Assembly (NCBI GenBank): GCA_014238785.1
Contig: JABAAL010000011.1
Coordinates: 1 to 64,000, forward strand
Origin: Phycisphaerales bacterium
GTDB taxonomy: Bacteria; Planctomycetota; Phycisphaerae; Phycisphaerales; SM1A02
Length of the DNA: 64,000 nucleotides
Reading direction: 5' to 3'
In this document: positions 1 to 64,000 of the stretch, piece by piece
Layout of the letters: each line of letters starts with the position of its first letter
Position numbering within the stretch: the first letter of the stretch is position 1
Translations under genes and position numbers: made by a program
Notes under the pieces: model-generated
Databases searched by the model: none
What the model saw: only the letters and a program-made list of their open reading frames with translations
What the model was told of the DNA's origin: nothing

Positions 1-271
1 AAAAGTTCCTTTTGTATGTAGTTAACCATACGTTTTGGCAAGATGAATAGATTTAATAAAAACTACTAATCTCTAAATAAATGTGGTAGTAATAAAGGGC
101 TACCACGTGCATTGCAGATCAAAAGACATGTGGTCGCGACCTGCTTCTTATCCATTGGGTAACGCTACCCATTCGACCAATTATATCATTGAGTAAAAGT
201 TTGTAAATGCCAAGGGGAAAATTGGTAAAAATAGATGAAATATTCGATTTCTGGTAGAAAAAAGGGAAATT
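1..271. other. Left-edge intergenic stretch with short inverted repeats
   Basis: No coding region or normal tRNA is supported here. Three small inverted repeats are visible: GTGGTAG/CTACCAC (83-89 with 100-106), the 10-bp palindrome GGTCGCGACC (132-141), and GGGTA/TACCC (156-160 with 165-169). They lie downstream of the ruvB stop on the minus strand and could belong to a transcript end or to whatever gene sits left of the window. No long T-run follows any of them. Confidence 0.4.
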
Positions 272-1294
272 TTAGTTTTTCCGCCCTGATTTGAGCAGTT
301 TTTGACCAATTTCAGTGATTTTTCTACCTTGACGCGTCCTTGAGAGGAACCCCGCTTGAAGTAAATAGGGCTCAACAACGTCCTGCAGAGTTCCTGCATC
401 TTCACCCATTGTTGCTGCAATTGCCTCAACTCCAGCGGGTCCGCCCTCGTACACCGTTGCAAGTGTTTCTAAATACATCCGATCGAGGGTGTCAAGACCC
501 ATGTCGTCGATACCCTCAAGTTTTAACGCGCGGTCAACAACTGTTTGGTCGAATCGATGGTGGCATCGAACTTGGGAATAATCTCGCACTCGCCTAAGTA
601 AACGAAGTGCGATTCGCGGTGTTCCACGGCTGCGTGAAGCAATGCAATGAAGAGATGCTTCGTCGATAGGTGCCATCTCAAGTTTTATAACTGCTTGTTG
701 TAAGATTGCAGTGAGCTCATCTGTTTCATAAAAGCGAATATTATGGACAATGCCAAATCGACTACGTAGTGCGCCAGTTAGCAAACCAGCTCGAGTTGTA
801 GCTCCGATTAAAGTAAACGGCTGAAGTGCATAGGTGACAACTCGAGCATGCATACCCGAGTCAAGTGTGAAATCAATTTTATAATCTTCCATCGCAGGGT
901 ATATATATTCTTCTACGGCGGCGGGGAGGCGGTGGATTTCGTCGATGAATAATACATCACCCGGCTCCATTCGAGTTAATGTGCCAACGAGGTCACTGCC
1001 CTTTGTAAGTGCAGGCCCCGATGTTACCCAAGCACGAGTGCCAAGTTCATTTGCGATGACATGCGCAAGCGTTGTTTTGCCAAGTCCCGGGGGTCCGTAC
1101 AAAAGTACGTGCTCCATTGGGTCGTCTCGATCCTTTGCAGCTTCAAGTGCGACGCTTAATCGTTCGCGTAATTCTGCTTGCCCTAAGTATTGCTCTAGTG
1201 TTGTAGGCCGGATTGAATGTGTTGAACTTTCTATTACAGAGGGTTCAACATCTGTTGTTTGTTCTTTAGGAGAAATGATTCGTTCGCGTGCCAT
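272..1294 (-). CDS. ruvB: Holliday junction branch migration helicase RuvB
   Basis: The 340-residue protein has the usual RuvB length. It is the hexameric AAA+ motor that, with RuvA, drives branch migration of Holliday junctions during recombinational repair. Visible motifs are Walker A GPPGLGKT (67-74), Walker B VLFIDE (about 114-119), and sensor 1 GATTRAG (164-170), followed by the arginine-rich RuvB lid and a C-terminal winged-helix DNA-binding part (RTRQGRKITEIG). It is the last gene of the minus-strand run rnd > PLP enzyme > ruvB, with a 39-nt gap to the gene before it. ruvA and ruvC are not in this window. Identification is secure. Confidence 0.97.
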   Translation of the reverse strand: MARERIISPKEQTTDVEPSVIESSTHSIRPTTLEQYLGQAELRERLSVALEAAKDRDDPMEHVLLYGPPGLGKTTLAHVIANELGTRAWVTSGPALTKGSDLVGTLTRMEPGDVLFIDEIHRLPAAVEEYIYPAMEDYKIDFTLDSGMHARVVTYALQPFTLIGATTRAGLLTGALRSRFGIVHNIRFYETDELTAILQQAVIKLEMAPIDEASLHCIASRSRGTPRIALRLLRRVRDYSQVRCHHRFDQTVVDRALKLEGIDDMGLDTLDRMYLETLATVYEGGPAGVEAIAATMGEDAGTLQDVVEPYLLQAGFLSRTRQGRKITEIGQKLLKSGRKN

Positions 1295-1333
1295 CTATAC
1301 TATAAGCGTATCAGGAGCTAAGGGTCTTCGTGG

Positions 1334-2554
1334 TTAACATTGCTCAATTGCTTTCTTCATTTGGTTCCATCGTTCCTCGACGGAACCCGTAAGCCCGATG
1401 GAGAATCGAACGAGGCCAGGGGAAATCCCTGCCGTATTTTGCGCATCTTCGCTCATTTCGCTAGAGGTAGAGGCCCCCGGGCACGACATCAGGGTATCGA
1501 AGTACCCAAGACTTACTGCGATAAAACCAAATTGTTGCTCATTTTGAAGCAGATCCATCAATTTGCTTGCGCGCTCTGTCGTTTTCATGTCTACGGTAAA
1601 CAATCCACCGTACCCAAATTCTTTGTTATGGGCTTTGGTAAATAGTTCGTGATCTGGGTGAGAATCGAGTCCGGGGTATACGACGTCTTGCCCAAAGTCT
1701 TGTAGTTTGTTTGCCATGAACATTGCACGGCTTCCATGTTCTTTCATTCTTGCAGCAAGGTGGGGGAGCCGCAGTGATAAACGAAACGCAACAATTGGAT
1801 CCATCGTTGGTCCAAGTAACATCAACGAACCCAGATGAAGATCCATGAGCTCTTCGATGAAGGATTTGCTGCAACAAATAATGCCAGCTATGACGTCTGA
1901 AGCGCCACTTATAAACTTCGTCGCGCTATGGATGACAACATCAGCGCCTTGTTGGATTGGGCTGAAAATCATTGGAGTGAATGTATTATCAACAACAAAC
2001 GTTGCGTCGTATTTCTTTGCAAGTGTTGCAAGCGCGGAGATGTCGGCAGCCCTAAGTGTTGGGTTGGAAAGTGTTTCGGTGAATAACACTTTTGCACCAT
2101 CTTGCAATGCTTTTTTAACAGCATCCAAGTCTTGTATATCAACAAATGTTGTTGAGATGTTGCAATTCTTTGGTAGGTAATCTTCGAAGAGAGCGTAGGT
2201 TCCACCGTAGAGTGTGTTGGATGAAACCACGCTGCGACCACCGGCGCACAGTTGCATGATGACAGAGGATATTGCAGATAGTCCGCTTGCTGTTCCGTAG
2301 CCCGCTTGTGCCCCTTCCATTGCGGCAACCATTCTGCCAAGGACGAAAACAGTGGGATTAAAATGCCTACCGTACAAATAACATCCGCCTTCATTTGGAC
2401 CGAGTTGACCTGCGAAAATTTCAGGCATAAGGTCTGGAGTCATGACGGTAAACGTCGTGCTCGCTTCGATGGACATGTTAACTCCACCGTGTTCGCCAAA
2501 TTCGTGGCGAGCGCTTTCCATAGCTTGCTGTGGATCAAATGGTGGATTTGTCAT
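1334..2554 (-). CDS. Cys/Met-metabolism PLP-dependent lyase (methionine gamma-lyase / cystathionine gamma-lyase-like)
   Basis: The 406-residue protein belongs to the fold-type I Cys/Met metabolism PLP family. The PLP-binding lysine is K213 in SATKFISG, the ring-stacking aspartate is in VVDN (about 188-190), and the phosphate-binding YGRHFNPT motif is at 61-68. Family members cleave or exchange gamma-substituted sulfur amino acids (methionine gamma-lyase, cystathionine gamma-synthase or lyase, O-acylhomoserine sulfhydrylase). The motifs do not fix the exact substrate, so no symbol is given. Its start overlaps the stop of the rnd gene by 4 nt (ATGA), which suggests translational coupling. A Cys at 103 and other lineage-specific residues do not settle specificity. 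Confidence 0.88.
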   Translation of the reverse strand: MTNPPFDPQQAMESARHEFGEHGGVNMSIEASTTFTVMTPDLMPEIFAGQLGPNEGGCYLYGRHFNPTVFVLGRMVAAMEGAQAGYGTASGLSAISSVIMQLCAGGRSVVSSNTLYGGTYALFEDYLPKNCNISTTFVDIQDLDAVKKALQDGAKVLFTETLSNPTLRAADISALATLAKKYDATFVVDNTFTPMIFSPIQQGADVVIHSATKFISGASDVIAGIICCSKSFIEELMDLHLGSLMLLGPTMDPIVAFRLSLRLPHLAARMKEHGSRAMFMANKLQDFGQDVVYPGLDSHPDHELFTKAHNKEFGYGGLFTVDMKTTERASKLMDLLQNEQQFGFIAVSLGYFDTLMSCPGASTSSEMSEDAQNTAGISPGLVRFSIGLTGSVEERWNQMKKAIEQC

Positions 2555-3831
2555 GTTGCATTACTTGTTGTATGCAGCGTTTTATTGTAGAAAAAAGAAA
2601 TTTCGCCGTTTCCAGAAAGCATGGTTGCGAACTCTTGCACCGCCTCGCCTCTCCAGCCATTTGCAAGGGGTGAGTCGACAAGCGGCGTCCCCTCTCGTAA
2701 CGCAAGAAACCAATCGGTGAACGTTGGGCGATTAGTAACGAGGCCCGTTGATAATTTTTTCCCAACACACCACGCACCAAAGAGGGACCAGATGCCATCA
2801 AGTTCTTGCCGAGTTTCGGCTTCTTTTTCGATGGCTTGTGGTTTTCTCATCTGCATCGGATCGACGGATGGCGATTCAAGTAATGCTTGAAGTATTTCTT
2901 CCCCAAAGCGGTTTGCCATATTTCTCGGGAAGCCCTTCATCGAAGCCAGTTGTTCGTTGGTTTCTACAGGTTTTTTTGCAAGTGCGAGTACACACTCGTT
3001 CGGTATAACGGCACGAGTTGGGAGGTTGAGTTCAATAGCAATGTTTTCACGTAATGCAGCAATGACTTGAATACGTTGTATTTCTTTTTTTCGAGGATTT
3101 TTATTTTTGCAAATTCGTTTTACAACATTAAACAAATTGAATGCATACGTTTCCATAGAGGTGAATTTTGAACATTCTTCTATTGCCCATTTGGTTCTGC
3201 CAAGTTCTTCTAATTTGGTGTGGAGGTGTTTGTGGATTGCAATGAGATACCGTACATCGTCGGCAGCATAAAAGCGCTGTCGGTCGGTAAGTGGTCGTGC
3301 ATCCCATTGGGAAAACGTAAAGTGTCCACCAACATCGTGATGCAAAATTGACTCTATGAGTTTTGTAATAGAAATTGGATACGGGTAGCCAACCAAACCG
3401 GCTGCGAGCTGGGTGTCAAAAATTGCAGCAGGTGGTTTGCCAAAGATCCTTGCAACTGGCTCCAAGTCTTGGGATCCGGAGTGGAGCAGGGTTGTAACTT
3501 TTGGGTCTGCGATGAGTGCGTGTAGTGGCGAAAGGTCAGTGATAATAAATGGATCGATGAGCGCGACCCGCTGTGTTGTTGCAACTTGGATCAGGCACGT
3601 TTGGGGGTAGTGGGAGTCTTCGCCAATAAACTCGGTGTCGTAGGAAAAAACTCCATTTTTTTCGAGTTCGCTGCAGAGTGAAAGAAACTCGTCCACAGTA
3701 TCGATCCAATCAGCTTCTCCGGTAGGAACTAAGGGATTTCCTTCCAATACAGGTGTTATCTTTTCGTCTGAGTGAGATTGATGGTGGCTTTGTTGCCGAT
3801 GTTTTCTTCGATGTGAGCCGCTTTTTTCCAT
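2551..3831 (-). CDS. rnd: Ribonuclease D family 3'-5' exonuclease with HRDC domain
   Basis: The protein is 426 residues, slightly longer than typical RNase D because of a His/Lys-rich N-terminal tail (SGSHRRKHRQQSHHQSH). The DEDDy exonuclease motifs are complete: D65 and E67 in YDTEF, D122 in SGSQDLEP, and Y188 with D192 in FYAADDVRY. An HRDC-like region follows at roughly 240-310. RNase D trims 3' ends of tRNA precursors and other small RNAs using two metal ions. It leads the rnd-PLP lyase-ruvB run, and its 3' end overlaps the next gene by 4 nt. The basic tail could bind RNA, but that is inference. Confidence 0.93.
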   Translation of the reverse strand: MEKSGSHRRKHRQQSHHQSHSDEKITPVLEGNPLVPTGEADWIDTVDEFLSLCSELEKNGVFSYDTEFIGEDSHYPQTCLIQVATTQRVALIDPFIITDLSPLHALIADPKVTTLLHSGSQDLEPVARIFGKPPAAIFDTQLAAGLVGYPYPISITKLIESILHHDVGGHFTFSQWDARPLTDRQRFYAADDVRYLIAIHKHLHTKLEELGRTKWAIEECSKFTSMETYAFNLFNVVKRICKNKNPRKKEIQRIQVIAALRENIAIELNLPTRAVIPNECVLALAKKPVETNEQLASMKGFPRNMANRFGEEILQALLESPSVDPMQMRKPQAIEKEAETRQELDGIWSLFGAWCVGKKLSTGLVTNRPTFTDWFLALREGTPLVDSPLANGWRGEAVQEFATMLSGNGEISFFYNKTLHTTSNAT

Positions 3832-3909
3832 AGATTTTTCATTCTACCAGAGCTCCGATGGAACCGCCTACTCTAGTTTTGCGAATCTCAATATGAAGAG
3901 AAGGGGTAT

Positions 3910-3938
3910 GTTGGTTATTCGGAGGGGAAAGAACCAAC
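3910..3938. repeat. Inverted repeat GTTGGTT-N15-AACCAAC
   Basis: Seven-base arms at 3910-3916 and 3932-3938 flank a purine-rich loop. It lies between the groEL terminator and the rnd start, so it could be part of the rnd promoter or leader on the minus strand. Only the pairing is seen; the role is unknown. Confidence 0.4.
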
Positions 3939-3942
3939 AAGA

Positions 3943-3983
3943 AAAAAGGAGCGTCGCAACGATCGTGTGCGGCGCTCCTTTTT
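3943..3983 (-). terminator. Intrinsic terminator of the groESL operon
   Basis: The arms AAAAAGGAGCG (3943-3953) and CGCTCCTTTTT (3973-3983) pair perfectly, and GCG/CGC pairs extend the stem inwards past one mismatch. On the minus strand the stem is followed by a U-run encoded by the A-tract at 3942-3947. It begins 24 nt after the groEL stop. The T-run on the plus side means it could work in both directions, but only the minus side has an adjacent gene end. Confidence 0.88.
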
Positions 3984-4006
3984 AGTATTCATACTACCAA
4001 ATAGAC

Positions 4007-5635
4007 TTAATAGCCCATGTCTTCCATGCCTCCAGCTGGCGAAGCAGTTTTTTCCTTGATATCAGTAATCGCGCAATCGGTTGTGAGTAAAAGGCCGCTA
4101 ATGCTTGCTGCATTTTGCAGAGCGATTCGCTCAACTTTTGTTGGGACAATTACGCCAGCCTTGATGAGGTCTTCGTATTGGCCAGATAGACCATTGAAAC
4201 CGAAATTGTCATCGGTTGCTTCTTCAACTTTTTGACACACAATTGAGCCATCAAGCCCGCAGTTTTCTGCAATTTGACGGATTGGAGCGGTTAGGGCACG
4301 TCCCAAAATATCGATTCCAAGTTTTTCGTCGCCTTTGGCTTTCTTTCGAGCTCCTTCGAGAGCTCGTTTTGCACGGATAACGGCAACACCACCACCTGGA
4401 AGGATGCCCTCTTCGACAGCAGCGCGGCAAGCGTGCAAGGCATCTTCAACTCGTGCTTTCTTTTCCTTCATCTCAACTTCGGTGGCTGCGCCAACGTTGA
4501 TTTGTGCAACTCCGCCTGCAAGTTTTGCAAGTCGTTCTTGAAGTTTTTCAGCATCGTAATCGGAGGAGGTATTTTCGATTTGTGCGCGGATTTGGTCGAT
4601 GCGACCCTTGATATCTGAAGATTTTCCTGCACCTTCTATGATTGTTGTTGCGTCCTTGTTAATAGTGACTTTCTTTGCTTTTCCGAGTTGAGCAAGTTCA
4701 AGGTTTTCGATATTCATACCAAGCTCTTCCATGACGGGTTCACCGCCAGTAAGAATTGCGATATCTTGAAGCATTGCCTTGCGACGATCGCCAAAACCTG
4801 GTGCTTTGATTGCGCAGACTTTGATTGTGCCGCGTAGTTTATTCACAACAAGGGTTGCGAGCGCTTCGGCATCAACGTCTTCCGCGATGATGAGAAGTGC
4901 TTTGCCGGTTTCAGCTACTTTACCAAGAATTGGAAGCATGTCTTTTGCGGTACTAATTTTCTTTTCGTTGATTAGAACATAACAATCTTCAAGGGTGACA
5001 TCCATCGATGCCGCGTCAGTTACAAAGTGTGGGCTTAGGTAGCCCTTGTCAAACTGCATACCTTCGACAAGTTCGACATCAGTTTCTAATGATTGACCCT
5101 CTTCGACAGTGATTACGCCATCTTTGCCAACTTTATCCATTGCTTTTGCGATGATTTGGCCAATTGCTGTGTCTTGATTTGCGGCGCACATGCCTACTTG
5201 TGCAATCTCATTGGAGTTTTGTACTTCGTTTGACATTGAATGAAGTTCGGACACTATCGCTGCGACGCCAAGGTCAATGCCTCGTCTAACTTGGTTTGCA
5301 TGCGCTCCAGCGGTAATGTTCTTTAACCCTTCGCTAAAGATTGCTTCAGCGTATACGGTTGCTGTGGTCGTGCCGTCGCCAGCATCTTTTGAGCATTTTG
5401 CAGCAACTTCTTTGACCATTTGTGCACCCATATTTTCACGTGGATCTTCAAGCTCAACCTCTTTGGCAACGGTCACACCATCTTTTGTAACAGTTGGAGC
5501 ACCAAATGATTTTTCTAGAATGACCACTCTGCCTGAAGGTCCGAGTGTTGTCTTTACTGCTTTAGCGAGTTTTTGAATTCCGCGGAGCATTTGCTCACGC
5601 GCTTCATTATCAAATGCAATTTGTTTTGCGGTCAT
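4007..5635 (-). CDS. groL: Chaperonin GroEL (60 kDa, Hsp60)
   Basis: The 542-residue protein is full length. It forms the double-ring folding chamber that encloses unfolded proteins under the GroES lid using ATP. The ATP-binding GDGTTT motif is at 86-91 with LGPSGRVV at 31-38, and the C-terminal GGGVAVIRA segment is present. The tail ends GGMEDMGY rather than in long GGM repeats. The start has a good Shine-Dalgarno site (AAAGGAAAG upstream of the ATG). It is the last gene of a four-gene minus-strand run and is followed by a strong terminator. An unknown 74-residue ORF separates it from groES, whereas in most bacteria the two are adjacent. Confidence 0.98.
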
Positions 5636-5658
5636 GGTATTTTTCTTTCCTTTATAGA

Positions 5659-5883
5659 TTAGATGTCATCGCGTGCCTGCCATGCGGCCGATACGTGCGA
5701 ACTATCAATCCAGATGTTATTCGATTTCGTTTTGATGTGTATGCCTTGTGAACTTGTTAATTTTTCAACAACTTCGACGTTCATTACTTCAAGCTCATTG
5801 TCTTTTCCATAGAACATTATGGAAAGTTCTGTATTCGTTCCAACCATATCATTTAGAATTTCAAGTAGTGGTCCACGTTCCAT
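5659..5883 (-). CDS. Unknown 74-residue protein between groES and groEL
   Basis: I do not recognise this protein. It starts 18 nt after the groES stop behind an AAGGA Shine-Dalgarno site and ends 23 nt before groEL, so it is almost certainly translated from the groESL mRNA. It is acidic to neutral with no signal peptide, membrane segment or cysteines. Alternating hydrophobic strands ([33 protein letters not shown]) suggest a small beta-rich fold, possibly SH3- or Sm-like; this is inference from the pattern only. Its position suggests a role linked to chaperonin function, such as a co-chaperone or regulator, but the sequence does not prove it. Confidence 0.75.
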
Positions 5884-5901
5884 AGTAGTGTCCTTGCTAA
5901 G

Positions 5902-6192
5902 TTACTTAATAATTCCGAGGATGTCATCTTCGGTCATGATTAAGTAATCTACGTTGTCAATTTTAATTTCAGTACCTGCGTAGGAAGTGAATAAAACATG
6001 GTCACCTTTTTTTACGGTAAAAGGGATTCGGTCACCAGTTTCTTGATTGAGGTGGCCGTTACCAACTTCAATAATCATTCCTTCTTTTGGTTTATCTTTT
6101 GCAGACTCTGGTAAATAGATACCGCTGTCAGTTTGCGTTTGTGCTTCTGCACGTTGGACAAGTAATTTGTCTCCAAGTGGTTTTACGTTCAT
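5902..6192 (-). CDS. groS: Co-chaperonin GroES
   Basis: The 96-residue protein matches the GroES family in length and motifs: N-terminal VKPLGDKLLVQR, a mobile-loop region around 17-32 (TQTDSGIYLPE), GDHVLFTSYAGTEIKIDN, and the C-terminal MTEDDILGII. It forms the heptameric lid of the GroEL chamber. It is upstream of the 74-residue ORF and groEL on the minus strand and 52 nt downstream of a receiver-domain protein. I found no CIRCE element (TTAGCACTC-N9-GAGTGCTAA) upstream, so HrcA control of the usual kind is not evident. Confidence 0.97.
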   Translation of the reverse strand: MNVKPLGDKLLVQRAEAQTQTDSGIYLPESAKDKPKEGMIIEVGNGHLNQETGDRIPFTVKKGDHVLFTSYAGTEIKIDNVDYLIMTEDDILGIIK

Positions 6193-6244
6193 TGTTGTAC
6201 TCCTACTTTCTTTATGGTTTCTCTTTGCGATGTGTTCGCGGTTG

Positions 6245-6739
6245 TTACTGGTTCCAATTCTGTTCTGGCCATCGATTCGCGTAATGTTTCTTTAGGACTC
6301 TTTGCAGGGCATCGAGCAGGGTTTCAATCATTGCGGGACGGTCGACTACTGTAAAGGCACCTTCATGCAGGGAACGTGCCAAACTTCGGGCATTTTCTCT
6401 TGCGGAGGTTTGCCGTGGTCTTATGACGATTGTTGGTGGTCTTGGGTCAAGTCGACGGAGTAATTGCAGCACCCTATCACCGCCGGGGCGCTTGTCTATT
6501 GAGCCCTCTTCAAGTGGGATTGCTAGGTCAACTATTGCTATATGAATAGCACTCGTTTCAATCATCTGAACAGCTTCAACGCCATTTTTTGCAGTTAAAC
6601 TGCGTATTCCAAAGGGATCGAGCAGGCGCGGTAATTGTAATATTGGAGAATCTTGACGCCATGAACCGCATGTCAGTAACAGATTGAGCCGCTTAGAGGG
6701 CTCGGTGCTTTGTATTGGAATTGGACGATCGAAAGCCAT
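6245..6739 (-). CDS. Stand-alone response-regulator receiver-like protein
   Basis: The 164-residue protein has a CheY-like receiver pattern: hydrophobic strand LNLLLTCG, a helix, strand HIAIVDLAIP with the probable phospho-acceptor aspartate (about 71), strand PTIVIRP, and FTVVDRP near the end, where the usual KP is replaced by RP. No output domain follows, only a short basic tail. Loss of the conserved lysine suggests altered or absent phosphorylation switching; that is inference. It is directly upstream of groES on the same strand (52-nt gap), so it may share the groESL transcript. No histidine kinase is nearby. Confidence 0.72.
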   Translation of the reverse strand: MAFDRPIPIQSTEPSKRLNLLLTCGSWRQDSPILQLPRLLDPFGIRSLTAKNGVEAVQMIETSAIHIAIVDLAIPLEEGSIDKRPGGDRVLQLLRRLDPRPPTIVIRPRQTSARENARSLARSLHEGAFTVVDRPAMIETLLDALQRVLKKHYANRWPEQNWNQ

Positions 6740-6814
6740 ACGAATCCTGATAATGCAAATCTCATGCCGTTCTTATCCGCAGTATTACCTGACAATGCAC
6801 TTTTACGCTTCATG

Positions 6815-6837
6815 AACACTGCCGTCTTGGCAGTGTT
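6815..6837. promoter_or_regulatory. Perfect inverted repeat AACACTGCC-N5-GGCAGTGTT
   Basis: Nine-base arms lie at 6815-6823 and 6829-6837 in the divergent region between the receiver-groESL run and asnS. A TTTTCTCTTTT tract follows on the plus side. It could be an operator for either direction, or a hairpin. It resembles CIRCE in arm length but differs in sequence and spacer. Function unknown. Confidence 0.5.
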
Positions 6838-6907
6838 TTCTCTTTTGGGTCAGTCCCCCATGGGGTCTAACCCCAATTAGGAGGAAGGTGGTACCATTCG
6901 CCGACTT

Positions 6908-8341
6908 ATGGTGTATCAAACAAAATCTACGTTGCTTTGCTCGATTCTTGCTGGGAAAGAGGACAAAAGGACGCCAGTTGGCGAGATAGTCACGGTACAG
7001 GGGTGGGTTCGTTCTCGCCGTGATTCAAAAGCAGGCTTATCCTTCATTCAAATAACTGACGGAAGTTGTTTCGATATTTTGCAGATTGTTGCGAACAACG
7101 ATTTGCCAAATTACGAATCAGAAATTTTACGCGTAACGACGGGAGCATCGATTGAAGTAACGGGCGAACTTGTCGCATCGCAAGGCAAAGGGCAATCAGT
7201 TGAAATGCAAGCAACGGAAGTAAAGGTTGTCGGTTTTGTAGAAGACCCAGACACATATCCGGTTGCTGCGAAACGACACACATTCGAATATTTACGCACT
7301 GTCTCGCATTTGCGAACTCGTACAAATACTTTTGCAGCGGTTGCTCGCGTTCGAGATTGTCTTTCGCAAGCAGTGCACCGATATTTTCACGAGAATAAAT
7401 TTTTGTGGGTTCACACGCCAATTGTGACTGCAAGTGATTGCGAAGGCGCTGGAGAAATGTTTAGAGTTTCAACTCTTGACATGGTCAACACGCCAATGAA
7501 CGAGGAAGCCAAAGTCGATTTTGATAAGGATTTCTTTGGGAAAGAATCATTTTTGACTGTGTCTGGGCAAATAAATGTTGAGACATATGCATGCTCACTA
7601 AGCCGTGTGTATACATTTGGGCCAACATTTCGCGCAGAAAACTCAAACACTTCAAGGCATCTTTCAGAATTCTGGATGATTGAACCCGAAATTGCATTTG
7701 CTGACTTGAACGACGACGCCGATCTTGCTGAAGACTTTTTAAAAACTATTTTCACTGACTTGCTCAATGAGCGTCCAGACGACATGGACTTCTTTCAACA
7801 GCGAATTGATAAGGGTTGCATTGAACGACTTGAAAATTTTGTTTCGTCTAGTTTTGAAAGAATGGAATACACGGATGCAATTACTGCAATAACCAAAGCG
7901 CAAGAATCTGGAACGAAGTTTGATTATCATGTCGAGTGGGGGAGTGATTTACAGTCAGAACATGAGCGATGGCTAACGGAAGAACATGTTGGAAGACCAA
8001 TTGTTTTGATGAATTATCCGAAAGAAATCAAAGCGTTTTATATGCGCCTTAATGATGACGAAAAAACGGTTGCTGCGATGGATGTTCTTGCTCCTGGAAT
8101 AGGCGAAATAATTGGTGGTTCTCAGCGTGAAGAACGCCTGGATGTACTCGATAAACGTCTTGCTGAGTGTGGGTTAGAGCCGGAACCCTACTGGTGGTAC
8201 CGCGATTTGCGAAAGTATGGAACGGTCCCACACGCTGGCTTTGGGCTTGGTTTTGAGCGAACAATTCTCTATGCGACTGGAATGGCAAATATTCGCGATG
8301 TTATACCGTTTCCTCGCGCGCCAAGAAGCTGCGATTTTTAG
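6908..8341 (+). CDS. asnS: Asparaginyl-tRNA synthetase
   Basis: The 477-residue protein is a class IIb aminoacyl-tRNA synthetase that charges tRNA-Asn with asparagine. An N-terminal OB-fold anticodon-binding domain ([19 protein letters not shown], about 28-46) is followed by the catalytic domain with motif 2 ([21 protein letters not shown]) and motif 3 ([12 protein letters not shown]) near the C-terminus. The C-terminal IRDVIPFPR segment is typical of AsnS and AspS. The upstream purine-rich GGAGGAAGG is about 20 nt from the ATG, farther than usual. A stop codon lies in frame upstream at 6872-6874, so a longer N-terminus is unlikely. It has a direct AsnRS, so it need not depend on transamidation for Asn-tRNA. 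Confidence 0.96.
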
Positions 8342-8491
8342 CCTCTACATCGTCCTATAACACAATTGACTGAATACGACATCTCCCTTTTTATGTTCAA
8401 TAACCAACTTTTTCGCAACTTTTCCCTTGGTTTTCTCGAACTATTATGTATTCTTAAATATAAGTACTGAAGAAGAAAAGGTTTTATAGAT

Positions 8492-11400
8492 ATGATTAAT
8501 TATTGCACTTCCGTTTTTGTCGCGCTTTGTATTTTGTTGTCCACAGCACATGGCGCAAAGCCTGCGCAATTGGACTATGCGATTACGCTTGGCGAAGAGA
8601 CATTTGATCCACAAACTAAGGTGATTACGACACCAACGGAGTGGGAAGCAGTATCGCAACATGGCAATGACCTTCGGCTTGTTCAATTCGATGGACCAAT
8701 TCAAGAGTCGTGGATACAGGTAATGCGAAAATCGGGGATTACGCCGTTGCAATATATTCATCCTTTTACGTATATTACGTGGGCCGATTCTCAAAGTAGA
8801 GATAACGCAGAGGGCTTTCCCCACGTTCGATGGTCAGGCGATTTTCTTAATGGGTATCGAGTGTTACCAAAGTGGCGAAACTTAAGTCCTCAACCTATCG
8901 ATTCAAAAGTTATGGTTTACAAAGGTGTAGAGCTTGAAGGAGTGCTCGAACAACTTCGAGATGCTGGAGCAAAACGAATGGACCATCATTCTCTTGACTC
9001 TCGTTTTGAAATTGTTTCTTTTGTTGCTCCCGGAAGTTCGTATCTTGAAATTTCTAGAATCCCTGGGATTTTTACAGTGCAACCAAAGCCAACTGATGGT
9101 GGTTTACGGAGTGAAATGAGTAACCAAGTGAATGCCGGTAACATCGACGCGGGCGGTATGGCGTACCCTGGGTATCAAGACTGGCTCAATGCAGCTGCAG
9201 GTGTAACGGGCGATGGTGTCATCGTTGCAGTTGTTGATGGCGGATCAGATGAAAATCATGTAGATTTGAGCGGCCAGTTTGTTGCATGCAGTGGACAGAG
9301 TTGCGGCGGAAGTGCTTCAAGTTCACACGGGACACACTGTGCAGGAACAATTGGAGCAACTGGCGTCAGTGGCAGCACAGATAGTAATGGGTTCCTGCAA
9401 GGGCAAGGTGTAGCGCCGGGCGTTTCACTCCTTGAGCAAGTTTATTCACCTGTTTATCAACAACCAGGAGGCATGACACAGTTAATGGTCGAGTCACGCC
9501 AAAACGGCGCGCTCGCTTCAAGTAATAGTTGGGGACCAGCAGGTTCACCTCAAGGCTACGACATCGATACACTTGAAGTTGACATTGCAGTTCGGGATGC
9601 TGATCCAGATGTAGAGGGCAACCAACAATTTACCTATGTGCTAGCAATTATGAACGGTAATGGTGGCACGAGTTCACAGGGTTCGCCTGATGAAGCGAAA
9701 AATATTATTACTGTTGGCTCCACGAAGATGCGAGACGGCGGTGGGAATCAATACACAGCAATAAATGATATTTCGAGCAACTCTGCACACGGGCCTTGTC
9801 TTGATGGAAGGACTATTCCACACATCGTAGCGCCCGGTTGCCAAACACTTTCAACAGTTCCGGGCTCGTATAGTTTGATGTGCGGCACAAGTATGGCATG
9901 TCCACAAGTTGCAGGCGGCGTTGCACTCTTTGTTGAGCAATATCGAACTGCGTATGGAATTGATCCAACTCCTGCACTAACTAAAGCAGCATTCACCGCA
10001 TCGGCAATAGACCTTGCAGGGAATAACGATGCAGATGGTGGAACCCTTGGTCATGTATTTGATTCTAAACAAGGGTGGGGTAGAATGGATTTGGATTCTC
10101 TTCTTGTACATGATGAAGGTAGTGTTCGGTATTACGACGCTCCCGTTGTGCTTGAACAGACAGGCGAGCAATGGTCTGCAACGGTCTCGCCACTTGACCC
10201 ATCAAAGCCAATGAAAATCATGTTGGTATGGACCGATGCCCTTGGACACGGACTTGGTGGGAGTACGCCTGCGTGGAATAATGATCTTGACTTAACTGTT
10301 TCTGTAGGTTCTGCTTTGTATAGAGGTAACAACATCGGGTCGCAAGGTTGGTCAATAACGGGCGGCAGTGCGGATGATAAAAATAATACTGAAGGTGTAT
10401 TCCTTGGACCAATTCCTCCAGGACAAGCAACTATTACAGTAACAGCAGCGAACCTTAACTCGGATGGTATTCCAAATGAGGGCGATGGCATCGATCAAGA
10501 TTTTTCGGTTGTTTGTTACAACTGTGCTTCTGAGCCAGATTTTTCAATGGCAATTGAACCAAGTTTAGTAGAAGTATGCGCGCCAGAAGAAACAGTCTGT
10601 ACAGTTTCGATTGGACAATTGATGGGCTATGACAATGAAGTAGTACTATCAGTCGTAACGAACTCTGGAATTCTTCATGATCTTTCTGCGTTTACTGTTG
10701 TACCGCCTGCTGAAGTAGAGTTGTATTTGAATATCCCGGAATCTGTAGAAGAGGGGGAACATATAGTACAAGTGGTTGGTATTGCACCTGCCGATGGATC
10801 CATGCACGAAGCCTCTGTGCTCGTTCGAGTTTCAAGTGGGCTGTCTTCAGTTCCAACGCTTCAAGAACCATATGATGGCGAGACAGAGATCCCACTGGCA
10901 CCTACATTTAGTTGGTTAGATGATGATTCAGCCATGTCTTGGCGATTGCAGATATCAACATCATCTTCTGATTCTGGTATTTTTTATGATGCTTCTGATA
11001 TTTTTGAAGCGGAACATGCACTGCCATTCATACTTGATTCGAATACACCATTCTTCTGGAGAGTTCGTGCAAGTAATAATTGCGGAGAGAGTGCCTGGGC
11101 TCAGTGGTGGACTTTTAGAACAACGGATGCGATGATGATTCTTCTTGTTGACGACGACGACAATTCTCCTGACGTTCGATCTGACTACACAGATATGCTC
11201 GACGAAGCAGGCATCTTGTACGAGATACACGACACCAATAATTCGAATAACGAACCTTCTATAGAAGAGTTGCAGGGCTATCCACTTGTGATTTGGTTCA
11301 CCGGTGACGAGTGGGGTGGATTTGCAGGTCCAGGTAGTACAGGTGAAGCGGCACTCGCTTCATACATTGACAATAGTGGGTATCTCCTACTCTCAAGTCA

Positions 11401-11911
11401 AGATTATTTATACGATAATGGGCTCACTCCATTTGGACAAAGTTACCTTGGTATAGGTAGTTTCAATAGCGATGTGAATCAATCAACTGTAACAGGGGAA
11501 AACATGTTTGAGAATGTTGGTTCCGTGAATTTAGCGTACCCATTTACAAACTACAGTGATGAAGTGGATGCTTCGCAAGAAGCACAACTCGCTTTTAGTG
11601 GTTCAGCAGGAAATGCTGGAACACAACTTGAGGGCGAGCAAGGTGGGGGCGCTGTGTTCCTTGGCTTCCCAATCGAAGCAATGCCAGCGCCCGCTCAACA
11701 ATTACTTATGGGTACAATCTTAGAATGGATGGGTGGGGGCAGTGAACCTTGTGCCGCTGACTGCGATAACGACGGCGTCGTTGGAGTGAGTGACCTGCTT
11801 GCAATTATCGACGCTTGGGGTACGAATGCAGGATGCGATCTAAACGGTGATGGAAACATCGATGTTGTTGACCTTCTTGAAGTTGTTGGTAGCTGGGGCG
11901 AGTGCCCGTAA
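8492..11911 (+). CDS. Secreted subtilisin-family (S8) serine protease with dockerin-like tail
   Basis: The 1139-residue protein has an N-terminal signal peptide (CTSVFVALCILLSTAHGA). The catalytic triad is intact: D249 (VAVVDGG), H279 (SHGTHCAGT) and S467 (GTSMACP). A long pro-region of about 200 residues precedes the protease domain. After it come a jelly-roll P-domain-like region, beta-sandwich modules (an FN3-like part near 800-880), and a Rossmann-like stretch starting MMILLVDDDDNSP. The C-terminus carries two Ca-binding dockerin-like repeats (CDNDGVVGVSDLLAIIDAWG and CDLNGDGNIDVVDLL), ending SWGECP. It probably degrades extracellular protein; the tail may anchor or sort it. It stands alone, 150 nt after asnS. 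Confidence 0.92.
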   Translation: MINYCTSVFVALCILLSTAHGAKPAQLDYAITLGEETFDPQTKVITTPTEWEAVSQHGNDLRLVQFDGPIQESWIQVMRKSGITPLQYIHPFTYITWADSQSRDNAEGFPHVRWSGDFLNGYRVLPKWRNLSPQPIDSKVMVYKGVELEGVLEQLRDAGAKRMDHHSLDSRFEIVSFVAPGSSYLEISRIPGIFTVQPKPTDGGLRSEMSNQVNAGNIDAGGMAYPGYQDWLNAAAGVTGDGVIVAVVDGGSDENHVDLSGQFVACSGQSCGGSASSSHGTHCAGTIGATGVSGSTDSNGFLQGQGVAPGVSLLEQVYSPVYQQPGGMTQLMVESRQNGALASSNSWGPAGSPQGYDIDTLEVDIAVRDADPDVEGNQQFTYVLAIMNGNGGTSSQGSPDEAKNIITVGSTKMRDGGGNQYTAINDISSNSAHGPCLDGRTIPHIVAPGCQTLSTVPGSYSLMCGTSMACPQVAGGVALFVEQYRTAYGIDPTPALTKAAFTASAIDLAGNNDADGGTLGHVFDSKQGWGRMDLDSLLVHDEGSVRYYDAPVVLEQTGEQWSATVSPLDPSKPMKIMLVWTDALGHGLGGSTPAWNNDLDLTVSVGSALYRGNNIGSQGWSITGGSADDKNNTEGVFLGPIPPGQATITVTAANLNSDGIPNEGDGIDQDFSVVCYNCASEPDFSMAIEPSLVEVCAPEETVCTVSIGQLMGYDNEVVLSVVTNSGILHDLSAFTVVPPAEVELYLNIPESVEEGEHIVQVVGIAPADGSMHEASVLVRVSSGLSSVPTLQEPYDGETEIPLAPTFSWLDDDSAMSWRLQISTSSSDSGIFYDASDIFEAEHALPFILDSNTPFFWRVRASNNCGESAWAQWWTFRTTDAMMILLVDDDDNSPDVRSDYTDMLDEAGILYEIHDTNNSNNEPSIEELQGYPLVIWFTGDEWGGFAGPGSTGEAALASYIDNSGYLLLSSQDYLYDNGLTPFGQSYLGIGSFNSDVNQSTVTGENMFENVGSVNLAYPFTNYSDEVDASQEAQLAFSGSAGNAGTQLEGEQGGGAVFLGFPIEAMPAPAQQLLMGTILEWMGGGSEPCAADCDNDGVVGVSDLLAIIDAWGTNAGCDLNGDGNIDVVDLLEVVGSWGECP

Positions 11912-12227
11912 TATCAAACCCAATTGGGGCCAGACACTATGGCGCAGGCCAGAACCCTATGGGGCAGCAGTTGCCGATAATAAGAGGGTTTTAGTAGTCT
12001 TCATCTAATGTTTTGGCTATTTTTGCATCTTAAATTGTGTTCTAAGGGGGTCCGATATTGACTTTAAACGGTGAATTTCGATATTTGTCGAGCGGTGAAT
12101 GGGTATCAAACGATTGTAGGGTTGTCCATGGTCTGAGTTCCAATGGTTGGCGCTCCAAGGACACTGTCTTTGACAGAACGAAAACGCCTCGTGGATAAGA
12201 GGCTTACAACGCAAAAGGGGTTTTGCC
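11912..12227 (+). other. Intergenic leader with tandem repeat and three hairpins
   Basis: This 316-nt stretch holds no supported gene. Just after the protease stop is an imperfect tandem repeat (11928-11946 and 11947-11966, both beginning GGCCAGA and containing CTATGG). An 8-base direct repeat CGGTGAAT occurs at 12069 and 12093. Three hairpins then lie in a row before the next start codon: CTGTC/GACAG (12164-12176), GCCTC/GAGGC (12186-12203), and GCAAAA-GGGG-TTTTGC (12211-12226), whose loop is the likely ribosome-binding site. I do not recognise a cobalamin riboswitch core. Confidence 0.5.
12211..12226 (+). promoter_or_regulatory. Hairpin presenting the ribosome-binding site of the B12-binding-like gene
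   Basis: GCAAAA (12211-12216) pairs with TTTTGC (12221-12226), leaving GGGG in a tight four-base loop one base before the GTG start at 12228. AAGGGG is the only Shine-Dalgarno candidate, so pairing here would change ribosome access. Confidence 0.5.
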
Positions 12228-12932
12228 GTGAACACAGATACTTTTATTGAAAAACTATTTCCGCTCCTCATAACAGGCGATCGACCTGCTGCCCGCGCTT
12301 TTGTTGCAGAAGCAATTACAAGCGGCTGGTCAGCCGAAGAGATTTCCGAGAATGGCTTTTGGCCAGTTCTTGATGCAATCAATACGCTCTACCGATCATA
12401 TCAGATGACAAGTGTCGCGCACCACTACGCCACTCGCCTTCTTCGATCGCTGGTGGACCAAGTTCAAGCAGGCTATACACAACAAGCATGTAATAACAAA
12501 AACATCCTTCTTTTCTGTGGACCTAGCGAAGCGGACGACCTTGCAGCGCAAATCGTTGCAGACCTTTGCGAAGCAGATGGTTGGGAAGTGAAGTTTGGCG
12601 GCGGCGGTGTTCCAGCAGACGAAATTCTTGCAGAAACAAATGAATGCAAACCGGATGCACTCTGCATGTTCTCGTCCGCTCCATGTGATGCACCACATAT
12701 CCGAAACATTATTGACACAATCAAAACAATCGGTGCTTCGCCAAATACACAAATAGCCGTTGGTGGCGGACTCTTTAATCGAGTTGAAGGTCTTGCTGAA
12801 GAAATCGGCGCGGATCTTTGGGCAAGTTCGCCTGCAGAGTTAAAAACTAAACTCACGACGGAGTCAACCCGACGTGCAACGGAAGATCAACGAACTGTTG
12901 GCAAGAACGTGCGCCCACGCAAAGCTGCATAA
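12228..12932 (+). CDS. B12-binding-domain-like protein lacking the usual cobalt-ligand motif
   Basis: The 234-residue protein, starting at GTG, has the two-part layout of cobalamin-binding photoreceptor or methionine-synthase-type modules. A four-helix cap (about 1-85, ending YRSYQMTSVAHHYATRLLR) is followed by a Rossmann-like domain (NILLFCGPSEADDLAAQIVADLCEADGWEV...GGGGVPADEIL, then QIAVGGGLFN). The EH of the CarH-type cap motif reads HH here, and the DxHxxG motif that supplies the lower cobalt ligand is not present. It may bind B12 base-on, bind another ligand, or sense something else. The C-terminus is basic (GKNVRPRKAA). It stands alone behind a structured leader, with a strong terminator after it. 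Confidence 0.72.
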   Translation: MNTDTFIEKLFPLLITGDRPAARAFVAEAITSGWSAEEISENGFWPVLDAINTLYRSYQMTSVAHHYATRLLRSLVDQVQAGYTQQACNNKNILLFCGPSEADDLAAQIVADLCEADGWEVKFGGGGVPADEILAETNECKPDALCMFSSAPCDAPHIRNIIDTIKTIGASPNTQIAVGGGLFNRVEGLAEEIGADLWASSPAELKTKLTTESTRRATEDQRTVGKNVRPRKAA

Positions 12933-12959
12933 ACGCAGGCAATTCAAAGGTAAAACCCA

Positions 12960-12997
12960 ATGACGCAACGAGTTACGCTCGTTGCGTCATTTTTTTA
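12960..12997 (+). terminator. Intrinsic terminator
   Basis: ATGACGCAACGAG (12960-12972) pairs perfectly with CTCGTTGCGTCAT (12978-12990) across a 5-nt loop and is followed by a run of seven Ts. It ends transcription of the B12-binding-like gene 28 nt after its stop. Confidence 0.95.
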
Positions 12998-13012
12998 TGT
13001 TAAGATACTTTC

Positions 13013-15667
13013 ATGAAAAATAAAATGTATACAGGTGTCCTTGTCCTAATCACATCGTTGCTGATATTTGCACAGGAAACGAATGCGCAGGCGATTCCAC
13101 TGCTTACTGACCCAATTAAAGTACGTGAGCTAGAACTCATGTCGAACAAACTAGGCATGACAAGCGCGCAGCGTGAAGCAATTTTAGAAGTATACGATCG
13201 ATATCTTGTAGATTTTGCAAGAGTACGCGTTGGCGAGATTGCTGACTTTGAAAACGGGATTGCAGACGCAGCGGAAACCTTCGGATTCATGCAATTCAAT
13301 ATTCCAGAAAGACAACTGGTTGAGGGGCTCATCAAGCAAGCCAGACGCGCTATGTCTGCAATACACAGATCAGACACGCAATTCTTCGATGAACTCGCGG
13401 CGATGTTGACTGAAAAGCAACTTATTATTCTCAATAGAGAACGAATTGCCCGAGAGCTAGAAGCGTACAACATCTTTACAACACAACTCATGGGTCAGTT
13501 GAACAGGGGTGCAAGGACGGACATGCGTAAAATATTCGCCCAACTTGATGTCGATTCGAGTATCGAATCGGATGAACTCTTAGACCAATACGACACCAGA
13601 TACATCAAGCAAGTAAAACAGAGTTTTAATGCGATCATTGAAGCCGTTGGACATGTTCTTGACCAAATAGATGAACTTGGGCTTCGAGACATGGACCAGC
13701 AGGCAATGATGATGCAGTTCATGATGGATGAAACAGCGCTCGATGATTTAAAAGTACGTGGAGATTTACTTTTAATGCCGTTGGTCAAACAAGCCTACGA
13801 TCTTAGCCAACTCAATTGGTCAACGTGGAGAAAACTTGACGCAATTCTTGACCAAGAGAATGCTCGGAACTTGCAAGGGTATTATTTTAAAAGGTCATTT
13901 AGCGATGCTGTCCGAGGGGGGAATAGAATTGAAGGGTATATAGACCGTGCACTTACCCTGAAGGAGATTGAAGATTGGAAAAAAGTGGAACTTATAGATC
14001 TTCGCGATACATTTCGCTCAAAGTGGAAAAATCGCACATCGGCACATGCATCTTTGCTTGAAAAATCACGCCAAAACCAGACAATTGCAACGATGAGTCG
14101 AGAGGTAGGTACGGAGTTCGATGAAAAACTTACTAAGTTAAAAGATGGCAGGCGCGACTACATTGAAGCTACGGAATCAAAAATCAATGGCATACTTGGA
14201 AAAGAGCTCGTTGCAAAATTGAAAGACACTAAAAAATCAACTCCTATGGAGTTGTTCGTAGGCAATTCCGTTGCAGTAAGTAATGGAGATTCCTCTGCTG
14301 GCGTACACGTTGCAGTCTCAACTTCTTCAACCGAACTATCTCAAGAAGAATTCGATGCAATGGTGGAGTCTGGTGAAATTCAAGTGAGTTCCTCTTCTTC
14401 AGATGGCGGGACATTTATTGCAAGCGGATCAGCTGAATTCGGGTCAACTGAATTTGAATCAACTGAATTATCTGGTGAAGAATTCACGGGCACACTCGAA
14501 AAATCAGAGTCAACAAAACTCTACGGTGGTGCAACTATTCCAAAACCGATTACCCCATCATTTCCAGAGAGGGCAGCTATAGTTCTTGGTCTTGATGAAA
14601 GTGGTGCGATGATTATTAGCGCCGTCTACGATGAATACCGTGAGAAATACAGCGTTGCAAATAAAGAAATTTCTACGAGGTCTAAAGTAATTAGTGAAGA
14701 TAAGGAGTTGTCAAACGCAAAGCGAGTGCGATCTATTCGCGACGCTAGCGACGTTGCGGCTGAAGCAGTTGCATCGCTCGATCAATCATTTTTCGATGAC
14801 CTAGCGGCTATCACTTCATTAGAACGAGACGAGACAAATCTGAAGATGCTCGAACATCATCGTGCGCGTCAGCGAACTGCTGCACCTGAAGATCCATTTG
14901 GCTGGCGCGGAGGCGAAGGTGATACGATTGACCTTGTTGGGTTGTACGTTATGTCTGATGTTTCGGATGAACTCCAAGAAGGACTATTGCAAGAATCTAT
15001 GCAAGAGATACGCAGTGCGATGCAAGAGTACCACAGTAAAGTTGAAGATGCACATGGCGCTTTCGTTGAAGCCACATATGCTATGAATCACATGCAAGAT
15101 GCTATGTTTATAATGCAAGAAAATAATCGAGATGGCAGTGGGGCGCAGGCAATACAAAAAAGATGGCAAGATTCATTTACGAGCGTTCGTGATGCAAGAC
15201 GAAGTCTACTCCTTATCAATCAAACGGTTATGGATTCTCTTTTAGCGAAAGTTCCAGAGGCAGATTTTTGGAAAATTAGGATGGAGTTTGTTTCAAAGGC
15301 GTATCCCGATGTCTTCAAAAAGGGATCTGATTTGACAACTATGTTGACTGCCGCGAATGCCATTGCTGCACTTGAAACTTCGCAGGCGAGCAAACTCGCT
15401 TCGATTACTGATGCGTATAGATCGGAGTATTGGGCATTGTGCGAATCCATGATTAGTAACCATAAATCCAATGCCTCTGCTAAAAGTGGAGAGGGGATGA
15501 TGAGTAAGGAAGACATCCACAGGCAACTTAGTCTGGAAACACTTCGTTTTGAACGTAAAGAGTTAAACGATCGACTTCGAATGCGCTTGCGAATGGTATT
15601 AAACGAAGAGCAAGTAAAAGACGTGCCCGGACTTCGCCCTTCAGTTGCAGCCGCTAACGAATGGTAG
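13013..15667 (+). CDS. Secreted alpha-helical protein with internal duplication, function unknown
   Basis: I do not recognise a named family. The 884-residue protein has a signal peptide (MYTGVLVLITSLLIFAQETNAQA), so it acts in the periplasm or outside the cell. Nearly all of the rest is predicted helix rich in charged residues. The N-terminal part (LGMTSAQREAILEVYDRYLVDF, then FFDELAAMLTEKQ...NRERIARELEAYN) is repeated in diverged form from about residue 515 (LGLDESGAMIISAVYDEYREKY, then FFDDLAAITSLERDE). The halves are joined by a Ser/Thr/Glu-rich linker (about 420-505) with repeated ELSGEEF/ELSQEEF-like motifs. The start is not supported by a clear Shine-Dalgarno site; a second ATG lies three codons on. 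Confidence 0.8.
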   Translation: MKNKMYTGVLVLITSLLIFAQETNAQAIPLLTDPIKVRELELMSNKLGMTSAQREAILEVYDRYLVDFARVRVGEIADFENGIADAAETFGFMQFNIPERQLVEGLIKQARRAMSAIHRSDTQFFDELAAMLTEKQLIILNRERIARELEAYNIFTTQLMGQLNRGARTDMRKIFAQLDVDSSIESDELLDQYDTRYIKQVKQSFNAIIEAVGHVLDQIDELGLRDMDQQAMMMQFMMDETALDDLKVRGDLLLMPLVKQAYDLSQLNWSTWRKLDAILDQENARNLQGYYFKRSFSDAVRGGNRIEGYIDRALTLKEIEDWKKVELIDLRDTFRSKWKNRTSAHASLLEKSRQNQTIATMSREVGTEFDEKLTKLKDGRRDYIEATESKINGILGKELVAKLKDTKKSTPMELFVGNSVAVSNGDSSAGVHVAVSTSSTELSQEEFDAMVESGEIQVSSSSSDGGTFIASGSAEFGSTEFESTELSGEEFTGTLEKSESTKLYGGATIPKPITPSFPERAAIVLGLDESGAMIISAVYDEYREKYSVANKEISTRSKVISEDKELSNAKRVRSIRDASDVAAEAVASLDQSFFDDLAAITSLERDETNLKMLEHHRARQRTAAPEDPFGWRGGEGDTIDLVGLYVMSDVSDELQEGLLQESMQEIRSAMQEYHSKVEDAHGAFVEATYAMNHMQDAMFIMQENNRDGSGAQAIQKRWQDSFTSVRDARRSLLLINQTVMDSLLAKVPEADFWKIRMEFVSKAYPDVFKKGSDLTTMLTAANAIAALETSQASKLASITDAYRSEYWALCESMISNHKSNASAKSGEGMMSKEDIHRQLSLETLRFERKELNDRLRMRLRMVLNEEQVKDVPGLRPSVAAANEW

Positions 15668-15716
15668 GCGCTATTACCTCATATGCTATGAGAGCAGCAG
15701 TTAAGTGACACTTGTT

Positions 15717-18700
15717 TTAACAAGGACCCCAATTACTCACGATGAGCAAAATGTCACCAACGTCGACAATGCCACTTTCGTCTAAATCAAAATCTGGATT
15801 GACTGTGCCCCAAGCGCCAATAATCGCAAGGATGTCGCCAACTGCTACAAAACCATCGCCATCAATATCAGCAGGGCAGTTTACAACTACTTCGGTAGCA
15901 TTGAAGTAAATACCAATGCCTGGACCATTTGATCCGAGGTCAATTACCGCAGCAAGATCCTCAACACCATCATTATTAAAGTTACCATGCTTGACCTTCA
16001 CAGGTTCGCTACCTGATCCTGAAGCATCACCCTCTGAAAGAATTACTGTTCCGCCAGGAGAAGCAGTGTCGTTTCGAATGACGGTAAGTTCTCTATTTCC
16101 TGATATAACGCCGATGAAGGAGACAACAATATCTTCGTCGCCATCATTATCAAAGTCATAGACCGTGAGAGAATCAGGATCTGTTCCGATTGAAAATGTC
16201 GAGGTATTACCAAGTTCGGATCCATTGTCACGAACCGGGGAAACAACATCGCTAAGAAGTACACTTAGTGAACCGCTTGTTTCATTTACAGTGATTACAT
16301 CATTATCGCCATCATCATCGATGTCGAAAAGTACAAGTTCGACTGGACCGCTTCCCGAAGGTAAGGGATTGCCTAAAGGATCACCCAACGGAACGGTAGC
16401 GACGGTACCATCGCCATTCCCATCCATCACACGAACTTTTGTGCTTGCCGTATCAAGGACAATAAGATCTATATCCTTGTCTGTATTGATATCACCTGGA
16501 TCGATGTCGCCTGGGAACGGAATACTAATGGAATTGGTATGTGTGAAATTTATAGCTTTTGATCTAAAGGTCGTTTTGTTTAAAACAGAAGCATTCAAGG
16601 AACTACAAGCAACAATAATGTCATCTCGACTCAGTCCAGTCTCTTCTACAAAGTCAGTTATAGTAATAAACATTGGCCCACTGTCTGTCGAAACATCGGT
16701 TTCTTTCGTGAATGTCCCTGTATTATCGTTTGACAAAATCGAAACGGTATCGCTTCCATTATTCGCTACTACTAAATCATTTGCAGTGCCATCGTCATTG
16801 AGGTCGCCGACTTCTATGTCCATGGGATCGATACCTACTAAAATTGGATTGCTTTCTGTAAAGCCAAGCCATGTGTTCCCACTCATACCATTATTGAACA
16901 AGATGACAACGCTTCCGTTTGCTCCGCCGGTTGCTGGAATAGATATTGCAACGTCTGAAAAGTTGTCGTTATTTAAATCCGCAACAACGATATCGCTTGG
17001 CACGTTTGCAGAAGATAAATCATGTGTACTTTCGGTTCCGAAAAGAATTGGTCCCGTGGTTTCTACGACTACTTCATGGCTGCTGCGAAGTGCTATTGGA
17101 GAACTCCATCGAATTGAAAGATTAGACGGGAGCCCAGAGTTATAGACAACAGTTGGCTCTCCACTAGAAGATCCAACGCTTATCAAGTCAAGTGAATCTC
17201 CAACCTCTGGTGTCCACTCTCTATTCCAACGTAAGTCTATTGAACATGACATGTCAACAGCACCAGAAATTGCAAGATGGTCGTGTGATACTCCCGAAGT
17301 AAGCCCATACATATCAAATGGCATTGAGCCGACGAGCCGACCGGAGGCATCTCCATCTCCTTGATGCATTAGGAACCCTTGAATTTGGAAGGAACCAGTA
17401 TCCCTACCAGCTGTCGACAAAACACTTCCGTTATTTGTTAGATCACCTACGAGCCAACCATCGAAGTTACATATCGCATCACGTTCAAGCAATATTTCCC
17501 CTACATTAAGTGTTATATTTTCAAATGAAACATTACCACGATCGAGATTTAGCCCACCTTTCACGATGATATCACCATCTTTAAACGTAACAGTTGCGCC
17601 GTTTCCAAAAGCATCTACTCGTAGTGGGCGAGAAGCAGCGTCAAGGATGAGTAAATTCCAGTTGAGCGCAAGGGTGAAGCTTCCTTCAGTAAAAAACATG
17701 CCATGTATTTGTGCTGTTTGATCAAAAGTTACGTCGCTATATCCAGTTGAACTGAAGAGACAATTCGAGCCAGTATTGGGTACACCCTGAGGTAACCAGT
17801 TCTCTGAATCATAGAAGTAGTCACTATTCGAACCAGACCAAATCCAAAAATCATTTGAGCCAAAAGCATGTTCGTATGCTCCCATGTCAACGACCGGACC
17901 ACCAGAAGATGGGGGTACACCAGTGTCTGCTGTGTAAGGGTCATCAACAACTCGGGCATTTCCATCAAGGTCTTTAGGAGATGAAACTAGAGTCGTGTCA
18001 CCCGCATCGATGCAGGGAGAGCGTTGAAGCAGACGAAAGTTTTCGTCACCTGTACCGGGTAGACCGTCGCCGCCGAACTCATCAAGGAATCGCGGGTGGG
18101 CGCCTATGTTTCCTATTCCACCAAGATTCTGGTCAAGGAATTGAATGCAGTTGTAATTACCGCTCCATGCGGTTGCATAAAATTGTGCGTTGTCCCCAAA
18201 GTCATCCGTGTTACCCCAAAGAATAGTATTCGTACTTTGTAAAGCGCTGAATTCGGAATAAATGCCACCAATACTGCCGCCATGGTTCTGCACGATGGTT
18301 GAGTTTATTGAATCAAAATATTGACCCGTGTTGTAAATTGCCCCACCTCTAATGTCAGCTTGGTTCGCAATAATGAGCATATTGTTTATCTGGCAATAGC
18401 CAACGTTGCTAATGGCTCCACCATAATTAGCCTTGTTGTTTGCAAGCACACATCGGTTCATCAGAATGGCGTCCAAACTAGAATGTGTGGCAACGGCTCC
18501 ACCTTCAGATGCTACGTTATTCCTAATTAGGCAGCTCCGAACGATACATGGAACTGGAATAACCCCGCCCGAGGATTTTACAATAATGCCACCACCGTAT
18601 TTATTACTACCAGATCCATCTGCATTTCCTCCAACGATAGATACACCATCAAGTATTGGTGATGCCGTGGAAATACCTTCAGCAGTTACAACATGGTACG

Positions 18701-19520
18701 TGTTTTCACTGTTGTCACCACTTGTTTGATCATCACCGTTGAGGTCGCCTAAGAGGGTAACTCTATATTGTGTTGGGAGGCGAAAGTCAATGTCAACTTC
18801 GTTACCCATGAAACCACCGTATACCTCAACTCCATCAGATAACCTAAAAGATGCTTCTCGTGGATCGGAAGAGCCACCAGTGTCTGATGGCAGATACGTG
18901 CCTTCGGCAATCCAAATTTGATCACCCATTACCGCAACATCTAAAGCATCTTGTACATCGGTAAACGCAGATGCCCAATCTGTACCGCTGCCCGGATTTG
19001 TATTATCAATATCGACGTACCAAATATTGTTGCCTCCCGAACTGGGATCAATCGTTAACGTACCTTCACCAACATCTCCATTCCAACCGCCAATGCGTAT
19101 GTAGTAAGTAACGCCGTTGGATAGGTAATACTCAATAGCAGAGTAGTAGGATTGGCACCCAGTGCTGCCTGACCCGTCACCGTTGCAAGCAACTTGATTT
19201 GAACAATTACCTTCATAAAGAACAATGGATGTGTCGTAACTCGTTACATCGCAAGTTGTAAAGGTATGTAATCCAGAAGAAGTTGGAACGAATTCAAACC
19301 AAATATCTGGGCTTGCATTCCAGTTCAATGAAGTGCCTGCGCACATTGCATCATCTGGTTCTGGAAAACTTGGAGTCACTGAGAGTGTGGAAAAAGAATT
19401 AGCTCCTGCGTAGGCGTACTTGGGGTCATTGCACTCATCGCCTCCCGGTCCCCCTTGCCCATATGCAAAGGATTGCGTTAAAAACAGTGCAATAACTATG
19501 ATTGAAATAATCTTTCGCAT
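15717..19520 (-). CDS. Large secreted beta-helix and FG-GAP/VCBS repeat protein with dockerin-like tail
   Basis: The start is taken at 19520, where AAGGTGAGAAAG precedes ATG and a clean signal peptide follows (MRKIISIIVIALFLTQSFAYGQ); this gives 1267 residues. Domains in order: a PPC-like beta-sandwich (DIWFEFVPTSSGLHTFTTCD), a right-handed beta-helix region with GGAI/NNxA-type rungs (about 180-560), and another beta-helix-like segment. About six FG-GAP/VCBS-type calcium-binding repeats follow (DLNNDNFSDVAI, DIDDDGDNDVIT, DFDNDGDEDIVV, NFNNDGVEDLAA). The end carries two dockerin-like repeats (DIDGDGFVAVGDILAIIGAWG and DLDESGIVDVGDILLIV). Such proteins are usually adhesins or surface polysaccharide-interacting proteins; no catalytic motif is seen. 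It lies downstream of the tRNA-Pro terminator and convergent to the preceding gene. Confidence 0.9.
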   Translation of the reverse strand: MRKIISIIVIALFLTQSFAYGQGGPGGDECNDPKYAYAGANSFSTLSVTPSFPEPDDAMCAGTSLNWNASPDIWFEFVPTSSGLHTFTTCDVTSYDTSIVLYEGNCSNQVACNGDGSGSTGCQSYYSAIEYYLSNGVTYYIRIGGWNGDVGEGTLTIDPSSGGNNIWYVDIDNTNPGSGTDWASAFTDVQDALDVAVMGDQIWIAEGTYLPSDTGGSSDPREASFRLSDGVEVYGGFMGNEVDIDFRLPTQYRVTLLGDLNGDDQTSGDNSENTYHVVTAEGISTASPILDGVSIVGGNADGSGSNKYGGGIIVKSSGGVIPVPCIVRSCLIRNNVASEGGAVATHSSLDAILMNRCVLANNKANYGGAISNVGYCQINNMLIIANQADIRGGAIYNTGQYFDSINSTIVQNHGGSIGGIYSEFSALQSTNTILWGNTDDFGDNAQFYATAWSGNYNCIQFLDQNLGGIGNIGAHPRFLDEFGGDGLPGTGDENFRLLQRSPCIDAGDTTLVSSPKDLDGNARVVDDPYTADTGVPPSSGGPVVDMGAYEHAFGSNDFWIWSGSNSDYFYDSENWLPQGVPNTGSNCLFSSTGYSDVTFDQTAQIHGMFFTEGSFTLALNWNLLILDAASRPLRVDAFGNGATVTFKDGDIIVKGGLNLDRGNVSFENITLNVGEILLERDAICNFDGWLVGDLTNNGSVLSTAGRDTGSFQIQGFLMHQGDGDASGRLVGSMPFDMYGLTSGVSHDHLAISGAVDMSCSIDLRWNREWTPEVGDSLDLISVGSSSGEPTVVYNSGLPSNLSIRWSSPIALRSSHEVVVETTGPILFGTESTHDLSSANVPSDIVVADLNNDNFSDVAISIPATGGANGSVVILFNNGMSGNTWLGFTESNPILVGIDPMDIEVGDLNDDGTANDLVVANNGSDTVSILSNDNTGTFTKETDVSTDSGPMFITITDFVEETGLSRDDIIVACSSLNASVLNKTTFRSKAINFTHTNSISIPFPGDIDPGDINTDKDIDLIVLDTASTKVRVMDGNGDGTVATVPLGDPLGNPLPSGSGPVELVLFDIDDDGDNDVITVNETSGSLSVLLSDVVSPVRDNGSELGNTSTFSIGTDPDSLTVYDFDNDGDEDIVVSFIGVISGNRELTVIRNDTASPGGTVILSEGDASGSGSEPVKVKHGNFNNDGVEDLAAVIDLGSNGPGIGIYFNATEVVVNCPADIDGDGFVAVGDILAIIGAWGTVNPDFDLDESGIVDVGDILLIVSNWGPC

Positions 19521-19675
19521 CTTTCTCACCTTTGCACCCTTAAGAACGTACTTTGTACTTGGATGCAACTACCACTATGTCATAAAATAGTACAAAGTCG
19601 AGCAAATCTTCTCCATATTCATTTTTAAAGTAGTAATGACGTCCGATAGGCGCTAAAAACGACTTTGGTAAAGTT

Positions 19676-19710
19676 AAAAGAGCCCCACATCTTTGATGTG
19701 GGGCTCTTTT
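19676..19710 (-). terminator. Perfect bidirectional-type terminator after tRNA-Pro
   Basis: Sixteen-base arms, AAAAGAGCCCCACATC (19676-19691) and GATGTGGGGCTCTTTT (19695-19710), surround a 3-nt loop. It begins 2 nt past the tRNA discriminator base, so it probably also defines the 3' precursor end of the tRNA. Confidence 0.96.
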
Positions 19711-19712
19711 AA

Positions 19713-19786
19713 TCGGGGTGACAGGATTTGAACCTGCGGCCTCTTGTTCCCAAAACAAGCGCTCTGCCAAGCTGAGCTACACCCCG
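19713..19786 (-). tRNA. tRNA-Pro (anticodon UGG)
   Basis: The 74-nt gene folds as a standard cloverleaf. The 7-bp acceptor stem CGGGGTG/CACCCCG is followed by discriminator A. The anticodon arm CTTGT-TTTGGGA-ACAAG gives anticodon TGG. The T arm contains GGTTCAAATCC. CCA is not encoded and must be added after transcription. It lies 37 nt downstream of nuoA on the same strand and runs straight into a terminator. Confidence 0.97.
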
Positions 19787-19823
19787 CGTTTGCGAACGTG
19801 GCATTCTACATCAAAAGGTCATT

Positions 19824-20201
19824 TCAATCCCAGTTGAAAACACCCTTTTTCCACGCATATATGTACGCAACGATTGAAGTGCCGAGGAAGAACAAAATTC
19901 GACCAAGGAATAACGTTGCCTCTTGGCTACCTTGGGCTAGTTGTGAAAAATCAACAGCCCATGGGTAGAGGAAGATAATTTCTATATCAAAGACAAGAAA
20001 TGTCATTGCCAAGATGTAAAAGCGAATATTAAACCTTTTCCGTGCAGTTCCAATGGGATCCACCCCGCACTCATACGTGGTGTCTTTTACCTTGCCAGAA
20101 CGCTTTGGGCCAAGTAGCCCAGAGGCGATTATATTAATTGCCCCAAAGCCAACAGCCATGAGAATGATCAACAGCACGGGGAGATAATTTGTGAAATTCA
20201 T
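19824..20201 (-). CDS. nuoA: NADH-quinone oxidoreductase subunit A
   Basis: The 125-residue protein is a membrane subunit of respiratory complex I and helps form the quinone-site region. It has three membrane segments (about 6-28, 68-88 and 96-115). The family hallmarks are present: a loop with YECGVDPIG (the conserved Cys) followed by RFNIRFYILAMTFLVFDIEIIFLYPWA. It is unusual in standing alone: nuoB and later genes do not follow, and a tRNA-Pro plus terminator closes the transcript. The rest of complex I must be elsewhere. Confidence 0.95.
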   Translation of the reverse strand: MNFTNYLPVLLIILMAVGFGAINIIASGLLGPKRSGKVKDTTYECGVDPIGTARKRFNIRFYILAMTFLVFDIEIIFLYPWAVDFSQLAQGSQEATLFLGRILFFLGTSIVAYIYAWKKGVFNWD

Positions 20202-20596
20202 GAGAGGGCGGATTGTAACAAATTCAACAGGGTTGATCCCTATTCAGTAGTGAAACGGAAAAATTCCTCCGAGGAGTTTTTTTGGAGACGGTGACAGTTC
20301 ACAAAAAACCCCCTAAAACGGTGGTGGGTCCGTCTCAGGGGGGGGAAGAGAAGGAGTTGATTCACCCTAAGGTGGCAACTCCGCACAGGTGCCTCAGTTC
20401 ATCCTTGATCTGGGCGAAGGTCACAATTGTTAAAGCTACATTTTCTGAAGATGGTGTTCCGTCTAAGGGCGGAACATGAGAGTGCTACCGTTCCATCGGC
20501 GCACCCCTCGAGCAAGTGGTTCCTTCCTCTTACTTGTACATAATCAGTCATCCGTGTTTAACTCCAACAACCCCCAGCCAGTTCTCTCCTAATTTT
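20202..20596. other. Structured intergenic region between nuoA and nrdJ (possible ncRNA or leader)
   Basis: This 395-nt stretch has no supported gene. It contains a dense set of pairings: GAGACGG/CCGTCTC (20285-20291 with 20330-20336); GGAGTTG/CAACTCC (20353-20359 with 20376-20382) enclosing CACC-CTAA-GGTG; GCAC-AG-GTGC (20383-20392); and GTTCCG/CGGAAC (20456-20461 with 20470-20475) inside GATGG/CCATC (20450-20454 with 20493-20497). The GGAAC at 20471 could instead pair with GTTCC at 20490, so mutually exclusive folds exist. It may be a nuoA leader, the 3' UTR of nrdJ or a separate small RNA. I do not recognise 6S RNA, SRP RNA, RNase P RNA or tmRNA. Confidence 0.45.
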
Positions 20597-23500
20597 TCAT
20601 GAGCAGCCAAGTGAATCTCCGCAATTCATGCATTTGTAACAAGTTCCATTTCGAACAGTAATTGCTCCGCATGAGGGACATGCCGGCGCATCACCCTGCA
20701 TCTTCGCATTCGACTGACTTAGCGAAGATTGCGCGGTTATTTCTTCTACTTGGACGCTGCTTTTCGAAGTTTGGATACTTAATCGATCGTATCTCTCTTG
20801 TACAACGACTGCATCGGTCTTCGCTTTTCCCGTGGAGACCTTCGGTGTAATTCCACCAAGGTCGGTGCTCACAGAATCGCGGCGAGTTATATTTGTATCT
20901 TCTTGTGGTAGTCCTGACCATCGTTTGTCCTCCTTGACTGGTGTGGTCCGTTTCATAGGTTCTGGGTGATTCGGCAACGTTGAAGTTGCAGCACGGTTTG
21001 GTAAATTCGCTTCTTTGTATCCTTCAATGAATTGCATACCCATCCACTGGAAGATGTAATCCACTAAACTTTTTGCAAATGGGATGTCGCGATTAGTCGT
21101 AATGCCTTGCGGCTCGAATCGTTGGTATGCAAACTTGCTGACTAAACTTTCAATCGGAACACCATATTGCAATGCAACACTAATTGCGGTTCCGAGACTG
21201 TCCATTAATCCGCCAATTGTTGAACCTTCTTTTGACATGGTGATAAAGAGTTCGCCGGGGCCGCCTGTTTCGTACATGCCAACGGTGAGGTATCCCTCGT
21301 GCCCAGCAACATTAAAGTGGTGGGTAATACTTCTTCGTGTGTCAGGAAGCCGACGGCGCATTGGTTTTTCAATAATTTTCTCAACTATTTTTTCAATGAC
21401 TTTTGGTTGATCTTCTTTCGCCATATCGGCAGCAGCGATGACTTCATTTGCAATTTCTTCATATGCTGCAGCAACTTCAACTTCGTCCTCATCATCGTCC
21501 AGAATGACATCAACTTTAGCATTAAGGGGCTGGCTTAACTTACAACCGTCGCGGTATAGGGCGTTCGCTTTAAGCCCAAGTTCCCAACTAAGCCAGTAGG
21601 ACTTGGCGATGTCTTGGGTTGTTGCTTCGTTTGGAAGATTGATTGTTTTTGAAATGGCACCGGTAATAAATGGTTGGCAAGCAGCCATCATCCGGATGTG
21701 CCCCTCGGCGGCAATGTAACGGATGCCAGTCTCGCCACATCGATTTGCACAATCAAATACGGGTAAATGATCTTCTGCGAGGTTTGGAGCCCCCTCGATA
21801 GTGCCCGTTCCACAGATACGTCGATTCAACTCGGAGATTTCATCGTTTGTCAGACCAAGAAGTTGGAGTCCGTTGAACGAAGGGTTAGCAGTTGCTTCTT
21901 CTCGTGAAGTGCCGAGCGCTTCAAGGACATGCTCAGGCATCAACCATGCAGCAAACGCGAATGATAATTCAAACACAGTTGGCAACGAGTCGTTCATCGT
22001 GTCGATTTCTTCCTCGGAGTACCCATTGTTGAGTAGGAATTTTGTGAACGAAATGGTTTCGCCATCGTCTGCGACGGTCTTTGGCATTGGCGTGTCAAGG
22101 ATGAGCGTGCCCATCACGTACAACATTATTTGTTCAACTTCGTGTGAGCTGTATCCAAGTGCAAGGAGCGCTGGCCGTAATGATTGATTTGCTATTTTGA
22201 AGTAGCCGCCACCTGCGAGTTTCTTGAATTTGGTTAACGCAAAGTCTGGTTCAACGCCAGTCGTATCGCAATCCATCAATAAACCAATTGTTCCGGTTGG
22301 GGCGATGACTGTGACTTGAGCGTTACGGAATCCATGGCGCCCGCCGAGGTCAAGCGCTTCGTCCCATGCTTGTACCGCACGACCAAGTAAGGCGCCAGCA
22401 TTAGTAATATTGATGGTGTCATCAAGGAAGAGCGAGTGGTTTATCGGCACTGGTGCGAGTCGGAGTTTTTCATATTCGCCACTGTCACGTGCAACACCGT
22501 TTGCTGCTCGTTGATGGTTTCGGATTACTCTGAGCATGTCATCTGCGTTGTCAGCAAAACCATCAAAAGGTCCAAATTCTGCTGCCATTTGAGCGCTTAC
22601 GGCGTACGACCGACCAGTAAGCGTTGCTGTAATTGCACCGCAAACGGCTCGACCAGCTTCGCTGTCGTATGCAATGCCCGCTTGCATGAGCATTGCGCCT
22701 AGGTTTGCAAAACCAAGGCCGAGTGTGCGGTAGCGCCAGCTTTGATACGCAATTGCTTCAGATGGAAAGGCAGCCATCAAGACCGAAATTTCAAGGACGA
22801 TTGTCCAGAGCCGAACAGCATGTTCAAAAGAATCAACGTCAAACATACGAGTGTCGCTGTCATAAAACTTGAGCAAGTTAAGCGATGCAAGGTTACACGC
22901 AGTGTCATCGAGGAACATGTATTCGCTGCATGGGTTAGAGGCGTTAATCCGACCGCTCTTTGGACAAGTATGCCACTCGTTAATAGAAGTGTCAAACTGT
23001 ACGCCAGGGTCAGCGCAGTGCCATGCAGCATCGCAGATTGTGTCCCACAATTCTAGAGCAGGAACCGTTTTTGCAATTTCTCCATCCGTTCGTTGAATCA
23101 AGTTCCAATCTTCTTCGCGGTCAACGGCTTCGAGGAAGTCGTGCGAAAGTCGAACGGAGTTATTTGAGTTTTGACCAGCGACTGTTTGGTACGCTTCTCC
23201 ATTGAAATCGTAATCGAGCGCGAGTCCGAGGTCTTTTGCTTGTTGTTGCTGCTCTGTTGTAAGATGCTTCATGCCTTCAACAAGAGCTGCAACTTTAATT
23301 TCTTCGCGGACTTTCCACGTCACAAATTCTTCAATATCTGGATGGTCGACATCGAGGCAAACCATCTTTGCAGCACGACGGGTAGTGCCGCCGGACTTGA
23401 TTGCACCAGCAGCACTATCTCCAATTTTGAGGAAACTCATGAGTCCACTTGATTTACCGCCGCCAGAAAGCGGTTCGTTTCCACCTCGAAGCGATGAGAA

Positions 23501-24154
23501 GTTTGAACCGGTGCCTGAACCATATTTGAACAGCCGTGCTTCGCGAGTCCAAAGATCCATAATGCCGCCCTCGTTGACGAGATCATCAGAAACGGATTGG
23601 ATGAAGCAGGCGTGTGGTTGTGGGTGAGAGTATGCATCGTCGGCAGGGGTGACAGCGCCCGTTTCTGGGTCAGAAACAAAGTGTCCCTGTGCGGGGCCTG
23701 AAATCCCGTATGCCCAATTTAGGCCAGTGTTAAACCACTGAGGGCTATTTGGAGCGCTTACTTGGTTGAGCATCATCCAAGAGAGTTCATCGTAGAACGC
23801 TTGTGCATCCTCAGGTGTGTCGAAGTAGCCGTGGGATTCGCCCCAACTTCGCCAGCATCCAGCAAGCCGGTGAATAACTTGTTGGGCAGATTTTTCTGAA
23901 CCTGTGACCGCCTTGCCTTCTTTATCGAGTTCGGGTGTACCGTCTTCGTTCATTTGCGGTACGCCCGCCTTGCGGAAGTACTTGCTGACCATAATGTCGG
24001 CGGCAAGTTGACTCCATTTTGCAGGGATCTCAGCGTCATTCATTTCGAATACGACAGATCCATCTGCATTAGTAATTTTTGTTGAACGAGTGGACCACTC
24101 AATGGTGTCCCAAACATTTTCGCCTGTTGTTGTAAATCTTCTTTGTATTTTCAT
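20597..24154 (-). CDS. nrdJ: Adenosylcobalamin-dependent (class II) ribonucleotide reductase
   Basis: The 1185-residue protein makes deoxyribonucleotides from ribonucleotides with a B12-generated thiyl radical, independent of oxygen. Visible parts are the N-terminal class II RNR segment (WSQLAADIMVSKYFRKAGVPQ), the substrate and active-site barrel (FNTGLNWAYG, NPCSEYMFLDDTACNLASLNLL, and the APTGTIGLLMDCDTTGVEPDFAL loop), a TSCPD-like region, and a C-terminal zinc ribbon (CPSCG...CYKCMNCG). It follows dcd by 52 nt on the minus strand, so two dNTP-supply enzymes are likely co-transcribed. B12 dependence means the cell must make or import cobalamin. Confidence 0.97.
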   Translation of the reverse strand: MKIQRRFTTTGENVWDTIEWSTRSTKITNADGSVVFEMNDAEIPAKWSQLAADIMVSKYFRKAGVPQMNEDGTPELDKEGKAVTGSEKSAQQVIHRLAGCWRSWGESHGYFDTPEDAQAFYDELSWMMLNQVSAPNSPQWFNTGLNWAYGISGPAQGHFVSDPETGAVTPADDAYSHPQPHACFIQSVSDDLVNEGGIMDLWTREARLFKYGSGTGSNFSSLRGGNEPLSGGGKSSGLMSFLKIGDSAAGAIKSGGTTRRAAKMVCLDVDHPDIEEFVTWKVREEIKVAALVEGMKHLTTEQQQQAKDLGLALDYDFNGEAYQTVAGQNSNNSVRLSHDFLEAVDREEDWNLIQRTDGEIAKTVPALELWDTICDAAWHCADPGVQFDTSINEWHTCPKSGRINASNPCSEYMFLDDTACNLASLNLLKFYDSDTRMFDVDSFEHAVRLWTIVLEISVLMAAFPSEAIAYQSWRYRTLGLGFANLGAMLMQAGIAYDSEAGRAVCGAITATLTGRSYAVSAQMAAEFGPFDGFADNADDMLRVIRNHQRAANGVARDSGEYEKLRLAPVPINHSLFLDDTINITNAGALLGRAVQAWDEALDLGGRHGFRNAQVTVIAPTGTIGLLMDCDTTGVEPDFALTKFKKLAGGGYFKIANQSLRPALLALGYSSHEVEQIMLYVMGTLILDTPMPKTVADDGETISFTKFLLNNGYSEEEIDTMNDSLPTVFELSFAFAAWLMPEHVLEALGTSREEATANPSFNGLQLLGLTNDEISELNRRICGTGTIEGAPNLAEDHLPVFDCANRCGETGIRYIAAEGHIRMMAACQPFITGAISKTINLPNEATTQDIAKSYWLSWELGLKANALYRDGCKLSQPLNAKVDVILDDDEDEVEVAAAYEEIANEVIAAADMAKEDQPKVIEKIVEKIIEKPMRRRLPDTRRSITHHFNVAGHEGYLTVGMYETGGPGELFITMSKEGSTIGGLMDSLGTAISVALQYGVPIESLVSKFAYQRFEPQGITTNRDIPFAKSLVDYIFQWMGMQFIEGYKEANLPNRAATSTLPNHPEPMKRTTPVKEDKRWSGLPQEDTNITRRDSVSTDLGGITPKVSTGKAKTDAVVVQERYDRLSIQTSKSSVQVEEITAQSSLSQSNAKMQGDAPACPSCGAITVRNGTCYKCMNCGDSLGCS

Positions 24155-24206
24155 CTGTACTTGTTTGCTTCCGTGCTTGTCTAACTGGTTTTCTTTACTG
24201 CTTGTC

Positions 24207-24803
24207 TCAATTGATATATGGAGTTACTTGTAACGAGTCGACCATTGGGAGGGTGAGTCCTTCTTGGTCTTGATATTTTCCTTTTTTATCTGCGTAGCTG
24301 ACGTCGCAAACTTCTGATGCTTCTAGGAAGATGAGCTGAGCTATACCTTCGTTTACGTAAATTTTTGCTGGTAGGGGAGTCGTGTTGCTTATCTCTAATG
24401 TGATTTTTCCACGCCATTGTGGTTCAAGTGGCGTGACGTTTACGATAAGTCCGCAACGAGCATAGGTGGACTTCCCAACACAAATTGCTAGAATATTCCT
24501 TGGAATTTCAAACACTTCAACCGTTTCGCAGAGAACAAAACTGTTTGGTGGAATGACAATGTAGTCGTTGCCTGTGTCAACAGTATCAACGCTTAGGAAC
24601 AAATCGTCAGTGAATTGTTTGGGGTCAATAATTGCAATGCCACCCGAAGTTGCGTTTGTAAAAATTTTGAACTTTGTTCCAACGCGAACGTCATACCCAT
24701 AACTTGAAACGCCGTACGAAATGGTACCGGATCTTGTTGCGTTCTTTTGGAATGGTTCAATTGAGATTAACTCCTCAATTTGTCGGTCGCATAATACGGT
24801 CAT
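24207..24803 (-). CDS. dcd: dCTP deaminase
   Basis: The 198-residue protein converts dCTP to dUTP for thymidylate synthesis; some relatives also hydrolyse dUTP to dUMP. Motifs of the trimeric dUTPase-like fold are present: [10 protein letters not shown] (33-42), [10 protein letters not shown] (110-119), and [16 protein letters not shown] (123-138) with the catalytic glutamate E127, plus the late [11 protein letters not shown] strand. It is the first gene of a dcd-nrdJ pair. Upstream is a perfect 20-bp palindrome that may control the pair. Whether it is mono- or bifunctional cannot be read reliably here. Confidence 0.95.
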
Positions 24804-25173
24804 CTACTCGCCTCTCCTAAAGATCCCCTGAAAAAACATAAATCACTCGTTTTTACGTAAAAACGATAATGGACGTGGTTTTTACCCAGATATCTGCTGT
24901 TTTTTCTGTCTGTTTTCAGCAAGTATTGAAGTCTTCCACACATTGTTATCGTACCACTACATCTTGGGTCTGCAATAACACAAACCACAAAATATCGTAT
25001 CTATCTTTAGATAGTTCTAACCGCATTTACTATCGGAGGTTAAAAAAGGATAAGCAGGTATGGAATTGTGGATAGAGTGTTTGGTATTAATTTGACACCT
25101 ATTTGAAATTGCCTATGTTGCCATTTTTAGTCTTTCAGCTACGATTGTTCCAAATTTCTCGTAACTTGACTCA
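24804..25173. other. Divergent promoter region between dcd-nrdJ and the UvrD-type helicase
   Basis: This 370-nt stretch is AT-rich. Besides the palindrome at 24847-24866 it has a third GTTTTTAC half-site at 24878-24885 and a CTATC-TTTA-GATAG hairpin. A possible 11-codon leader ORF (25060-25095) sits behind AAAGGATAAGCAGGT. No NrdR box pair of the standard ACACWATATATWGTGT form was found by eye. No other gene is supported. Confidence 0.4.
24847..24866. promoter_or_regulatory. Perfect 20-bp palindrome upstream of dcd-nrdJ
   Basis: TCGTTTTTACGTAAAAACGA is fully self-complementary and lies 43 nt upstream of the dcd start. It consists of two head-to-head GTTTTTAC half-sites; a third copy lies at 24878-24885. 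This is the expected form of a dimeric repressor operator. The regulator is unknown. Confidence 0.6.
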
Positions 25174-27423
25174 GTGACGTATTACACTGCCATGATGATG
25201 GGCACGGAAGCACAATTGACATCGTTAACAGAAGCACAGCAAGAAGCGGTAGCGCACGTGCACGGACCGCTGCTTGTGCTGGCGGGGCCTGGGTCTGGCA
25301 AAACAACAGTTGTTACACAACGTATTGCAAACATGATTGCAAGTGGTATTGCACCATGGAACATACTGGCACTTACATTTACAAATAAAGCGGCGCAAGA
25401 AATGCGCGACCGAGTGCATGCATTACTCGAAGAGAAATCGTTACAAGTTCGCGGGTTGACAGTTTCAACGTTTCACGCATTTTGTGCACGTGTATTGCGT
25501 CAGTGGGGAGATAGAATAATTGGAACTACGTCGTTTACGATTTACGACACAGCGGATCAACGAAGTGCAGTTAAAGCAGCGATACGTGCGTGTGAGTTAA
25601 ATGATTCCAATTGGAAGCCTGCTTCGGTGTTGGCGGCGATTAGTGCTGCAAAAAACAAATTGATTGACGTAGATACTTTTCAAGAAGAAGCATCGGATTT
25701 TTATTCGAAGTCAATTGCAAAAATATATCGAGCGTATGAAAACATTTTGCGAGGAAATGATGCAGTAGACTTTGATGATCTTTTGTTAAAAACGGCGCAA
25801 TTGCTTTTTGGAGATGAAGAAGTGCGCCATCGTTTACAAGAACGATATCAATATCTGATGATAGACGAATACCAAGACACGAATCACACGCAATTTGTGA
25901 TCGCGGATAGTATTTCAAAAAACCACAGGAATATCTGTGTCGTTGGAGATCCTGACCAATCTATTTACGCGTGGAGAGGTGCTGACATTGCGAATATTCT
26001 TGACTTTGAAGAACAATACAGTGACGCAACAATCGTTCCTTTAGGCAGAAACTTTCGCTCAACGGGGCACATTGTCAATACATCTGCGCTATTGATAGAA
26101 CATAACAACCAACGTAAAGAGAAAAAACTATACACCGAACTCCATGACGGCAATATGCCCGCCGTTCTATCGCTAGAAGGAGAGCACGAAGAGGCGGAAG
26201 CGATTGTTCGAGAAGTTGTAAAGCTTCGAGAGGAGGAAGTGCTTCTTAAGGAGATGGCAGTGCTCTATCGAGTCAACGCACTGAGCCGTGTACTTGAAGA
26301 TGCGTTTCGAAACGAGGGTGTGCCATATGTCGTAGCAAGAGGCACAGCGTTTTATGCTCGTCAAGAAATTAAGCAAGCGCTTTCTTACTTGCGACTACTT
26401 GTAAACCCACGGGATGATATTGCATTTGTTCGAATCATAAATACTCCAACTCGAGGTATTGGTGCGACATCGATTTCTCGACTCGAGCAACTCGCAAGAA
26501 ATCATGGACTGCCGATGTTGGAGGCGATTTCACTCGTATCAAAAGAACAGGGATTTACTGCCCGATCTGTGACATCGATGAAAAAGTTTGCTGCAACGTT
26601 TGAACAGTGGCAAATCGATGGACGCTCGGATGAAAGTTTGACTGCAGCGGGTTCGCTGGCGGATTTAGTTGAGCGTGTAGTACGGGAATCTGGACTTGAA
26701 GAGTTTTATACTAAACATGCTGGCGAAGATGATTTGGAACGCTTACAAAACTTGGAAGAACTTGTTTCTGCTGCAGCAGATTTTGAGGAGAGAGCCGAGT
26801 CTGAAGAAGAGGCACCTCCCACGCCTTTGCATGTACTTTTTTCATTTTTAGAACATGTGACTCTAGTGAGTGATGCTGATGCAGTTGATCCAAAGAATGG
26901 TGCAGTGACACTGATGACCTTGCATGCAGCAAAAGGCTTGGAATTTGATTTTGTTGCAATTGCAGGTCTTGAAGAAGGCGTATTGCCACATGAACGTTCG
27001 CTCTATGAAAATAATCAGATGGAGGAAGAACGGCGACTTTGTTATGTTGGCATTACGCGCGCGAGGAAACATCTTTTGCTCACCAACGCAAGAAGAAGAA
27101 CGCAGCGTGGTCTAAGTAACCGTACTATGGCAAGTCGATTTATTCGTGAAATGGCTGGCGGTAGTGGGGAATCTGTCACTTTGCATGAAGAGGTAGCAGC
27201 AGACAACTGGGAAGTGCCAAGCCAGGAAGATGTCTACCAAGATGAAATTACGGTTGGTACTATTGTTCGTCATAAACGATTTGGTCTTGGAAAAGTGCAG
27301 CGCATCATCAGGCGAACACGTGGTTCTACCGTAACGGTGCAGTTTCATGGAGGTGTAAAGCACCTTGTCTTGGAATATGCAAATCTAGAAATTGTCCCTC
27401 CGGGCATTTCTCCTGATTTTTAA
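25174..27423 (+). CDS. pcrA: UvrD/PcrA-type ATP-dependent DNA helicase
   Basis: The 749-residue protein is a superfamily 1A 3'-5' helicase used in nucleotide excision repair, mismatch repair and replication-conflict clearance. It has the Q motif (LTEAQQEAVAH), Walker A GPGSGKT (38-44), motif Ia TFTNKAA, motif II IDEYQDTN, motif III GDPDQSIYAWRGA, motif IV GRNFRST, motif V TLMTLHAAKGLEFDFV, and motif VI RRLCYVGITRAR. A C-terminal Tudor-like segment (GTIVRHKRFGLGKV) is typical of PcrA. The start is uncertain: GTG at 25174 or one of the ATGs at 25192-25198, none with a clear Shine-Dalgarno site. The symbol could equally be uvrD. Confidence 0.93.
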   Translation: MTYYTAMMMGTEAQLTSLTEAQQEAVAHVHGPLLVLAGPGSGKTTVVTQRIANMIASGIAPWNILALTFTNKAAQEMRDRVHALLEEKSLQVRGLTVSTFHAFCARVLRQWGDRIIGTTSFTIYDTADQRSAVKAAIRACELNDSNWKPASVLAAISAAKNKLIDVDTFQEEASDFYSKSIAKIYRAYENILRGNDAVDFDDLLLKTAQLLFGDEEVRHRLQERYQYLMIDEYQDTNHTQFVIADSISKNHRNICVVGDPDQSIYAWRGADIANILDFEEQYSDATIVPLGRNFRSTGHIVNTSALLIEHNNQRKEKKLYTELHDGNMPAVLSLEGEHEEAEAIVREVVKLREEEVLLKEMAVLYRVNALSRVLEDAFRNEGVPYVVARGTAFYARQEIKQALSYLRLLVNPRDDIAFVRIINTPTRGIGATSISRLEQLARNHGLPMLEAISLVSKEQGFTARSVTSMKKFAATFEQWQIDGRSDESLTAAGSLADLVERVVRESGLEEFYTKHAGEDDLERLQNLEELVSAAADFEERAESEEEAPPTPLHVLFSFLEHVTLVSDADAVDPKNGAVTLMTLHAAKGLEFDFVAIAGLEEGVLPHERSLYENNQMEEERRLCYVGITRARKHLLLTNARRRTQRGLSNRTMASRFIREMAGGSGESVTLHEEVAADNWEVPSQEDVYQDEITVGTIVRHKRFGLGKVQRIIRRTRGSTVTVQFHGGVKHLVLEYANLEIVPPGISPDF

Positions 27424-27428
27424 TTCTT

Positions 27429-28481
27429 ATGCTTGATTCAAAGAGTGTTGTTGACTTGTGCATTTCGAAGGGATTCGCATTAGCTGGAGTTACCACTGCG
27501 AGCCATTCGTCGCATGACGCTGTGTTGCGCAAGTGGCTTAAGGATGAAAAACATGGAGAGATGGAGTGGTTAAATAGAAATGTAGATGTACGGCTTGATC
27601 CTCGAAATTTAGTTGAAGGCGCTGCTTCAGTGATTTGCGTTGCAGATCGATACGGGAAGCTAGAAGAGGAACCTCTTTGCGCTAGAGATGGACGGATTGC
27701 ACGCTACGCTAGAGGGCGCGATTACCACAAGGAAATGAAAAAACGGTTGCATAGTATTTCCGATACTCTTAGGGAAGAGTTCCCTGGAGAGCAATTCCGC
27801 GCGTGCGTGGATACCGCGCCCTTGTTAGAAAGAGAATTTGCGCAGCGCGCTGGAATCGGTTCGGTTGGAAAGCACACATTACTAATTGAACAGGGAATTG
27901 GAAGTTGGATGTTGCTTGGGGCGATTGTTACAACGGCGGTTATTTAACAAACGAACTCCTCGATTAAAGAGCAATCGGATCCATGCGCAACGTGCACTCG
28001 CTGCATAGATGCTTGCCCAACAGAGGCAATTACTCCATGGGAAGTAGATGCTCGAAAGTGTATTAGTTATTTGACGATCGAGCACCGGACAGACATAGCT
28101 CCTGAACTGTATCCCAAAATTGGTCGTTGGATTTTTGGGTGCGACATTTGCCAAGAAGTCTGCCCGCATAATCAGCCCAGTGAAATATCTGCTCAGGCAC
28201 AGATTCATAGTTCCTATGCTTCAACTAGGGACTCGCTTGATGTGTTGAAAGTTATGCAGTGGAACGAAGAAGATCGAAGGGAATACTTTCGTGGATCATC
28301 TATGAAACGAGCGAAACTTGGCATGATTCGTCGTAACGCAGTTATTGTTGCTGGAAATATTCTTGCAGACTCACAAGACGAAACACTCGAGGCAGCAATT
28401 ACTTCTATCGCTCAGGATCCATTGGAGGATGCACTTGTATCAGAAGCAGCGCGGATTGTATTGTTACAAGAGCGGGGTTAA
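27429..28481 (+). pseudogene. queG: Epoxyqueuosine reductase QueG interrupted by one in-frame TAA
   Basis: QueG reduces epoxyqueuosine to queuosine in the tRNA anticodon using B12 and two [4Fe-4S] clusters. The first 172 codons hold the N-terminal catalytic part with the family aspartate (D128 in CVDTAPLLERE) and GSVGKHTLLI. Codon 173 is TAA (27945-27947). The same frame then continues without another stop for 177 codons, holding cluster motif CATCTRCIDACP (27984-28019), the second motif CDICQEVCPHN (28140 on) and a HEAT-like tail. Total length, about 350, is normal for QueG. Only this stop breaks it. It is a nonsense mutation, a sequencing error or, less likely, read-through. The gene begins 5 nt after the helicase stop. 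Confidence 0.9.
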
Positions 28482-30406
28482 AGTTCCATATCGCCAGAGG
28501 CATTCTCTATGACTTGTTCAAGTTGCTCTAACGTTGTGATTTGTCCTGTATTGATTTGGTCTGTGACCATCTCCATCAAACCAGCCATCGTTCCTAAACC
28601 CTCGAGCATCATCATTGCGAATTCTGTTGTTTGTGGATTTGCGTCCAAGCTTGCACCCATCAGAATTTTCCATCCTTGAGCCGTTTTTTGAAGTTGCATT
28701 GATTTGCCAGAAGCGTCGGTAACCGTTGCGTTGTCTTCTCCCTGCACCTCTAATGTATTTAAGATGAGATTGCTTTTTAGCATACCGCTTGGCGAAGGTG
28801 GCAACTTGTCAATCATTTGTTGGATTGCATCAGCACCGATATGTGTGCGTACAGCGATGGCGAGGTTAGAAAAAGACGTTGTAATTTTTTGCATAAGCCC
28901 AAGAAATTTCTGCCCATTTGCATTATTACCATCGAAATATACGGACAAGTCTGGTGCTGGGCTTGTTCCATCAGCTCTTTCAAACGGAGGAAGAGCATTG
29001 AACGTAGCGATAAGTTCTTCAGGAGTTGCAAAGCCAGCCGTTTGCGTAGCATCTGAATGGGTTTCATTTGAAGTGGCTGGAGAACCGTCATCCTCGGGTT
29101 CAGATGTTTCGGAAACGGGTTTGCCTTGAAGAACAGCAATTCTTGCTTCAAGTTGGATCAATAGAAGTTCACTATTTGAACCGAGATTCCCTGCAAGGTT
29201 CGTGGCATTTTCATAGGCAGCAATAGCACCGTCCGAGGCACGATCTATTTCAATTTGAATACTGTTGCCTCGTGCATGCCACGTAGAAGAGGAAGTTTCA
29301 ATCGCATTCTCAATGAGTTTTAAAACTGCCACACGTTCTTCAGCGAGAAGGAAATGTTTAGATTCTTCAACTTGACCAAGGAGCCACTGAAGGCTGAGTT
29401 TCCAAGAAGAGACTGTTTGTTGAGATTCTCTTGTGTTCCCTCCGCTGCGACTCACCGCTTGGATGGCAGCGTCAATTTCAGTGGCAATGGCATTCAATTG
29501 AGTGAGTAGCCTTTTGGCATCTTCGAGAGCCGTAGCCATATTCGCTGCAACTTCAATGTCAAGCTCATCAGCAAATTGGTTGAGAGTATTGGCATTTTGT
29601 ATTGAGACAAAACGAACTTTTTCGAGTGATTCACTGGTGTTTTTAACGCCCTCGATAATAATGGTGATTGCATCAAGTTCAGCTTGTGCATCGTCAAGGA
29701 GTCTTTGTGTTAAGAGCAAGGATTCGATTTCAATTGATTCGGCGGACATATCAACTTGCTGCGATTTTCGAACAGTTTGTACGCCTTTTTTAAATGAGGC
29801 GTGTCCCTCAATGATGCCTAGCTCTTCTGATTCTTGAAAAAGAACTTTCGCAGTTTCACTAAGTGCGTCGGCTTCTGTTCTGGCAGCTTCGCTTTTAACT
29901 TTGCTTATTGCAATTGAAGAGGTGCTCTGTGAGACAGTGCCGTTTTGAACTAGTTTGTTTTGTTCAGCGATTAATTGTATTTGTTGCCCCATATCAACGC
30001 TATCTGTTGGTTGACCCGCTTGGAAGAAAGAGGAGGCAGTGCCGCGGATTCTGGAAATTTTTGTTGATTGAGTAGCGATGCTTTGTAGCGATGCTTTTGT
30101 TGCATAAAGGGATACGGATAAAGCACGGTATTTAAGTCGAGCAAGTTTTTCATTTGCGGTTGCGAGGACTAAGTTTTTACTTTGGATGTGCGATTTCGAG
30201 GATGCTTGAAGTTTTTTGGCGTCCCTAATAACTTTTTCTAACTCTTCTTGGCTATTTTTACTCACGGCAACATTTAGATCTACAAGTAATGCATCAAGTG
30301 ACTTTCGAGTCACATTGTTAGCAAGCGACTCCTCACACCCAAGTGGTGCAATACAAAGCAAGGCGGTAATTGTGAGTAAACAGTATCGTCTTAAAAAAAG
30401 TCGCAT
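28478..30406 (-). CDS. Predicted lipoprotein with long helical regions, function unknown
   Basis: I do not recognise a family. The start is taken at 30406, which gives a 642-residue protein beginning MRLFLRRYCLLTITALLCIAPLGCEES, a lipoprotein signal with cysteine after APLG. Most of the chain is predicted helical and coiled-coil-like, rich in Ala, Glu, Gln and Ser. An acidic Ser/Thr/Pro linker (about 425-450) separates it from a C-terminal domain with AVRTHIGADAIQQMIDKLPPSP and QLQKTAQGWKILMG, which resembles a small lumazine- or SnoaL-like scaffold only loosely. A far upstream ATG at 30484 is less likely. It follows the DUF4139 gene on the same strand and overlaps the queG end by 4 nt (convergent). 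Confidence 0.78.
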   Translation of the reverse strand: MRLFLRRYCLLTITALLCIAPLGCEESLANNVTRKSLDALLVDLNVAVSKNSQEELEKVIRDAKKLQASSKSHIQSKNLVLATANEKLARLKYRALSVSLYATKASLQSIATQSTKISRIRGTASSFFQAGQPTDSVDMGQQIQLIAEQNKLVQNGTVSQSTSSIAISKVKSEAARTEADALSETAKVLFQESEELGIIEGHASFKKGVQTVRKSQQVDMSAESIEIESLLLTQRLLDDAQAELDAITIIIEGVKNTSESLEKVRFVSIQNANTLNQFADELDIEVAANMATALEDAKRLLTQLNAIATEIDAAIQAVSRSGGNTRESQQTVSSWKLSLQWLLGQVEESKHFLLAEERVAVLKLIENAIETSSSTWHARGNSIQIEIDRASDGAIAAYENATNLAGNLGSNSELLLIQLEARIAVLQGKPVSETSEPEDDGSPATSNETHSDATQTAGFATPEELIATFNALPPFERADGTSPAPDLSVYFDGNNANGQKFLGLMQKITTSFSNLAIAVRTHIGADAIQQMIDKLPPSPSGMLKSNLILNTLEVQGEDNATVTDASGKSMQLQKTAQGWKILMGASLDANPQTTEFAMMMLEGLGTMAGLMEMVTDQINTGQITTLEQLEQVIENASGDMEL

Positions 30407-30550
30407 TCGTAATTGTTTCCTGAAAAATTGGCTCAAGGGTGAACCGCGAAGAAATGAACTAACCTGAGTTAAGCAGTGTACCAATCAAGATAACACCCCG
30501 TTGAAGAAAATGGGTGTGGTTTTACCGTATAAGACAAATAAACGCTGTTT

Positions 30551-32230
30551 TTACTCTGGAAGTGGCGTTGTCTTTATATCCTTGCCCCTAGCAACTGTCA
30601 CTTGCCACGTCATGGAGAAACTTTGTTCTCCAGTCATGTTTGCTGGGATAGTGAGATCCCACCGGAGAATGCCTTGTGGGCGTTCAGTTTTGAGATACTC
30701 GGTGTCTGTTGAAAGTGGAGCGGAAACGGTATCAAGAGTAATTTCGATTTCTTCGTTTCGCGAAATTGGAATACGATCGAATACGCGAAGGGTTATGGGT
30801 TTGTTGCTTCCATTTGAGATTTTGATTTGATATTCGTATACCGTTTTTTTGCCTGAACCAAACAAGCCCGTCGAGGTTGTGGCTTTTTCGACAAGTGTTC
30901 TAGTTGCGCTGATTGAAGGGTCGATGCCAAGGTCTATTGGGAACGTTTCGTCTGGAGAAATTGTAGAAAGAGATGTTTTGCCTACATAATCACTTCCATG
31001 AAAAATAGAAGCACGGCCGGGAAGCAAGATGTAATCGCTTTTGTTTGCGGTTTCGCTTCGAGTAAAAACGCGGTCGGTTAGCATGGGTACAGAGATAAGG
31101 TACTGTTGTGCAGATGTTTCGATAGATGCGATAGACGATGTTTGAGAATCTGCAGCATTCGAAGGAACGGTCACTGTTCTTGGAAGTACGAAACTAACAG
31201 CGGGGCCATCTCCGACGATTGATGCGGCTGCAGATGCGCCCAATACTTGCTTGTTCGTTTGCAAAGCGAAACTCATTCTACTATCTTGGGCAGCGTTTTC
31301 TCGCGGAGCGGATTCTCCAACAGCAACCCGAGCGGATGGCGGGGGTGGCGGTTCATATAAAGTGACGTACCACGGGCTCGGCATTGGCGGCATAATTGAT
31401 TGTTGTGGTTGTGCTGTTGACAATGTTAAGGCGACGTCCGTCCAGTTTTCCCCAGTTTTTTGTGTAATTTCAGCATCATAGTCGATGGTAATGGCATTGC
31501 CTTCGGCGTTCGCACGGATGGAATATGTTGGTGACCAAGTTGCGTTTGTCACAAGATACGTGAGTTGTATCGTGACGGTGCAGTCAGAAGAAACGCCAAT
31601 ATCAACAACTGCTTCTGTTTGGTTTTTGCGTTCAGATGCAATATTTTGTTTGCGTTGTTTTAAGTTTTGAAGGCGCTTTTTTTGTTCTTGTATTTCAGTT
31701 GCGTTTTCAGATTTATTGTGCGCAAGTTCCTGCATTTTTTTACCCATAAATGCTATCTGGGCGCTGAACTCATCGATGTTAACTGGAGGCGCTTTGTCAT
31801 TTGATGCCTTGTCGACGAGTGTGTGTAGCATGTCGATTTGTGCTTGTATTGCATTTGATTGAGAATTTAACAGCGCAAGAGTATCTTCGACCTCTTTGAT
31901 TTGAGTAGCAATTTCTTCAACTAATTTGTTATTGACAACGAGCGTTGGTGTTGTTGAAGTATCAACACTAAGAAGGGATGCGTTGTCACTTACGTGTGCT
32001 TGGATGGAATCAAGGTAGGCAGTGGATGGCAAATCTCTGAAGAACACTGCGTGTCCGCCTGCTTCAAGGTTAAGGGTCGTCGTTCGTGTAATTGCCGCAC
32101 GATTTCGATAGAGCCTGACATCCGTGATGGCCGCATTTGACTCGATTGGCTGCATTTCTAACGAAACTTGACCATCGAGTGTTGGGGTTAAGGATAGTAC
32201 CAGTGCAAGGGTGAGAAGTCGAATACGCAT
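30551..32230 (-). CDS. Secreted DUF4140/DUF4139 (mucoidy-inhibitor MuiA-like) protein
   Basis: The 559-residue protein has a signal peptide (MRIRLLTLALVLSLTPTLDGQ). The N-terminal DUF4140-like region (ITDVRLYRNRAAITRTTTLNLEAG...FFRDLP) is followed by a coiled coil (about 105-205). The large DUF4139 beta domain then runs to the end (TYLVTNATWSPTYSIRA, DYDAEITQKTGENWTDVALTLSTAQP, RVFDRIPISRNEEIEITL). A Pro-rich linker (PPPPPSARV) and a low-complexity Ala/Ser region lie in the middle. The family is widespread; its biochemical role is not known, and the MuiA name comes from a mucoidy phenotype. It lies 36 nt downstream of the glutamate dehydrogenase gene. Confidence 0.87.
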   Translation of the reverse strand: MRIRLLTLALVLSLTPTLDGQVSLEMQPIESNAAITDVRLYRNRAAITRTTTLNLEAGGHAVFFRDLPSTAYLDSIQAHVSDNASLLSVDTSTTPTLVVNNKLVEEIATQIKEVEDTLALLNSQSNAIQAQIDMLHTLVDKASNDKAPPVNIDEFSAQIAFMGKKMQELAHNKSENATEIQEQKKRLQNLKQRKQNIASERKNQTEAVVDIGVSSDCTVTIQLTYLVTNATWSPTYSIRANAEGNAITIDYDAEITQKTGENWTDVALTLSTAQPQQSIMPPMPSPWYVTLYEPPPPPSARVAVGESAPRENAAQDSRMSFALQTNKQVLGASAAASIVGDGPAVSFVLPRTVTVPSNAADSQTSSIASIETSAQQYLISVPMLTDRVFTRSETANKSDYILLPGRASIFHGSDYVGKTSLSTISPDETFPIDLGIDPSISATRTLVEKATTSTGLFGSGKKTVYEYQIKISNGSNKPITLRVFDRIPISRNEEIEITLDTVSAPLSTDTEYLKTERPQGILRWDLTIPANMTGEQSFSMTWQVTVARGKDIKTTPLPE

Positions 32231-32266
32231 TAGAAACCTCCAATGGAGTAGTGCTGTTGAGTTGCG

Positions 32267-35224
32267 TCACTTTTTATGACGACGACCCATGGTTGAAAAA
32301 ATGCCCGCATCGTGTAACAACGCAGCAACCCTGTCTTTATGTTGCAAATTAGAAGATAAAATTGTCGTAGTGAGTTTTTCGCGTTCCTCTTCAAGGTCGA
32401 GGTATCGAAGTGCAAGCCCTGCAAGGTCGGCATCTTCCATTGTTTCGAGATATTCAAAGCCCTCTCTATAGACGATTCTTGCTGCGAGTGATTTTGCCAT
32501 CATCCACTGTAAATATGCGTCTGGCATTTCTGTCCAGAGTGAATCGCCTACTCGTTCAAGAAGAATCGGGGGGAGATGTTCAACTACAAGCCGTTTGAGT
32601 TCCTCTTGTTGTTGATCGCTCATGTTATCCCAGTTTGCAATGAGGGAATCAGAAACACGCGACATGATTTGACTGATTTTGATGCTCATTTCTGGCAACG
32701 GTGAATGTGGATGGTGTTGATGTAATCTCACGAGCAATTCCGCTTCAGCGCGAGCAAGGTGCCGTAAACGAGTTAGCACTTGTTCAACGAACGTTTCCTT
32801 AATTTCCATAAACTCAGATTCGTCGATGAGCATGCATGCGCCAATTTCAAAACTAGAACAAATCACACCACACTTATTGGCGGAAGAATCTTTCAAAATT
32901 AATGCACCAGCATTGGAAAGTTCACGCCTTGCTTCAGGTGTGAGAAACAAGTTTGCGCCTTCGACGATTACTTTTGAACTTGGTGTTCCGTCTTCCTTGA
33001 GAAAATTTTTCCAATTGCCACCGTGCACCGTCGCGGGGCGGCCGCCACAGGGGATGAAAGCATCGGATTCGATTCGATCGTGCATCGTGTTTCGCAAGTG
33101 CACACCTTCTGGGTCATTGACGGTGGCAATGGAACCGTTTGGTCCAAGTTTTGATTTGTCGAAGCTCGCAATTGGCAGCTCTTCTTCAAAAAGGCGTAGG
33201 AGTTCGTTGTGGTCAAGACCGTCAGGATCTTCGCCACAGCCAGAGCCATCCGCAATGCCAAGAATTTTTACGTTGTCTCCATACTCACGGTTGAGAATTC
33301 GTATGCCGTTGCCAGCAACATCTCCGTCTGGCCCGCCTGTAATTTTGACGGTGAACGTATCTTTGTCTGGGTTGATGCCAATAGCACGTAGTGAAGTATC
33401 TAAAAAGACAACGACACCCTCGCTTGTTACGCCGTACTCCTTGTGGTTAATGCCTGCACCCGGCTTTGAACTCATGAGCGCTGCTGGCATTGGGTATCCG
33501 CGACGTCGAGCTCTATCAACGACCCAGTCAATCAACTTGGGTGTGATGTTTTCATCTGGGCCTAAGTAAATAAGTTCTTTGTGCTTGAGTCGATCAACTA
33601 TTTTAGCAATTGTCTTCTTGTCTGGCGTAATGAGATCGATAATGGAATTCACGAACGCCTTCACGCTACGACTTACGCGGCCTTGAGGGTGCACGAGAAT
33701 GGCCGCCTTGGAACCACCTTCTGGTATGTCTTTATTTTTGAGTTGTTGCGCAAACGCTAAGTTATACGCTTCGTCGTACAGTCGTTCTTGTTCACGAGTA
33801 AATTGCTCAACGCTGCGCGGGTGAATTGCGCGCACACCTCCACGAGCGATATCGCGAAATCGTACGTGGAATCCGTTGAAATCTCTCCCGTGCACAAAGA
33901 ACACGCCAAAGGGGCACTCTGCGCGATCTTCTGTTGTGAGCAAGGATGCATCAATTCGCATGGAAAGGGCGTAGCGGTCTTCTATAAACAAATTAGTTCG
34001 ACGAACTGCGTGGACTGCCTCAAGCATTTTTACAAAGATAGTTCGAGCGTCTTCGAGGTCGACGGTATTGTCGATCGTTTCGAGGAGGGAAGTGCGTAAC
34101 GAGTCGTACTCGTTGTTACTAAGTGGGTGGTCTGGGTTGAACCGTTGGCGTAATACATCTGCGATATCGGAAGCAATCTCAATGTTTTTTCTAATTAACC
34201 GGTCCATCCGCGTTGGGTTGAACGCGTATGCATTTTTCTTTACGAGCACTTGATAGACTAAATCGAGTATTGCGGTAATGATTTCAGCAGTTTCGAGCGT
34301 GAGTTCAGGATACGCGTATCCAAGTCGAACCGTTCGTGGGTCGAGCCATTTGAGTCGCAATAAATCTGCACGAACTTCTTCCCATAGTGAACTTGTTTCG
34401 TCAATTACTCCGCCATCTGGCCCTTGAACAACACATCCAACAAGGGTAATCCAGCCATTGTCACCATCTTCAATACTATCAAGGTACGCCCGATGAATAT
34501 TGATATGAGATTTACTTAAACGAGTTGCAATCCGTTGCAACATGGATCGCCTTGTGGAGTTGCTGACTGCGACAATAATCCGACTTAGCGATGGGTCTGA
34601 TTCACGTTCAAGCGCAACGGCTGTGCCGTCAGTTCCTGTGAGGCTTTCTACGAGTTGCCAGTGTTTCTCCATTCGAAGTGGCGTGATGGTTGCGAGATAA
34701 TCTTCAGAGCAGCGAGTAAAATAACTTCGAACTTGGTCAGCGTTCCAATCAAGACCATGTTCTTGAGCATACGAAATAGTGTCTTCAACTTGCGTTGCGT
34801 GTTCTTGGTTCTCAAGAGAAAATGGAGCCGCTTCACCGAATTCAAATGTATCTACTACAAGAGTGCCGTCACCTGCAGTATGGATTTTTGCAGCGCGTAG
34901 TGTTTCATTTAAGGGGAGTTCATCCATAATTTCAGCGAGAACTCCAGGGTAGTCCAGCGGTCGCATGCATGTCCATTTTGAACCATCTTCCGATCTCAGC
35001 GTGAGTTCGATTGGTCGGTCTGAGGCTTTTGCCGCGATGATTGCTCTGAGGTGGGCGAGTTGGGTTTCTTCATGAGTATCTTGAAAATACATGAGCGGCA
35101 TTTGTTCAAGAAACCATGGAACGATGTCTTCGGCCGTGGTTCGAAGGCTATTTGTGACCTTATCGATGACGGAATTAGGGTTGTCCGGCTTGCTGCCAAT
35201 GGGCTGGTTAGAGAGGATTGCCAT
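32267..35224 (-). CDS. Large NAD-dependent glutamate dehydrogenase
   Basis: The 985-residue protein is a long-type NAD-GDH, about twice the length of the common 450-residue enzyme. It interconverts glutamate with 2-oxoglutarate and ammonia, usually in the catabolic direction in this class. An N-terminal regulatory region, including an ACT-like portion (ILVAVSNSTRRS-type strand near 215-260), precedes the catalytic core. Core motifs are RFRDIARGGVRAIHPRS, the lysine in IPEGGSKAAILVHP, GPDENITP, KPGAGINHKEYGVTSEGV, and the nucleotide-binding TVKITGGPDGDVAGNGI. It heads a minus-strand run with the DUF4139 protein and the lipoprotein. A 9-N9-9 inverted repeat lies about 50 nt upstream of its start. 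Confidence 0.94.
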   Translation of the reverse strand: MAILSNQPIGSKPDNPNSVIDKVTNSLRTTAEDIVPWFLEQMPLMYFQDTHEETQLAHLRAIIAAKASDRPIELTLRSEDGSKWTCMRPLDYPGVLAEIMDELPLNETLRAAKIHTAGDGTLVVDTFEFGEAAPFSLENQEHATQVEDTISYAQEHGLDWNADQVRSYFTRCSEDYLATITPLRMEKHWQLVESLTGTDGTAVALERESDPSLSRIIVAVSNSTRRSMLQRIATRLSKSHINIHRAYLDSIEDGDNGWITLVGCVVQGPDGGVIDETSSLWEEVRADLLRLKWLDPRTVRLGYAYPELTLETAEIITAILDLVYQVLVKKNAYAFNPTRMDRLIRKNIEIASDIADVLRQRFNPDHPLSNNEYDSLRTSLLETIDNTVDLEDARTIFVKMLEAVHAVRRTNLFIEDRYALSMRIDASLLTTEDRAECPFGVFFVHGRDFNGFHVRFRDIARGGVRAIHPRSVEQFTREQERLYDEAYNLAFAQQLKNKDIPEGGSKAAILVHPQGRVSRSVKAFVNSIIDLITPDKKTIAKIVDRLKHKELIYLGPDENITPKLIDWVVDRARRRGYPMPAALMSSKPGAGINHKEYGVTSEGVVVFLDTSLRAIGINPDKDTFTVKITGGPDGDVAGNGIRILNREYGDNVKILGIADGSGCGEDPDGLDHNELLRLFEEELPIASFDKSKLGPNGSIATVNDPEGVHLRNTMHDRIESDAFIPCGGRPATVHGGNWKNFLKEDGTPSSKVIVEGANLFLTPEARRELSNAGALILKDSSANKCGVICSSFEIGACMLIDESEFMEIKETFVEQVLTRLRHLARAEAELLVRLHQHHPHSPLPEMSIKISQIMSRVSDSLIANWDNMSDQQQEELKRLVVEHLPPILLERVGDSLWTEMPDAYLQWMMAKSLAARIVYREGFEYLETMEDADLAGLALRYLDLEEEREKLTTTILSSNLQHKDRVAALLHDAGIFSTMGRRHKK

Positions 35225-35274
35225 AGTTGGTATTAGACCTGCTTAAGCCCATCAATACAAGAGATAATGGTACA

Positions 35275-35301
35275 AATAAAGTGACACACCACCACTTTAT
35301 T
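35275..35301. promoter_or_regulatory. Inverted repeat AATAAAGTG-N9-CACTTTATT
   Basis: Perfect 9-base arms (35275-35283 and 35293-35301) with a 9-base spacer lie in the 110-nt divergent region between glutamate dehydrogenase and ribF. The 9-9-9 layout matches CIRCE geometry but the sequence does not. It is an operator candidate for either direction. Confidence 0.5.
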
Positions 35302-35334
35302 AACAAGTGAATACTGCGTGTAGAATGTCCAGTT

Positions 35335-36237
35335 ATGAAGAAAGCAATATCAATTGGGAATTTTGATGCGGTGCACCATGGTCATTTGGCTTTAGTGCAG
35401 GCTGCACGAGATATGGTTGGTCCAAATGGGCATGTTGAAATACAGACCTTTGATCCACCTCCAGTGAGTATTCTGGACCCAACGGCGAAACTCGACAGAA
35501 TAACGACGTTTGAGGAACGGTCTGCATTGCTGCTATCAGCGGGCGCCAATCGAGTGCGAAAAATTGAACCTACAAAGAGTTTGCTCTGCCAATCGCCAGA
35601 AGAGTTCATCGCTGATGTCATGGCAGAGTCTTCTCCTGATGTAATAGTTGAGGGGGAGGGGTTTTGTTTTGGAAAAAATCGAGTTGGTTCAAATGAAACA
35701 CTACGAGATATTGGGAAAAAACTTGGATTTTCTGTTTTCGAGCTAGAGCCTGTTCTGGTGATGTTGGGTGATTCAACATCACTTCGAGCAAGTAGCTCTG
35801 AAGTTCGGTCGCTACTCAAGCGTGGGCGAGTAGAGGATGCGGCACTCATGTTAGGTCGAGAGGTGCGATGTTCTGGAATTGTGACAAAGGGAGACCAACG
35901 AGGCAGAGAAATGGGTATCCCTACAGCAAATCTCTCGCAGGTCATGACTATGCTGCCAAGGGATGGTATCTATGCTGGAAGTGCGGTTGTTGAAGGCGAA
36001 TTGTATATTGCAGCAATAAGTGTTGGGACAAAGCCAACCTTCGGCGAGAATGAGCGAGTGCTAGAGGCCCATCTAATTTCGTTTGATGGAGATTTGGAGC
36101 ATTATGATTGGCCGTTGACTGTTACTATCTCGCACTGGATGCGCGAGCAAATTACATTTACGTCAATCGATGCACTTCGATTACAAATCGATGCGGATAT
36201 CCAGTCAACAATTACACTGATAGAAAGCACAAGATGA
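35335..36237 (+). CDS. ribF: Bifunctional riboflavin kinase / FAD synthetase
   Basis: The 300-residue protein has the family's normal length. It phosphorylates riboflavin to FMN and adenylylates FMN to FAD. The N-terminal nucleotidyltransferase domain has the HxGH-type motif in NFDAVHHGH (8-16) and the late SSSEVRSLL segment (the ISST-like motif region). The C-terminal kinase domain has GREMGIPTANL, the DGIYAG strand, and VGTKPTFGENERVLEAHL with the catalytic glutamate. It is the first gene of a tight ten-gene plus-strand run and overlaps the next start by ATGA. Confidence 0.95.
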   Translation: MKKAISIGNFDAVHHGHLALVQAARDMVGPNGHVEIQTFDPPPVSILDPTAKLDRITTFEERSALLLSAGANRVRKIEPTKSLLCQSPEEFIADVMAESSPDVIVEGEGFCFGKNRVGSNETLRDIGKKLGFSVFELEPVLVMLGDSTSLRASSSEVRSLLKRGRVEDAALMLGREVRCSGIVTKGDQRGREMGIPTANLSQVMTMLPRDGIYAGSAVVEGELYIAAISVGTKPTFGENERVLEAHLISFDGDLEHYDWPLTVTISHWMREQITFTSIDALRLQIDADIQSTITLIESTR

Positions 36238-37259
36238 CAACACAGGCAAACGTGTATGAATCGACAACAAGTTTCTCAGGATTAGCGCAGCGAATTACTA
36301 ACGCGCAGCGCATTATCGTGACAACGCATAGAAAACCTGATGGTGACGCAATTGGTTCAGTCATTGGGCTTTGCCGAGGGCTTCAAAGTATTGGGAAAGA
36401 CGCAACGAACTTGTTCATTGGGCCAATTGAACATGGGCTTCGGCTTGCAGCGGGTGATTGTGAGTTAAACATTTTAGATGAGGTTGGCCTTCCAGAGGAA
36501 GAACCCGATTTGATTATCGTTGCCGACACCGGAGCTTGGTCGCAACTTGAAGCACTCGAGAAATGGTTACGGGAACGAAAAGAAATTGTGATTGGAATGG
36601 ATCATCATACAAACGGTGACGAGGTTGCTGCCGATAGAGTTGTGGATACTTCTGCTGCAGCTTGTACGCAAGTTGTCATGGAACTTTTTGAAGAGATGGG
36701 AATTTCACTTGGTTCGGGAAGAAACTCGGTCGCAGAAGCACTCTTTATTGGCTTGGGAACTGACACAGGTTGGTTTCGATTTTCAAATGCTGATGCCCGC
36801 TGCTTTTCGGATGCATCTCGATTGCTTGAACACAATATTAATAGGTATGAACTCTATCGAACACTCGAAGAAACAGCAAGGCCTGCACGGATGGAACTCT
36901 TGCAGCGGATGCTTGCAAGTATTGAATACGTTGGACCAGTTGCAATTATGTGTCTCCGCTCAACAGATTTCCAAGAAACAAATGGATCTTCCACGGATCT
37001 CATTGGGTTAGTGAACACGCCTATGGTGTTGGAGAATATTCAAGCGGCTGTGCTTATTACGGATACTGACCCGACTGTGACGAAGATAAGTTTTCGTTCA
37101 AAGCCATCAATGCCCGGAGCGCTATTTCCGTTGATTGATGTCAACAAGCTAGCGAATAATTTTGAAGGTGGCGGACATGTACATGCAGCTGGAGCACGCG
37201 TTTTTTCGCCTTTAGAGGATGTAAAGGCACAACTCATCGAATTACTCCAAGAATTGTGA
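36234..37259 (+). CDS. DHH-family phosphoesterase (NrnA-like nanoRNase / pAp phosphatase)
   Basis: The start at 36234 is chosen because the ATG overlaps the ribF stop (ATGA) and gives a normal family length of 341 residues. DHH-family metal-binding motifs are intact: D36 and D38 in PDGDAIGS, D98 in VADTG, DHH at 123-125 in GMDHHTNG, and a later aspartate in GTDTGWFRFSN. The C-terminal DHHA1 domain has GGGHVHAAGARV. NrnA-like proteins degrade 2-5-nt RNAs and dephosphorylate 3'-phosphoadenosine 5'-phosphate. Cyclic dinucleotide phosphodiesterases of the same family cannot be ruled out. It acts in the cytoplasm. Confidence 0.9.
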   Translation: MTTQANVYESTTSFSGLAQRITNAQRIIVTTHRKPDGDAIGSVIGLCRGLQSIGKDATNLFIGPIEHGLRLAAGDCELNILDEVGLPEEEPDLIIVADTGAWSQLEALEKWLRERKEIVIGMDHHTNGDEVAADRVVDTSAAACTQVVMELFEEMGISLGSGRNSVAEALFIGLGTDTGWFRFSNADARCFSDASRLLEHNINRYELYRTLEETARPARMELLQRMLASIEYVGPVAIMCLRSTDFQETNGSSTDLIGLVNTPMVLENIQAAVLITDTDPTVTKISFRSKPSMPGALFPLIDVNKLANNFEGGGHVHAAGARVFSPLEDVKAQLIELLQEL

Positions 37260-37266
37260 TTCATTG

Positions 37267-37286
37267 TTGCACGCTCTAGCGTACAA
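37267..37286. repeat. Interrupted palindrome TTG-ACGCT-CT-AGCGT-CAA
   Basis: ACGCT (37271-37275) mirrors AGCGT (37278-37282), and TTG/CAA pair outside across one-base bulges. It lies in the only real gap of the ribF-murD run, so it may be an internal promoter operator or a processing hairpin. Chance occurrence is possible. Confidence 0.35.
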
Positions 37287-37308
37287 TTTATTGAGGTAGA
37301 GCATTTAT

Positions 37309-38928
37309 ATGGACATCCTTCTTCATATCGCGAATAAAGCAAAGGCAAGATTGCAATTTGATTTGGTATTGCACCATTTTTCGTATTGGTTTCTTTATCT
37401 TACGAGTGCAGTCTTTGTAGTAGCAGTCGTTGATCGCTTCGGCAGTTTGCCGCTGTTTCCATGGGATAGTATTTGGATTGCTTTTGGATGTTTTAGTGTT
37501 GTCATTATTGTTTCACAGTGGAACTCAAAAACATTTTCGACAATTGAGGCCGCCTCAGAAGTTGATAATAGATTACAACTGCACGATCGTATTTCATCTG
37601 CGTTGACTTGTAAGACAATTGGGAATCCATTTGCAGATGCCGTACTTGCAGACGCTCTTTCGGTTGTTAAAAGGGAGCAAGTCGAATCCTCAGTAGTACG
37701 AAATTTTCCAATTCAGTTTCCTAAAACATTTGCTTGGGGATTGATAGTACTTTGCGCTACATTTTTCGTATTATGGTCTCCACAGTGGGGCTTCGGAGGC
37801 GGCGGCGGTGGAGAAGGTGTTCCTGCTGCGGTCCTAGCTTCAAGAGAGAATATTGAATCCTCAGTTGATTCTGTGCTTGAACAATTAAAAGCTGATGAAG
37901 AATTGAGCGAGGAACTTGAAGACGAATTAGAACAACTTGCTGCAACAACTACAGATAACCTTGCTGACCCTGAAAAAATGCGACGCGACGCTTTGAAGAA
38001 GATGACAGACTTGCAAAAACGACTCGATGAAATGATGCAGGACGAAAATGCACTTGCTTTCGAAGAGATGTTGCGAAGAATGCAGGGATTGAAACTTCCA
38101 AAGAGTGGAAGTACGCTTCCTATGATTGCTGCGATGAAAAATAGCGACATGAACAAAGCCAAAAAAGAATTCGATAAGTTGCAAAAAAAAATGGATTCAA
38201 GTGAATTGTCTGAAGAAGAACGTAAAGAACTAGCAGAGCAACTAGAAGAACTTGCAAAGCAGTTTGATACACTTGCAAAAGCAAACGATGCGTTAGCTTC
38301 TGAATTGTCCGCAGCTGGATTAAACGGTGCGCTCGCGAAAAATGCAGAAGCCGCTATGAAGGCGATTCAAAATGCAAAAAACTTAACGGAAGACCAAAAG
38401 AAAAAGTTGCTTGAATTACTCAAAGCACAACAAAAGGCAAGTGCGCAGTGCAAAAAAATGGGGGAGGGTTGTAAACAATGCGCAAGCGGAAAAGAAGGCA
38501 CCCTCGCTGCAAGTGAATTTGAAAAAATGCAAGCAATGCAACAGTTCATGACAAAGGCTCAGATGGCAAAAAATGCTTGTAAGAAAGCAGGCTCATGCAT
38601 GGGGCAAACAGGCGGGCAAGGGCAGGGTAATGGAGGCTCCAATCCAATAGAAGAAACAGAAACAACCATGGTTGCAGAGCGAACACCGGTGAGTACGCTC
38701 GATGGCACCATTATTGCAAAGCAATTATTTGAGGGTGGCATGTTGACGACTGGCGAATCAACTTCAGTTGTGAAGGAAACGGTGTTAACACAAAGTCGAG
38801 AAACAGAGCAAGCCATTACAGACGAAGAGGTTCCACGTAAGTATCATGACTTGTTACGTCACTATTTTGGGCAACTTGAAGAACTGACGGAGCCATCGGG
38901 TAATGAAGATACTGAAAATAGCGAGTAG
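37309..38928 (+). CDS. Membrane-anchored coiled-coil protein of the MoxR/VWA locus
   Basis: The 539-residue protein has two N-terminal membrane segments (about 26-42 and 52-68) and a third near 143-160, followed by a Gly-rich turn (FGGGGGGEG). A long, charged, mainly helical region (about 185-450) then carries Glu/Lys heptad-like patterns (ELSEELEDELEQL, LSEEERKELAEQLEEL). Several cysteines cluster near 385-395 and 424-432 (CKKMGEGCKQC, NACKKAGSC), possibly metal- or disulfide-forming. Similar large membrane coiled-coil proteins sit beside BatA/MoxR genes in planctomycetes; a scaffold or substrate role is inference. Its end overlaps the next gene by 26 nt. Confidence 0.8.
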   Translation: MDILLHIANKAKARLQFDLVLHHFSYWFLYLTSAVFVVAVVDRFGSLPLFPWDSIWIAFGCFSVVIIVSQWNSKTFSTIEAASEVDNRLQLHDRISSALTCKTIGNPFADAVLADALSVVKREQVESSVVRNFPIQFPKTFAWGLIVLCATFFVLWSPQWGFGGGGGGEGVPAAVLASRENIESSVDSVLEQLKADEELSEELEDELEQLAATTTDNLADPEKMRRDALKKMTDLQKRLDEMMQDENALAFEEMLRRMQGLKLPKSGSTLPMIAAMKNSDMNKAKKEFDKLQKKMDSSELSEEERKELAEQLEELAKQFDTLAKANDALASELSAAGLNGALAKNAEAAMKAIQNAKNLTEDQKKKLLELLKAQQKASAQCKKMGEGCKQCASGKEGTLAASEFEKMQAMQQFMTKAQMAKNACKKAGSCMGQTGGQGQGNGGSNPIEETETTMVAERTPVSTLDGTIIAKQLFEGGMLTTGESTSVVKETVLTQSRETEQAITDEEVPRKYHDLLRHYFGQLEELTEPSGNEDTENSE

Positions 38929-39901
38929 TTTGCTTGCGGGCTTTACGCTTGCTGGCTGTTTTGCTTCAACAGAAAATAAGAACGAAGTCACAGTCTATGT
39001 TTCGGCTGATGAACAAATTGCCAGAGAAGTGTTTGCTGCATTTACAGAGAAAACTGGGATAGAAGTTTCATGGGTAGGCGATACCGAAGCGTCAAAAACT
39101 ACAGCGCTTGTGCAACGGTTGCAACGCGAAAAAAATAATCCTATTGCAGATGTATTTTGGTCGTCTGAAATTTTAGGCACGATCCGACTCGCTCAGGATG
39201 AAATAATAGTACCGGCTAAAACGGAGGTTACACTCTCTTGGCCGGCGCAACATCGAGATGCATCATTTTTGTGGTTTGCATTTTCGCCTCGAGCAAGGGG
39301 TATTGCGTATAGACCCCTTGAACATGAAGAAACGGAACTCCCAAAGACTTGGTGGGAGTTTGGAGCCGCATCGATAGCAGACCCACGTTTTGGTACAACT
39401 AGAACGCACGTTGCTGTGATGGCGCTCTTTCCAGAAGCGTTTACGGAGTTTTTAAAAACAATCAAGGGCAAGCCGTTGCTTGGGGGGAATGCCGCCACTG
39501 TGCAGCAGGTTGTTGACGGTACAGCAACTTTTGCAATGACTGATAGTGATGATGTACACGCTTCAATAGCAAGGGGTGAATCTGTTGCAATGCATTATCC
39601 TTCGCACCATGATGGCAAGGGCGGAGGAACATTACTCATTCCAAACACGGTTGCGATTATCCGCAGCTGTGCACATCCTGAACTTGCAAATCAGTTTGTG
39701 GATTTTATGCTTAGCGATGAAGTTGCACTATTACTTGCGACATCGACATCGCATAATATTCCATTGCAGCGAAGTGTCGCGGAACAATTTCCACAGTTAC
39801 AAGTGGACAATCCATTACAAGTAGATTTTACTAAAGCATCTGCGCTGGAAGATGAAGCAATTGCTCGGCTGATGAAAGCGCTGTCTCATGAAAGCAAGTA
39901 A
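38903..39901 (+). CDS. Ferric-iron-type ABC transporter substrate-binding lipoprotein
   Basis: The 332-residue protein starts with a lipoprotein signal (SSLLAGFTLAGC), so it should be tethered to a membrane. It has the periplasmic binding protein fold of the FbpA/AfuA/thiamine group: VTVYVSADEQIAREVFAAF, then KTTALVQRLQREKNNPIADVFW, GIAYRPLEHEE, and a late NQFVDFMLSDEVALLL segment. Ligand identity (Fe3+, thiamine, phosphonate or another anion complex) cannot be fixed. It overlaps both neighbours (26 and 14 nt) and is followed directly by a matching permease. No ATPase gene adjoins the pair. Confidence 0.88.
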   Translation: MKILKIASSLLAGFTLAGCFASTENKNEVTVYVSADEQIAREVFAAFTEKTGIEVSWVGDTEASKTTALVQRLQREKNNPIADVFWSSEILGTIRLAQDEIIVPAKTEVTLSWPAQHRDASFLWFAFSPRARGIAYRPLEHEETELPKTWWEFGAASIADPRFGTTRTHVAVMALFPEAFTEFLKTIKGKPLLGGNAATVQQVVDGTATFAMTDSDDVHASIARGESVAMHYPSHHDGKGGGTLLIPNTVAIIRSCAHPELANQFVDFMLSDEVALLLATSTSHNIPLQRSVAEQFPQLQVDNPLQVDFTKASALEDEAIARLMKALSHESK

Positions 39902-42290
39902 TATTTTGTTGGCGTTGGTGGGAATTCTCTTAGCAATTTTTGTGCTTTTTGTACCTGCAATGTATTCATTGTTTATTAATAGTGGAGATTCTGTGGCCAG
40001 TTCTGTTCCAACGCTTGCATCGTTACCAATCCTGCTCAAGACTTTTGCATGGTCAGTTGGCGTTGCAATTATTTCTACTGCGATTGGTTGGCCAGTTGGA
40101 ATACGAATAGCGTCTTTTAAAAAGAATATTCAAATGGGAGTTCTTGTGATGTTGGTCATGACATTAGTCATTCCTGCCTATGCAATCTTCTACGTTTGGT
40201 GGCAAGTGTGGCCGTCTGGAACTAGTTTGCACGCGTACGTTGTGGAGCACGGTTTGTTGAGTGTCGCAACAAAACTTTGTCTCGCCTCAGCGCTCGTTGG
40301 TTGGTCTTGGCCGATTCCAGCGCTGATTTCCACAATGCATGCTCGGTCAGACAGTTCGCTTTCTATTCTTGGACAACTCGATGGGGGGACAAAAATTGAA
40401 AGGTGTTGGCAACGTATAAAGCATGACAAAAAACTTCTACTTTCCGCTGTAGTTTTAGTTGCAGCATGTATTGCTTCAAATACGACGTGTTTTGATTTGG
40501 CACAAGTTGTTTCAATAGGAAATGAATTACGAAGTGTGGTTGCTTCGGGTGGGTCGATATTTGATGTTCCACTCTTAAGTTTCGCATGTGTATTCATTGC
40601 TGTTGTTGCTTCTTTAGCACTCATAACATGCAAACCAAGGAAAAATCATACGATCGCTCTTGTCCCCCGTTCTTCAATTCCTTTTTTTGCAATCTGGGCG
40701 GTTCTTTCTGGTTTGCCTCTGGTTATTGCTCTGGCGGTGACTGGCGAAGCGTTAGGTCAGTTCTGGAAGCTTTACTCAGGAGACATTTTTCTTAGTGTGA
40801 GTGTCGCTGTAGCAGTTGCTTTTTTTTCCATCTGTATCTTTGTCGCCTCGTCATCTATGCATCTCTCTTTGTGTTCAATGATAAAGTCGATCGCCAGTTC
40901 GCTTGATTTTCTATGGATTATTGCCGCATTTTTGCCTGCTAGTGTTGTCGCATCTTCCCTTGCCACTTCATGGCATAGCGCGGGAGTGGAGGCAGTCTAT
41001 CGAACGCCGCTTATTGTAGTGATAGCTCATCTTACAAAGGTTGGTTTCATTGCATCTCTTGGCGGTAGATGGGTCGCGTCGTGCCAAAACACAAGGACGC
41101 TCTGTGTTGTTGATGGAGTTTCGACACCGTGGGTATTCGTGACAGCGCTGCGCAATAGATTACTCATCGCAGGAAGCGTGATTGTTGGTGTTTCGTTCGC
41201 AGTGTCGCTAGGTGAAGTAGCGATGACGACTCAAATATCTCCACCGTCATCCCAGCAACCAATTGCCGTAGCTCTGCTCAATGCAATGCATTACCAACGA
41301 CCGCAAATTGTGACATCGGCACTCTTTCTTATTGTTCTTATTGCTGGTCTAAGTGGTATTTGCATTATGTTTGCAAATCGAAAATTGATGCTCGTATTTG
41401 TTCTGGCTCTTCTTGTTTCTTGCAATACGCAAGTTCAAGATCCAATAGCTCAGGCAAGTGAGCTTGGAGGAGTTGGACGATCAGATGGTCGCTTCACAAC
41501 ACCGCGAGCGATTGCGTCAAACGATACTCTACTTGTTGTTATTGATAAGACTGGACGGTTACAGCGGTTTAACTCTGATGGGACTTTTCTATCTTCTTGG
41601 GATTTGCAATTGAGTGGAACCGGATTTCCAACTGGAGTATCAATAGATAGTGATGGTTTAATTTGGATTGCAGATACGCACCAACAACGCATCTTGGTAC
41701 TCGATCAAGAAGGAAATGAAGTGCTTTCTTTTGGCGAGTATGGAACGGGTGATGGACAATTTTTATATCCAACGGATATCGCTTTTGGAAAAGATGGCAT
41801 CGTGTTCGTTTCAGAGTACGGCGGCAATGATCGTATCAATGTGTTTTCACGTGAAGGAAAATTCCAATATTCGTTTGGGCATTTTGGCTCAGATGACGAT
41901 GGTTTCCTTCGTCCCCAATCTATCGCAATTTCACCTTCCACTGGAAATATATTTATCACCGATGCGGGGAATCATCGCATTGTTGAACGAACTCCAAGTG
42001 GAGAAGTGGTGAAAATTATAGCTTCCGCTGGCAGAGAGAAGGGGCAATTGCTTTACCCGTACGGAATTGTGTTTGATTCTCCTACGACATTCTTGGTTTG
42101 CGAATTCGGGAACAATCGATTGCAACGCTTTACCGTAGATGGCGATGCGATGCAAATACTGGGCGGGGCTGGTGATGAAGTAGGCCTATTCAAAACACCT
42201 TGGGCCGTTGAAATTGGTCCAGATGGATTCATAGTGGCAGATACTGGAAACAACCGCCTTCAACGGTTGCCCTATATGATGGTCTTTTAA
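39888..42290 (+). CDS. FbpB/ThiP-like ABC permease fused to a C-terminal NHL beta-propeller
   Basis: One uninterrupted 800-codon frame. Residues 1-495 form a two-unit ABC importer permease with about 12 membrane segments, like FbpB, including a SLGEVAMTTQI segment near the second coupling region. Residues 494-512 read MFANRKLMLVFVLALLVSC, a complete lipoprotein signal with an LVSC lipobox. Residues 520-800 are NHL repeats forming a beta-propeller (GQFLYPTDIAFGKDGIVFVSE, GNIFITDAGNHRIVE, GFIVADTGNNRLQRL). The propeller should therefore face the periplasm. It may be made as a fusion, or independently from an internal ATG. It overlaps the preceding gene by 14 nt and the next by 1 nt. Confidence 0.85.
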   Translation: MKASNILLALVGILLAIFVLFVPAMYSLFINSGDSVASSVPTLASLPILLKTFAWSVGVAIISTAIGWPVGIRIASFKKNIQMGVLVMLVMTLVIPAYAIFYVWWQVWPSGTSLHAYVVEHGLLSVATKLCLASALVGWSWPIPALISTMHARSDSSLSILGQLDGGTKIERCWQRIKHDKKLLLSAVVLVAACIASNTTCFDLAQVVSIGNELRSVVASGGSIFDVPLLSFACVFIAVVASLALITCKPRKNHTIALVPRSSIPFFAIWAVLSGLPLVIALAVTGEALGQFWKLYSGDIFLSVSVAVAVAFFSICIFVASSSMHLSLCSMIKSIASSLDFLWIIAAFLPASVVASSLATSWHSAGVEAVYRTPLIVVIAHLTKVGFIASLGGRWVASCQNTRTLCVVDGVSTPWVFVTALRNRLLIAGSVIVGVSFAVSLGEVAMTTQISPPSSQQPIAVALLNAMHYQRPQIVTSALFLIVLIAGLSGICIMFANRKLMLVFVLALLVSCNTQVQDPIAQASELGGVGRSDGRFTTPRAIASNDTLLVVIDKTGRLQRFNSDGTFLSSWDLQLSGTGFPTGVSIDSDGLIWIADTHQQRILVLDQEGNEVLSFGEYGTGDGQFLYPTDIAFGKDGIVFVSEYGGNDRINVFSREGKFQYSFGHFGSDDDGFLRPQSIAISPSTGNIFITDAGNHRIVERTPSGEVVKIIASAGREKGQLLYPYGIVFDSPTTFLVCEFGNNRLQRFTVDGDAMQILGGAGDEVGLFKTPWAVEIGPDGFIVADTGNNRLQRLPYMMVF
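41367..42290 (+). CDS. Possible internally initiated NHL-repeat lipoprotein (nested, same frame)
   Basis: ATG at 41367 (codon 494 of the fused gene) would give a 307-residue lipoprotein with a basic n-region (NRK), a hydrophobic core and a cysteine after LVS, followed by about six NHL repeats. That fits an independent secreted lipoprotein better than the middle of a fusion. A second ATG is at 41388. No convincing Shine-Dalgarno site precedes either, so independent translation is only a possibility. Confidence 0.35.
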   Translation: MFANRKLMLVFVLALLVSCNTQVQDPIAQASELGGVGRSDGRFTTPRAIASNDTLLVVIDKTGRLQRFNSDGTFLSSWDLQLSGTGFPTGVSIDSDGLIWIADTHQQRILVLDQEGNEVLSFGEYGTGDGQFLYPTDIAFGKDGIVFVSEYGGNDRINVFSREGKFQYSFGHFGSDDDGFLRPQSIAISPSTGNIFITDAGNHRIVERTPSGEVVKIIASAGREKGQLLYPYGIVFDSPTTFLVCEFGNNRLQRFTVDGDAMQILGGAGDEVGLFKTPWAVEIGPDGFIVADTGNNRLQRLPYMMVF

Positions 42291-45184
42291 TGGTGTTTCC
42301 GATTCAATTTGATCGCCCTGGTTGGCTATTCCTTCTCTTACTTCTTGTGCCCGTTGTCATGCTGGCATGGGGAGCGTTGACGAGAACAGGTTCGAGGAAT
42401 CGCGCAATAGCCTCAACAATTACAAGGTGCATTATTGTCATTCTTCTTGCTGTTGCGATTGCAAAACCAGTATGGGAAAAAACAGGGAAGGGGGTTTCCG
42501 TAATAACGGTGCTCGATAGGAGTCAGTCGATTCCCCGTCAATTGCAAGAGCAAGCAGTGGACGCGTTGCAACGTTGGACTTCTCCTGAAAAGCGTGGCAG
42601 CGATAACCGTTTGGCGGTGATTAGCGTTGGGCGTGATGCGGTAATAGGTTCAATGCCCAGTGCACTGACGGTATTTGAACCTGCGGCGAATGAACCGATG
42701 GGGAGCGCAACGAATTTAGCGAAGGGTGTGCAGTTGGCACTCGCATTGTTGCCACAAGATACTGCGTCAAGAATCGTCGTAGTTTCTGATGGGAACGAGA
42801 CTGACGGTCTCGTGCTTTCCATTGCAAACGTAGCAAAAGCAAATGGGGTTCCAGTCGACGTACTTCCGTTGCAATATGATCATGCGAATGAAGTAATGGT
42901 TGAAAAAATAGTCGCTCCTTCGCAAACACGAGTTGGGCAATCCATTCCAATACGAATAATTCTTCGAAGTGTTGGAGCCTCAAGTGGTACGTTGCATCTT
43001 CTTCAAAACGGTACTGAGATTGACTTGTTGGCAGAAGAGGATGGTACCGGACTTCCCCTTACACTCAAGAGTGGCGTGAATGCAGTGGTGTTCGACATCC
43101 CAATTAATAGTGGAGGCCCACAAAAGTTTGAAACGATGTGGGTGCCCAGTCAAAGCGCAACCGGGGGTGACACAATAGCATCGAACAACACTGGTCTTGC
43201 GGTGTCATTTGTGTCGCAAGGTGGCATGGTGTTACTTGTGACAAAAAACGAAGCAGCTTCTGCTCATTTGCAGCAAATTCTTGCATCATCGGGACTTGAA
43301 GTAGAAACAATTGCGCCAGAAAATATTCCAAGAGACAGCATTGGGTTCTCTGGATATGACGCAGTTATTCTTGCCGACATTCCAAGGTGGGCGATTGATG
43401 ATTTGCAAGAGCAACATTTGTATTCATTTGTGCACGATGTAGGCGGGGGACTCATCATGACAGGGGGACCGACAGCGTTTGGCGCAGGAGGTTGGATAGG
43501 ATCCAAACTTGAGCAGGCAATGCCACTTAAATGTGAGCCGCCCCAAACACGTCAACTTCCTCGTGGCGCATTAGCACTCATCATGCATTCATGTGAAATG
43601 CCGCAAGGGAATTATTGGGGACAAAAGATGGCAAACGCTGCAATCGATTCTCTAAGTGAGTTAGATTACATTGGAATAATTGAATACGACTGGAACGGCG
43701 GTGAGTTTACTCTGAACAATTCTGGTTGGTCATTGCCGCTGACCGTTGCGGGAAATAAGGTTTCTGCTCACGATGCGGTGAACAGTTTAGTTTTTGGAGA
43801 TATGCAAGATTTTGAATCGCCGATGCAGTTGGCGTTTGATGGTTTGAAGCAATTGGATGCAGCGCAGCGGCACGTTATTATTATTACTGACGGTGATCCA
43901 TCAGGGCCTTCCCAAGAATTGTTGGAAGCGTATCGTTCCTATGAGATAACTGTGTCGACGGTCATGGTCGGTGGACATGGTTCTGCGATGGATCAGCAAA
44001 AAATGGAAGGCATTGCGACGGTCACCGGTGGACGTTTTTATATGGTGAACAATCCAAACCAGTTACCAAGTATTTTTATCAAAGAAGCGCAACTCAACTC
44101 GCGGTCATTATTACAAGAGGGTGGGCCCTGGCCAGTTGCAATTCAACCAAGCGTCTCTGGTCCTGTGAGCGATATTTCTTCAGTCCCTGCAGTTGGCGGA
44201 TATGTTGTGACAGGGAATAAGGGTGGATTTGCACAGATACCTTGGATAATGCCTATGAGCGATGGCGAAGATCCGCTCTTGGCTTGGTGGCATTATGGGT
44301 TAGGTAAGTCGGTTGCGTTTACAAGTGACCTTGGCGATAGATGGGCAACGAAGTGGCCGAGTTGGTCGAGTTTTCCTGAGTTTTGGGAAGCGACAATACG
44401 ATGGGCAATGCGTGGTTCATCTCCACCAAACATGATGGTGACTTCAAGGGTTGAGGGTGAACGTGGAATTGTTGAATTAGAAGCAGTGGATGATGATGCG
44501 GCGTTCTTAAACTTTATGCATTCAAAGGCCGTCGTCATTAGCCCCGATGGCGAAGCAATTCCACTTACCTTGGAACAAACTGGACCGGGAAGGTACCACG
44601 CGGAGTTCGATGCTAGTGAAGTTGGAGCGTGGCTTGTGAACATTGCTTTTCAGGATGCAAGCGGCGAGATGACAGGAAGAATTCCAACAGCCGTGACTGT
44701 CCCATATCCAAGAGAATATGCATCCACATCAGCAAATGTAGCTCTTTTGCTTGAACTTGCCCAAAGAACTGGCGGTAGAGTCTTGTCACTAGACGATGTT
44801 GATACTGTGGACTTGTTTGATGGTATTGATATTGAGCTCCCGCAAAGTCCGCAACCAATTTGGGACTTACTCGCAATAATCGCAGCGTCGATATTGATTA
44901 TTGATGTTGCGATTAGGCGTCTTTGGATTGATAAAAAGAGCATGCAGTCAATGTTAGCACCAGTTAGTAAGGTAACTTCTGGCTCAGTAGAAGCACTGCG
45001 AATAGTTCACAAACCAATGGTGCGCAACCAAACAGATGCAGTTGTTCCCAAAACATCAACTAAGGAGGAGCCTTCTAAACCAGTTCCAGCACCACCGAAA
45101 AAAGACGTAGAAGATATAGATGATAATCTAAGCCAACTCTTGAAAAACAAGCGAAAGCGAAGTGGTCAGGATGGTGATGCATGA
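42290..45184 (+). CDS. Large membrane protein with two VWA-like domains and a glutamine-amidotransferase-like domain
   Basis: The 964-residue protein has two N-terminal membrane segments (about 12-29 and 45-59). A first von Willebrand factor A domain follows with an intact MIDAS motif D76-R-S-Q-S80. A flavodoxin/amidotransferase-like segment (GYDAVILADIPRW...GGGLIMTGGPTAFGAGGW) and a second VWA-like domain (IIITDGDPSGPS, TVSTVMVGGHGS) come next. A C-terminal membrane helix (IWDLLAIIAASILIIDVAI) and an acidic/basic cytoplasmic tail close the protein. The bulk should be periplasmic. VWA proteins bind partners through metal. It starts inside the previous stop codon (TAATG) and overlaps moxR by 4 nt. 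Confidence 0.88.
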   Translation: MVFPIQFDRPGWLFLLLLLVPVVMLAWGALTRTGSRNRAIASTITRCIIVILLAVAIAKPVWEKTGKGVSVITVLDRSQSIPRQLQEQAVDALQRWTSPEKRGSDNRLAVISVGRDAVIGSMPSALTVFEPAANEPMGSATNLAKGVQLALALLPQDTASRIVVVSDGNETDGLVLSIANVAKANGVPVDVLPLQYDHANEVMVEKIVAPSQTRVGQSIPIRIILRSVGASSGTLHLLQNGTEIDLLAEEDGTGLPLTLKSGVNAVVFDIPINSGGPQKFETMWVPSQSATGGDTIASNNTGLAVSFVSQGGMVLLVTKNEAASAHLQQILASSGLEVETIAPENIPRDSIGFSGYDAVILADIPRWAIDDLQEQHLYSFVHDVGGGLIMTGGPTAFGAGGWIGSKLEQAMPLKCEPPQTRQLPRGALALIMHSCEMPQGNYWGQKMANAAIDSLSELDYIGIIEYDWNGGEFTLNNSGWSLPLTVAGNKVSAHDAVNSLVFGDMQDFESPMQLAFDGLKQLDAAQRHVIIITDGDPSGPSQELLEAYRSYEITVSTVMVGGHGSAMDQQKMEGIATVTGGRFYMVNNPNQLPSIFIKEAQLNSRSLLQEGGPWPVAIQPSVSGPVSDISSVPAVGGYVVTGNKGGFAQIPWIMPMSDGEDPLLAWWHYGLGKSVAFTSDLGDRWATKWPSWSSFPEFWEATIRWAMRGSSPPNMMVTSRVEGERGIVELEAVDDDAAFLNFMHSKAVVISPDGEAIPLTLEQTGPGRYHAEFDASEVGAWLVNIAFQDASGEMTGRIPTAVTVPYPREYASTSANVALLLELAQRTGGRVLSLDDVDTVDLFDGIDIELPQSPQPIWDLLAIIAASILIIDVAIRRLWIDKKSMQSMLAPVSKVTSGSVEALRIVHKPMVRNQTDAVVPKTSTKEEPSKPVPAPPKKDVEDIDDNLSQLLKNKRKRSGQDGDA

Positions 45185-46233
45185 CCCTTACCGTGGAGCA
45201 TTTGCCCCAAGAAATAAACAGCGCCGAGGATGTACGTGAAGCATGCTCAGTTATTCGTGCGGGTTTTTCTACAATGCGTGACGAGGTTGGCAAGGTAATT
45301 GTTGGGCAAGAACGTGTAGTTGATTTGGTGCTTGTTGCGATTCTTGCGGATGGGCACGCATTACTTGAAGGTCCTCCAGGGCTAGGTAAAACATTACTTG
45401 TTCGAACCCTTGGCCAAGTATTGCAATTGTCAACCGGGCGAATCCAGTGCACCGCAGATTTGATGCCCGCTGATATTGTTGGAACAGTCGTTGTCGATGA
45501 AGATCCATCTACGAAAGCGAGAAGATTCACATTTCGGGAAGGACCAGTTTTTCATCAATTATTACTCGCTGATGAAATAAATCGAGCGACTCCAAAATGC
45601 CAGTCAGCACTTTTGGAATCGATGCAAGAGCACTCGGTTTCGATCGATGGTAAAACTCGTGCACTGCCTGAACCGTTCTTTGTGTTAGCAACGCAGAATC
45701 CTATTGAACAGGAAGGGACATATCCGTTGCCTGAAGCGCAACTCGATCGTTTTCTTTTTAAAATTGATGTTGGATATGCAACAAGGGAAGAACTTTTTGA
45801 AATAGTCACTAGGACAACGGGCGATGTTGCCGTAGAAGCGGACGTTATTGTTGAAGGTGATTTTATACTTGCTGCGCAACAATTAATTAGGCATGTTGTT
45901 ATTGCTCCACATATTCAAGATTACGTTACTCGTTTAGTGTTAGCTACTCATGCGGACTCTTCGCATGCACCGGAATGGGTAAGTGAAAATATCGTTGTTG
46001 GCGCGAGCCCCCGTGGTGCGCAATCAATTGTGTCAGCAGCAAAGGTTGCAGCAGTTGTTGATGGTCGTTTTGCGGTTTCGAAGCGTGACATAAAAGCCGT
46101 CGCGGTGCCAGCGCTTCAACACCGAATCGTCAGAACATTTGAAGCGGAAACAGATTCAAGATCAACCAGTGAGATGATAGCTCGTCTTCTTAAAGAGGTG
46201 CCAACGCTTGTGAGCGAGGAGCAAGATGTCTGA
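45181..46233 (+). CDS. MoxR-family AAA+ ATPase
   Basis: The 350-residue protein is a MoxR ATPase, a chaperone-like AAA+ protein that works with VWA-domain partners to mature or activate protein complexes. Walker A GPPGLGKT is at 64-71. Walker B lies in LLLADEINRATPKCQSALLESMQE; sensor 1 lies in VLATQNPIEQEGTYPLPEAQLDRF; GASPRGAQS is in the lid domain. It is flanked by VWA and DUF58 genes, the classic MoxR context. It overlaps the upstream gene by ATGA and the downstream gene by 8 nt. Confidence 0.95.
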   Translation: MTLTVEHLPQEINSAEDVREACSVIRAGFSTMRDEVGKVIVGQERVVDLVLVAILADGHALLEGPPGLGKTLLVRTLGQVLQLSTGRIQCTADLMPADIVGTVVVDEDPSTKARRFTFREGPVFHQLLLADEINRATPKCQSALLESMQEHSVSIDGKTRALPEPFFVLATQNPIEQEGTYPLPEAQLDRFLFKIDVGYATREELFEIVTRTTGDVAVEADVIVEGDFILAAQQLIRHVVIAPHIQDYVTRLVLATHADSSHAPEWVSENIVVGASPRGAQSIVSAAKVAAVVDGRFAVSKRDIKAVAVPALQHRIVRTFEAETDSRSTSEMIARLLKEVPTLVSEEQDV

Positions 46234-47155
46234 ATTTGGTAAGACGGTCCACGAGAGACCTGCGAAAGTTGACGAGTTACTCGGTTCCAAGTTGATGGCT
46301 TCGCTAGATAAACTTGACATTGTTGCAAGGAAGATATTTAGTGGAAAAACGCAGGGTGAACGTCGAAGTCGTCGCAGAGGTATGAGTGTGGAGTTTGCAG
46401 ATTACAGGCAATACACTACAGGCGACGATTTACGGTTTATCGATTGGAATGTATACGCTCGGCTTGATCGTCTCTTTATGAAAATATTTTTAGAAGAAGA
46501 GGAACTGACTCTTGGTATCGCTATTGATGCAAGCGCTTCTATGGAATACGGCAACCCAAATAAGTTCGATTTTGCAAGACGGCTTGCGATGGCACTTGGG
46601 TACATCGCCCTTAGTAGTCACAATAAAGTTTCTCTGTTTTCATTTAATGACAAAGGCGTTAAACGTCTTTCTGCATTACGTGGGAGAAAGAGAACAAGAG
46701 ATATCGGTCAATGGCTGTTGGATTTGATGCCAGAAGGCGGCACATCGTTTGTTGAAGCATGTAAAGTCATTTCAACCTCTAGGCAGGGTCGAGGTGTCCT
46801 TGTAGTAGTAAGTGATTGTTTTGATACTGAGGGAGTAAAGCAAGGACTTTCATATTTAGTTGGCGGAGGTTGGGATGTTTTTGTAATGCAAACTCTTGCA
46901 CCTGAAGAAGTTGATCCTCAACAAGCTGGCTTAGAAGGCGATTTGCGTTTAGAAGACTCTGAAACAAATGATGCGTGTGAGATTACCGTCACTGCGCCGC
47001 TCATCGCAAAGTATATGCAGCGTCTTCAACAGTATTGCGAAGATATTCGGGAGCAATGCACACGTGTAGGCGCGGGAAATGTAAAAGTATCAACTGATAT
47101 TGATATGGAACAGTTACTCGTGGAATATTTACGAAGTAGGGGGCTGCTTCGATGA
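46226..47155 (+). CDS. DUF58 VWA-like protein of the MoxR locus
   Basis: The 309-residue cytoplasmic protein has the DUF58 signature GMSVEFADYRQYTTGDDLRFIDWNVYARLDRLFMKIF (52-88; shown in part: GDDLRFIDWNVYAR) and a VWA-type MIDAS motif D101-A-S-A-S105. It is regularly paired with MoxR and probably serves as its adaptor or effector. It has no signal peptide or membrane helix. The start overlaps moxR by 8 nt, and the stop overlaps the next gene by ATGA. Confidence 0.94.
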   Translation: MSEFGKTVHERPAKVDELLGSKLMASLDKLDIVARKIFSGKTQGERRSRRRGMSVEFADYRQYTTGDDLRFIDWNVYARLDRLFMKIFLEEEELTLGIAIDASASMEYGNPNKFDFARRLAMALGYIALSSHNKVSLFSFNDKGVKRLSALRGRKRTRDIGQWLLDLMPEGGTSFVEACKVISTSRQGRGVLVVVSDCFDTEGVKQGLSYLVGGGWDVFVMQTLAPEEVDPQQAGLEGDLRLEDSETNDACEITVTAPLIAKYMQRLQQYCEDIREQCTRVGAGNVKVSTDIDMEQLLVEYLRSRGLLR

Positions 47156-49137
47156 CGTGGGTAACTCCTGGAACTGGATTATTGCTTGGCGCAATTGTTA
47201 TTCCTCTCTTGTTGATTTTGTATTTCTTGAGGTTACGAAGGCAACCACTTCGCATTTCGTCAACAGTACTTTGGGAGGGCGCGGTCGAAGATTTGCATGC
47301 GAATTCCCCGTTTCAACGGTTACGGCCTAGTTTACTTTTAGTACTGCAACTGTTGGCGTTGCTACTTGTCGTGTTTTCTATCATGCAGCCACAAGTAGAG
47401 GGTGGTTCACCCAAGCAAGGGAAGCATGTGTTGTTAATCGATCGATCAGCTTCCATGGCGGCAAGAGATGAGGGTGGCGTCTCGCGATTTGAGCGTGCCA
47501 AGATTAAAGCGATTGAACTTGTATCCACGCTGCACGGTGGCGGGTTATTCTCAGGCAGCGGAAGCGAGACAATGGTGATTGCATTTTCAGATTCTGCAGA
47601 GATTATTATTCCATTTGCAGATTCAGAGCAGCAACTTATTGCTGCAATCAAATCGATTCAGCCAACTCATGGAAAATCTTATATAGAAGAGGCACTAAAA
47701 CTAGCTCGCGCGTACACCACAAATGTTGACCCAGAACAAAACGGGTTAGCGCTTAGTGAATCGGCTCAATTAGAACTCTTTAGTGATGGGCAAATTCCAG
47801 ACTTACAAGCACAAGCTTTGCAACGTGGTGAAACCTTGCACTACCATCGTATTGGGGAGGGTGAACAAACGAATATTGGTATTGCAACAATTAATGCAAA
47901 GCGAATTTCAGAAACAAGCGATGATGTTCAAATATTTCTTTCACTGATTAATACAGGTGAACAGGAAATAACAACTGATATTGAGGTATCAGTCAACGGA
48001 TCCCCGATTGGTGTGCAACAAGTTTTGATACCCGCACAAACCGAAAAGAACTCCGGAACAGCAAGCGTTATTTTTATGCCATTTTCAATGCCTAGCGGTG
48101 GAGTTGTCCACGCCGTTCTTACTTCAAGTGACGAACTGGCGGTCGATGATGTCGCTTCACTTATCATTTCTCCGCCAAAAGAATTAAGAGTGTTACTTGC
48201 AGAAAATGGACCTTCCCTTGTCAAGACAGTTCTTGAAGGGATGCCACTTGCGAAGTTGCAAGTTGTTGCCCCAAGTGCATTGCAAACAATGGTGGCAACC
48301 CAAGAAACGTCATCGTTTGATGTCATTGTGACAAGAGATGTTCAACTTGAGAAGTTGCCACAGGGAAATTATTTATTATTTGGTTCGCCTCCTCCTATGG
48401 ATGCATTTTCTACTTTTGTTGAAGGCGAAGCACAAGTGATGCTCGTTGCAAAAGAAAATCATCCTGTTATGCGTTTTGTGCGATTTGAAAATATCGTTAT
48501 CGCTAAGGGGTTTGAAATAGTCGTCGATGAGAGACTTGACGTGCTGTTAGAGGGAAGCGGATGGCCAGCAGTGATGACTGTGCGTGACAGAGGTGTACAA
48601 GTTGTGTACGTTGCATTTGATCCCCTTGAAAGTAATTGGCCATACCTTAGAAGTTTTCCTTTCTTTGTCTATAACGCAGTTCAATTTTTAGGAAGAAGTG
48701 GCGATGCATTGTCCAGCGCTCTTGGGAAAGTGGGCGAAACGATATCTTTAGATGTTCCTTCTGGAGTTGAGAGGGTGTCTATTAAAGAACCTAACGGTCA
48801 AGAGCATGAAGTCAGTGTTGATACAACAGGCCGAGCGCATTGGGGGCCAATCCGAATAACTGGGCTCCATGCTGTTTCGTGGAACGGTCAATTGCAAAGG
48901 CGTGTAGCGGTAAATTCACTTAAAGAAGAGTCGAATATTGCAAGTGTGGAAAGTATTTCAATCGGGGCGAACACTATTGAAGCGAGCGAGTCAAGCGGGG
49001 CATCATTTATTCAACTTTGGCCTTGGGCGCTTGCAGCAGTCCTCGTGGTGTTACTTCTAGAGTGGTGGGTGTATCAAAGAAAAACGGGGGGCGTGAGTCG
49101 ATTTTTAAAGACGAGCGCTAAGAACTCGTGGACATGA
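47152..49137 (+). CDS. BatA-like VWA membrane protein
   Basis: The 661-residue protein begins with the BatA-type double membrane anchor (about 9-27 and 60-79) joined by LRLRRQPLRISSTVLWEGAVEDL. A VWA domain follows with intact MIDAS D97-R-S-A-S101 and GxSYIEEALKLA. A long beta-rich periplasmic region and a C-terminal membrane helix (WPWALAAVLVVLLLEWW) complete it. Bat proteins were named for aerotolerance in Bacteroides and are proposed to act with MoxR at the envelope. It overlaps DUF58 upstream and murD downstream by 4 nt each. Confidence 0.9.
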   Translation: MTWVTPGTGLLLGAIVIPLLLILYFLRLRRQPLRISSTVLWEGAVEDLHANSPFQRLRPSLLLVLQLLALLLVVFSIMQPQVEGGSPKQGKHVLLIDRSASMAARDEGGVSRFERAKIKAIELVSTLHGGGLFSGSGSETMVIAFSDSAEIIIPFADSEQQLIAAIKSIQPTHGKSYIEEALKLARAYTTNVDPEQNGLALSESAQLELFSDGQIPDLQAQALQRGETLHYHRIGEGEQTNIGIATINAKRISETSDDVQIFLSLINTGEQEITTDIEVSVNGSPIGVQQVLIPAQTEKNSGTASVIFMPFSMPSGGVVHAVLTSSDELAVDDVASLIISPPKELRVLLAENGPSLVKTVLEGMPLAKLQVVAPSALQTMVATQETSSFDVIVTRDVQLEKLPQGNYLLFGSPPPMDAFSTFVEGEAQVMLVAKENHPVMRFVRFENIVIAKGFEIVVDERLDVLLEGSGWPAVMTVRDRGVQVVYVAFDPLESNWPYLRSFPFFVYNAVQFLGRSGDALSSALGKVGETISLDVPSGVERVSIKEPNGQEHEVSVDTTGRAHWGPIRITGLHAVSWNGQLQRRVAVNSLKEESNIASVESISIGANTIEASESSGASFIQLWPWALAAVLVVLLLEWWVYQRKTGGVSRFLKTSAKNSWT

Positions 49138-50369
49138 TTGTTCAAGATAAACGAGTGACCGTCATGGGTCTTGGCCGTTTTGGTGGGGGGCTTGGAGTTA
49201 CTAAGTGGCTTCTTGGTCAAGGTGCGAACGTGTTGTTGACGGATCTTACGAGCAAAGAAGAACTTGCAGAGCAACTTGCTGAACTTGGTTCGCACTCAAA
49301 CTTGCAAATAGTATTCGGTGAACATCGAATTGAAGATTTCTCATCCGCAGATGTTGTTATTGCAAATCCAGCAATTCCAATGCCTTGGGAAAATATCTAT
49401 TTGCAAGCTGCTTGGGATGCCGGTGTGGTTGTAACAACGGAAATCGAGCTGTTGATACAACAACTCGATAGGAAGAATGTTATTGGCGTAACTGGTACTT
49501 CAGGAAAATCTACTACAGCATCAATGATTCACGAAGCATTATGTTCTTCTAGAATTCCGTGCCATCTAGGGGGAAACCTTGGTGGAAGTTTACTTGGCGA
49601 ACTTTCATCGATTGGACATAAGGATATTGTTGTATTGGAATTCTCGAGTGCAATGTTATGGTGGATAGAAAAAGGTGGACAGTGGTCGCCAAGTGTTGCC
49701 GTATTAACTACGATTGAACCAAACCACATCGATTGGCATGGTTCCTTTGAGTCATATAAATCGTGTAAAGAAGTAATATTTGCACATCAGGAGGAAGGCG
49801 ATACTTCGTTAACGCAAGATGCTGAAGCTACGTTTGGTGGCTTGACCGTGCTTGGAAAGCATAATGAAAGAAACGCTGCGGTTGCTTTTTTAGCAGCCAT
49901 CGCAGTGGGAGCAGAATCAAAGGCCGCGCGCGTGGGTATTCAAAACTTTCGTGGACTTTCGCATCGTTTACAGTTTGTAAGAAAAAGTTTTTACAATGAT
50001 TCAAAATCAACTACACCAAGCGCAACGAAGTTAGCGGTTGACTCATTTGATGATGCTTCTCTCGTTCACTTAATTGTTGGTGGCTATGATAAGCACATCG
50101 ATTTATCACTTCTAGCGAAACAATCCGAGAGAGTTTGCTGCATGTATGCAATTGGTGCAACTCGAAATGCAATTGCAGAACTTGCATTAGGCGAAGTGCG
50201 ATGTGTTGAAACACTTGACAAAGCAGTTTGTGAAGCAGTATCCAATATGAAGCAAGGCGATGTGTTACTTCTGAGCCCGGGCTGTGCAAGTTGGGACCAG
50301 TTTGATAATTATGAAGAGCGTGGCGATTTATTTTGTGAACTTGTTAAGGAAGTTTCAGCTCGCCAATAA
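49134..50369 (+). CDS. murD: UDP-N-acetylmuramoyl-L-alanine--D-glutamate ligase
   Basis: ATG at 49134 is chosen because it overlaps the upstream stop as ATGA; GTG at 49128 is an alternative. The 411-residue protein adds D-glutamate to UDP-MurNAc-L-Ala in peptidoglycan synthesis. Motifs: N-terminal Rossmann VTVMGLGRFGGG, ATP-binding GTSGKST (121-127), the Mur central-domain segment ATIEPNHIDWHGSFESYKSCK, and a C-terminal ligase domain with YNDSKSTTPSATKLAVD and LLSPGCASWDQF. It is the last gene of the run and overlaps pyrD (opposite strand) by 26 nt. With murA at 56170 it shows a peptidoglycan-making planctomycete. Confidence 0.93.
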   Translation: MIVQDKRVTVMGLGRFGGGLGVTKWLLGQGANVLLTDLTSKEELAEQLAELGSHSNLQIVFGEHRIEDFSSADVVIANPAIPMPWENIYLQAAWDAGVVVTTEIELLIQQLDRKNVIGVTGTSGKSTTASMIHEALCSSRIPCHLGGNLGGSLLGELSSIGHKDIVVLEFSSAMLWWIEKGGQWSPSVAVLTTIEPNHIDWHGSFESYKSCKEVIFAHQEEGDTSLTQDAEATFGGLTVLGKHNERNAAVAFLAAIAVGAESKAARVGIQNFRGLSHRLQFVRKSFYNDSKSTTPSATKLAVDSFDDASLVHLIVGGYDKHIDLSLLAKQSERVCCMYAIGATRNAIAELALGEVRCVETLDKAVCEAVSNMKQGDVLLLSPGCASWDQFDNYEERGDLFCELVKEVSARQ

Positions 50370-51270
50370 GTTCCGTAATGCTTTGGCATCCTTGGCGTTT
50401 TACCCAAGAGGTTAGTTTTTTTGCAATGTTCTGTGCAGAAGCGGGATTCACAAAAGAAGCAGTTCCGATCCCCACAGCGGTTGCGCCAGCTAGAATAAAT
50501 TCTGCAGCATCTTCCCAGCGTAGTACTCCTCCTGTTCCAATGATCGGAATATTTGCATCCTTTGCAACGTCTCTATATATTTCGTGAACAACTCTAACAG
50601 CAACTGGATGAATAACTGTACCGCTAACGCCTCCGATTCCCCGTGATAGTTTTGGGGTTCTTGATTCGATGTCGATGGCAAGTGATGGGATTGTGTTGAT
50701 GAGAGTGAGTGCATCTGCACCAGAATCAATCGCGGCTTGCGCGTGCTTGCGAATATCTCCTGGAGCTGCTGAAAGTTTGACAAGCATGCCACTATTTGAA
50801 AGTGCGGGCCTTATCTCGTTAAGCAACATCGTTAAGCTCTTTGGGCATCCGCCAAATTCGAGACCATCTTGGGTATTCGGGCAGGAGACATTAATCTCAA
50901 CGAGGTCGATGCCCAAGATACTGTCCATTGCACTTGCAACAGCAACATAGGCTTCGATGGTGTCGCCGGCAACGGAGCCGATGACGACTGTATCGAGTGA
51001 TGGGACGCTTTGTGCATGGTTCTCAATAAAGGAATCGATGCCTTCGTTGGCAAGGCCAATTGCGTTCATCATTCCACTTTGAAGCGTCACCATCCGAACA
51101 GGTTCGTTTCCTATTCGGGGTTCTTTTGTAATAGATTTCGTCGTTATTGCTCCGATTGTCGAAAGGTTGAGTGCATCTTCAATTTCACCCATTACGCCAG
51201 ATGTGCCCGCTGCTAAAACAACGGGATTTCGAAGCGTTGCTGGACCAAGTTTTACTTGCATCTGTACCAT
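50344..51270 (-). CDS. pyrD: Dihydroorotate dehydrogenase, class 1
   Basis: The start is taken at 51270 (308 residues), because the alternative ATG at 51300 would code through an inverted repeat. The enzyme oxidises dihydroorotate to orotate in pyrimidine synthesis with FMN. The class 1 catalytic cysteine is in INVSCPN; other motifs are GTSGVMGE, TTKSITKEPRIGN, MMNAIGLANEG, LSRGIGGVSGTVIHP, and the FMN-phosphate segment IIGTGGV...GATAVGIGT. It looks like class 1B, which normally pairs with an electron-transfer subunit PyrK; no pyrK is in the window. It is cytosolic. Confidence 0.94.
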   Translation of the reverse strand: MVQMQVKLGPATLRNPVVLAAGTSGVMGEIEDALNLSTIGAITTKSITKEPRIGNEPVRMVTLQSGMMNAIGLANEGIDSFIENHAQSVPSLDTVVIGSVAGDTIEAYVAVASAMDSILGIDLVEINVSCPNTQDGLEFGGCPKSLTMLLNEIRPALSNSGMLVKLSAAPGDIRKHAQAAIDSGADALTLINTIPSLAIDIESRTPKLSRGIGGVSGTVIHPVAVRVVHEIYRDVAKDANIPIIGTGGVLRWEDAAEFILAGATAVGIGTASFVNPASAQNIAKKLTSWVKRQGCQSITELIGELKLP

Positions 51271-51279
51271 CAGGTCCCC

Positions 51280-51323
51280 ATTGTACCCTAAGGGAGTCAT
51301 ACCCTATGAGGAGCGGGTACAAT
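51280..51323. repeat. Inverted repeat ATTGTACCC-N26-GGGTACAAT between divergent genes
   Basis: Perfect 9-base arms at 51280-51288 and 51315-51323 lie between the divergent pyrD and TPR-YggX starts. The right arm sits 6 nt before the ATG at 51330. It may be a split operator or a hairpin controlling the second gene's translation. Confidence 0.45.
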
Positions 51324-51329
51324 GCAAGG

Positions 51330-51923
51330 ATGAACGATTTGAATGATAAAATTGAACGATTTCAGAACATGGCAGCGGCTGATCCGTCAAATGACATGGC
51401 GCACTTCAGCTTAGGTTCTGCGTATTTAGAGGCGCAGAAGTATAGCGAAGCAGCCACCAGCTTTGAAGCATGTGTGAAATTAAATCCAGAAATGACAAGA
51501 GCGATGGAACTTGGCGGTTCAGCACTCATGCAAATGGGAAATAAGGCTGAAGCAACAAAGGTGCTCACTCAGGGATATGAGCAAGCAGCTTCCAAAGGTG
51601 AGATGAGAGTGAAGGACGGAATTGCAGCAATTCTAGAAGCTGCAGGAATCGAGATTCCTACCGTTGAACAAGTTGCAACGGGCGAATCAGGAGAAAAGCT
51701 AAATGAGGCTCCACTACCGGGCGCAACTGGGCAATGGATTTTTGAAAATGTTGATGAAGTTCAATGGGAAGCTTGGATTGGGCAGGGCACCAAAGTAATT
51801 AATGAACTTCGCTTAGATTTTTCAAAAGAAGAAGACCAAAAAGTATTTGGCGAGTATATGGCAGAATTTCTCGGCATTCCAAAAGATGTTATTGAACAAG
51901 ACGTAAAGGCGCAAAAAGAATGA
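51330..51923 (+). CDS. TPR-repeat protein with C-terminal YggX-like (Fe(II)-trafficking) domain
   Basis: The start is placed at ATG 51330, giving 198 residues; longer in-frame extensions cross the pyrD promoter region. Residues 1-75 hold about two tetratricopeptide repeats (PSNDMAHFSLGSAYLEAQKY, then MTRAMELGGSALMQMGNKAEA). The C-terminal part (about 130-195, VQWEAWIGQGTKVINELRL...FGEYMAEFLGI) matches the helical core of YggX, a small protein linked to iron handling and Fe-S protection. The YggX N-terminal Cys-containing segment is not obvious. The YggX match is by eye. It overlaps the next gene by ATGA. Confidence 0.75.
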   Translation: MNDLNDKIERFQNMAAADPSNDMAHFSLGSAYLEAQKYSEAATSFEACVKLNPEMTRAMELGGSALMQMGNKAEATKVLTQGYEQAASKGEMRVKDGIAAILEAAGIEIPTVEQVATGESGEKLNEAPLPGATGQWIFENVDEVQWEAWIGQGTKVINELRLDFSKEEDQKVFGEYMAEFLGIPKDVIEQDVKAQKE

Positions 51924-52618
51924 ACTCAATTGAAGAACTCTCAATAGAAACTGAAACAAGCCAACGAAGTGGGTTAGCGACTGCGGCACTTATAAGCTCA
52001 CTTATCGTGTGTTGTCCAATTGCTACAATTGTTGGACCAATTCTCGGGATTATTTCGCTGGCAACCCTTAAGGGGAGATCTGGTAAGGGGTTTGCTTGGA
52101 CTGCAATTGTTGTTGGATTAATTTCAACAGTACTTTGGATTGGAGCGGGGGTGTTCTTCGGTCAAATGGCATTTAAGTTCATCGGACAGGTTGGCGAAAC
52201 GACAACGAAAACAATTGAAGCTGGATACGAGGGCGATTACGAGGCATTCCGTACAGGTCTTTCTCAAAGTTCCATGCATGTGACTGATGAAGAAATTAAA
52301 TCATTTATTAGTGAACTTACATTGCGATATGGAAAATTTGACTCTGCAACTATGAACCTTGAAGAGCAACAACCGACGTTAAAACCAAGAGCAGGCGAAA
52401 CAGTGATTTCAGTCCGTTTAATTTTTGAAACGACCGATGTGAATGCAGAAGCATTAATGCATATCATTACGGGAACCGGTTATGATTTTGAAACAAAAAT
52501 AGGTTGTTTCAAAATCAATGATGCAGAAAATGGAGACTTGATTTTTCCAAAAGATTCATCCTGTGCTCCAGAAGTGAATAAGACGATTGAATTGCCGGCT
52601 GAGCCAACAGGGTCTTAA
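51920..52618 (+). CDS. DUF4190-like membrane protein, paralogue 1
   Basis: The 232-residue protein has two membrane segments at about 20-48 and 59-82, separated by GRSGKGFAW, the DUF4190 pattern of paired hydrophobic helices with a glycine-rich turn. A soluble C-terminal domain of about 150 residues (YEAFRTGLSQSSMHVTDEEIKSFISELTLRYG...) follows and should be on the outer face. It starts in ATGA overlap with the TPR-YggX gene. The adjacent gene is a diverged copy with the same plan. Function unknown. Confidence 0.78.
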   Translation: MNSIEELSIETETSQRSGLATAALISSLIVCCPIATIVGPILGIISLATLKGRSGKGFAWTAIVVGLISTVLWIGAGVFFGQMAFKFIGQVGETTTKTIEAGYEGDYEAFRTGLSQSSMHVTDEEIKSFISELTLRYGKFDSATMNLEEQQPTLKPRAGETVISVRLIFETTDVNAEALMHIITGTGYDFETKIGCFKINDAENGDLIFPKDSSCAPEVNKTIELPAEPTGS

Positions 52619-52626
52619 CTCGGTCT

Positions 52627-53286
52627 ATGCATCAGAAGAAAATTAACCCATGGTCCCTCGTTGCATTTTTAAGTGCACTAGGATTTTGTCCTCTCTTTAC
52701 AATCGCAGCAATTTTGTTTGGCATCCGAGCAATTATCGATATCAAAGCAAAGGGTGATACTCGTGGCATTCGTCTTGCTTGGTTTGCAATTTTATTTGGT
52801 TCAATGATCACAGGCTTGTGGGGTGGGGGTATGCTTTGGTGGAATATCAACGTGCGCGAGAAAATCGAACACGGTCCAATCGCAGCGATTATGGAAGGTC
52901 AGTCGGGCCATATAAAGGCATTTCAAGCTGCCTTTGGAAATTTAAGTTCAGATGAAGAATGCGCCGTTTTTATAGCAGCGTTACATAATCGATATGGTAC
53001 GCTCAACAGTGGGGAATTAGATCAGCATGTTGGCGAAGCAGAAATAGAGAGCAACAAGCTTTGGTTTGGCATGGTCCCTGTTGAAGCGGAGTTGGAATAC
53101 GTACTTCAGTTTTCGAACGTAGATGATGTCCATTTGACTGCAATGTTTCAGCTCTTTGAAACCGTTAATGGAGCGAGTGAATTCAAAAATCGCTTCGTTT
53201 GGTTCCGAATTGACGATGAAGAACTAGGCAATCTCGTGTATCCTGCAAACCAGGGTACCGTGGAGCAAAAACAAATTGGAGAATGA
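52627..53286 (+). CDS. DUF4190-like membrane protein, paralogue 2
   Basis: The 219-residue protein has the same plan as its upstream neighbour: membrane helices at about 9-35 and 48-74 around KGDTRGIRLAWFAI, then an external domain with the shared pattern HIKAFQAAFGNLSSDEECAVFIAALHNRYG and a late RFVWFRIDDEELGNLVYP that corresponds to CFKINDAENGDLIFP in paralogue 1. The pair probably arose by tandem duplication. It overlaps the following ATPase gene by 11 nt, which suggests a functional link to lipid transport, but that is inference. Confidence 0.78.
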   Translation: MHQKKINPWSLVAFLSALGFCPLFTIAAILFGIRAIIDIKAKGDTRGIRLAWFAILFGSMITGLWGGGMLWWNINVREKIEHGPIAAIMEGQSGHIKAFQAAFGNLSSDEECAVFIAALHNRYGTLNSGELDQHVGEAEIESNKLWFGMVPVEAELEYVLQFSNVDDVHLTAMFQLFETVNGASEFKNRFVWFRIDDEELGNLVYPANQGTVEQKQIGE

Positions 53287-54163
53287 ACCCGTCATTTCAG
53301 TGCGTGATTTAGTTTGCCGCTTTGGTGAGCAAACGGTGCTTGATGGAGTGGACATGGATGTCAACGACGGTGAAATTTTAGTCATTATGGGTGGTTCGGG
53401 TTCGGGCAAGTCGACACTGCTTCGTCACATGATTGGCACGTTTATTCCAGATAGTGGAACGGTAAAAGTATTTGGTGAAGATTTAGCACAACTGGATGAA
53501 CACGGAATGAATAAAGTTCGAAGACAGTTTGGAATTCTGTTCCAATCTGGTGCTCTATTTAATTCGATGAGTGTCGCAGATAATGTGGCGTTATCCCTGA
53601 GAGAGCATACTGATTTGGATCCGGATATTATCAAATTTATAGTTAAAATTAAACTTGAACAAGTAGGGCTTCGGGAAGCATCTGAAAAATTTCCTTCGCA
53701 AATATCTGGTGGGATGAAAAAGAGGGCGGGGCTCGCTCGAGCGCTCGCGCTCGATCCAAAATTATTGTTTTACGATGAGCCATCTGCGGGTTTAGATCCA
53801 GTGACGAGCGCAACAATTGACCAACTCATATTGGACTTGGCAAAAAAAGCAGGCGCGACAAGCGTAGTAGTCACACATGATATGGACTCAGCATTCGTGA
53901 TTGCTGACCGAATGGCAATGCTCGACAAAGGGAAAATGCTCATGATTGATAAGCGGGAAGTCTTTGAGCAACTCAGAGATTGCCCAAAAGAGAACGTGCA
54001 TGAGTTAGATGAACGTCAACAATTGATTCGACAATTTTTACGTGGAGATGCAGAGGGACCATTAACACGCAGGAAAGAAGATTCAAGTTATGCAGAAGAT
54101 TTATTAGGTATAAGTGCGCCGCGATTATCGCGTGGCCCATCCATTCATTCCTCAAAGGAGTAA
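53276..54163 (+). CDS. ABC transporter ATP-binding protein, MlaF-like
   Basis: The 295-residue protein starts at TTG 53276, the only start that keeps the full N-terminal strand. Walker A GGSGSGKST is at 39-47; the Q-loop is in FGILFQSGALFNSMSV, and the signature ISGGMKKRAGLARAL, Walker B LLFYDEPSAGLD and switch VVVTHDMDSAF are present. GALFNSMSV with GGMKKR is characteristic of the Mla/MCE ATPases for phospholipid transport between membranes. A C-terminal tail of about 45 residues is extra. An MCE protein follows 6 nt later. The permease MlaE is not in the window. Confidence 0.9.
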   Translation: MENEPVISVRDLVCRFGEQTVLDGVDMDVNDGEILVIMGGSGSGKSTLLRHMIGTFIPDSGTVKVFGEDLAQLDEHGMNKVRRQFGILFQSGALFNSMSVADNVALSLREHTDLDPDIIKFIVKIKLEQVGLREASEKFPSQISGGMKKRAGLARALALDPKLLFYDEPSAGLDPVTSATIDQLILDLAKKAGATSVVVTHDMDSAFVIADRMAMLDKGKMLMIDKREVFEQLRDCPKENVHELDERQQLIRQFLRGDAEGPLTRRKEDSSYAEDLLGISAPRLSRGPSIHSSKE

Positions 54164-54169
54164 GCAGGT

Positions 54170-55375
54170 ATGTCGCAAGTTCGAGATAAACGAGAGAACA
54201 ATGTGAAGGCGGGTGTATTTGTCACCCTTGCACTAATTCTTGGAATTGTAGTTTTTAGTATTTTGACAAATGCATGGGGTCGACTGTTTAGTACGACTTC
54301 AAACTATCATGCAGTTTTTACAATTGAAGATGGAGTCGGGGCACTCTCGTCTGGTTCTAAAGTGAAACTCGGTGGTGTACTCGTTGGGTCAATACTTGAA
54401 GTGTCACCACGATCGAGTGACGACTCGCCAACCAGATTGATTGATGTATTTTTCAAGATAGATAATAAATTTGAGTTATATGAAAATGCATCTATTCATG
54501 CTCGTGCGGGGATATTAGGTTCAACCGCTTGGCTTTCCATTTCGAATGTTGGGAATGGTTCTAAGGCTACGTCAAGCACGAAGTTAATTGGAATGACCGA
54601 AACGATGATGTCGCAATTATTGGGCAGTGATGCTGAGATTAATATTTCAAATACCTTGGATTCTCTTAGAAAGTTAAGTGAAGCCATTACCAATGGTGGT
54701 GGCGCACTCAAGTTACTATTAGGAGATAGAGACGCTGAGGTTTTAAAAAATTCACTTGATTCAGCAAGCACGTCGTTGACTTCTTTCAAAGTGCTTATGG
54801 CATCAGCACAGTCAATCTGGCCTGAATGGGAATCGTCGATCTCGAAAATCCTTTCAGAGAGTAAGTCGTTACCAAGCCAATTTAATGAAACGCTATTACA
54901 AATTCAAGAGACTGTAAAAGATGTTCAGGCAAATATATTGCCTTCAATGGAAAATACGATGGAATCGCTTGAGATAACAATGTCATCTCTTGAAGCAATG
55001 AGTAAAACGTATCAGGAAAATTCTCCCTTGTGGGCTGCTGAAATTTCAAACATCATCAGCAATGTTAATCAAAGTTCCAAGAGGGCAAAGGCCGCTATTG
55101 ATGAAATATCAGCAAGCCCATGGCGTTTATTGTACAGGCCAACGGATCATGATATTGCGTATGAACAATTAAACGCAGCTACGTGGCAACTACAATCCGC
55201 TTTGTCTGAGTTAAAAATCTCAGCTACTGCATTGCAAAATGCCGCTCTTTCTCCAGATGCCCCACATGATGCTTCGTCCTTAGCGGACTCTCTATCGCAA
55301 AGTGCAGTTGCATTTGAAAAGGCACGCAAGGCATTTGAGAAACGGATACAACGTGATTTTCCAGATCATGAATGA
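54170..55375 (+). CDS. MCE (MlaD-like) substrate-binding protein
   Basis: The 401-residue protein starts behind a good AAAGGAG Shine-Dalgarno site. One N-terminal membrane helix (about 15-35) anchors it in the inner membrane. An MCE domain follows (about 40-120: YHAVFTIEDGVGALSSGSKVKLGGVLVGSI...ASIHARAGILGSTAWLSI). The rest is a long helical coiled-coil-like region (about 150-400) that could form a channel or needle, as in other long MCE proteins. It pairs with the MlaF-like ATPase. No separate MlaE is adjacent. Its stop overlaps the methyltransferase start (ATGA). Confidence 0.9.
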   Translation: MSQVRDKRENNVKAGVFVTLALILGIVVFSILTNAWGRLFSTTSNYHAVFTIEDGVGALSSGSKVKLGGVLVGSILEVSPRSSDDSPTRLIDVFFKIDNKFELYENASIHARAGILGSTAWLSISNVGNGSKATSSTKLIGMTETMMSQLLGSDAEINISNTLDSLRKLSEAITNGGGALKLLLGDRDAEVLKNSLDSASTSLTSFKVLMASAQSIWPEWESSISKILSESKSLPSQFNETLLQIQETVKDVQANILPSMENTMESLEITMSSLEAMSKTYQENSPLWAAEISNIISNVNQSSKRAKAAIDEISASPWRLLYRPTDHDIAYEQLNAATWQLQSALSELKISATALQNAALSPDAPHDASSLADSLSQSAVAFEKARKAFEKRIQRDFPDHE

Positions 55376-56223
55376 AATTGAGTGAAGCGAATTCAAATGT
55401 TGTAGCGGTAACATCCATCGATGATCCTCAAGTCGATGTCTACCGAAATATTCGAGACGCGGATCTACGTGGCCGTAAGCACCTCTGTATGGTTGAGTCG
55501 GAAATGGTTGTCCGCAGATTGCTTGAAAGTGATTGGAACATCCATTCCTTGTTCTTGTCCCCAGAAAAACATGAGCGACTTGCTTCTATCATTGGGAAAA
55601 ACCATAAAGTTTTTGTTGCAGATGTATCTGTGATGTCTGACATTACAGGTTTTCATATTCATCGCGGAGCGCTTGCAGCGGTTCATCGCCCAATTGTCGA
55701 GAAGGAAGGAGACAGCGTTACAAGGATCATTAAGAATGTAAAAGGGAACACGAAAATCTCACTTCTTCTCGCAGAGGGAATTACAAACGTAGACAACATG
55801 GGAGCACTCTTTCGAAACGCGGCGGCGTTCGGGGTTGATGGCCTTCTCTTTGATCATCGCTGTTGCGACCCTCTGTATAGAAAGGCAATACGCGTTTCAA
55901 TGGGGCATACATTTTCACTTCCATGGGCAGTTATGATTGATTGGAAGGGGGGGCTTCAACGACTGAAACAGGAACTTGGTGTAAAACTAATTGGCTGTGA
56001 AACCGGTTATGTATCAAAACCAATGTGGGAAGTTGAACCGACAGAAAAGTTTGCTCTCATTATGGGAGAAGAAAAATCAGGGCTCTCTTCAACGACGATC
56101 CAATTGTGTGATGCAATTGCAGAAATACCAATGACGAAGCATGTCCCATCAGTAAATGTTGCAGTTGCTTCAGCGGTCGGTTTGTATGAGTTTCTTGGCA
56201 GGAATCGTCTCGACAACGGGTAA
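55372..56223 (+). CDS. SpoU/TrmH-family RNA 2'-O-methyltransferase
   Basis: The 283-residue protein has an N-terminal substrate-binding part (SIDDPQVDVYRNIRDADLRGR...VESEMVVRRLL) and a C-terminal SPOUT knot. Its three motifs are GITNVDNMGALFRNAAAFG, ALIMGEEKSGLSS, and EIPMTKHVPSVNVAVASAVGLYEF. It transfers methyl from SAM to a ribose 2'-OH in tRNA or rRNA; the exact target cannot be read. Its 3' end overlaps murA on the other strand by 54 nt. Confidence 0.92.
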   Translation: MKLSEANSNVVAVTSIDDPQVDVYRNIRDADLRGRKHLCMVESEMVVRRLLESDWNIHSLFLSPEKHERLASIIGKNHKVFVADVSVMSDITGFHIHRGALAAVHRPIVEKEGDSVTRIIKNVKGNTKISLLLAEGITNVDNMGALFRNAAAFGVDGLLFDHRCCDPLYRKAIRVSMGHTFSLPWAVMIDWKGGLQRLKQELGVKLIGCETGYVSKPMWEVEPTEKFALIMGEEKSGLSSTTIQLCDAIAEIPMTKHVPSVNVAVASAVGLYEFLGRNRLDNG

Positions 56224-57522
56224 ACCGTCAACGAATTGATCGTCTGTGATCCGTTTTATATTGGCACCAAGTTTCTTGAGTCCTGTTTCCATAGAGGCAT
56301 AACCCCGATCAAGGTGGTACACGCGACTTACGATGGTTTCGCCTTCGGCAGCAAGTCCTGCAAGCACGAGACTTGCCGAAGCACGAAGGTCGCTCGCCAT
56401 GACGGGAGCGCCAACGAGTCGGTCGACACCTTGCACCATAACGGTAGAACCCTGCCGAACCAATTTAGCACCCATGCGGCTAAGTTCAGGGACGTGCATG
56501 AACCGTTCAGGATAAATTTTTTCTGTAATGATGCTATTCCCTTTTGAGAAACATAAAAGTGCCATCATCTGGGCTTGCAAATCAGTCGGGAATCCTGGAT
56601 ACGGTTGGGTCGTGAACATTACAGGTTGCAGAGAGCGATCACTAACAACTTGCACGGTGCATGATTTTGGATTTTGCGATGTGTCTGTCTGGTGTATATG
56701 AACACCAACAGTCGAAAGCACATCCGTAACAGCTAGAAGATGGTCTAGAGGAAATCGTTCTATTTCAACGTCGCCGTTTGTCATTGCTGCAGCAATCGCC
56801 CACGTTCCCGCGACAATCCGGTCTGGCATGACGGTATGTGTTGTGCCGCCGAGTTCATCAACACCTTCGATTGTAACTCGAGGTGTTCCTGCACCAGATA
56901 TTTTTGCACCCATCGCATTTAACAGATTTGCAAGGTTGGTAATTTCTGGTTCGCATGCAGCTTGTTCTATAATTGTTTTGCCTTTGGCAAGAGTTGCAGC
57001 GCTCATGACATTGGCAGTCCCAAGTACTGTAGAACCAAACGGGCCCCCAAGGAAAATTGTTGCACCATGAAGTCGATCGGCACGAGCAATGATATCACCT
57101 CCATCTAATTCTATTTTTGCGCCGAGTGCTTCAAGCCCTCGCAAGTGTAAATCGATTGGTCTATCGCCAAAAGCGCAACCGCCCGGCATGGAGATGCGCA
57201 CCTCGCCGCGCCTAGCTAGTAGGGGGCCAAGTACACAAACGCTCGCACGCATCGTGCGAACAATGTCATATCTTGCATGCGATTGCGTTTCATCAACACT
57301 TGTAACGGTAACCTGTTCGCCGTCACGAATTACGTTGCATCCAAGTTCTTCAAGCAGTCTGCCCATGTTCGAGATGTCAGAAAGATTCGGAACACAATTG
57401 AATTGCACTTGCTCTTGCGTGAGAAGGGCGGCAGCGAGAAGTGGGAGCGATGCATTCTTTGAGCCATCGACCGAAATTGAACCGGCTAAGCGCTGGCCGC
57501 CGTGTATTGAAAATGCATCCAT
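56170..57522 (-). CDS. murA: UDP-N-acetylglucosamine 1-carboxyvinyltransferase
   Basis: The 450-residue protein catalyses the first committed step of peptidoglycan synthesis, moving enolpyruvate from PEP to UDP-GlcNAc. SKNASLPLLAAALL carries the active lysine K22. MPGGCAFGDRPIDLH (112-126) carries C116, the fosfomycin-target cysteine, so the enzyme is of the normal fosfomycin-sensitive type. Further motifs are TNLANLLNAMGAKISG, YPGFPTDLQAQMMAL and SDLRASASLVLAGLAA. The C-terminus is a little longer than typical and overlaps the methyltransferase gene. It is transcribed alone. Confidence 0.96.
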   Translation of the reverse strand: MDAFSIHGGQRLAGSISVDGSKNASLPLLAAALLTQEQVQFNCVPNLSDISNMGRLLEELGCNVIRDGEQVTVTSVDETQSHARYDIVRTMRASVCVLGPLLARRGEVRISMPGGCAFGDRPIDLHLRGLEALGAKIELDGGDIIARADRLHGATIFLGGPFGSTVLGTANVMSAATLAKGKTIIEQAACEPEITNLANLLNAMGAKISGAGTPRVTIEGVDELGGTTHTVMPDRIVAGTWAIAAAMTNGDVEIERFPLDHLLAVTDVLSTVGVHIHQTDTSQNPKSCTVQVVSDRSLQPVMFTTQPYPGFPTDLQAQMMALLCFSKGNSIITEKIYPERFMHVPELSRMGAKLVRQGSTVMVQGVDRLVGAPVMASDLRASASLVLAGLAAEGETIVSRVYHLDRGYASMETGLKKLGANIKRITDDQFVDGLPVVETIPAKKLIQTDR

Positions 57523-57812
57523 TTGGTTTTGCTGAGTCCTTCCTGCGTTGTGCCATCCATAGCGTTGTTGTAGGTTTCATCGTCGTTTGAACGAGGAAAA
57601 GCCTACCTAATAAAACCAGTGGTGATAGTAGCAAAACAATCGTGGGTTGGTGATTGCCTAACTTGCCAAATGTAGTTATCACACCTTTTATTATTCAATG
57701 AGAGCCGGTCTTGATATGATTCAACGGAAAACACATGATTTTATGCTTCTATGAGTTGTAATTGTTGTAATATCAGTAGATTAGAGGTATGAATAACCCA
57801 AGGAGAATTACG
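57523..57812. other. Divergent intergenic region, murA and secreted beta-helix gene
   Basis: This 290-nt AT-rich stretch contains the promoters of both flanking genes but no clear operator. GTTTTGCT (57526-57533) and AGCAAAAC (57630-57637) are complementary but about 100 nt apart. AAGGAG at 57800-57805 supports the ATG at 57813. Nothing else is seen. Confidence 0.4.
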
Positions 57813-59198
57813 ATGAATCGATTACATTTACTTCCAGCGATAGCAATTATTTCATTGCCTAGCATGCTTTTTGCGGAAACGATCCTCGTTCCAAGTGACT
57901 ACAACTCCATCCAAGCAGCGATTATTGCATCAAATAATGGCGACACTATCTTAGTCGATAGTGGAGTTTACAACGAAACAATTAACTTTCTTGGAAAAGA
58001 AATCACCGTCAAGAATTCTTCTGGTACCGCGTTAGGTACGATTATTGATGCTGGTTCTTCTTTTGGTTCGGTTGTTACATTTAACTTGGGTGAAACCAGT
58101 AATACAATTCTTGAAGGTTTTACTATTAGAAACGGTTCTGCTGGAAAAGGTGGCGGCGTTCTTATTGAGAATTCTTCCCCTGTGCTTAAGGACTGTATCG
58201 TTCTGGGCAATCACTCAACCAACAATGGTGGTGGCATTTATGTTGATTCGAGTGATATTACTTTGGAGAACGTGATTGTCAAAAATAACTCGGCCAAGGG
58301 GTCAGGTGCTGGGATATATCTAAAGTTTAGTAATTGTGTAATGACGGGCGGTAGCGTTAAAGATAACAGCGGCAATCATGGTGGTGCAATTTATGTGAAA
58401 GATAGCCCGAGTTCGGGTGAATTTATTTTAAATTCTGTTTCTATTGAGGGCAATACAGCAGTGGAAAATGGTGGGGGTATTTATTCGAAAGGTAGTTTTC
58501 TTGATGTTGAAGAATGCGTCTTTGATTCCAACGCCTCAAATCGTGGTGGAGCATTGTTCGGTTATCTAGGCGGAAATGCCACAATTATTAGTAGCTCGTT
58601 TGTAAATAACTCAGCACGTGATTTGGGCGGTGCCGCTGACCTTAGAAATGAGAGCACCGTTACTTTTACAAACTGTGAATTTAAAAATAATATAGCTGAC
58701 AGCGATTGCGATGGCGTTGGAGATGGTGCAGTTCTTAATACTGAGAACAGTGCACCCTCAACGTTGCAAAATCCTACTATTTGCAACAACCTTGTTTGTG
58801 ATAGTGATGGAGATTTTTCAGGCGTTCCTCCAATTATTATTGGCGAAATTTTCGAATGTGTGATCGGAATCGGAGCATGTTGTGGCGGTGCTGCTTGCTG
58901 GGAAATGGAAGAAGATAATTGTGCAGACGGTGGCGGCACTTGGTCTGGCGATGCAACGGTTTGTGCGTCTGTTACTTGCGAATCAAGCAACAGTTTTCTA
59001 GGCGCTTGTTGTGTTAGCGGAAATTGCGTCCAATCCACAGAGCATGCATGTGTGGAGTCGGGCAGCGATTTTCATGGCACTAATGTCGAGTGTATCGATA
59101 TCATTTGCGTAAGTTGCCCAGAAGATGTTAATGGCGATGGCGAAGTTGGTGTTTTGGATATTATTCAACTGATATCAGCGTGGGGAGTTTGCCCGTAA
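57813..59198 (+). CDS. Secreted parallel beta-helix protein with Cys-rich repeats and dockerin-like end
   Basis: The start at 57813 is chosen from the AAGGAG Shine-Dalgarno site; it gives 461 residues with a signal peptide (MNRLHLLPAIAIISLPSMLFAE). Residues 25-310 form a right-handed beta-helix (SIQAAIIASNNGDTI, GGGIYVDSSDITLENVIV, GGAIYVKDSP), as in pectate lyase-like and PMP-type proteins. Two Cys-rich repeats follow (IGACCGGAACW...CADGGGTWSG and LGACCVSGNC...CVESGSDFHG). The end is one dockerin-like repeat (CPEDVNGDGEVGVLDIIQLI) ending AWGVCP. No catalytic residues are evident; it is probably a cell-surface or matrix protein. Confidence 0.88.
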   Translation: MNRLHLLPAIAIISLPSMLFAETILVPSDYNSIQAAIIASNNGDTILVDSGVYNETINFLGKEITVKNSSGTALGTIIDAGSSFGSVVTFNLGETSNTILEGFTIRNGSAGKGGGVLIENSSPVLKDCIVLGNHSTNNGGGIYVDSSDITLENVIVKNNSAKGSGAGIYLKFSNCVMTGGSVKDNSGNHGGAIYVKDSPSSGEFILNSVSIEGNTAVENGGGIYSKGSFLDVEECVFDSNASNRGGALFGYLGGNATIISSSFVNNSARDLGGAADLRNESTVTFTNCEFKNNIADSDCDGVGDGAVLNTENSAPSTLQNPTICNNLVCDSDGDFSGVPPIIIGEIFECVIGIGACCGGAACWEMEEDNCADGGGTWSGDATVCASVTCESSNSFLGACCVSGNCVQSTEHACVESGSDFHGTNVECIDIICVSCPEDVNGDGEVGVLDIIQLISAWGVCP

Positions 59199-59221
59199 CA
59201 AAAGGTTAAATATAGAAAAAG

Positions 59222-59255
59222 AAAAGACCGTGCTGCAAAGCAGCACGGTCTTTTT
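59222..59255. terminator. Bidirectional intrinsic terminator
   Basis: AAAAGACCGTGCTGC (59222-59236) pairs perfectly with GCAGCACGGTCTTTT (59240-59254) across an AAA loop, with A-rich and T-rich flanks on the two sides. It sits between convergent genes and can serve both. Confidence 0.95.
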
Positions 59256-59279
59256 ATTTGGATAACTTATTTAAGTCAA

Positions 59280-59966
59280 TTAACGTCGACGACGGCTTGC
59301 TAATCCAGCAAGTCCGAGTAACGCTAATGCACCTGGCGCTGGAATTGCACCAGTCCAGATATTAATGTCATCGATGAATACAGCTTCTGAGCCAGAATTC
59401 GATGCAAATGCAATTGAAAGATTACCTGATACATCGGTTGCTTCAATGAATATCCAAGTGCCTGCAGCGGTTTCCATTCCTAGACCACCGTCATCGCCAT
59501 TTCCAAGTTGCAATAGCACATCGTCGCCATAAGATACTGTTAGAGCATCTGTGTCTTCGTACCCAGTGGTGGCTAGGAAAATTGCAAAGGAAACATTTAC
59601 GCCTGCACCAAAATCATCAATGTCTAAGCCCATGATTCCATCAGTATCGGACATTTGATAGCCTTGATCACCATCATAAAATGCTCCAACGTTGCCGGCA
59701 TAATTTGTAACACCAACATAGTCACCATCACCAAGGCCTACGCCTGGGGTTTCGAAAGGTTGGAACCAAGCATTGAAGCCATCACCGTTCACTGCTGCTT
59801 GACCATCGTTATTCTGTAGCCAGTGAAATACAGTTACATCACCGAGGTCAAAATATTTGTCACCTAGCAATGATGTGTCTTCGAAACTTTGTGAATACAG
59901 CATGTCAGCAGTTGCAGTCCCCGCTGCAAGTGAAACAAACAATCCTGTGAGTACTAAATTTTTCAT
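59280..59966 (-). CDS. Secreted PEP-CTERM-like protein
   Basis: The 228-residue protein has a signal peptide (MKNLVLTGLFVSLAAGTATA). A beta-sandwich domain is rich in Asp/Gly (LGDGDYVGVTNYAG, FIDDINIWTGA). The C-terminal sorting signal, IPAPGALALLGLAGLASRRRR, is a Pro-containing motif, a short hydrophobic helix and an arginine cluster (read in part: PAPGALALLGLAGL). Such tails are processed by exosortase/archaeosortase-type enzymes during surface delivery. No exosortase is in the window. The start has a strong purine Shine-Dalgarno site (AGAGAGAGAAGAG). Ligand unknown. Confidence 0.88.
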   Translation of the reverse strand: MKNLVLTGLFVSLAAGTATADMLYSQSFEDTSLLGDKYFDLGDVTVFHWLQNNDGQAAVNGDGFNAWFQPFETPGVGLGDGDYVGVTNYAGNVGAFYDGDQGYQMSDTDGIMGLDIDDFGAGVNVSFAIFLATTGYEDTDALTVSYGDDVLLQLGNGDDGGLGMETAAGTWIFIEATDVSGNLSIAFASNSGSEAVFIDDINIWTGAIPAPGALALLGLAGLASRRRR

Positions 59967-60066
59967 CTCTTCTCTCTCTTTTTTTGCGTGCTATCCAAAC
60001 ACTATTTTTCTCTTCTTGAAAGGCATCTCTAGCACCTTTTCAAAACATACTGTATAGGATGGAACA

Positions 60067-61593
60067 GTGATTCCAAGGAAAAACCAAAGAAATAATTCAA
60101 AAAACTTTTATTTTCTCTATGATTGTTGCATGTTCAAAATTACCCAACTTCTCACCCTTTCGTTGCTGTATTCACCTGTTTTTGCAAAAACAACGCTGAA
60201 GCAATCAATAACGCCCACTAAGCCAAATATTGTCTTTATCCTCGCCGATGACCTTGGGTACGGTGAAGTTGGTTGTTTTGGGCAAGAATTCATTCGAACA
60301 CCAAATATCGATCAACTTGCTCGAGAGGGGATGTTGCTAACGGAACATTATTCTGGAAGCCCAGTATGTGCTTCGTCGAGGTGTACGCTGCTTACTGGAA
60401 AACACACTGGTCAAGCAATCGTTCGCAACAACAGGGAACTTGGGGGTTGGGGACCAAGCGAACCTGAAGGTCAATTTCCACTTCCCCAAGGAGCCCCGAC
60501 AATCAGCACAACGTTGCAAGAGAATGGTTACACAACTGCTGCGTTTGGAAAGTGGGGCTTAGGTGGACCAGAAACGAGTGGATTGCCCAACGACCATGGG
60601 TTTGATGTGTTTTATGGATATCTTTGCCAACGCGTTGCGCATAACTATTATCCAACACACCTTTGGAAGAATACCGAAAAGGAGATGCTCAAAGGAAATG
60701 AAGATTGGTTTAGCGCGCATCAAAAGTTTGACGAGGAGAGTTCGTTTGAGGAATACAGTGCAGCCACATATGCGCCAGATAGAATTTTAGAGGAAACGGT
60801 TGCGTTTATTGATGCCAACGCAAAGGACCCATTTTTCTTGTATTTCGCAAGCACGATTCCACACGTAGCGTTGCAAATTCCAAATGAAGAGCTCGACCTA
60901 TATCCACTTGACTGGGACGAGAAACCATACCTTGGGGACAAGGGATATTTACCCCACAAAAGACCAAGAGCAGCATACGCAGCGATGATTACAAGGTTTG
61001 ATACCGAGGTTGGGACGATTCTTGCCGCGCTCAAGCGAAACGGCATTGCAGAGAATACAATTGTAGTTGTAACTTCGGACAATGGTCCATCTTGGGTGGG
61101 TGGCGTTGATATGGAATTCTTCAAGAGCAGCGGAGGACTTCGTGGGCGCAAAGCGCAGTTATTTGAAGGCGGTATAAAAGTACCAACAGTTGCGTGGTGG
61201 CCAAAGCACATACAACCAAACACAACAAATGATACGCCATCTGTTTTTTGGGATTGGTATCCAACGCTCACAAAGGTAGCAGGAGCAGAGTGCGAAGATA
61301 CAAATGGCGTTTCACTCTTACCGCTTTTTGCTGGCGCCAGTTTGCCCGAACGAGGCTTGTATTGGGAACACGGAAAGGTGCAAGCCTATCGCCAGGGCGA
61401 ATGGAAATTGATCCGTTTTAAAAAGAAGGAAGGAATCGAGGTGATGCTTTTTAATTTGCAAGACGATCCAAATGAAACGTCTAATCTTGCAGATGCAAAC
61501 CCAGAGATAGTCGCTCGTTTGACTGTACAAGCGATGGCAGCTAGAACAGTATCGGATGATTTCCCCTCTTTTTTAGATAGAGAGAAAAAGTAA
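60067..61593 (+). CDS. Secreted sulfatase with variant active-site signature CASSR
   Basis: The 508-residue protein is of the type I sulfatase/alkaline phosphatase fold. It has metal-binding FILADDLGYGEVG (about 57-69), the signature region SPVCASSRCTLLTG with C101, FGKWGLGG, and VVTSDNGPSW. The Cys is the residue normally converted to formylglycine; the usual motif is CxPSR, and here the Pro is Ser. A signal peptide (MFKITQLLTLSLLYSPVFA) starts at residue 22, so ATG 60130 may be the real start; GTG 60067 has the better Shine-Dalgarno site (AGGA). It probably removes sulfate from algal polysaccharides. Confidence 0.9.
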   Translation: MIPRKNQRNNSKNFYFLYDCCMFKITQLLTLSLLYSPVFAKTTLKQSITPTKPNIVFILADDLGYGEVGCFGQEFIRTPNIDQLAREGMLLTEHYSGSPVCASSRCTLLTGKHTGQAIVRNNRELGGWGPSEPEGQFPLPQGAPTISTTLQENGYTTAAFGKWGLGGPETSGLPNDHGFDVFYGYLCQRVAHNYYPTHLWKNTEKEMLKGNEDWFSAHQKFDEESSFEEYSAATYAPDRILEETVAFIDANAKDPFFLYFASTIPHVALQIPNEELDLYPLDWDEKPYLGDKGYLPHKRPRAAYAAMITRFDTEVGTILAALKRNGIAENTIVVVTSDNGPSWVGGVDMEFFKSSGGLRGRKAQLFEGGIKVPTVAWWPKHIQPNTTNDTPSVFWDWYPTLTKVAGAECEDTNGVSLLPLFAGASLPERGLYWEHGKVQAYRQGEWKLIRFKKKEGIEVMLFNLQDDPNETSNLADANPEIVARLTVQAMAARTVSDDFPSFLDREKK

Positions 61594-61620
61594 TCAATCG
61601 ACTACAATTGTACATTGCCC

Positions 61621-62040
61621 ATGCAAGAATCAGAACAAATTCAACTTGCAACCCTTTGGTTTTTATCTGCTAGAGCAATGGCGGTTGCAGGGGAAGAAAT
61701 GGCCGCAGTCCAAGAGGCCGCGACTGGGTTGTACGCGCAAGCAATTCTTGGCTTTGAAGAGAGTGTTTGCAGAAAAGCGAAAGACGTTGAACACATAGAC
61801 AACAAAACGCTGATTGATTGCCTTTCAGGAGTACGGCAATTGCCAAGAGAGTTGGCTGAGAAAATTTTAACGGGTGTAATGATGATTTCTTACGCTGATC
61901 GAAAGATGAAGCCTCTTGAAGTACGCTGGGCTTCTATGCTTGCCTCGGCGATTGAAGTTTCGCCTGACGATTTTCAACGTTGTTGCGTGAACGCACGCGT
62001 TATTGCCTCAATGCTAAGACCTCACGGAGCGCCGGCGTGA
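61621..62040 (+). CDS. Small TerB-like helical protein
   Basis: The start is taken at ATG 61621 (139 residues) rather than TTG 61615. The chain is all-helical; ILTGVMMISYADRKMKPLEVRWASMLASAIEVSPDDFQRC (about 84-125, read in part: SYADRKMKPLEVRW) resembles the TerB/DjlA-type repeat with an Asp-rich loop between helices. The function of the family is unclear. It overlaps the next gene by GTGA and is part of a three-gene run that ends with mgtC. Confidence 0.62.
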   Translation: MQESEQIQLATLWFLSARAMAVAGEEMAAVQEAATGLYAQAILGFEESVCRKAKDVEHIDNKTLIDCLSGVRQLPRELAEKILTGVMMISYADRKMKPLEVRWASMLASAIEVSPDDFQRCCVNARVIASMLRPHGAPA

Positions 62041-62858
62041 GTAAGCAAGAAACAAATTTTCAGTTTTTAGAAGGATTTGACAAACGCGTTGCTCAACTTG
62101 CAAAACAGGCGGAAAAGTATGTACATACGGATCCAGATTCCTGCATGTTTAAACTACGGCTGATGGTTGAGACGATGGCAAAAAAGTTAACTAACTTGCA
62201 AATGCGAAGCGATATTTCACAAGACCTTGGTTCAATGTTAGGCGCGCTAGAACGCGGTGGCATAGTTCCAAGAAGGCAAGCAGATTCTATGCACGCAATT
62301 CGACGCGATGGCAACGCGGCAGTTCACGGAAGTCCTACCCCCATCCCAACTGCAATGCGAAGACTACATGAGGCTTACAAAATTTCTGGTTGGTTCTGTA
62401 AAGTCATTAAACGAGGTTCAAAAGTCAATCTAAATGATTTTGCGCCACCTGAGCCGCCAGCCCCACTGGATCAAGCAACGAAATCATTGCATGGGAAGAT
62501 TGACGAACTTGAAGAGTCAATAGAACGGCGTAGACTAGCAACGCGCGAGTCATTGTTGATGTTCGGCCCACAGGAAAATGTCAAGGAAGTTACTCGTCGC
62601 ATTATCGAAGAATTAAAAGCATTGGATAATGTTGCAGCAGCAGCTGGAGAGCCAATAATTGACGCAGATTTTGTTGCGTTAGTGATGGCAATGGACTTGG
62701 AGCAAATCGAGGAAGACCCTCGGCACGGCGGGGACTCAAGACAAGCAAGAAGAGAAGCAGAGCAGCAACTCGACTTTATAAAGCAACATCTTGCAGAGCG
62801 GGAAAAAGTATTTTTAGCGGAACGAACTTTCTTGATAGAACAAAGGAATGAATCATGA
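62037..62858 (+). CDS. DUF4145-like protein
   Basis: The GTG at 62037, overlapping the upstream stop (GTGA), gives 273 residues. An N-terminal DUF4145-type helical domain (DPDSCMFKLRLMVETMAKKL...MHAIRRDGNAAVHG, about 33-98) is followed by a coiled-coil region with many charged residues (about 145-273). DUF4145 occurs in type I restriction HsdR proteins and in small stand-alone proteins; no restriction or methylation genes are nearby, so a restriction role is not supported. It overlaps mgtC by ATGA. Confidence 0.72.
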   Translation: MSKQETNFQFLEGFDKRVAQLAKQAEKYVHTDPDSCMFKLRLMVETMAKKLTNLQMRSDISQDLGSMLGALERGGIVPRRQADSMHAIRRDGNAAVHGSPTPIPTAMRRLHEAYKISGWFCKVIKRGSKVNLNDFAPPEPPAPLDQATKSLHGKIDELEESIERRRLATRESLLMFGPQENVKEVTRRIIEELKALDNVAAAAGEPIIDADFVALVMAMDLEQIEEDPRHGGDSRQARREAEQQLDFIKQHLAEREKVFLAERTFLIEQRNES

Positions 62859-63343
62859 TTGTAGTAGGCGAATGGGAAGTTATTCTACGCCTTGTATTGG
62901 CGGTTTTGTTTGGAGCTTTGATTGGATTTAACAGAAGCAGGCACAATAAGCCAGCGGGCCTGAGAACAATGGCGTTAATAAGTTTAGGTTCCGCTGCGTT
63001 TACGCTCATTGGCATTGAAGCCGTCATTCAACTTTCAGAGTTACAGCGAGGTGCGGAAAGTTTGGCATCTGGAGTTTCTTCTTCGATCAATTTGGACTCG
63101 AGCCGAATTATCGCAGGCATTGTTGGGGGCGTTGGGTTCCTTGGTGCTGGTGCAATTATTCAATCGCGTGGAAGAGTACAGGGAATGACAAGCGCTGCAA
63201 GTATTTGGGTGACTTCGACAATCGGGGTTTCGGTCGGACTTGGGCTATATGTTCTTGCTTCAACTATTACTTTCATTGCTTTTCTCGTCTTGATTATGTA
63301 CTATTTTTACGGACATGAGTCAGAGGAAGCGGAGGATTGCTGA
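62855..63343 (+). CDS. MgtC/SapB-family membrane protein
   Basis: The 162-residue protein has four to five membrane helices and the family's motifs: ALIGFNRSRHNKPAGLRTMALISLGSAAFTLIG (about 22-54; core GLRTMALISLGSA), RIIAGIVGGVGFLGAGAII, and VQGMTSAASIWVTSTIGVSVGLG. MgtC proteins occur near magnesium transport genes and in pathogens, but the broad family is common in environmental bacteria; substrate unknown. The gene has no C-terminal soluble domain. Last gene of a three-gene run. Confidence 0.9.
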   Translation: MIVVGEWEVILRLVLAVLFGALIGFNRSRHNKPAGLRTMALISLGSAAFTLIGIEAVIQLSELQRGAESLASGVSSSINLDSSRIIAGIVGGVGFLGAGAIIQSRGRVQGMTSAASIWVTSTIGVSVGLGLYVLASTITFIAFLVLIMYYFYGHESEEAEDC

Positions 63344-63365
63344 GCAAGTAATTTTTTGTAATTCC

Positions 63366-64000
63366 CTACCAAGGATTGGTTATGTGGCAAGCTCGTCCAG
63401 TATTTTCAATGTAATCTTGATGCCCATCTTCGGCTAGGTAAAACTTTTTTGCAGGTTCAACTTGCGTTGCAATTGGAGAATGTAACATTTTTGATTTATC
63501 AAGTTTTTCAATATAAGCAGTTGCAGTCGTTTGCTGATCGGGAGAGGTAGTCCAAATTCCAGATCGATATTGCGAACCAATGTCTGGACCTTGTCGGCCT
63601 ACTTCCGTTGGGTCGTGCATCTTGAAAAATGCTTCCAAAAGTGTTTCGTATGAAATGACTGTTGGATCGAAAGTGACCTTTGCAGTTTCAGCATGTCCAG
63701 TTGTTCCAGAGCAAATGTCTGCGTATACTGGGTTATCTGTTTCACCCTGCATGTACCCGCTCTCAACATTGATGACGCCTTTGCCTTTTTGAAACCAGTG
63801 TTCAACGCCCCAGAAGCAACCACCGGCAAAGTAGGCGACTTCTGCTTGGATCGGTTTGGATTGGGTTGGAAGTTTTTCTCCCTCTTCGTAGAAGTGAAGC
63901 GATGCTGAGTTAAGGCAGAAGCGTTTGCCCGTTGGTTTTGGTCCGTCTTCAAACTCATGGCCAAGGTGTGCATCGCAACGAGCGCAGAGAATTTCCACGC
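63366..64000 (-). CDS. Methionine sulfoxide reductase, MsrB-MsrA fusion (5' part outside window)
   Basis: The frame is open to the right edge, so the N-terminus is missing. The visible N-terminal part is the end of an MsrB domain: [30 protein letters not shown], with the MsrB active cysteine in RFCLNSASL (shown in pieces: [14 protein letters not shown]). A linker leads into a complete MsrA domain with [11 protein letters not shown] (active Cys), [22 protein letters not shown] and GSQYRSGIW. Together they reduce both diastereomers of methionine sulfoxide, repairing oxidised proteins. Domain order is B then A. Confidence 0.92.

Follow-up and report, generated by a model that had tools for sequence, protein, structure and literature searches.

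A single in-frame TAA in an otherwise normal queG gene of a planctomycete draft genome

The window analysed here is a stretch of 64,000 nucleotides from a Phycisphaerales bacterium (positions 1 to 64,000 of contig JABAAL010000011.1, assembly GCA_014238785.1), and all positions below refer to it. On its forward strand, positions 27429-28481 hold a queG reading frame with one TAA inside it: translation gives 172 codons, the premature TAA at codon 173 (27945-27947), 177 further codons and a terminal TAA at 28479. Over this interval the queG frame contains 2 stops, and the other two forward frames contain 16 and 22. Upstream on the same strand, a UvrD/PcrA-like helicase ORF (25174-27423) ends 5 bases short of queG. 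The genus keeps this gene order, the queG of congeners adjoining the same helicase gene wherever the neighbourhood is visible. The genome itself is a metagenome-assembled draft from the Phycisphaerae, of 1.81 Mb in 47 contigs and 97.27% complete.

QueG is the epoxyqueuosine reductase that carries out the final step in queuosine synthesis. The identity of the interrupted frame as queG is far above chance level. When read through the TAA, the frame scores 291.7 bits against TIGR00276, the QueG equivalog profile, which has a curated cut-off of 200 bits; each half alone falls below that cut-off (149.2 and 134.9 bits), and the two pieces are collinear and complementary on the profile. The first half (27429-27944, 172 codons) is the cobalamin-binding region, which matches TIGR00276 positions 7-169 (1.4e-43) and Pfam QueG_DUF1730 (PF08331); at 27720-27728 it carries the DYH motif, which has been implicated in QueG catalysis (PMC4646009). 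The second half (27948-28478, 177 codons) comprises the double [4Fe-4S] domain and the C-terminal helical region, and matches TIGR00276 positions 176-322 (3.2e-39) and Pfam Fer4_16 (PF13484). Its first [4Fe-4S] motif, CxxCxxCxxxC, lies at 27984-28016, and the remaining cluster cysteines are spread over 28059-28163, as a cysteine at 28059 and a CDICQEVCP motif at 28140-28163.

The locus is thus like QueG, as represented by TIGR00276 and the solved chains 5d6s and 5d08, in that both halves are collinear with it and the DYH motif and both [4Fe-4S] ligand motifs are present. It is unlike QueG in that the frame is not uninterrupted: the TAA stands in the linker that joins the cobalamin region to the ferredoxin region, as placed by alignment to the two solved chains. 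That linker is 14 codons long, stop included, compared with 10-13 codons in 35 relatives, an excess of about 3 codons over congeners, and nowhere is the local alignment more variable. In the solved QueG, the ferredoxin region begins after the cobalamin region at about residue 182 (PMC4646009). The initial annotation had described a lone TAA at codon 173, a 177-codon continuation with both [4Fe-4S] motifs, and no second lesion; translation and profile matches bear out this description, with no further internal stop in the frame and no other lesion over 350 codons.

The premature stop is peculiar to this genome among the relatives compared. A queG match was found in 60 of 61 genomes, all 12 congeners included, and in 12/12 congeners the gene is uninterrupted. 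Two other genes were flagged among the 61 genomes; the stop of one coincides with the extreme end of its match, that of the other falls outside the aligned part, and the present TAA is left as the sole internal queG stop in the 60 matching genomes. The closest congeners share about 70% protein identity in queG. The nearest named locus belongs to a Planctomycetota MAG (75% identity over the N half), and all named relatives found are MAGs of Phycisphaerae or Planctomycetota.

To place the stop against a wider base rate, a sample of 397 genomes of the class was searched, and those of the best queG matches listed that were flagged with a stop were inspected. Among the matches listed, nearly all inspected stops lie at or past the normal gene end. 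Two genes have a true internal stop, in each case a single TAG outside the linker after which the frame continues normally: L104 (G145:C628:4800-6600), with the TAG at match position 84/310, and L108 (G188:C151:6700-8600), at match position 231/305. Both are in fragmented assemblies and come from one family. A lone stop in a draft-genome queG is uncommon, then, but not unique. A recurrent linker stop across the class is rejected, as the two internal TAGs sit elsewhere and the other inspected stops are nearly all terminal.

The genome also carries tgt and queA, neither of them interrupted, and a search of the genus (13 genomes) gave no QueH, the reductase that can take the place of QueG; because of this combination, queG looks non-redundant in the genome, as judged from gene content. 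No second queG was detected by profile match in the 97.27%-complete draft. With neither a second queG nor a detectable QueH, no replacement enzyme accounts for the loss.

The part of the gene beyond the stop is undecayed. Downstream of the TAA, 34/34 family-conserved and 55/56 genus-invariant residues are kept, and codon-position differences show the usual third-position excess, the same as in intact pairs. The terminal branch of the C half is 2.57 times as long as that of the N half, a ratio inside the range of the relatives (0.6-2.7, one relative with a zero-length N branch being left out). When neutral substitution of the C half was simulated at 0.02 substitutions per site, 14% of runs kept all conserved residues and gained no new stop; the share was 6% at 0.03, 3% at 0.04 and zero at 0.1. 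If the C half is untranslated, the age of the stop is at most about 0.03-0.04 substitutions per site. The stop would then be young, because neutral decay fits only below this level, compared with about 0.6 of third positions that differ from the nearest relative. The undecayed C half also fits with a sequence error or with continued translation. An old pseudogene, with several lesions and relaxed constraint, is excluded by the single lesion, by the retained downstream residues and by relatives that are uninterrupted at the position of the TAA. The same observations dispose of the plain-pseudogene alternative raised by the initial annotation, in which relatives would carry many lesions: they are intact at the site, and queG has no further lesion here.

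We consider that the locus is probably an otherwise normal queG that has recently acquired a nonsense mutation. In this scenario, a single premature TAA arose in the linker between the cobalamin and Fe-S regions, and translation would end at codon 173. The truncated product would retain the cobalamin region but neither the C-terminal helical domain nor any [4Fe-4S] ligand, and should thus be incapable of epoxyqueuosine reduction. If the allele is real, the strain would make epoxyQ-tRNA rather than Q-tRNA. We infer both that the TAA is real and effective and that it has this biochemical consequence. Because the downstream half is undecayed, the mutation would be very recent, or the allele would be one variant in the population. 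The locus resembles young bacterial pseudogenes in its single stop, the lack of any other lesion, the downstream coding constraint and the uninterrupted orthologues in relatives; it differs from them in being known from one consensus, so that the real or fixed status of the mutation is presumed. Clean internal stops in other queG genes of the class also count for a fresh allele, as do the frequent use of TAA as terminator and the lack of a second comparable split frame in the part of the genome surveyed (see below). Against it, a random nonsense mutation would hit the linker only about 4% of the time (14/350 codons), although this is a post hoc argument. The stop's place in the linker, where any inserted residue would be tolerated, speaks mildly for tolerated read-through or for a local indel. 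The retention of tgt and queA also counts against a fresh allele, though it is expected if the loss is new.

It is quite possible, if short of probable, that the TAA is absent from the organism or from most of its population, being a base-call or assembly error or the allele of a minority strain, and that QueG is made normally. The 47-contig draft, the exclusively metagenomic origin of the named relatives and the fragmented assemblies that hold the two other lone queG stops of the class are consistent with this explanation. So are the undiminished downstream constraint and the intact tgt and queA with no QueH found, all of which would be expected of a working gene. Against an error, consensus substitution errors at normal depth are rare, and a survey of 417 genes, covering about 460 kb of the assembly, found no other comparable stop-split frame. 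Other split frames flagged in the same 460 kb are overlapped by other genes or have a gene start within 50 bases. A scan for split genes by codon usage proved weak, queG itself falling outside its top ranks. The same survey bears on the genetic code: TAA terminates 113/207 long ORFs in the 460 kb and is the commonest stop, so that a genome-wide reassignment of TAA to sense is rejected, there being no other comparable split frame in that stretch.

Leaky termination, in which the TAA is sometimes read as sense, so that a small amount of full-length QueG is made beside a truncated product with the cobalamin domain, appears improbable to us. The fully constrained second half, the position of the stop in a variable linker, the apparent non-redundancy of queG and the CAA directly after the stop would all suit such a mechanism. 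Among the 60 relatives with queG, however, only this genome has the stop, which 0/12 congeners share; TAA is the genome's commonest stop codon; and the stop could simply be young. The full leaky motif is STOP-CAR-YYA, and the context here is TAA CAA ACG, which lacks it because the codon after CAA is ACG; the initial annotation had stated as much. Nor does the RNA around or after the TAA fold into stimulatory structure any better than shuffled sequences (fold z-scores -0.42, -0.71 and +0.22). No stop anticodon was found among the 34 tRNAs listed by ARAGORN, a set that is incomplete because obligatory species such as tRNA-Gly are absent from it. The search either overlooked the missing tRNAs, or their genes are not on the assembled contigs. 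Where bacterial read-through has been quantified, P. putida gave 0.01% at UAG and 0.08% at UGA, and E. coli about 12% at UGA, in a dataset that did not extend to UAA (PMC9481147). Read-through of the queG TAA is possible, but unsupported. Of the three explanations offered by the initial annotation, a fresh nonsense mutation and a base-call error both survive, with relatives intact and no extra lesions, whereas read-through lacks positive evidence. Still less do we expect that this planctomycete tunes QueG through a leaky UAA in the linker, with a cobalamin-domain-only product accompanied by a little full-length enzyme.

The position of the stop at the boundary of two regions also brings to mind a split enzyme, whose halves would be made separately, the second by restart past the TAA, and would then associate. 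We find this hardly credible. The first canonical in-frame start past the stop, a TTG at 28071-28073 on the forward strand, comes after both the first cluster motif and the cysteine at 28059, so that a restart there would lose that motif. Upstream of the ATT at 27963, a start codon of a rare type, nothing resembles a Shine-Dalgarno sequence. Restart is thus unlikely to yield a second half that has every cluster ligand. In addition, the regions of the solved QueG are in extensive contact, with no sign of separable domains (PMC4646009).

Overall, the finding is an ordinary one. If the stop is real, queuosine synthesis would halt at the epoxy stage with tgt and queA kept, and the strain would be a naturally occurring queG mutant among planctomycete congeners that all retain the gene, a small point of tRNA-modification ecology. 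Should the stop be an error, the case shows once more why a lone stop in a metagenome-assembled gene needs to be checked against reads. In either case, nothing new is learned about translation.

Finally, we note some features of the linker itself. Its greater length is absent from the initial annotation, and a small in-frame insertion may have accompanied the stop. Two compensating frameshifts were considered as well and appear unlikely: the +1 frame is open across the linker, but its translation is, by eye, unlike the family. The hexamer TTGTTA (27925-27930) is the exact reverse complement of the TAACAA that includes the stop (27945-27950), and 14 bases separate the two. This pairing may be due to chance, or it may be left over from a templated insertion in the longer linker.
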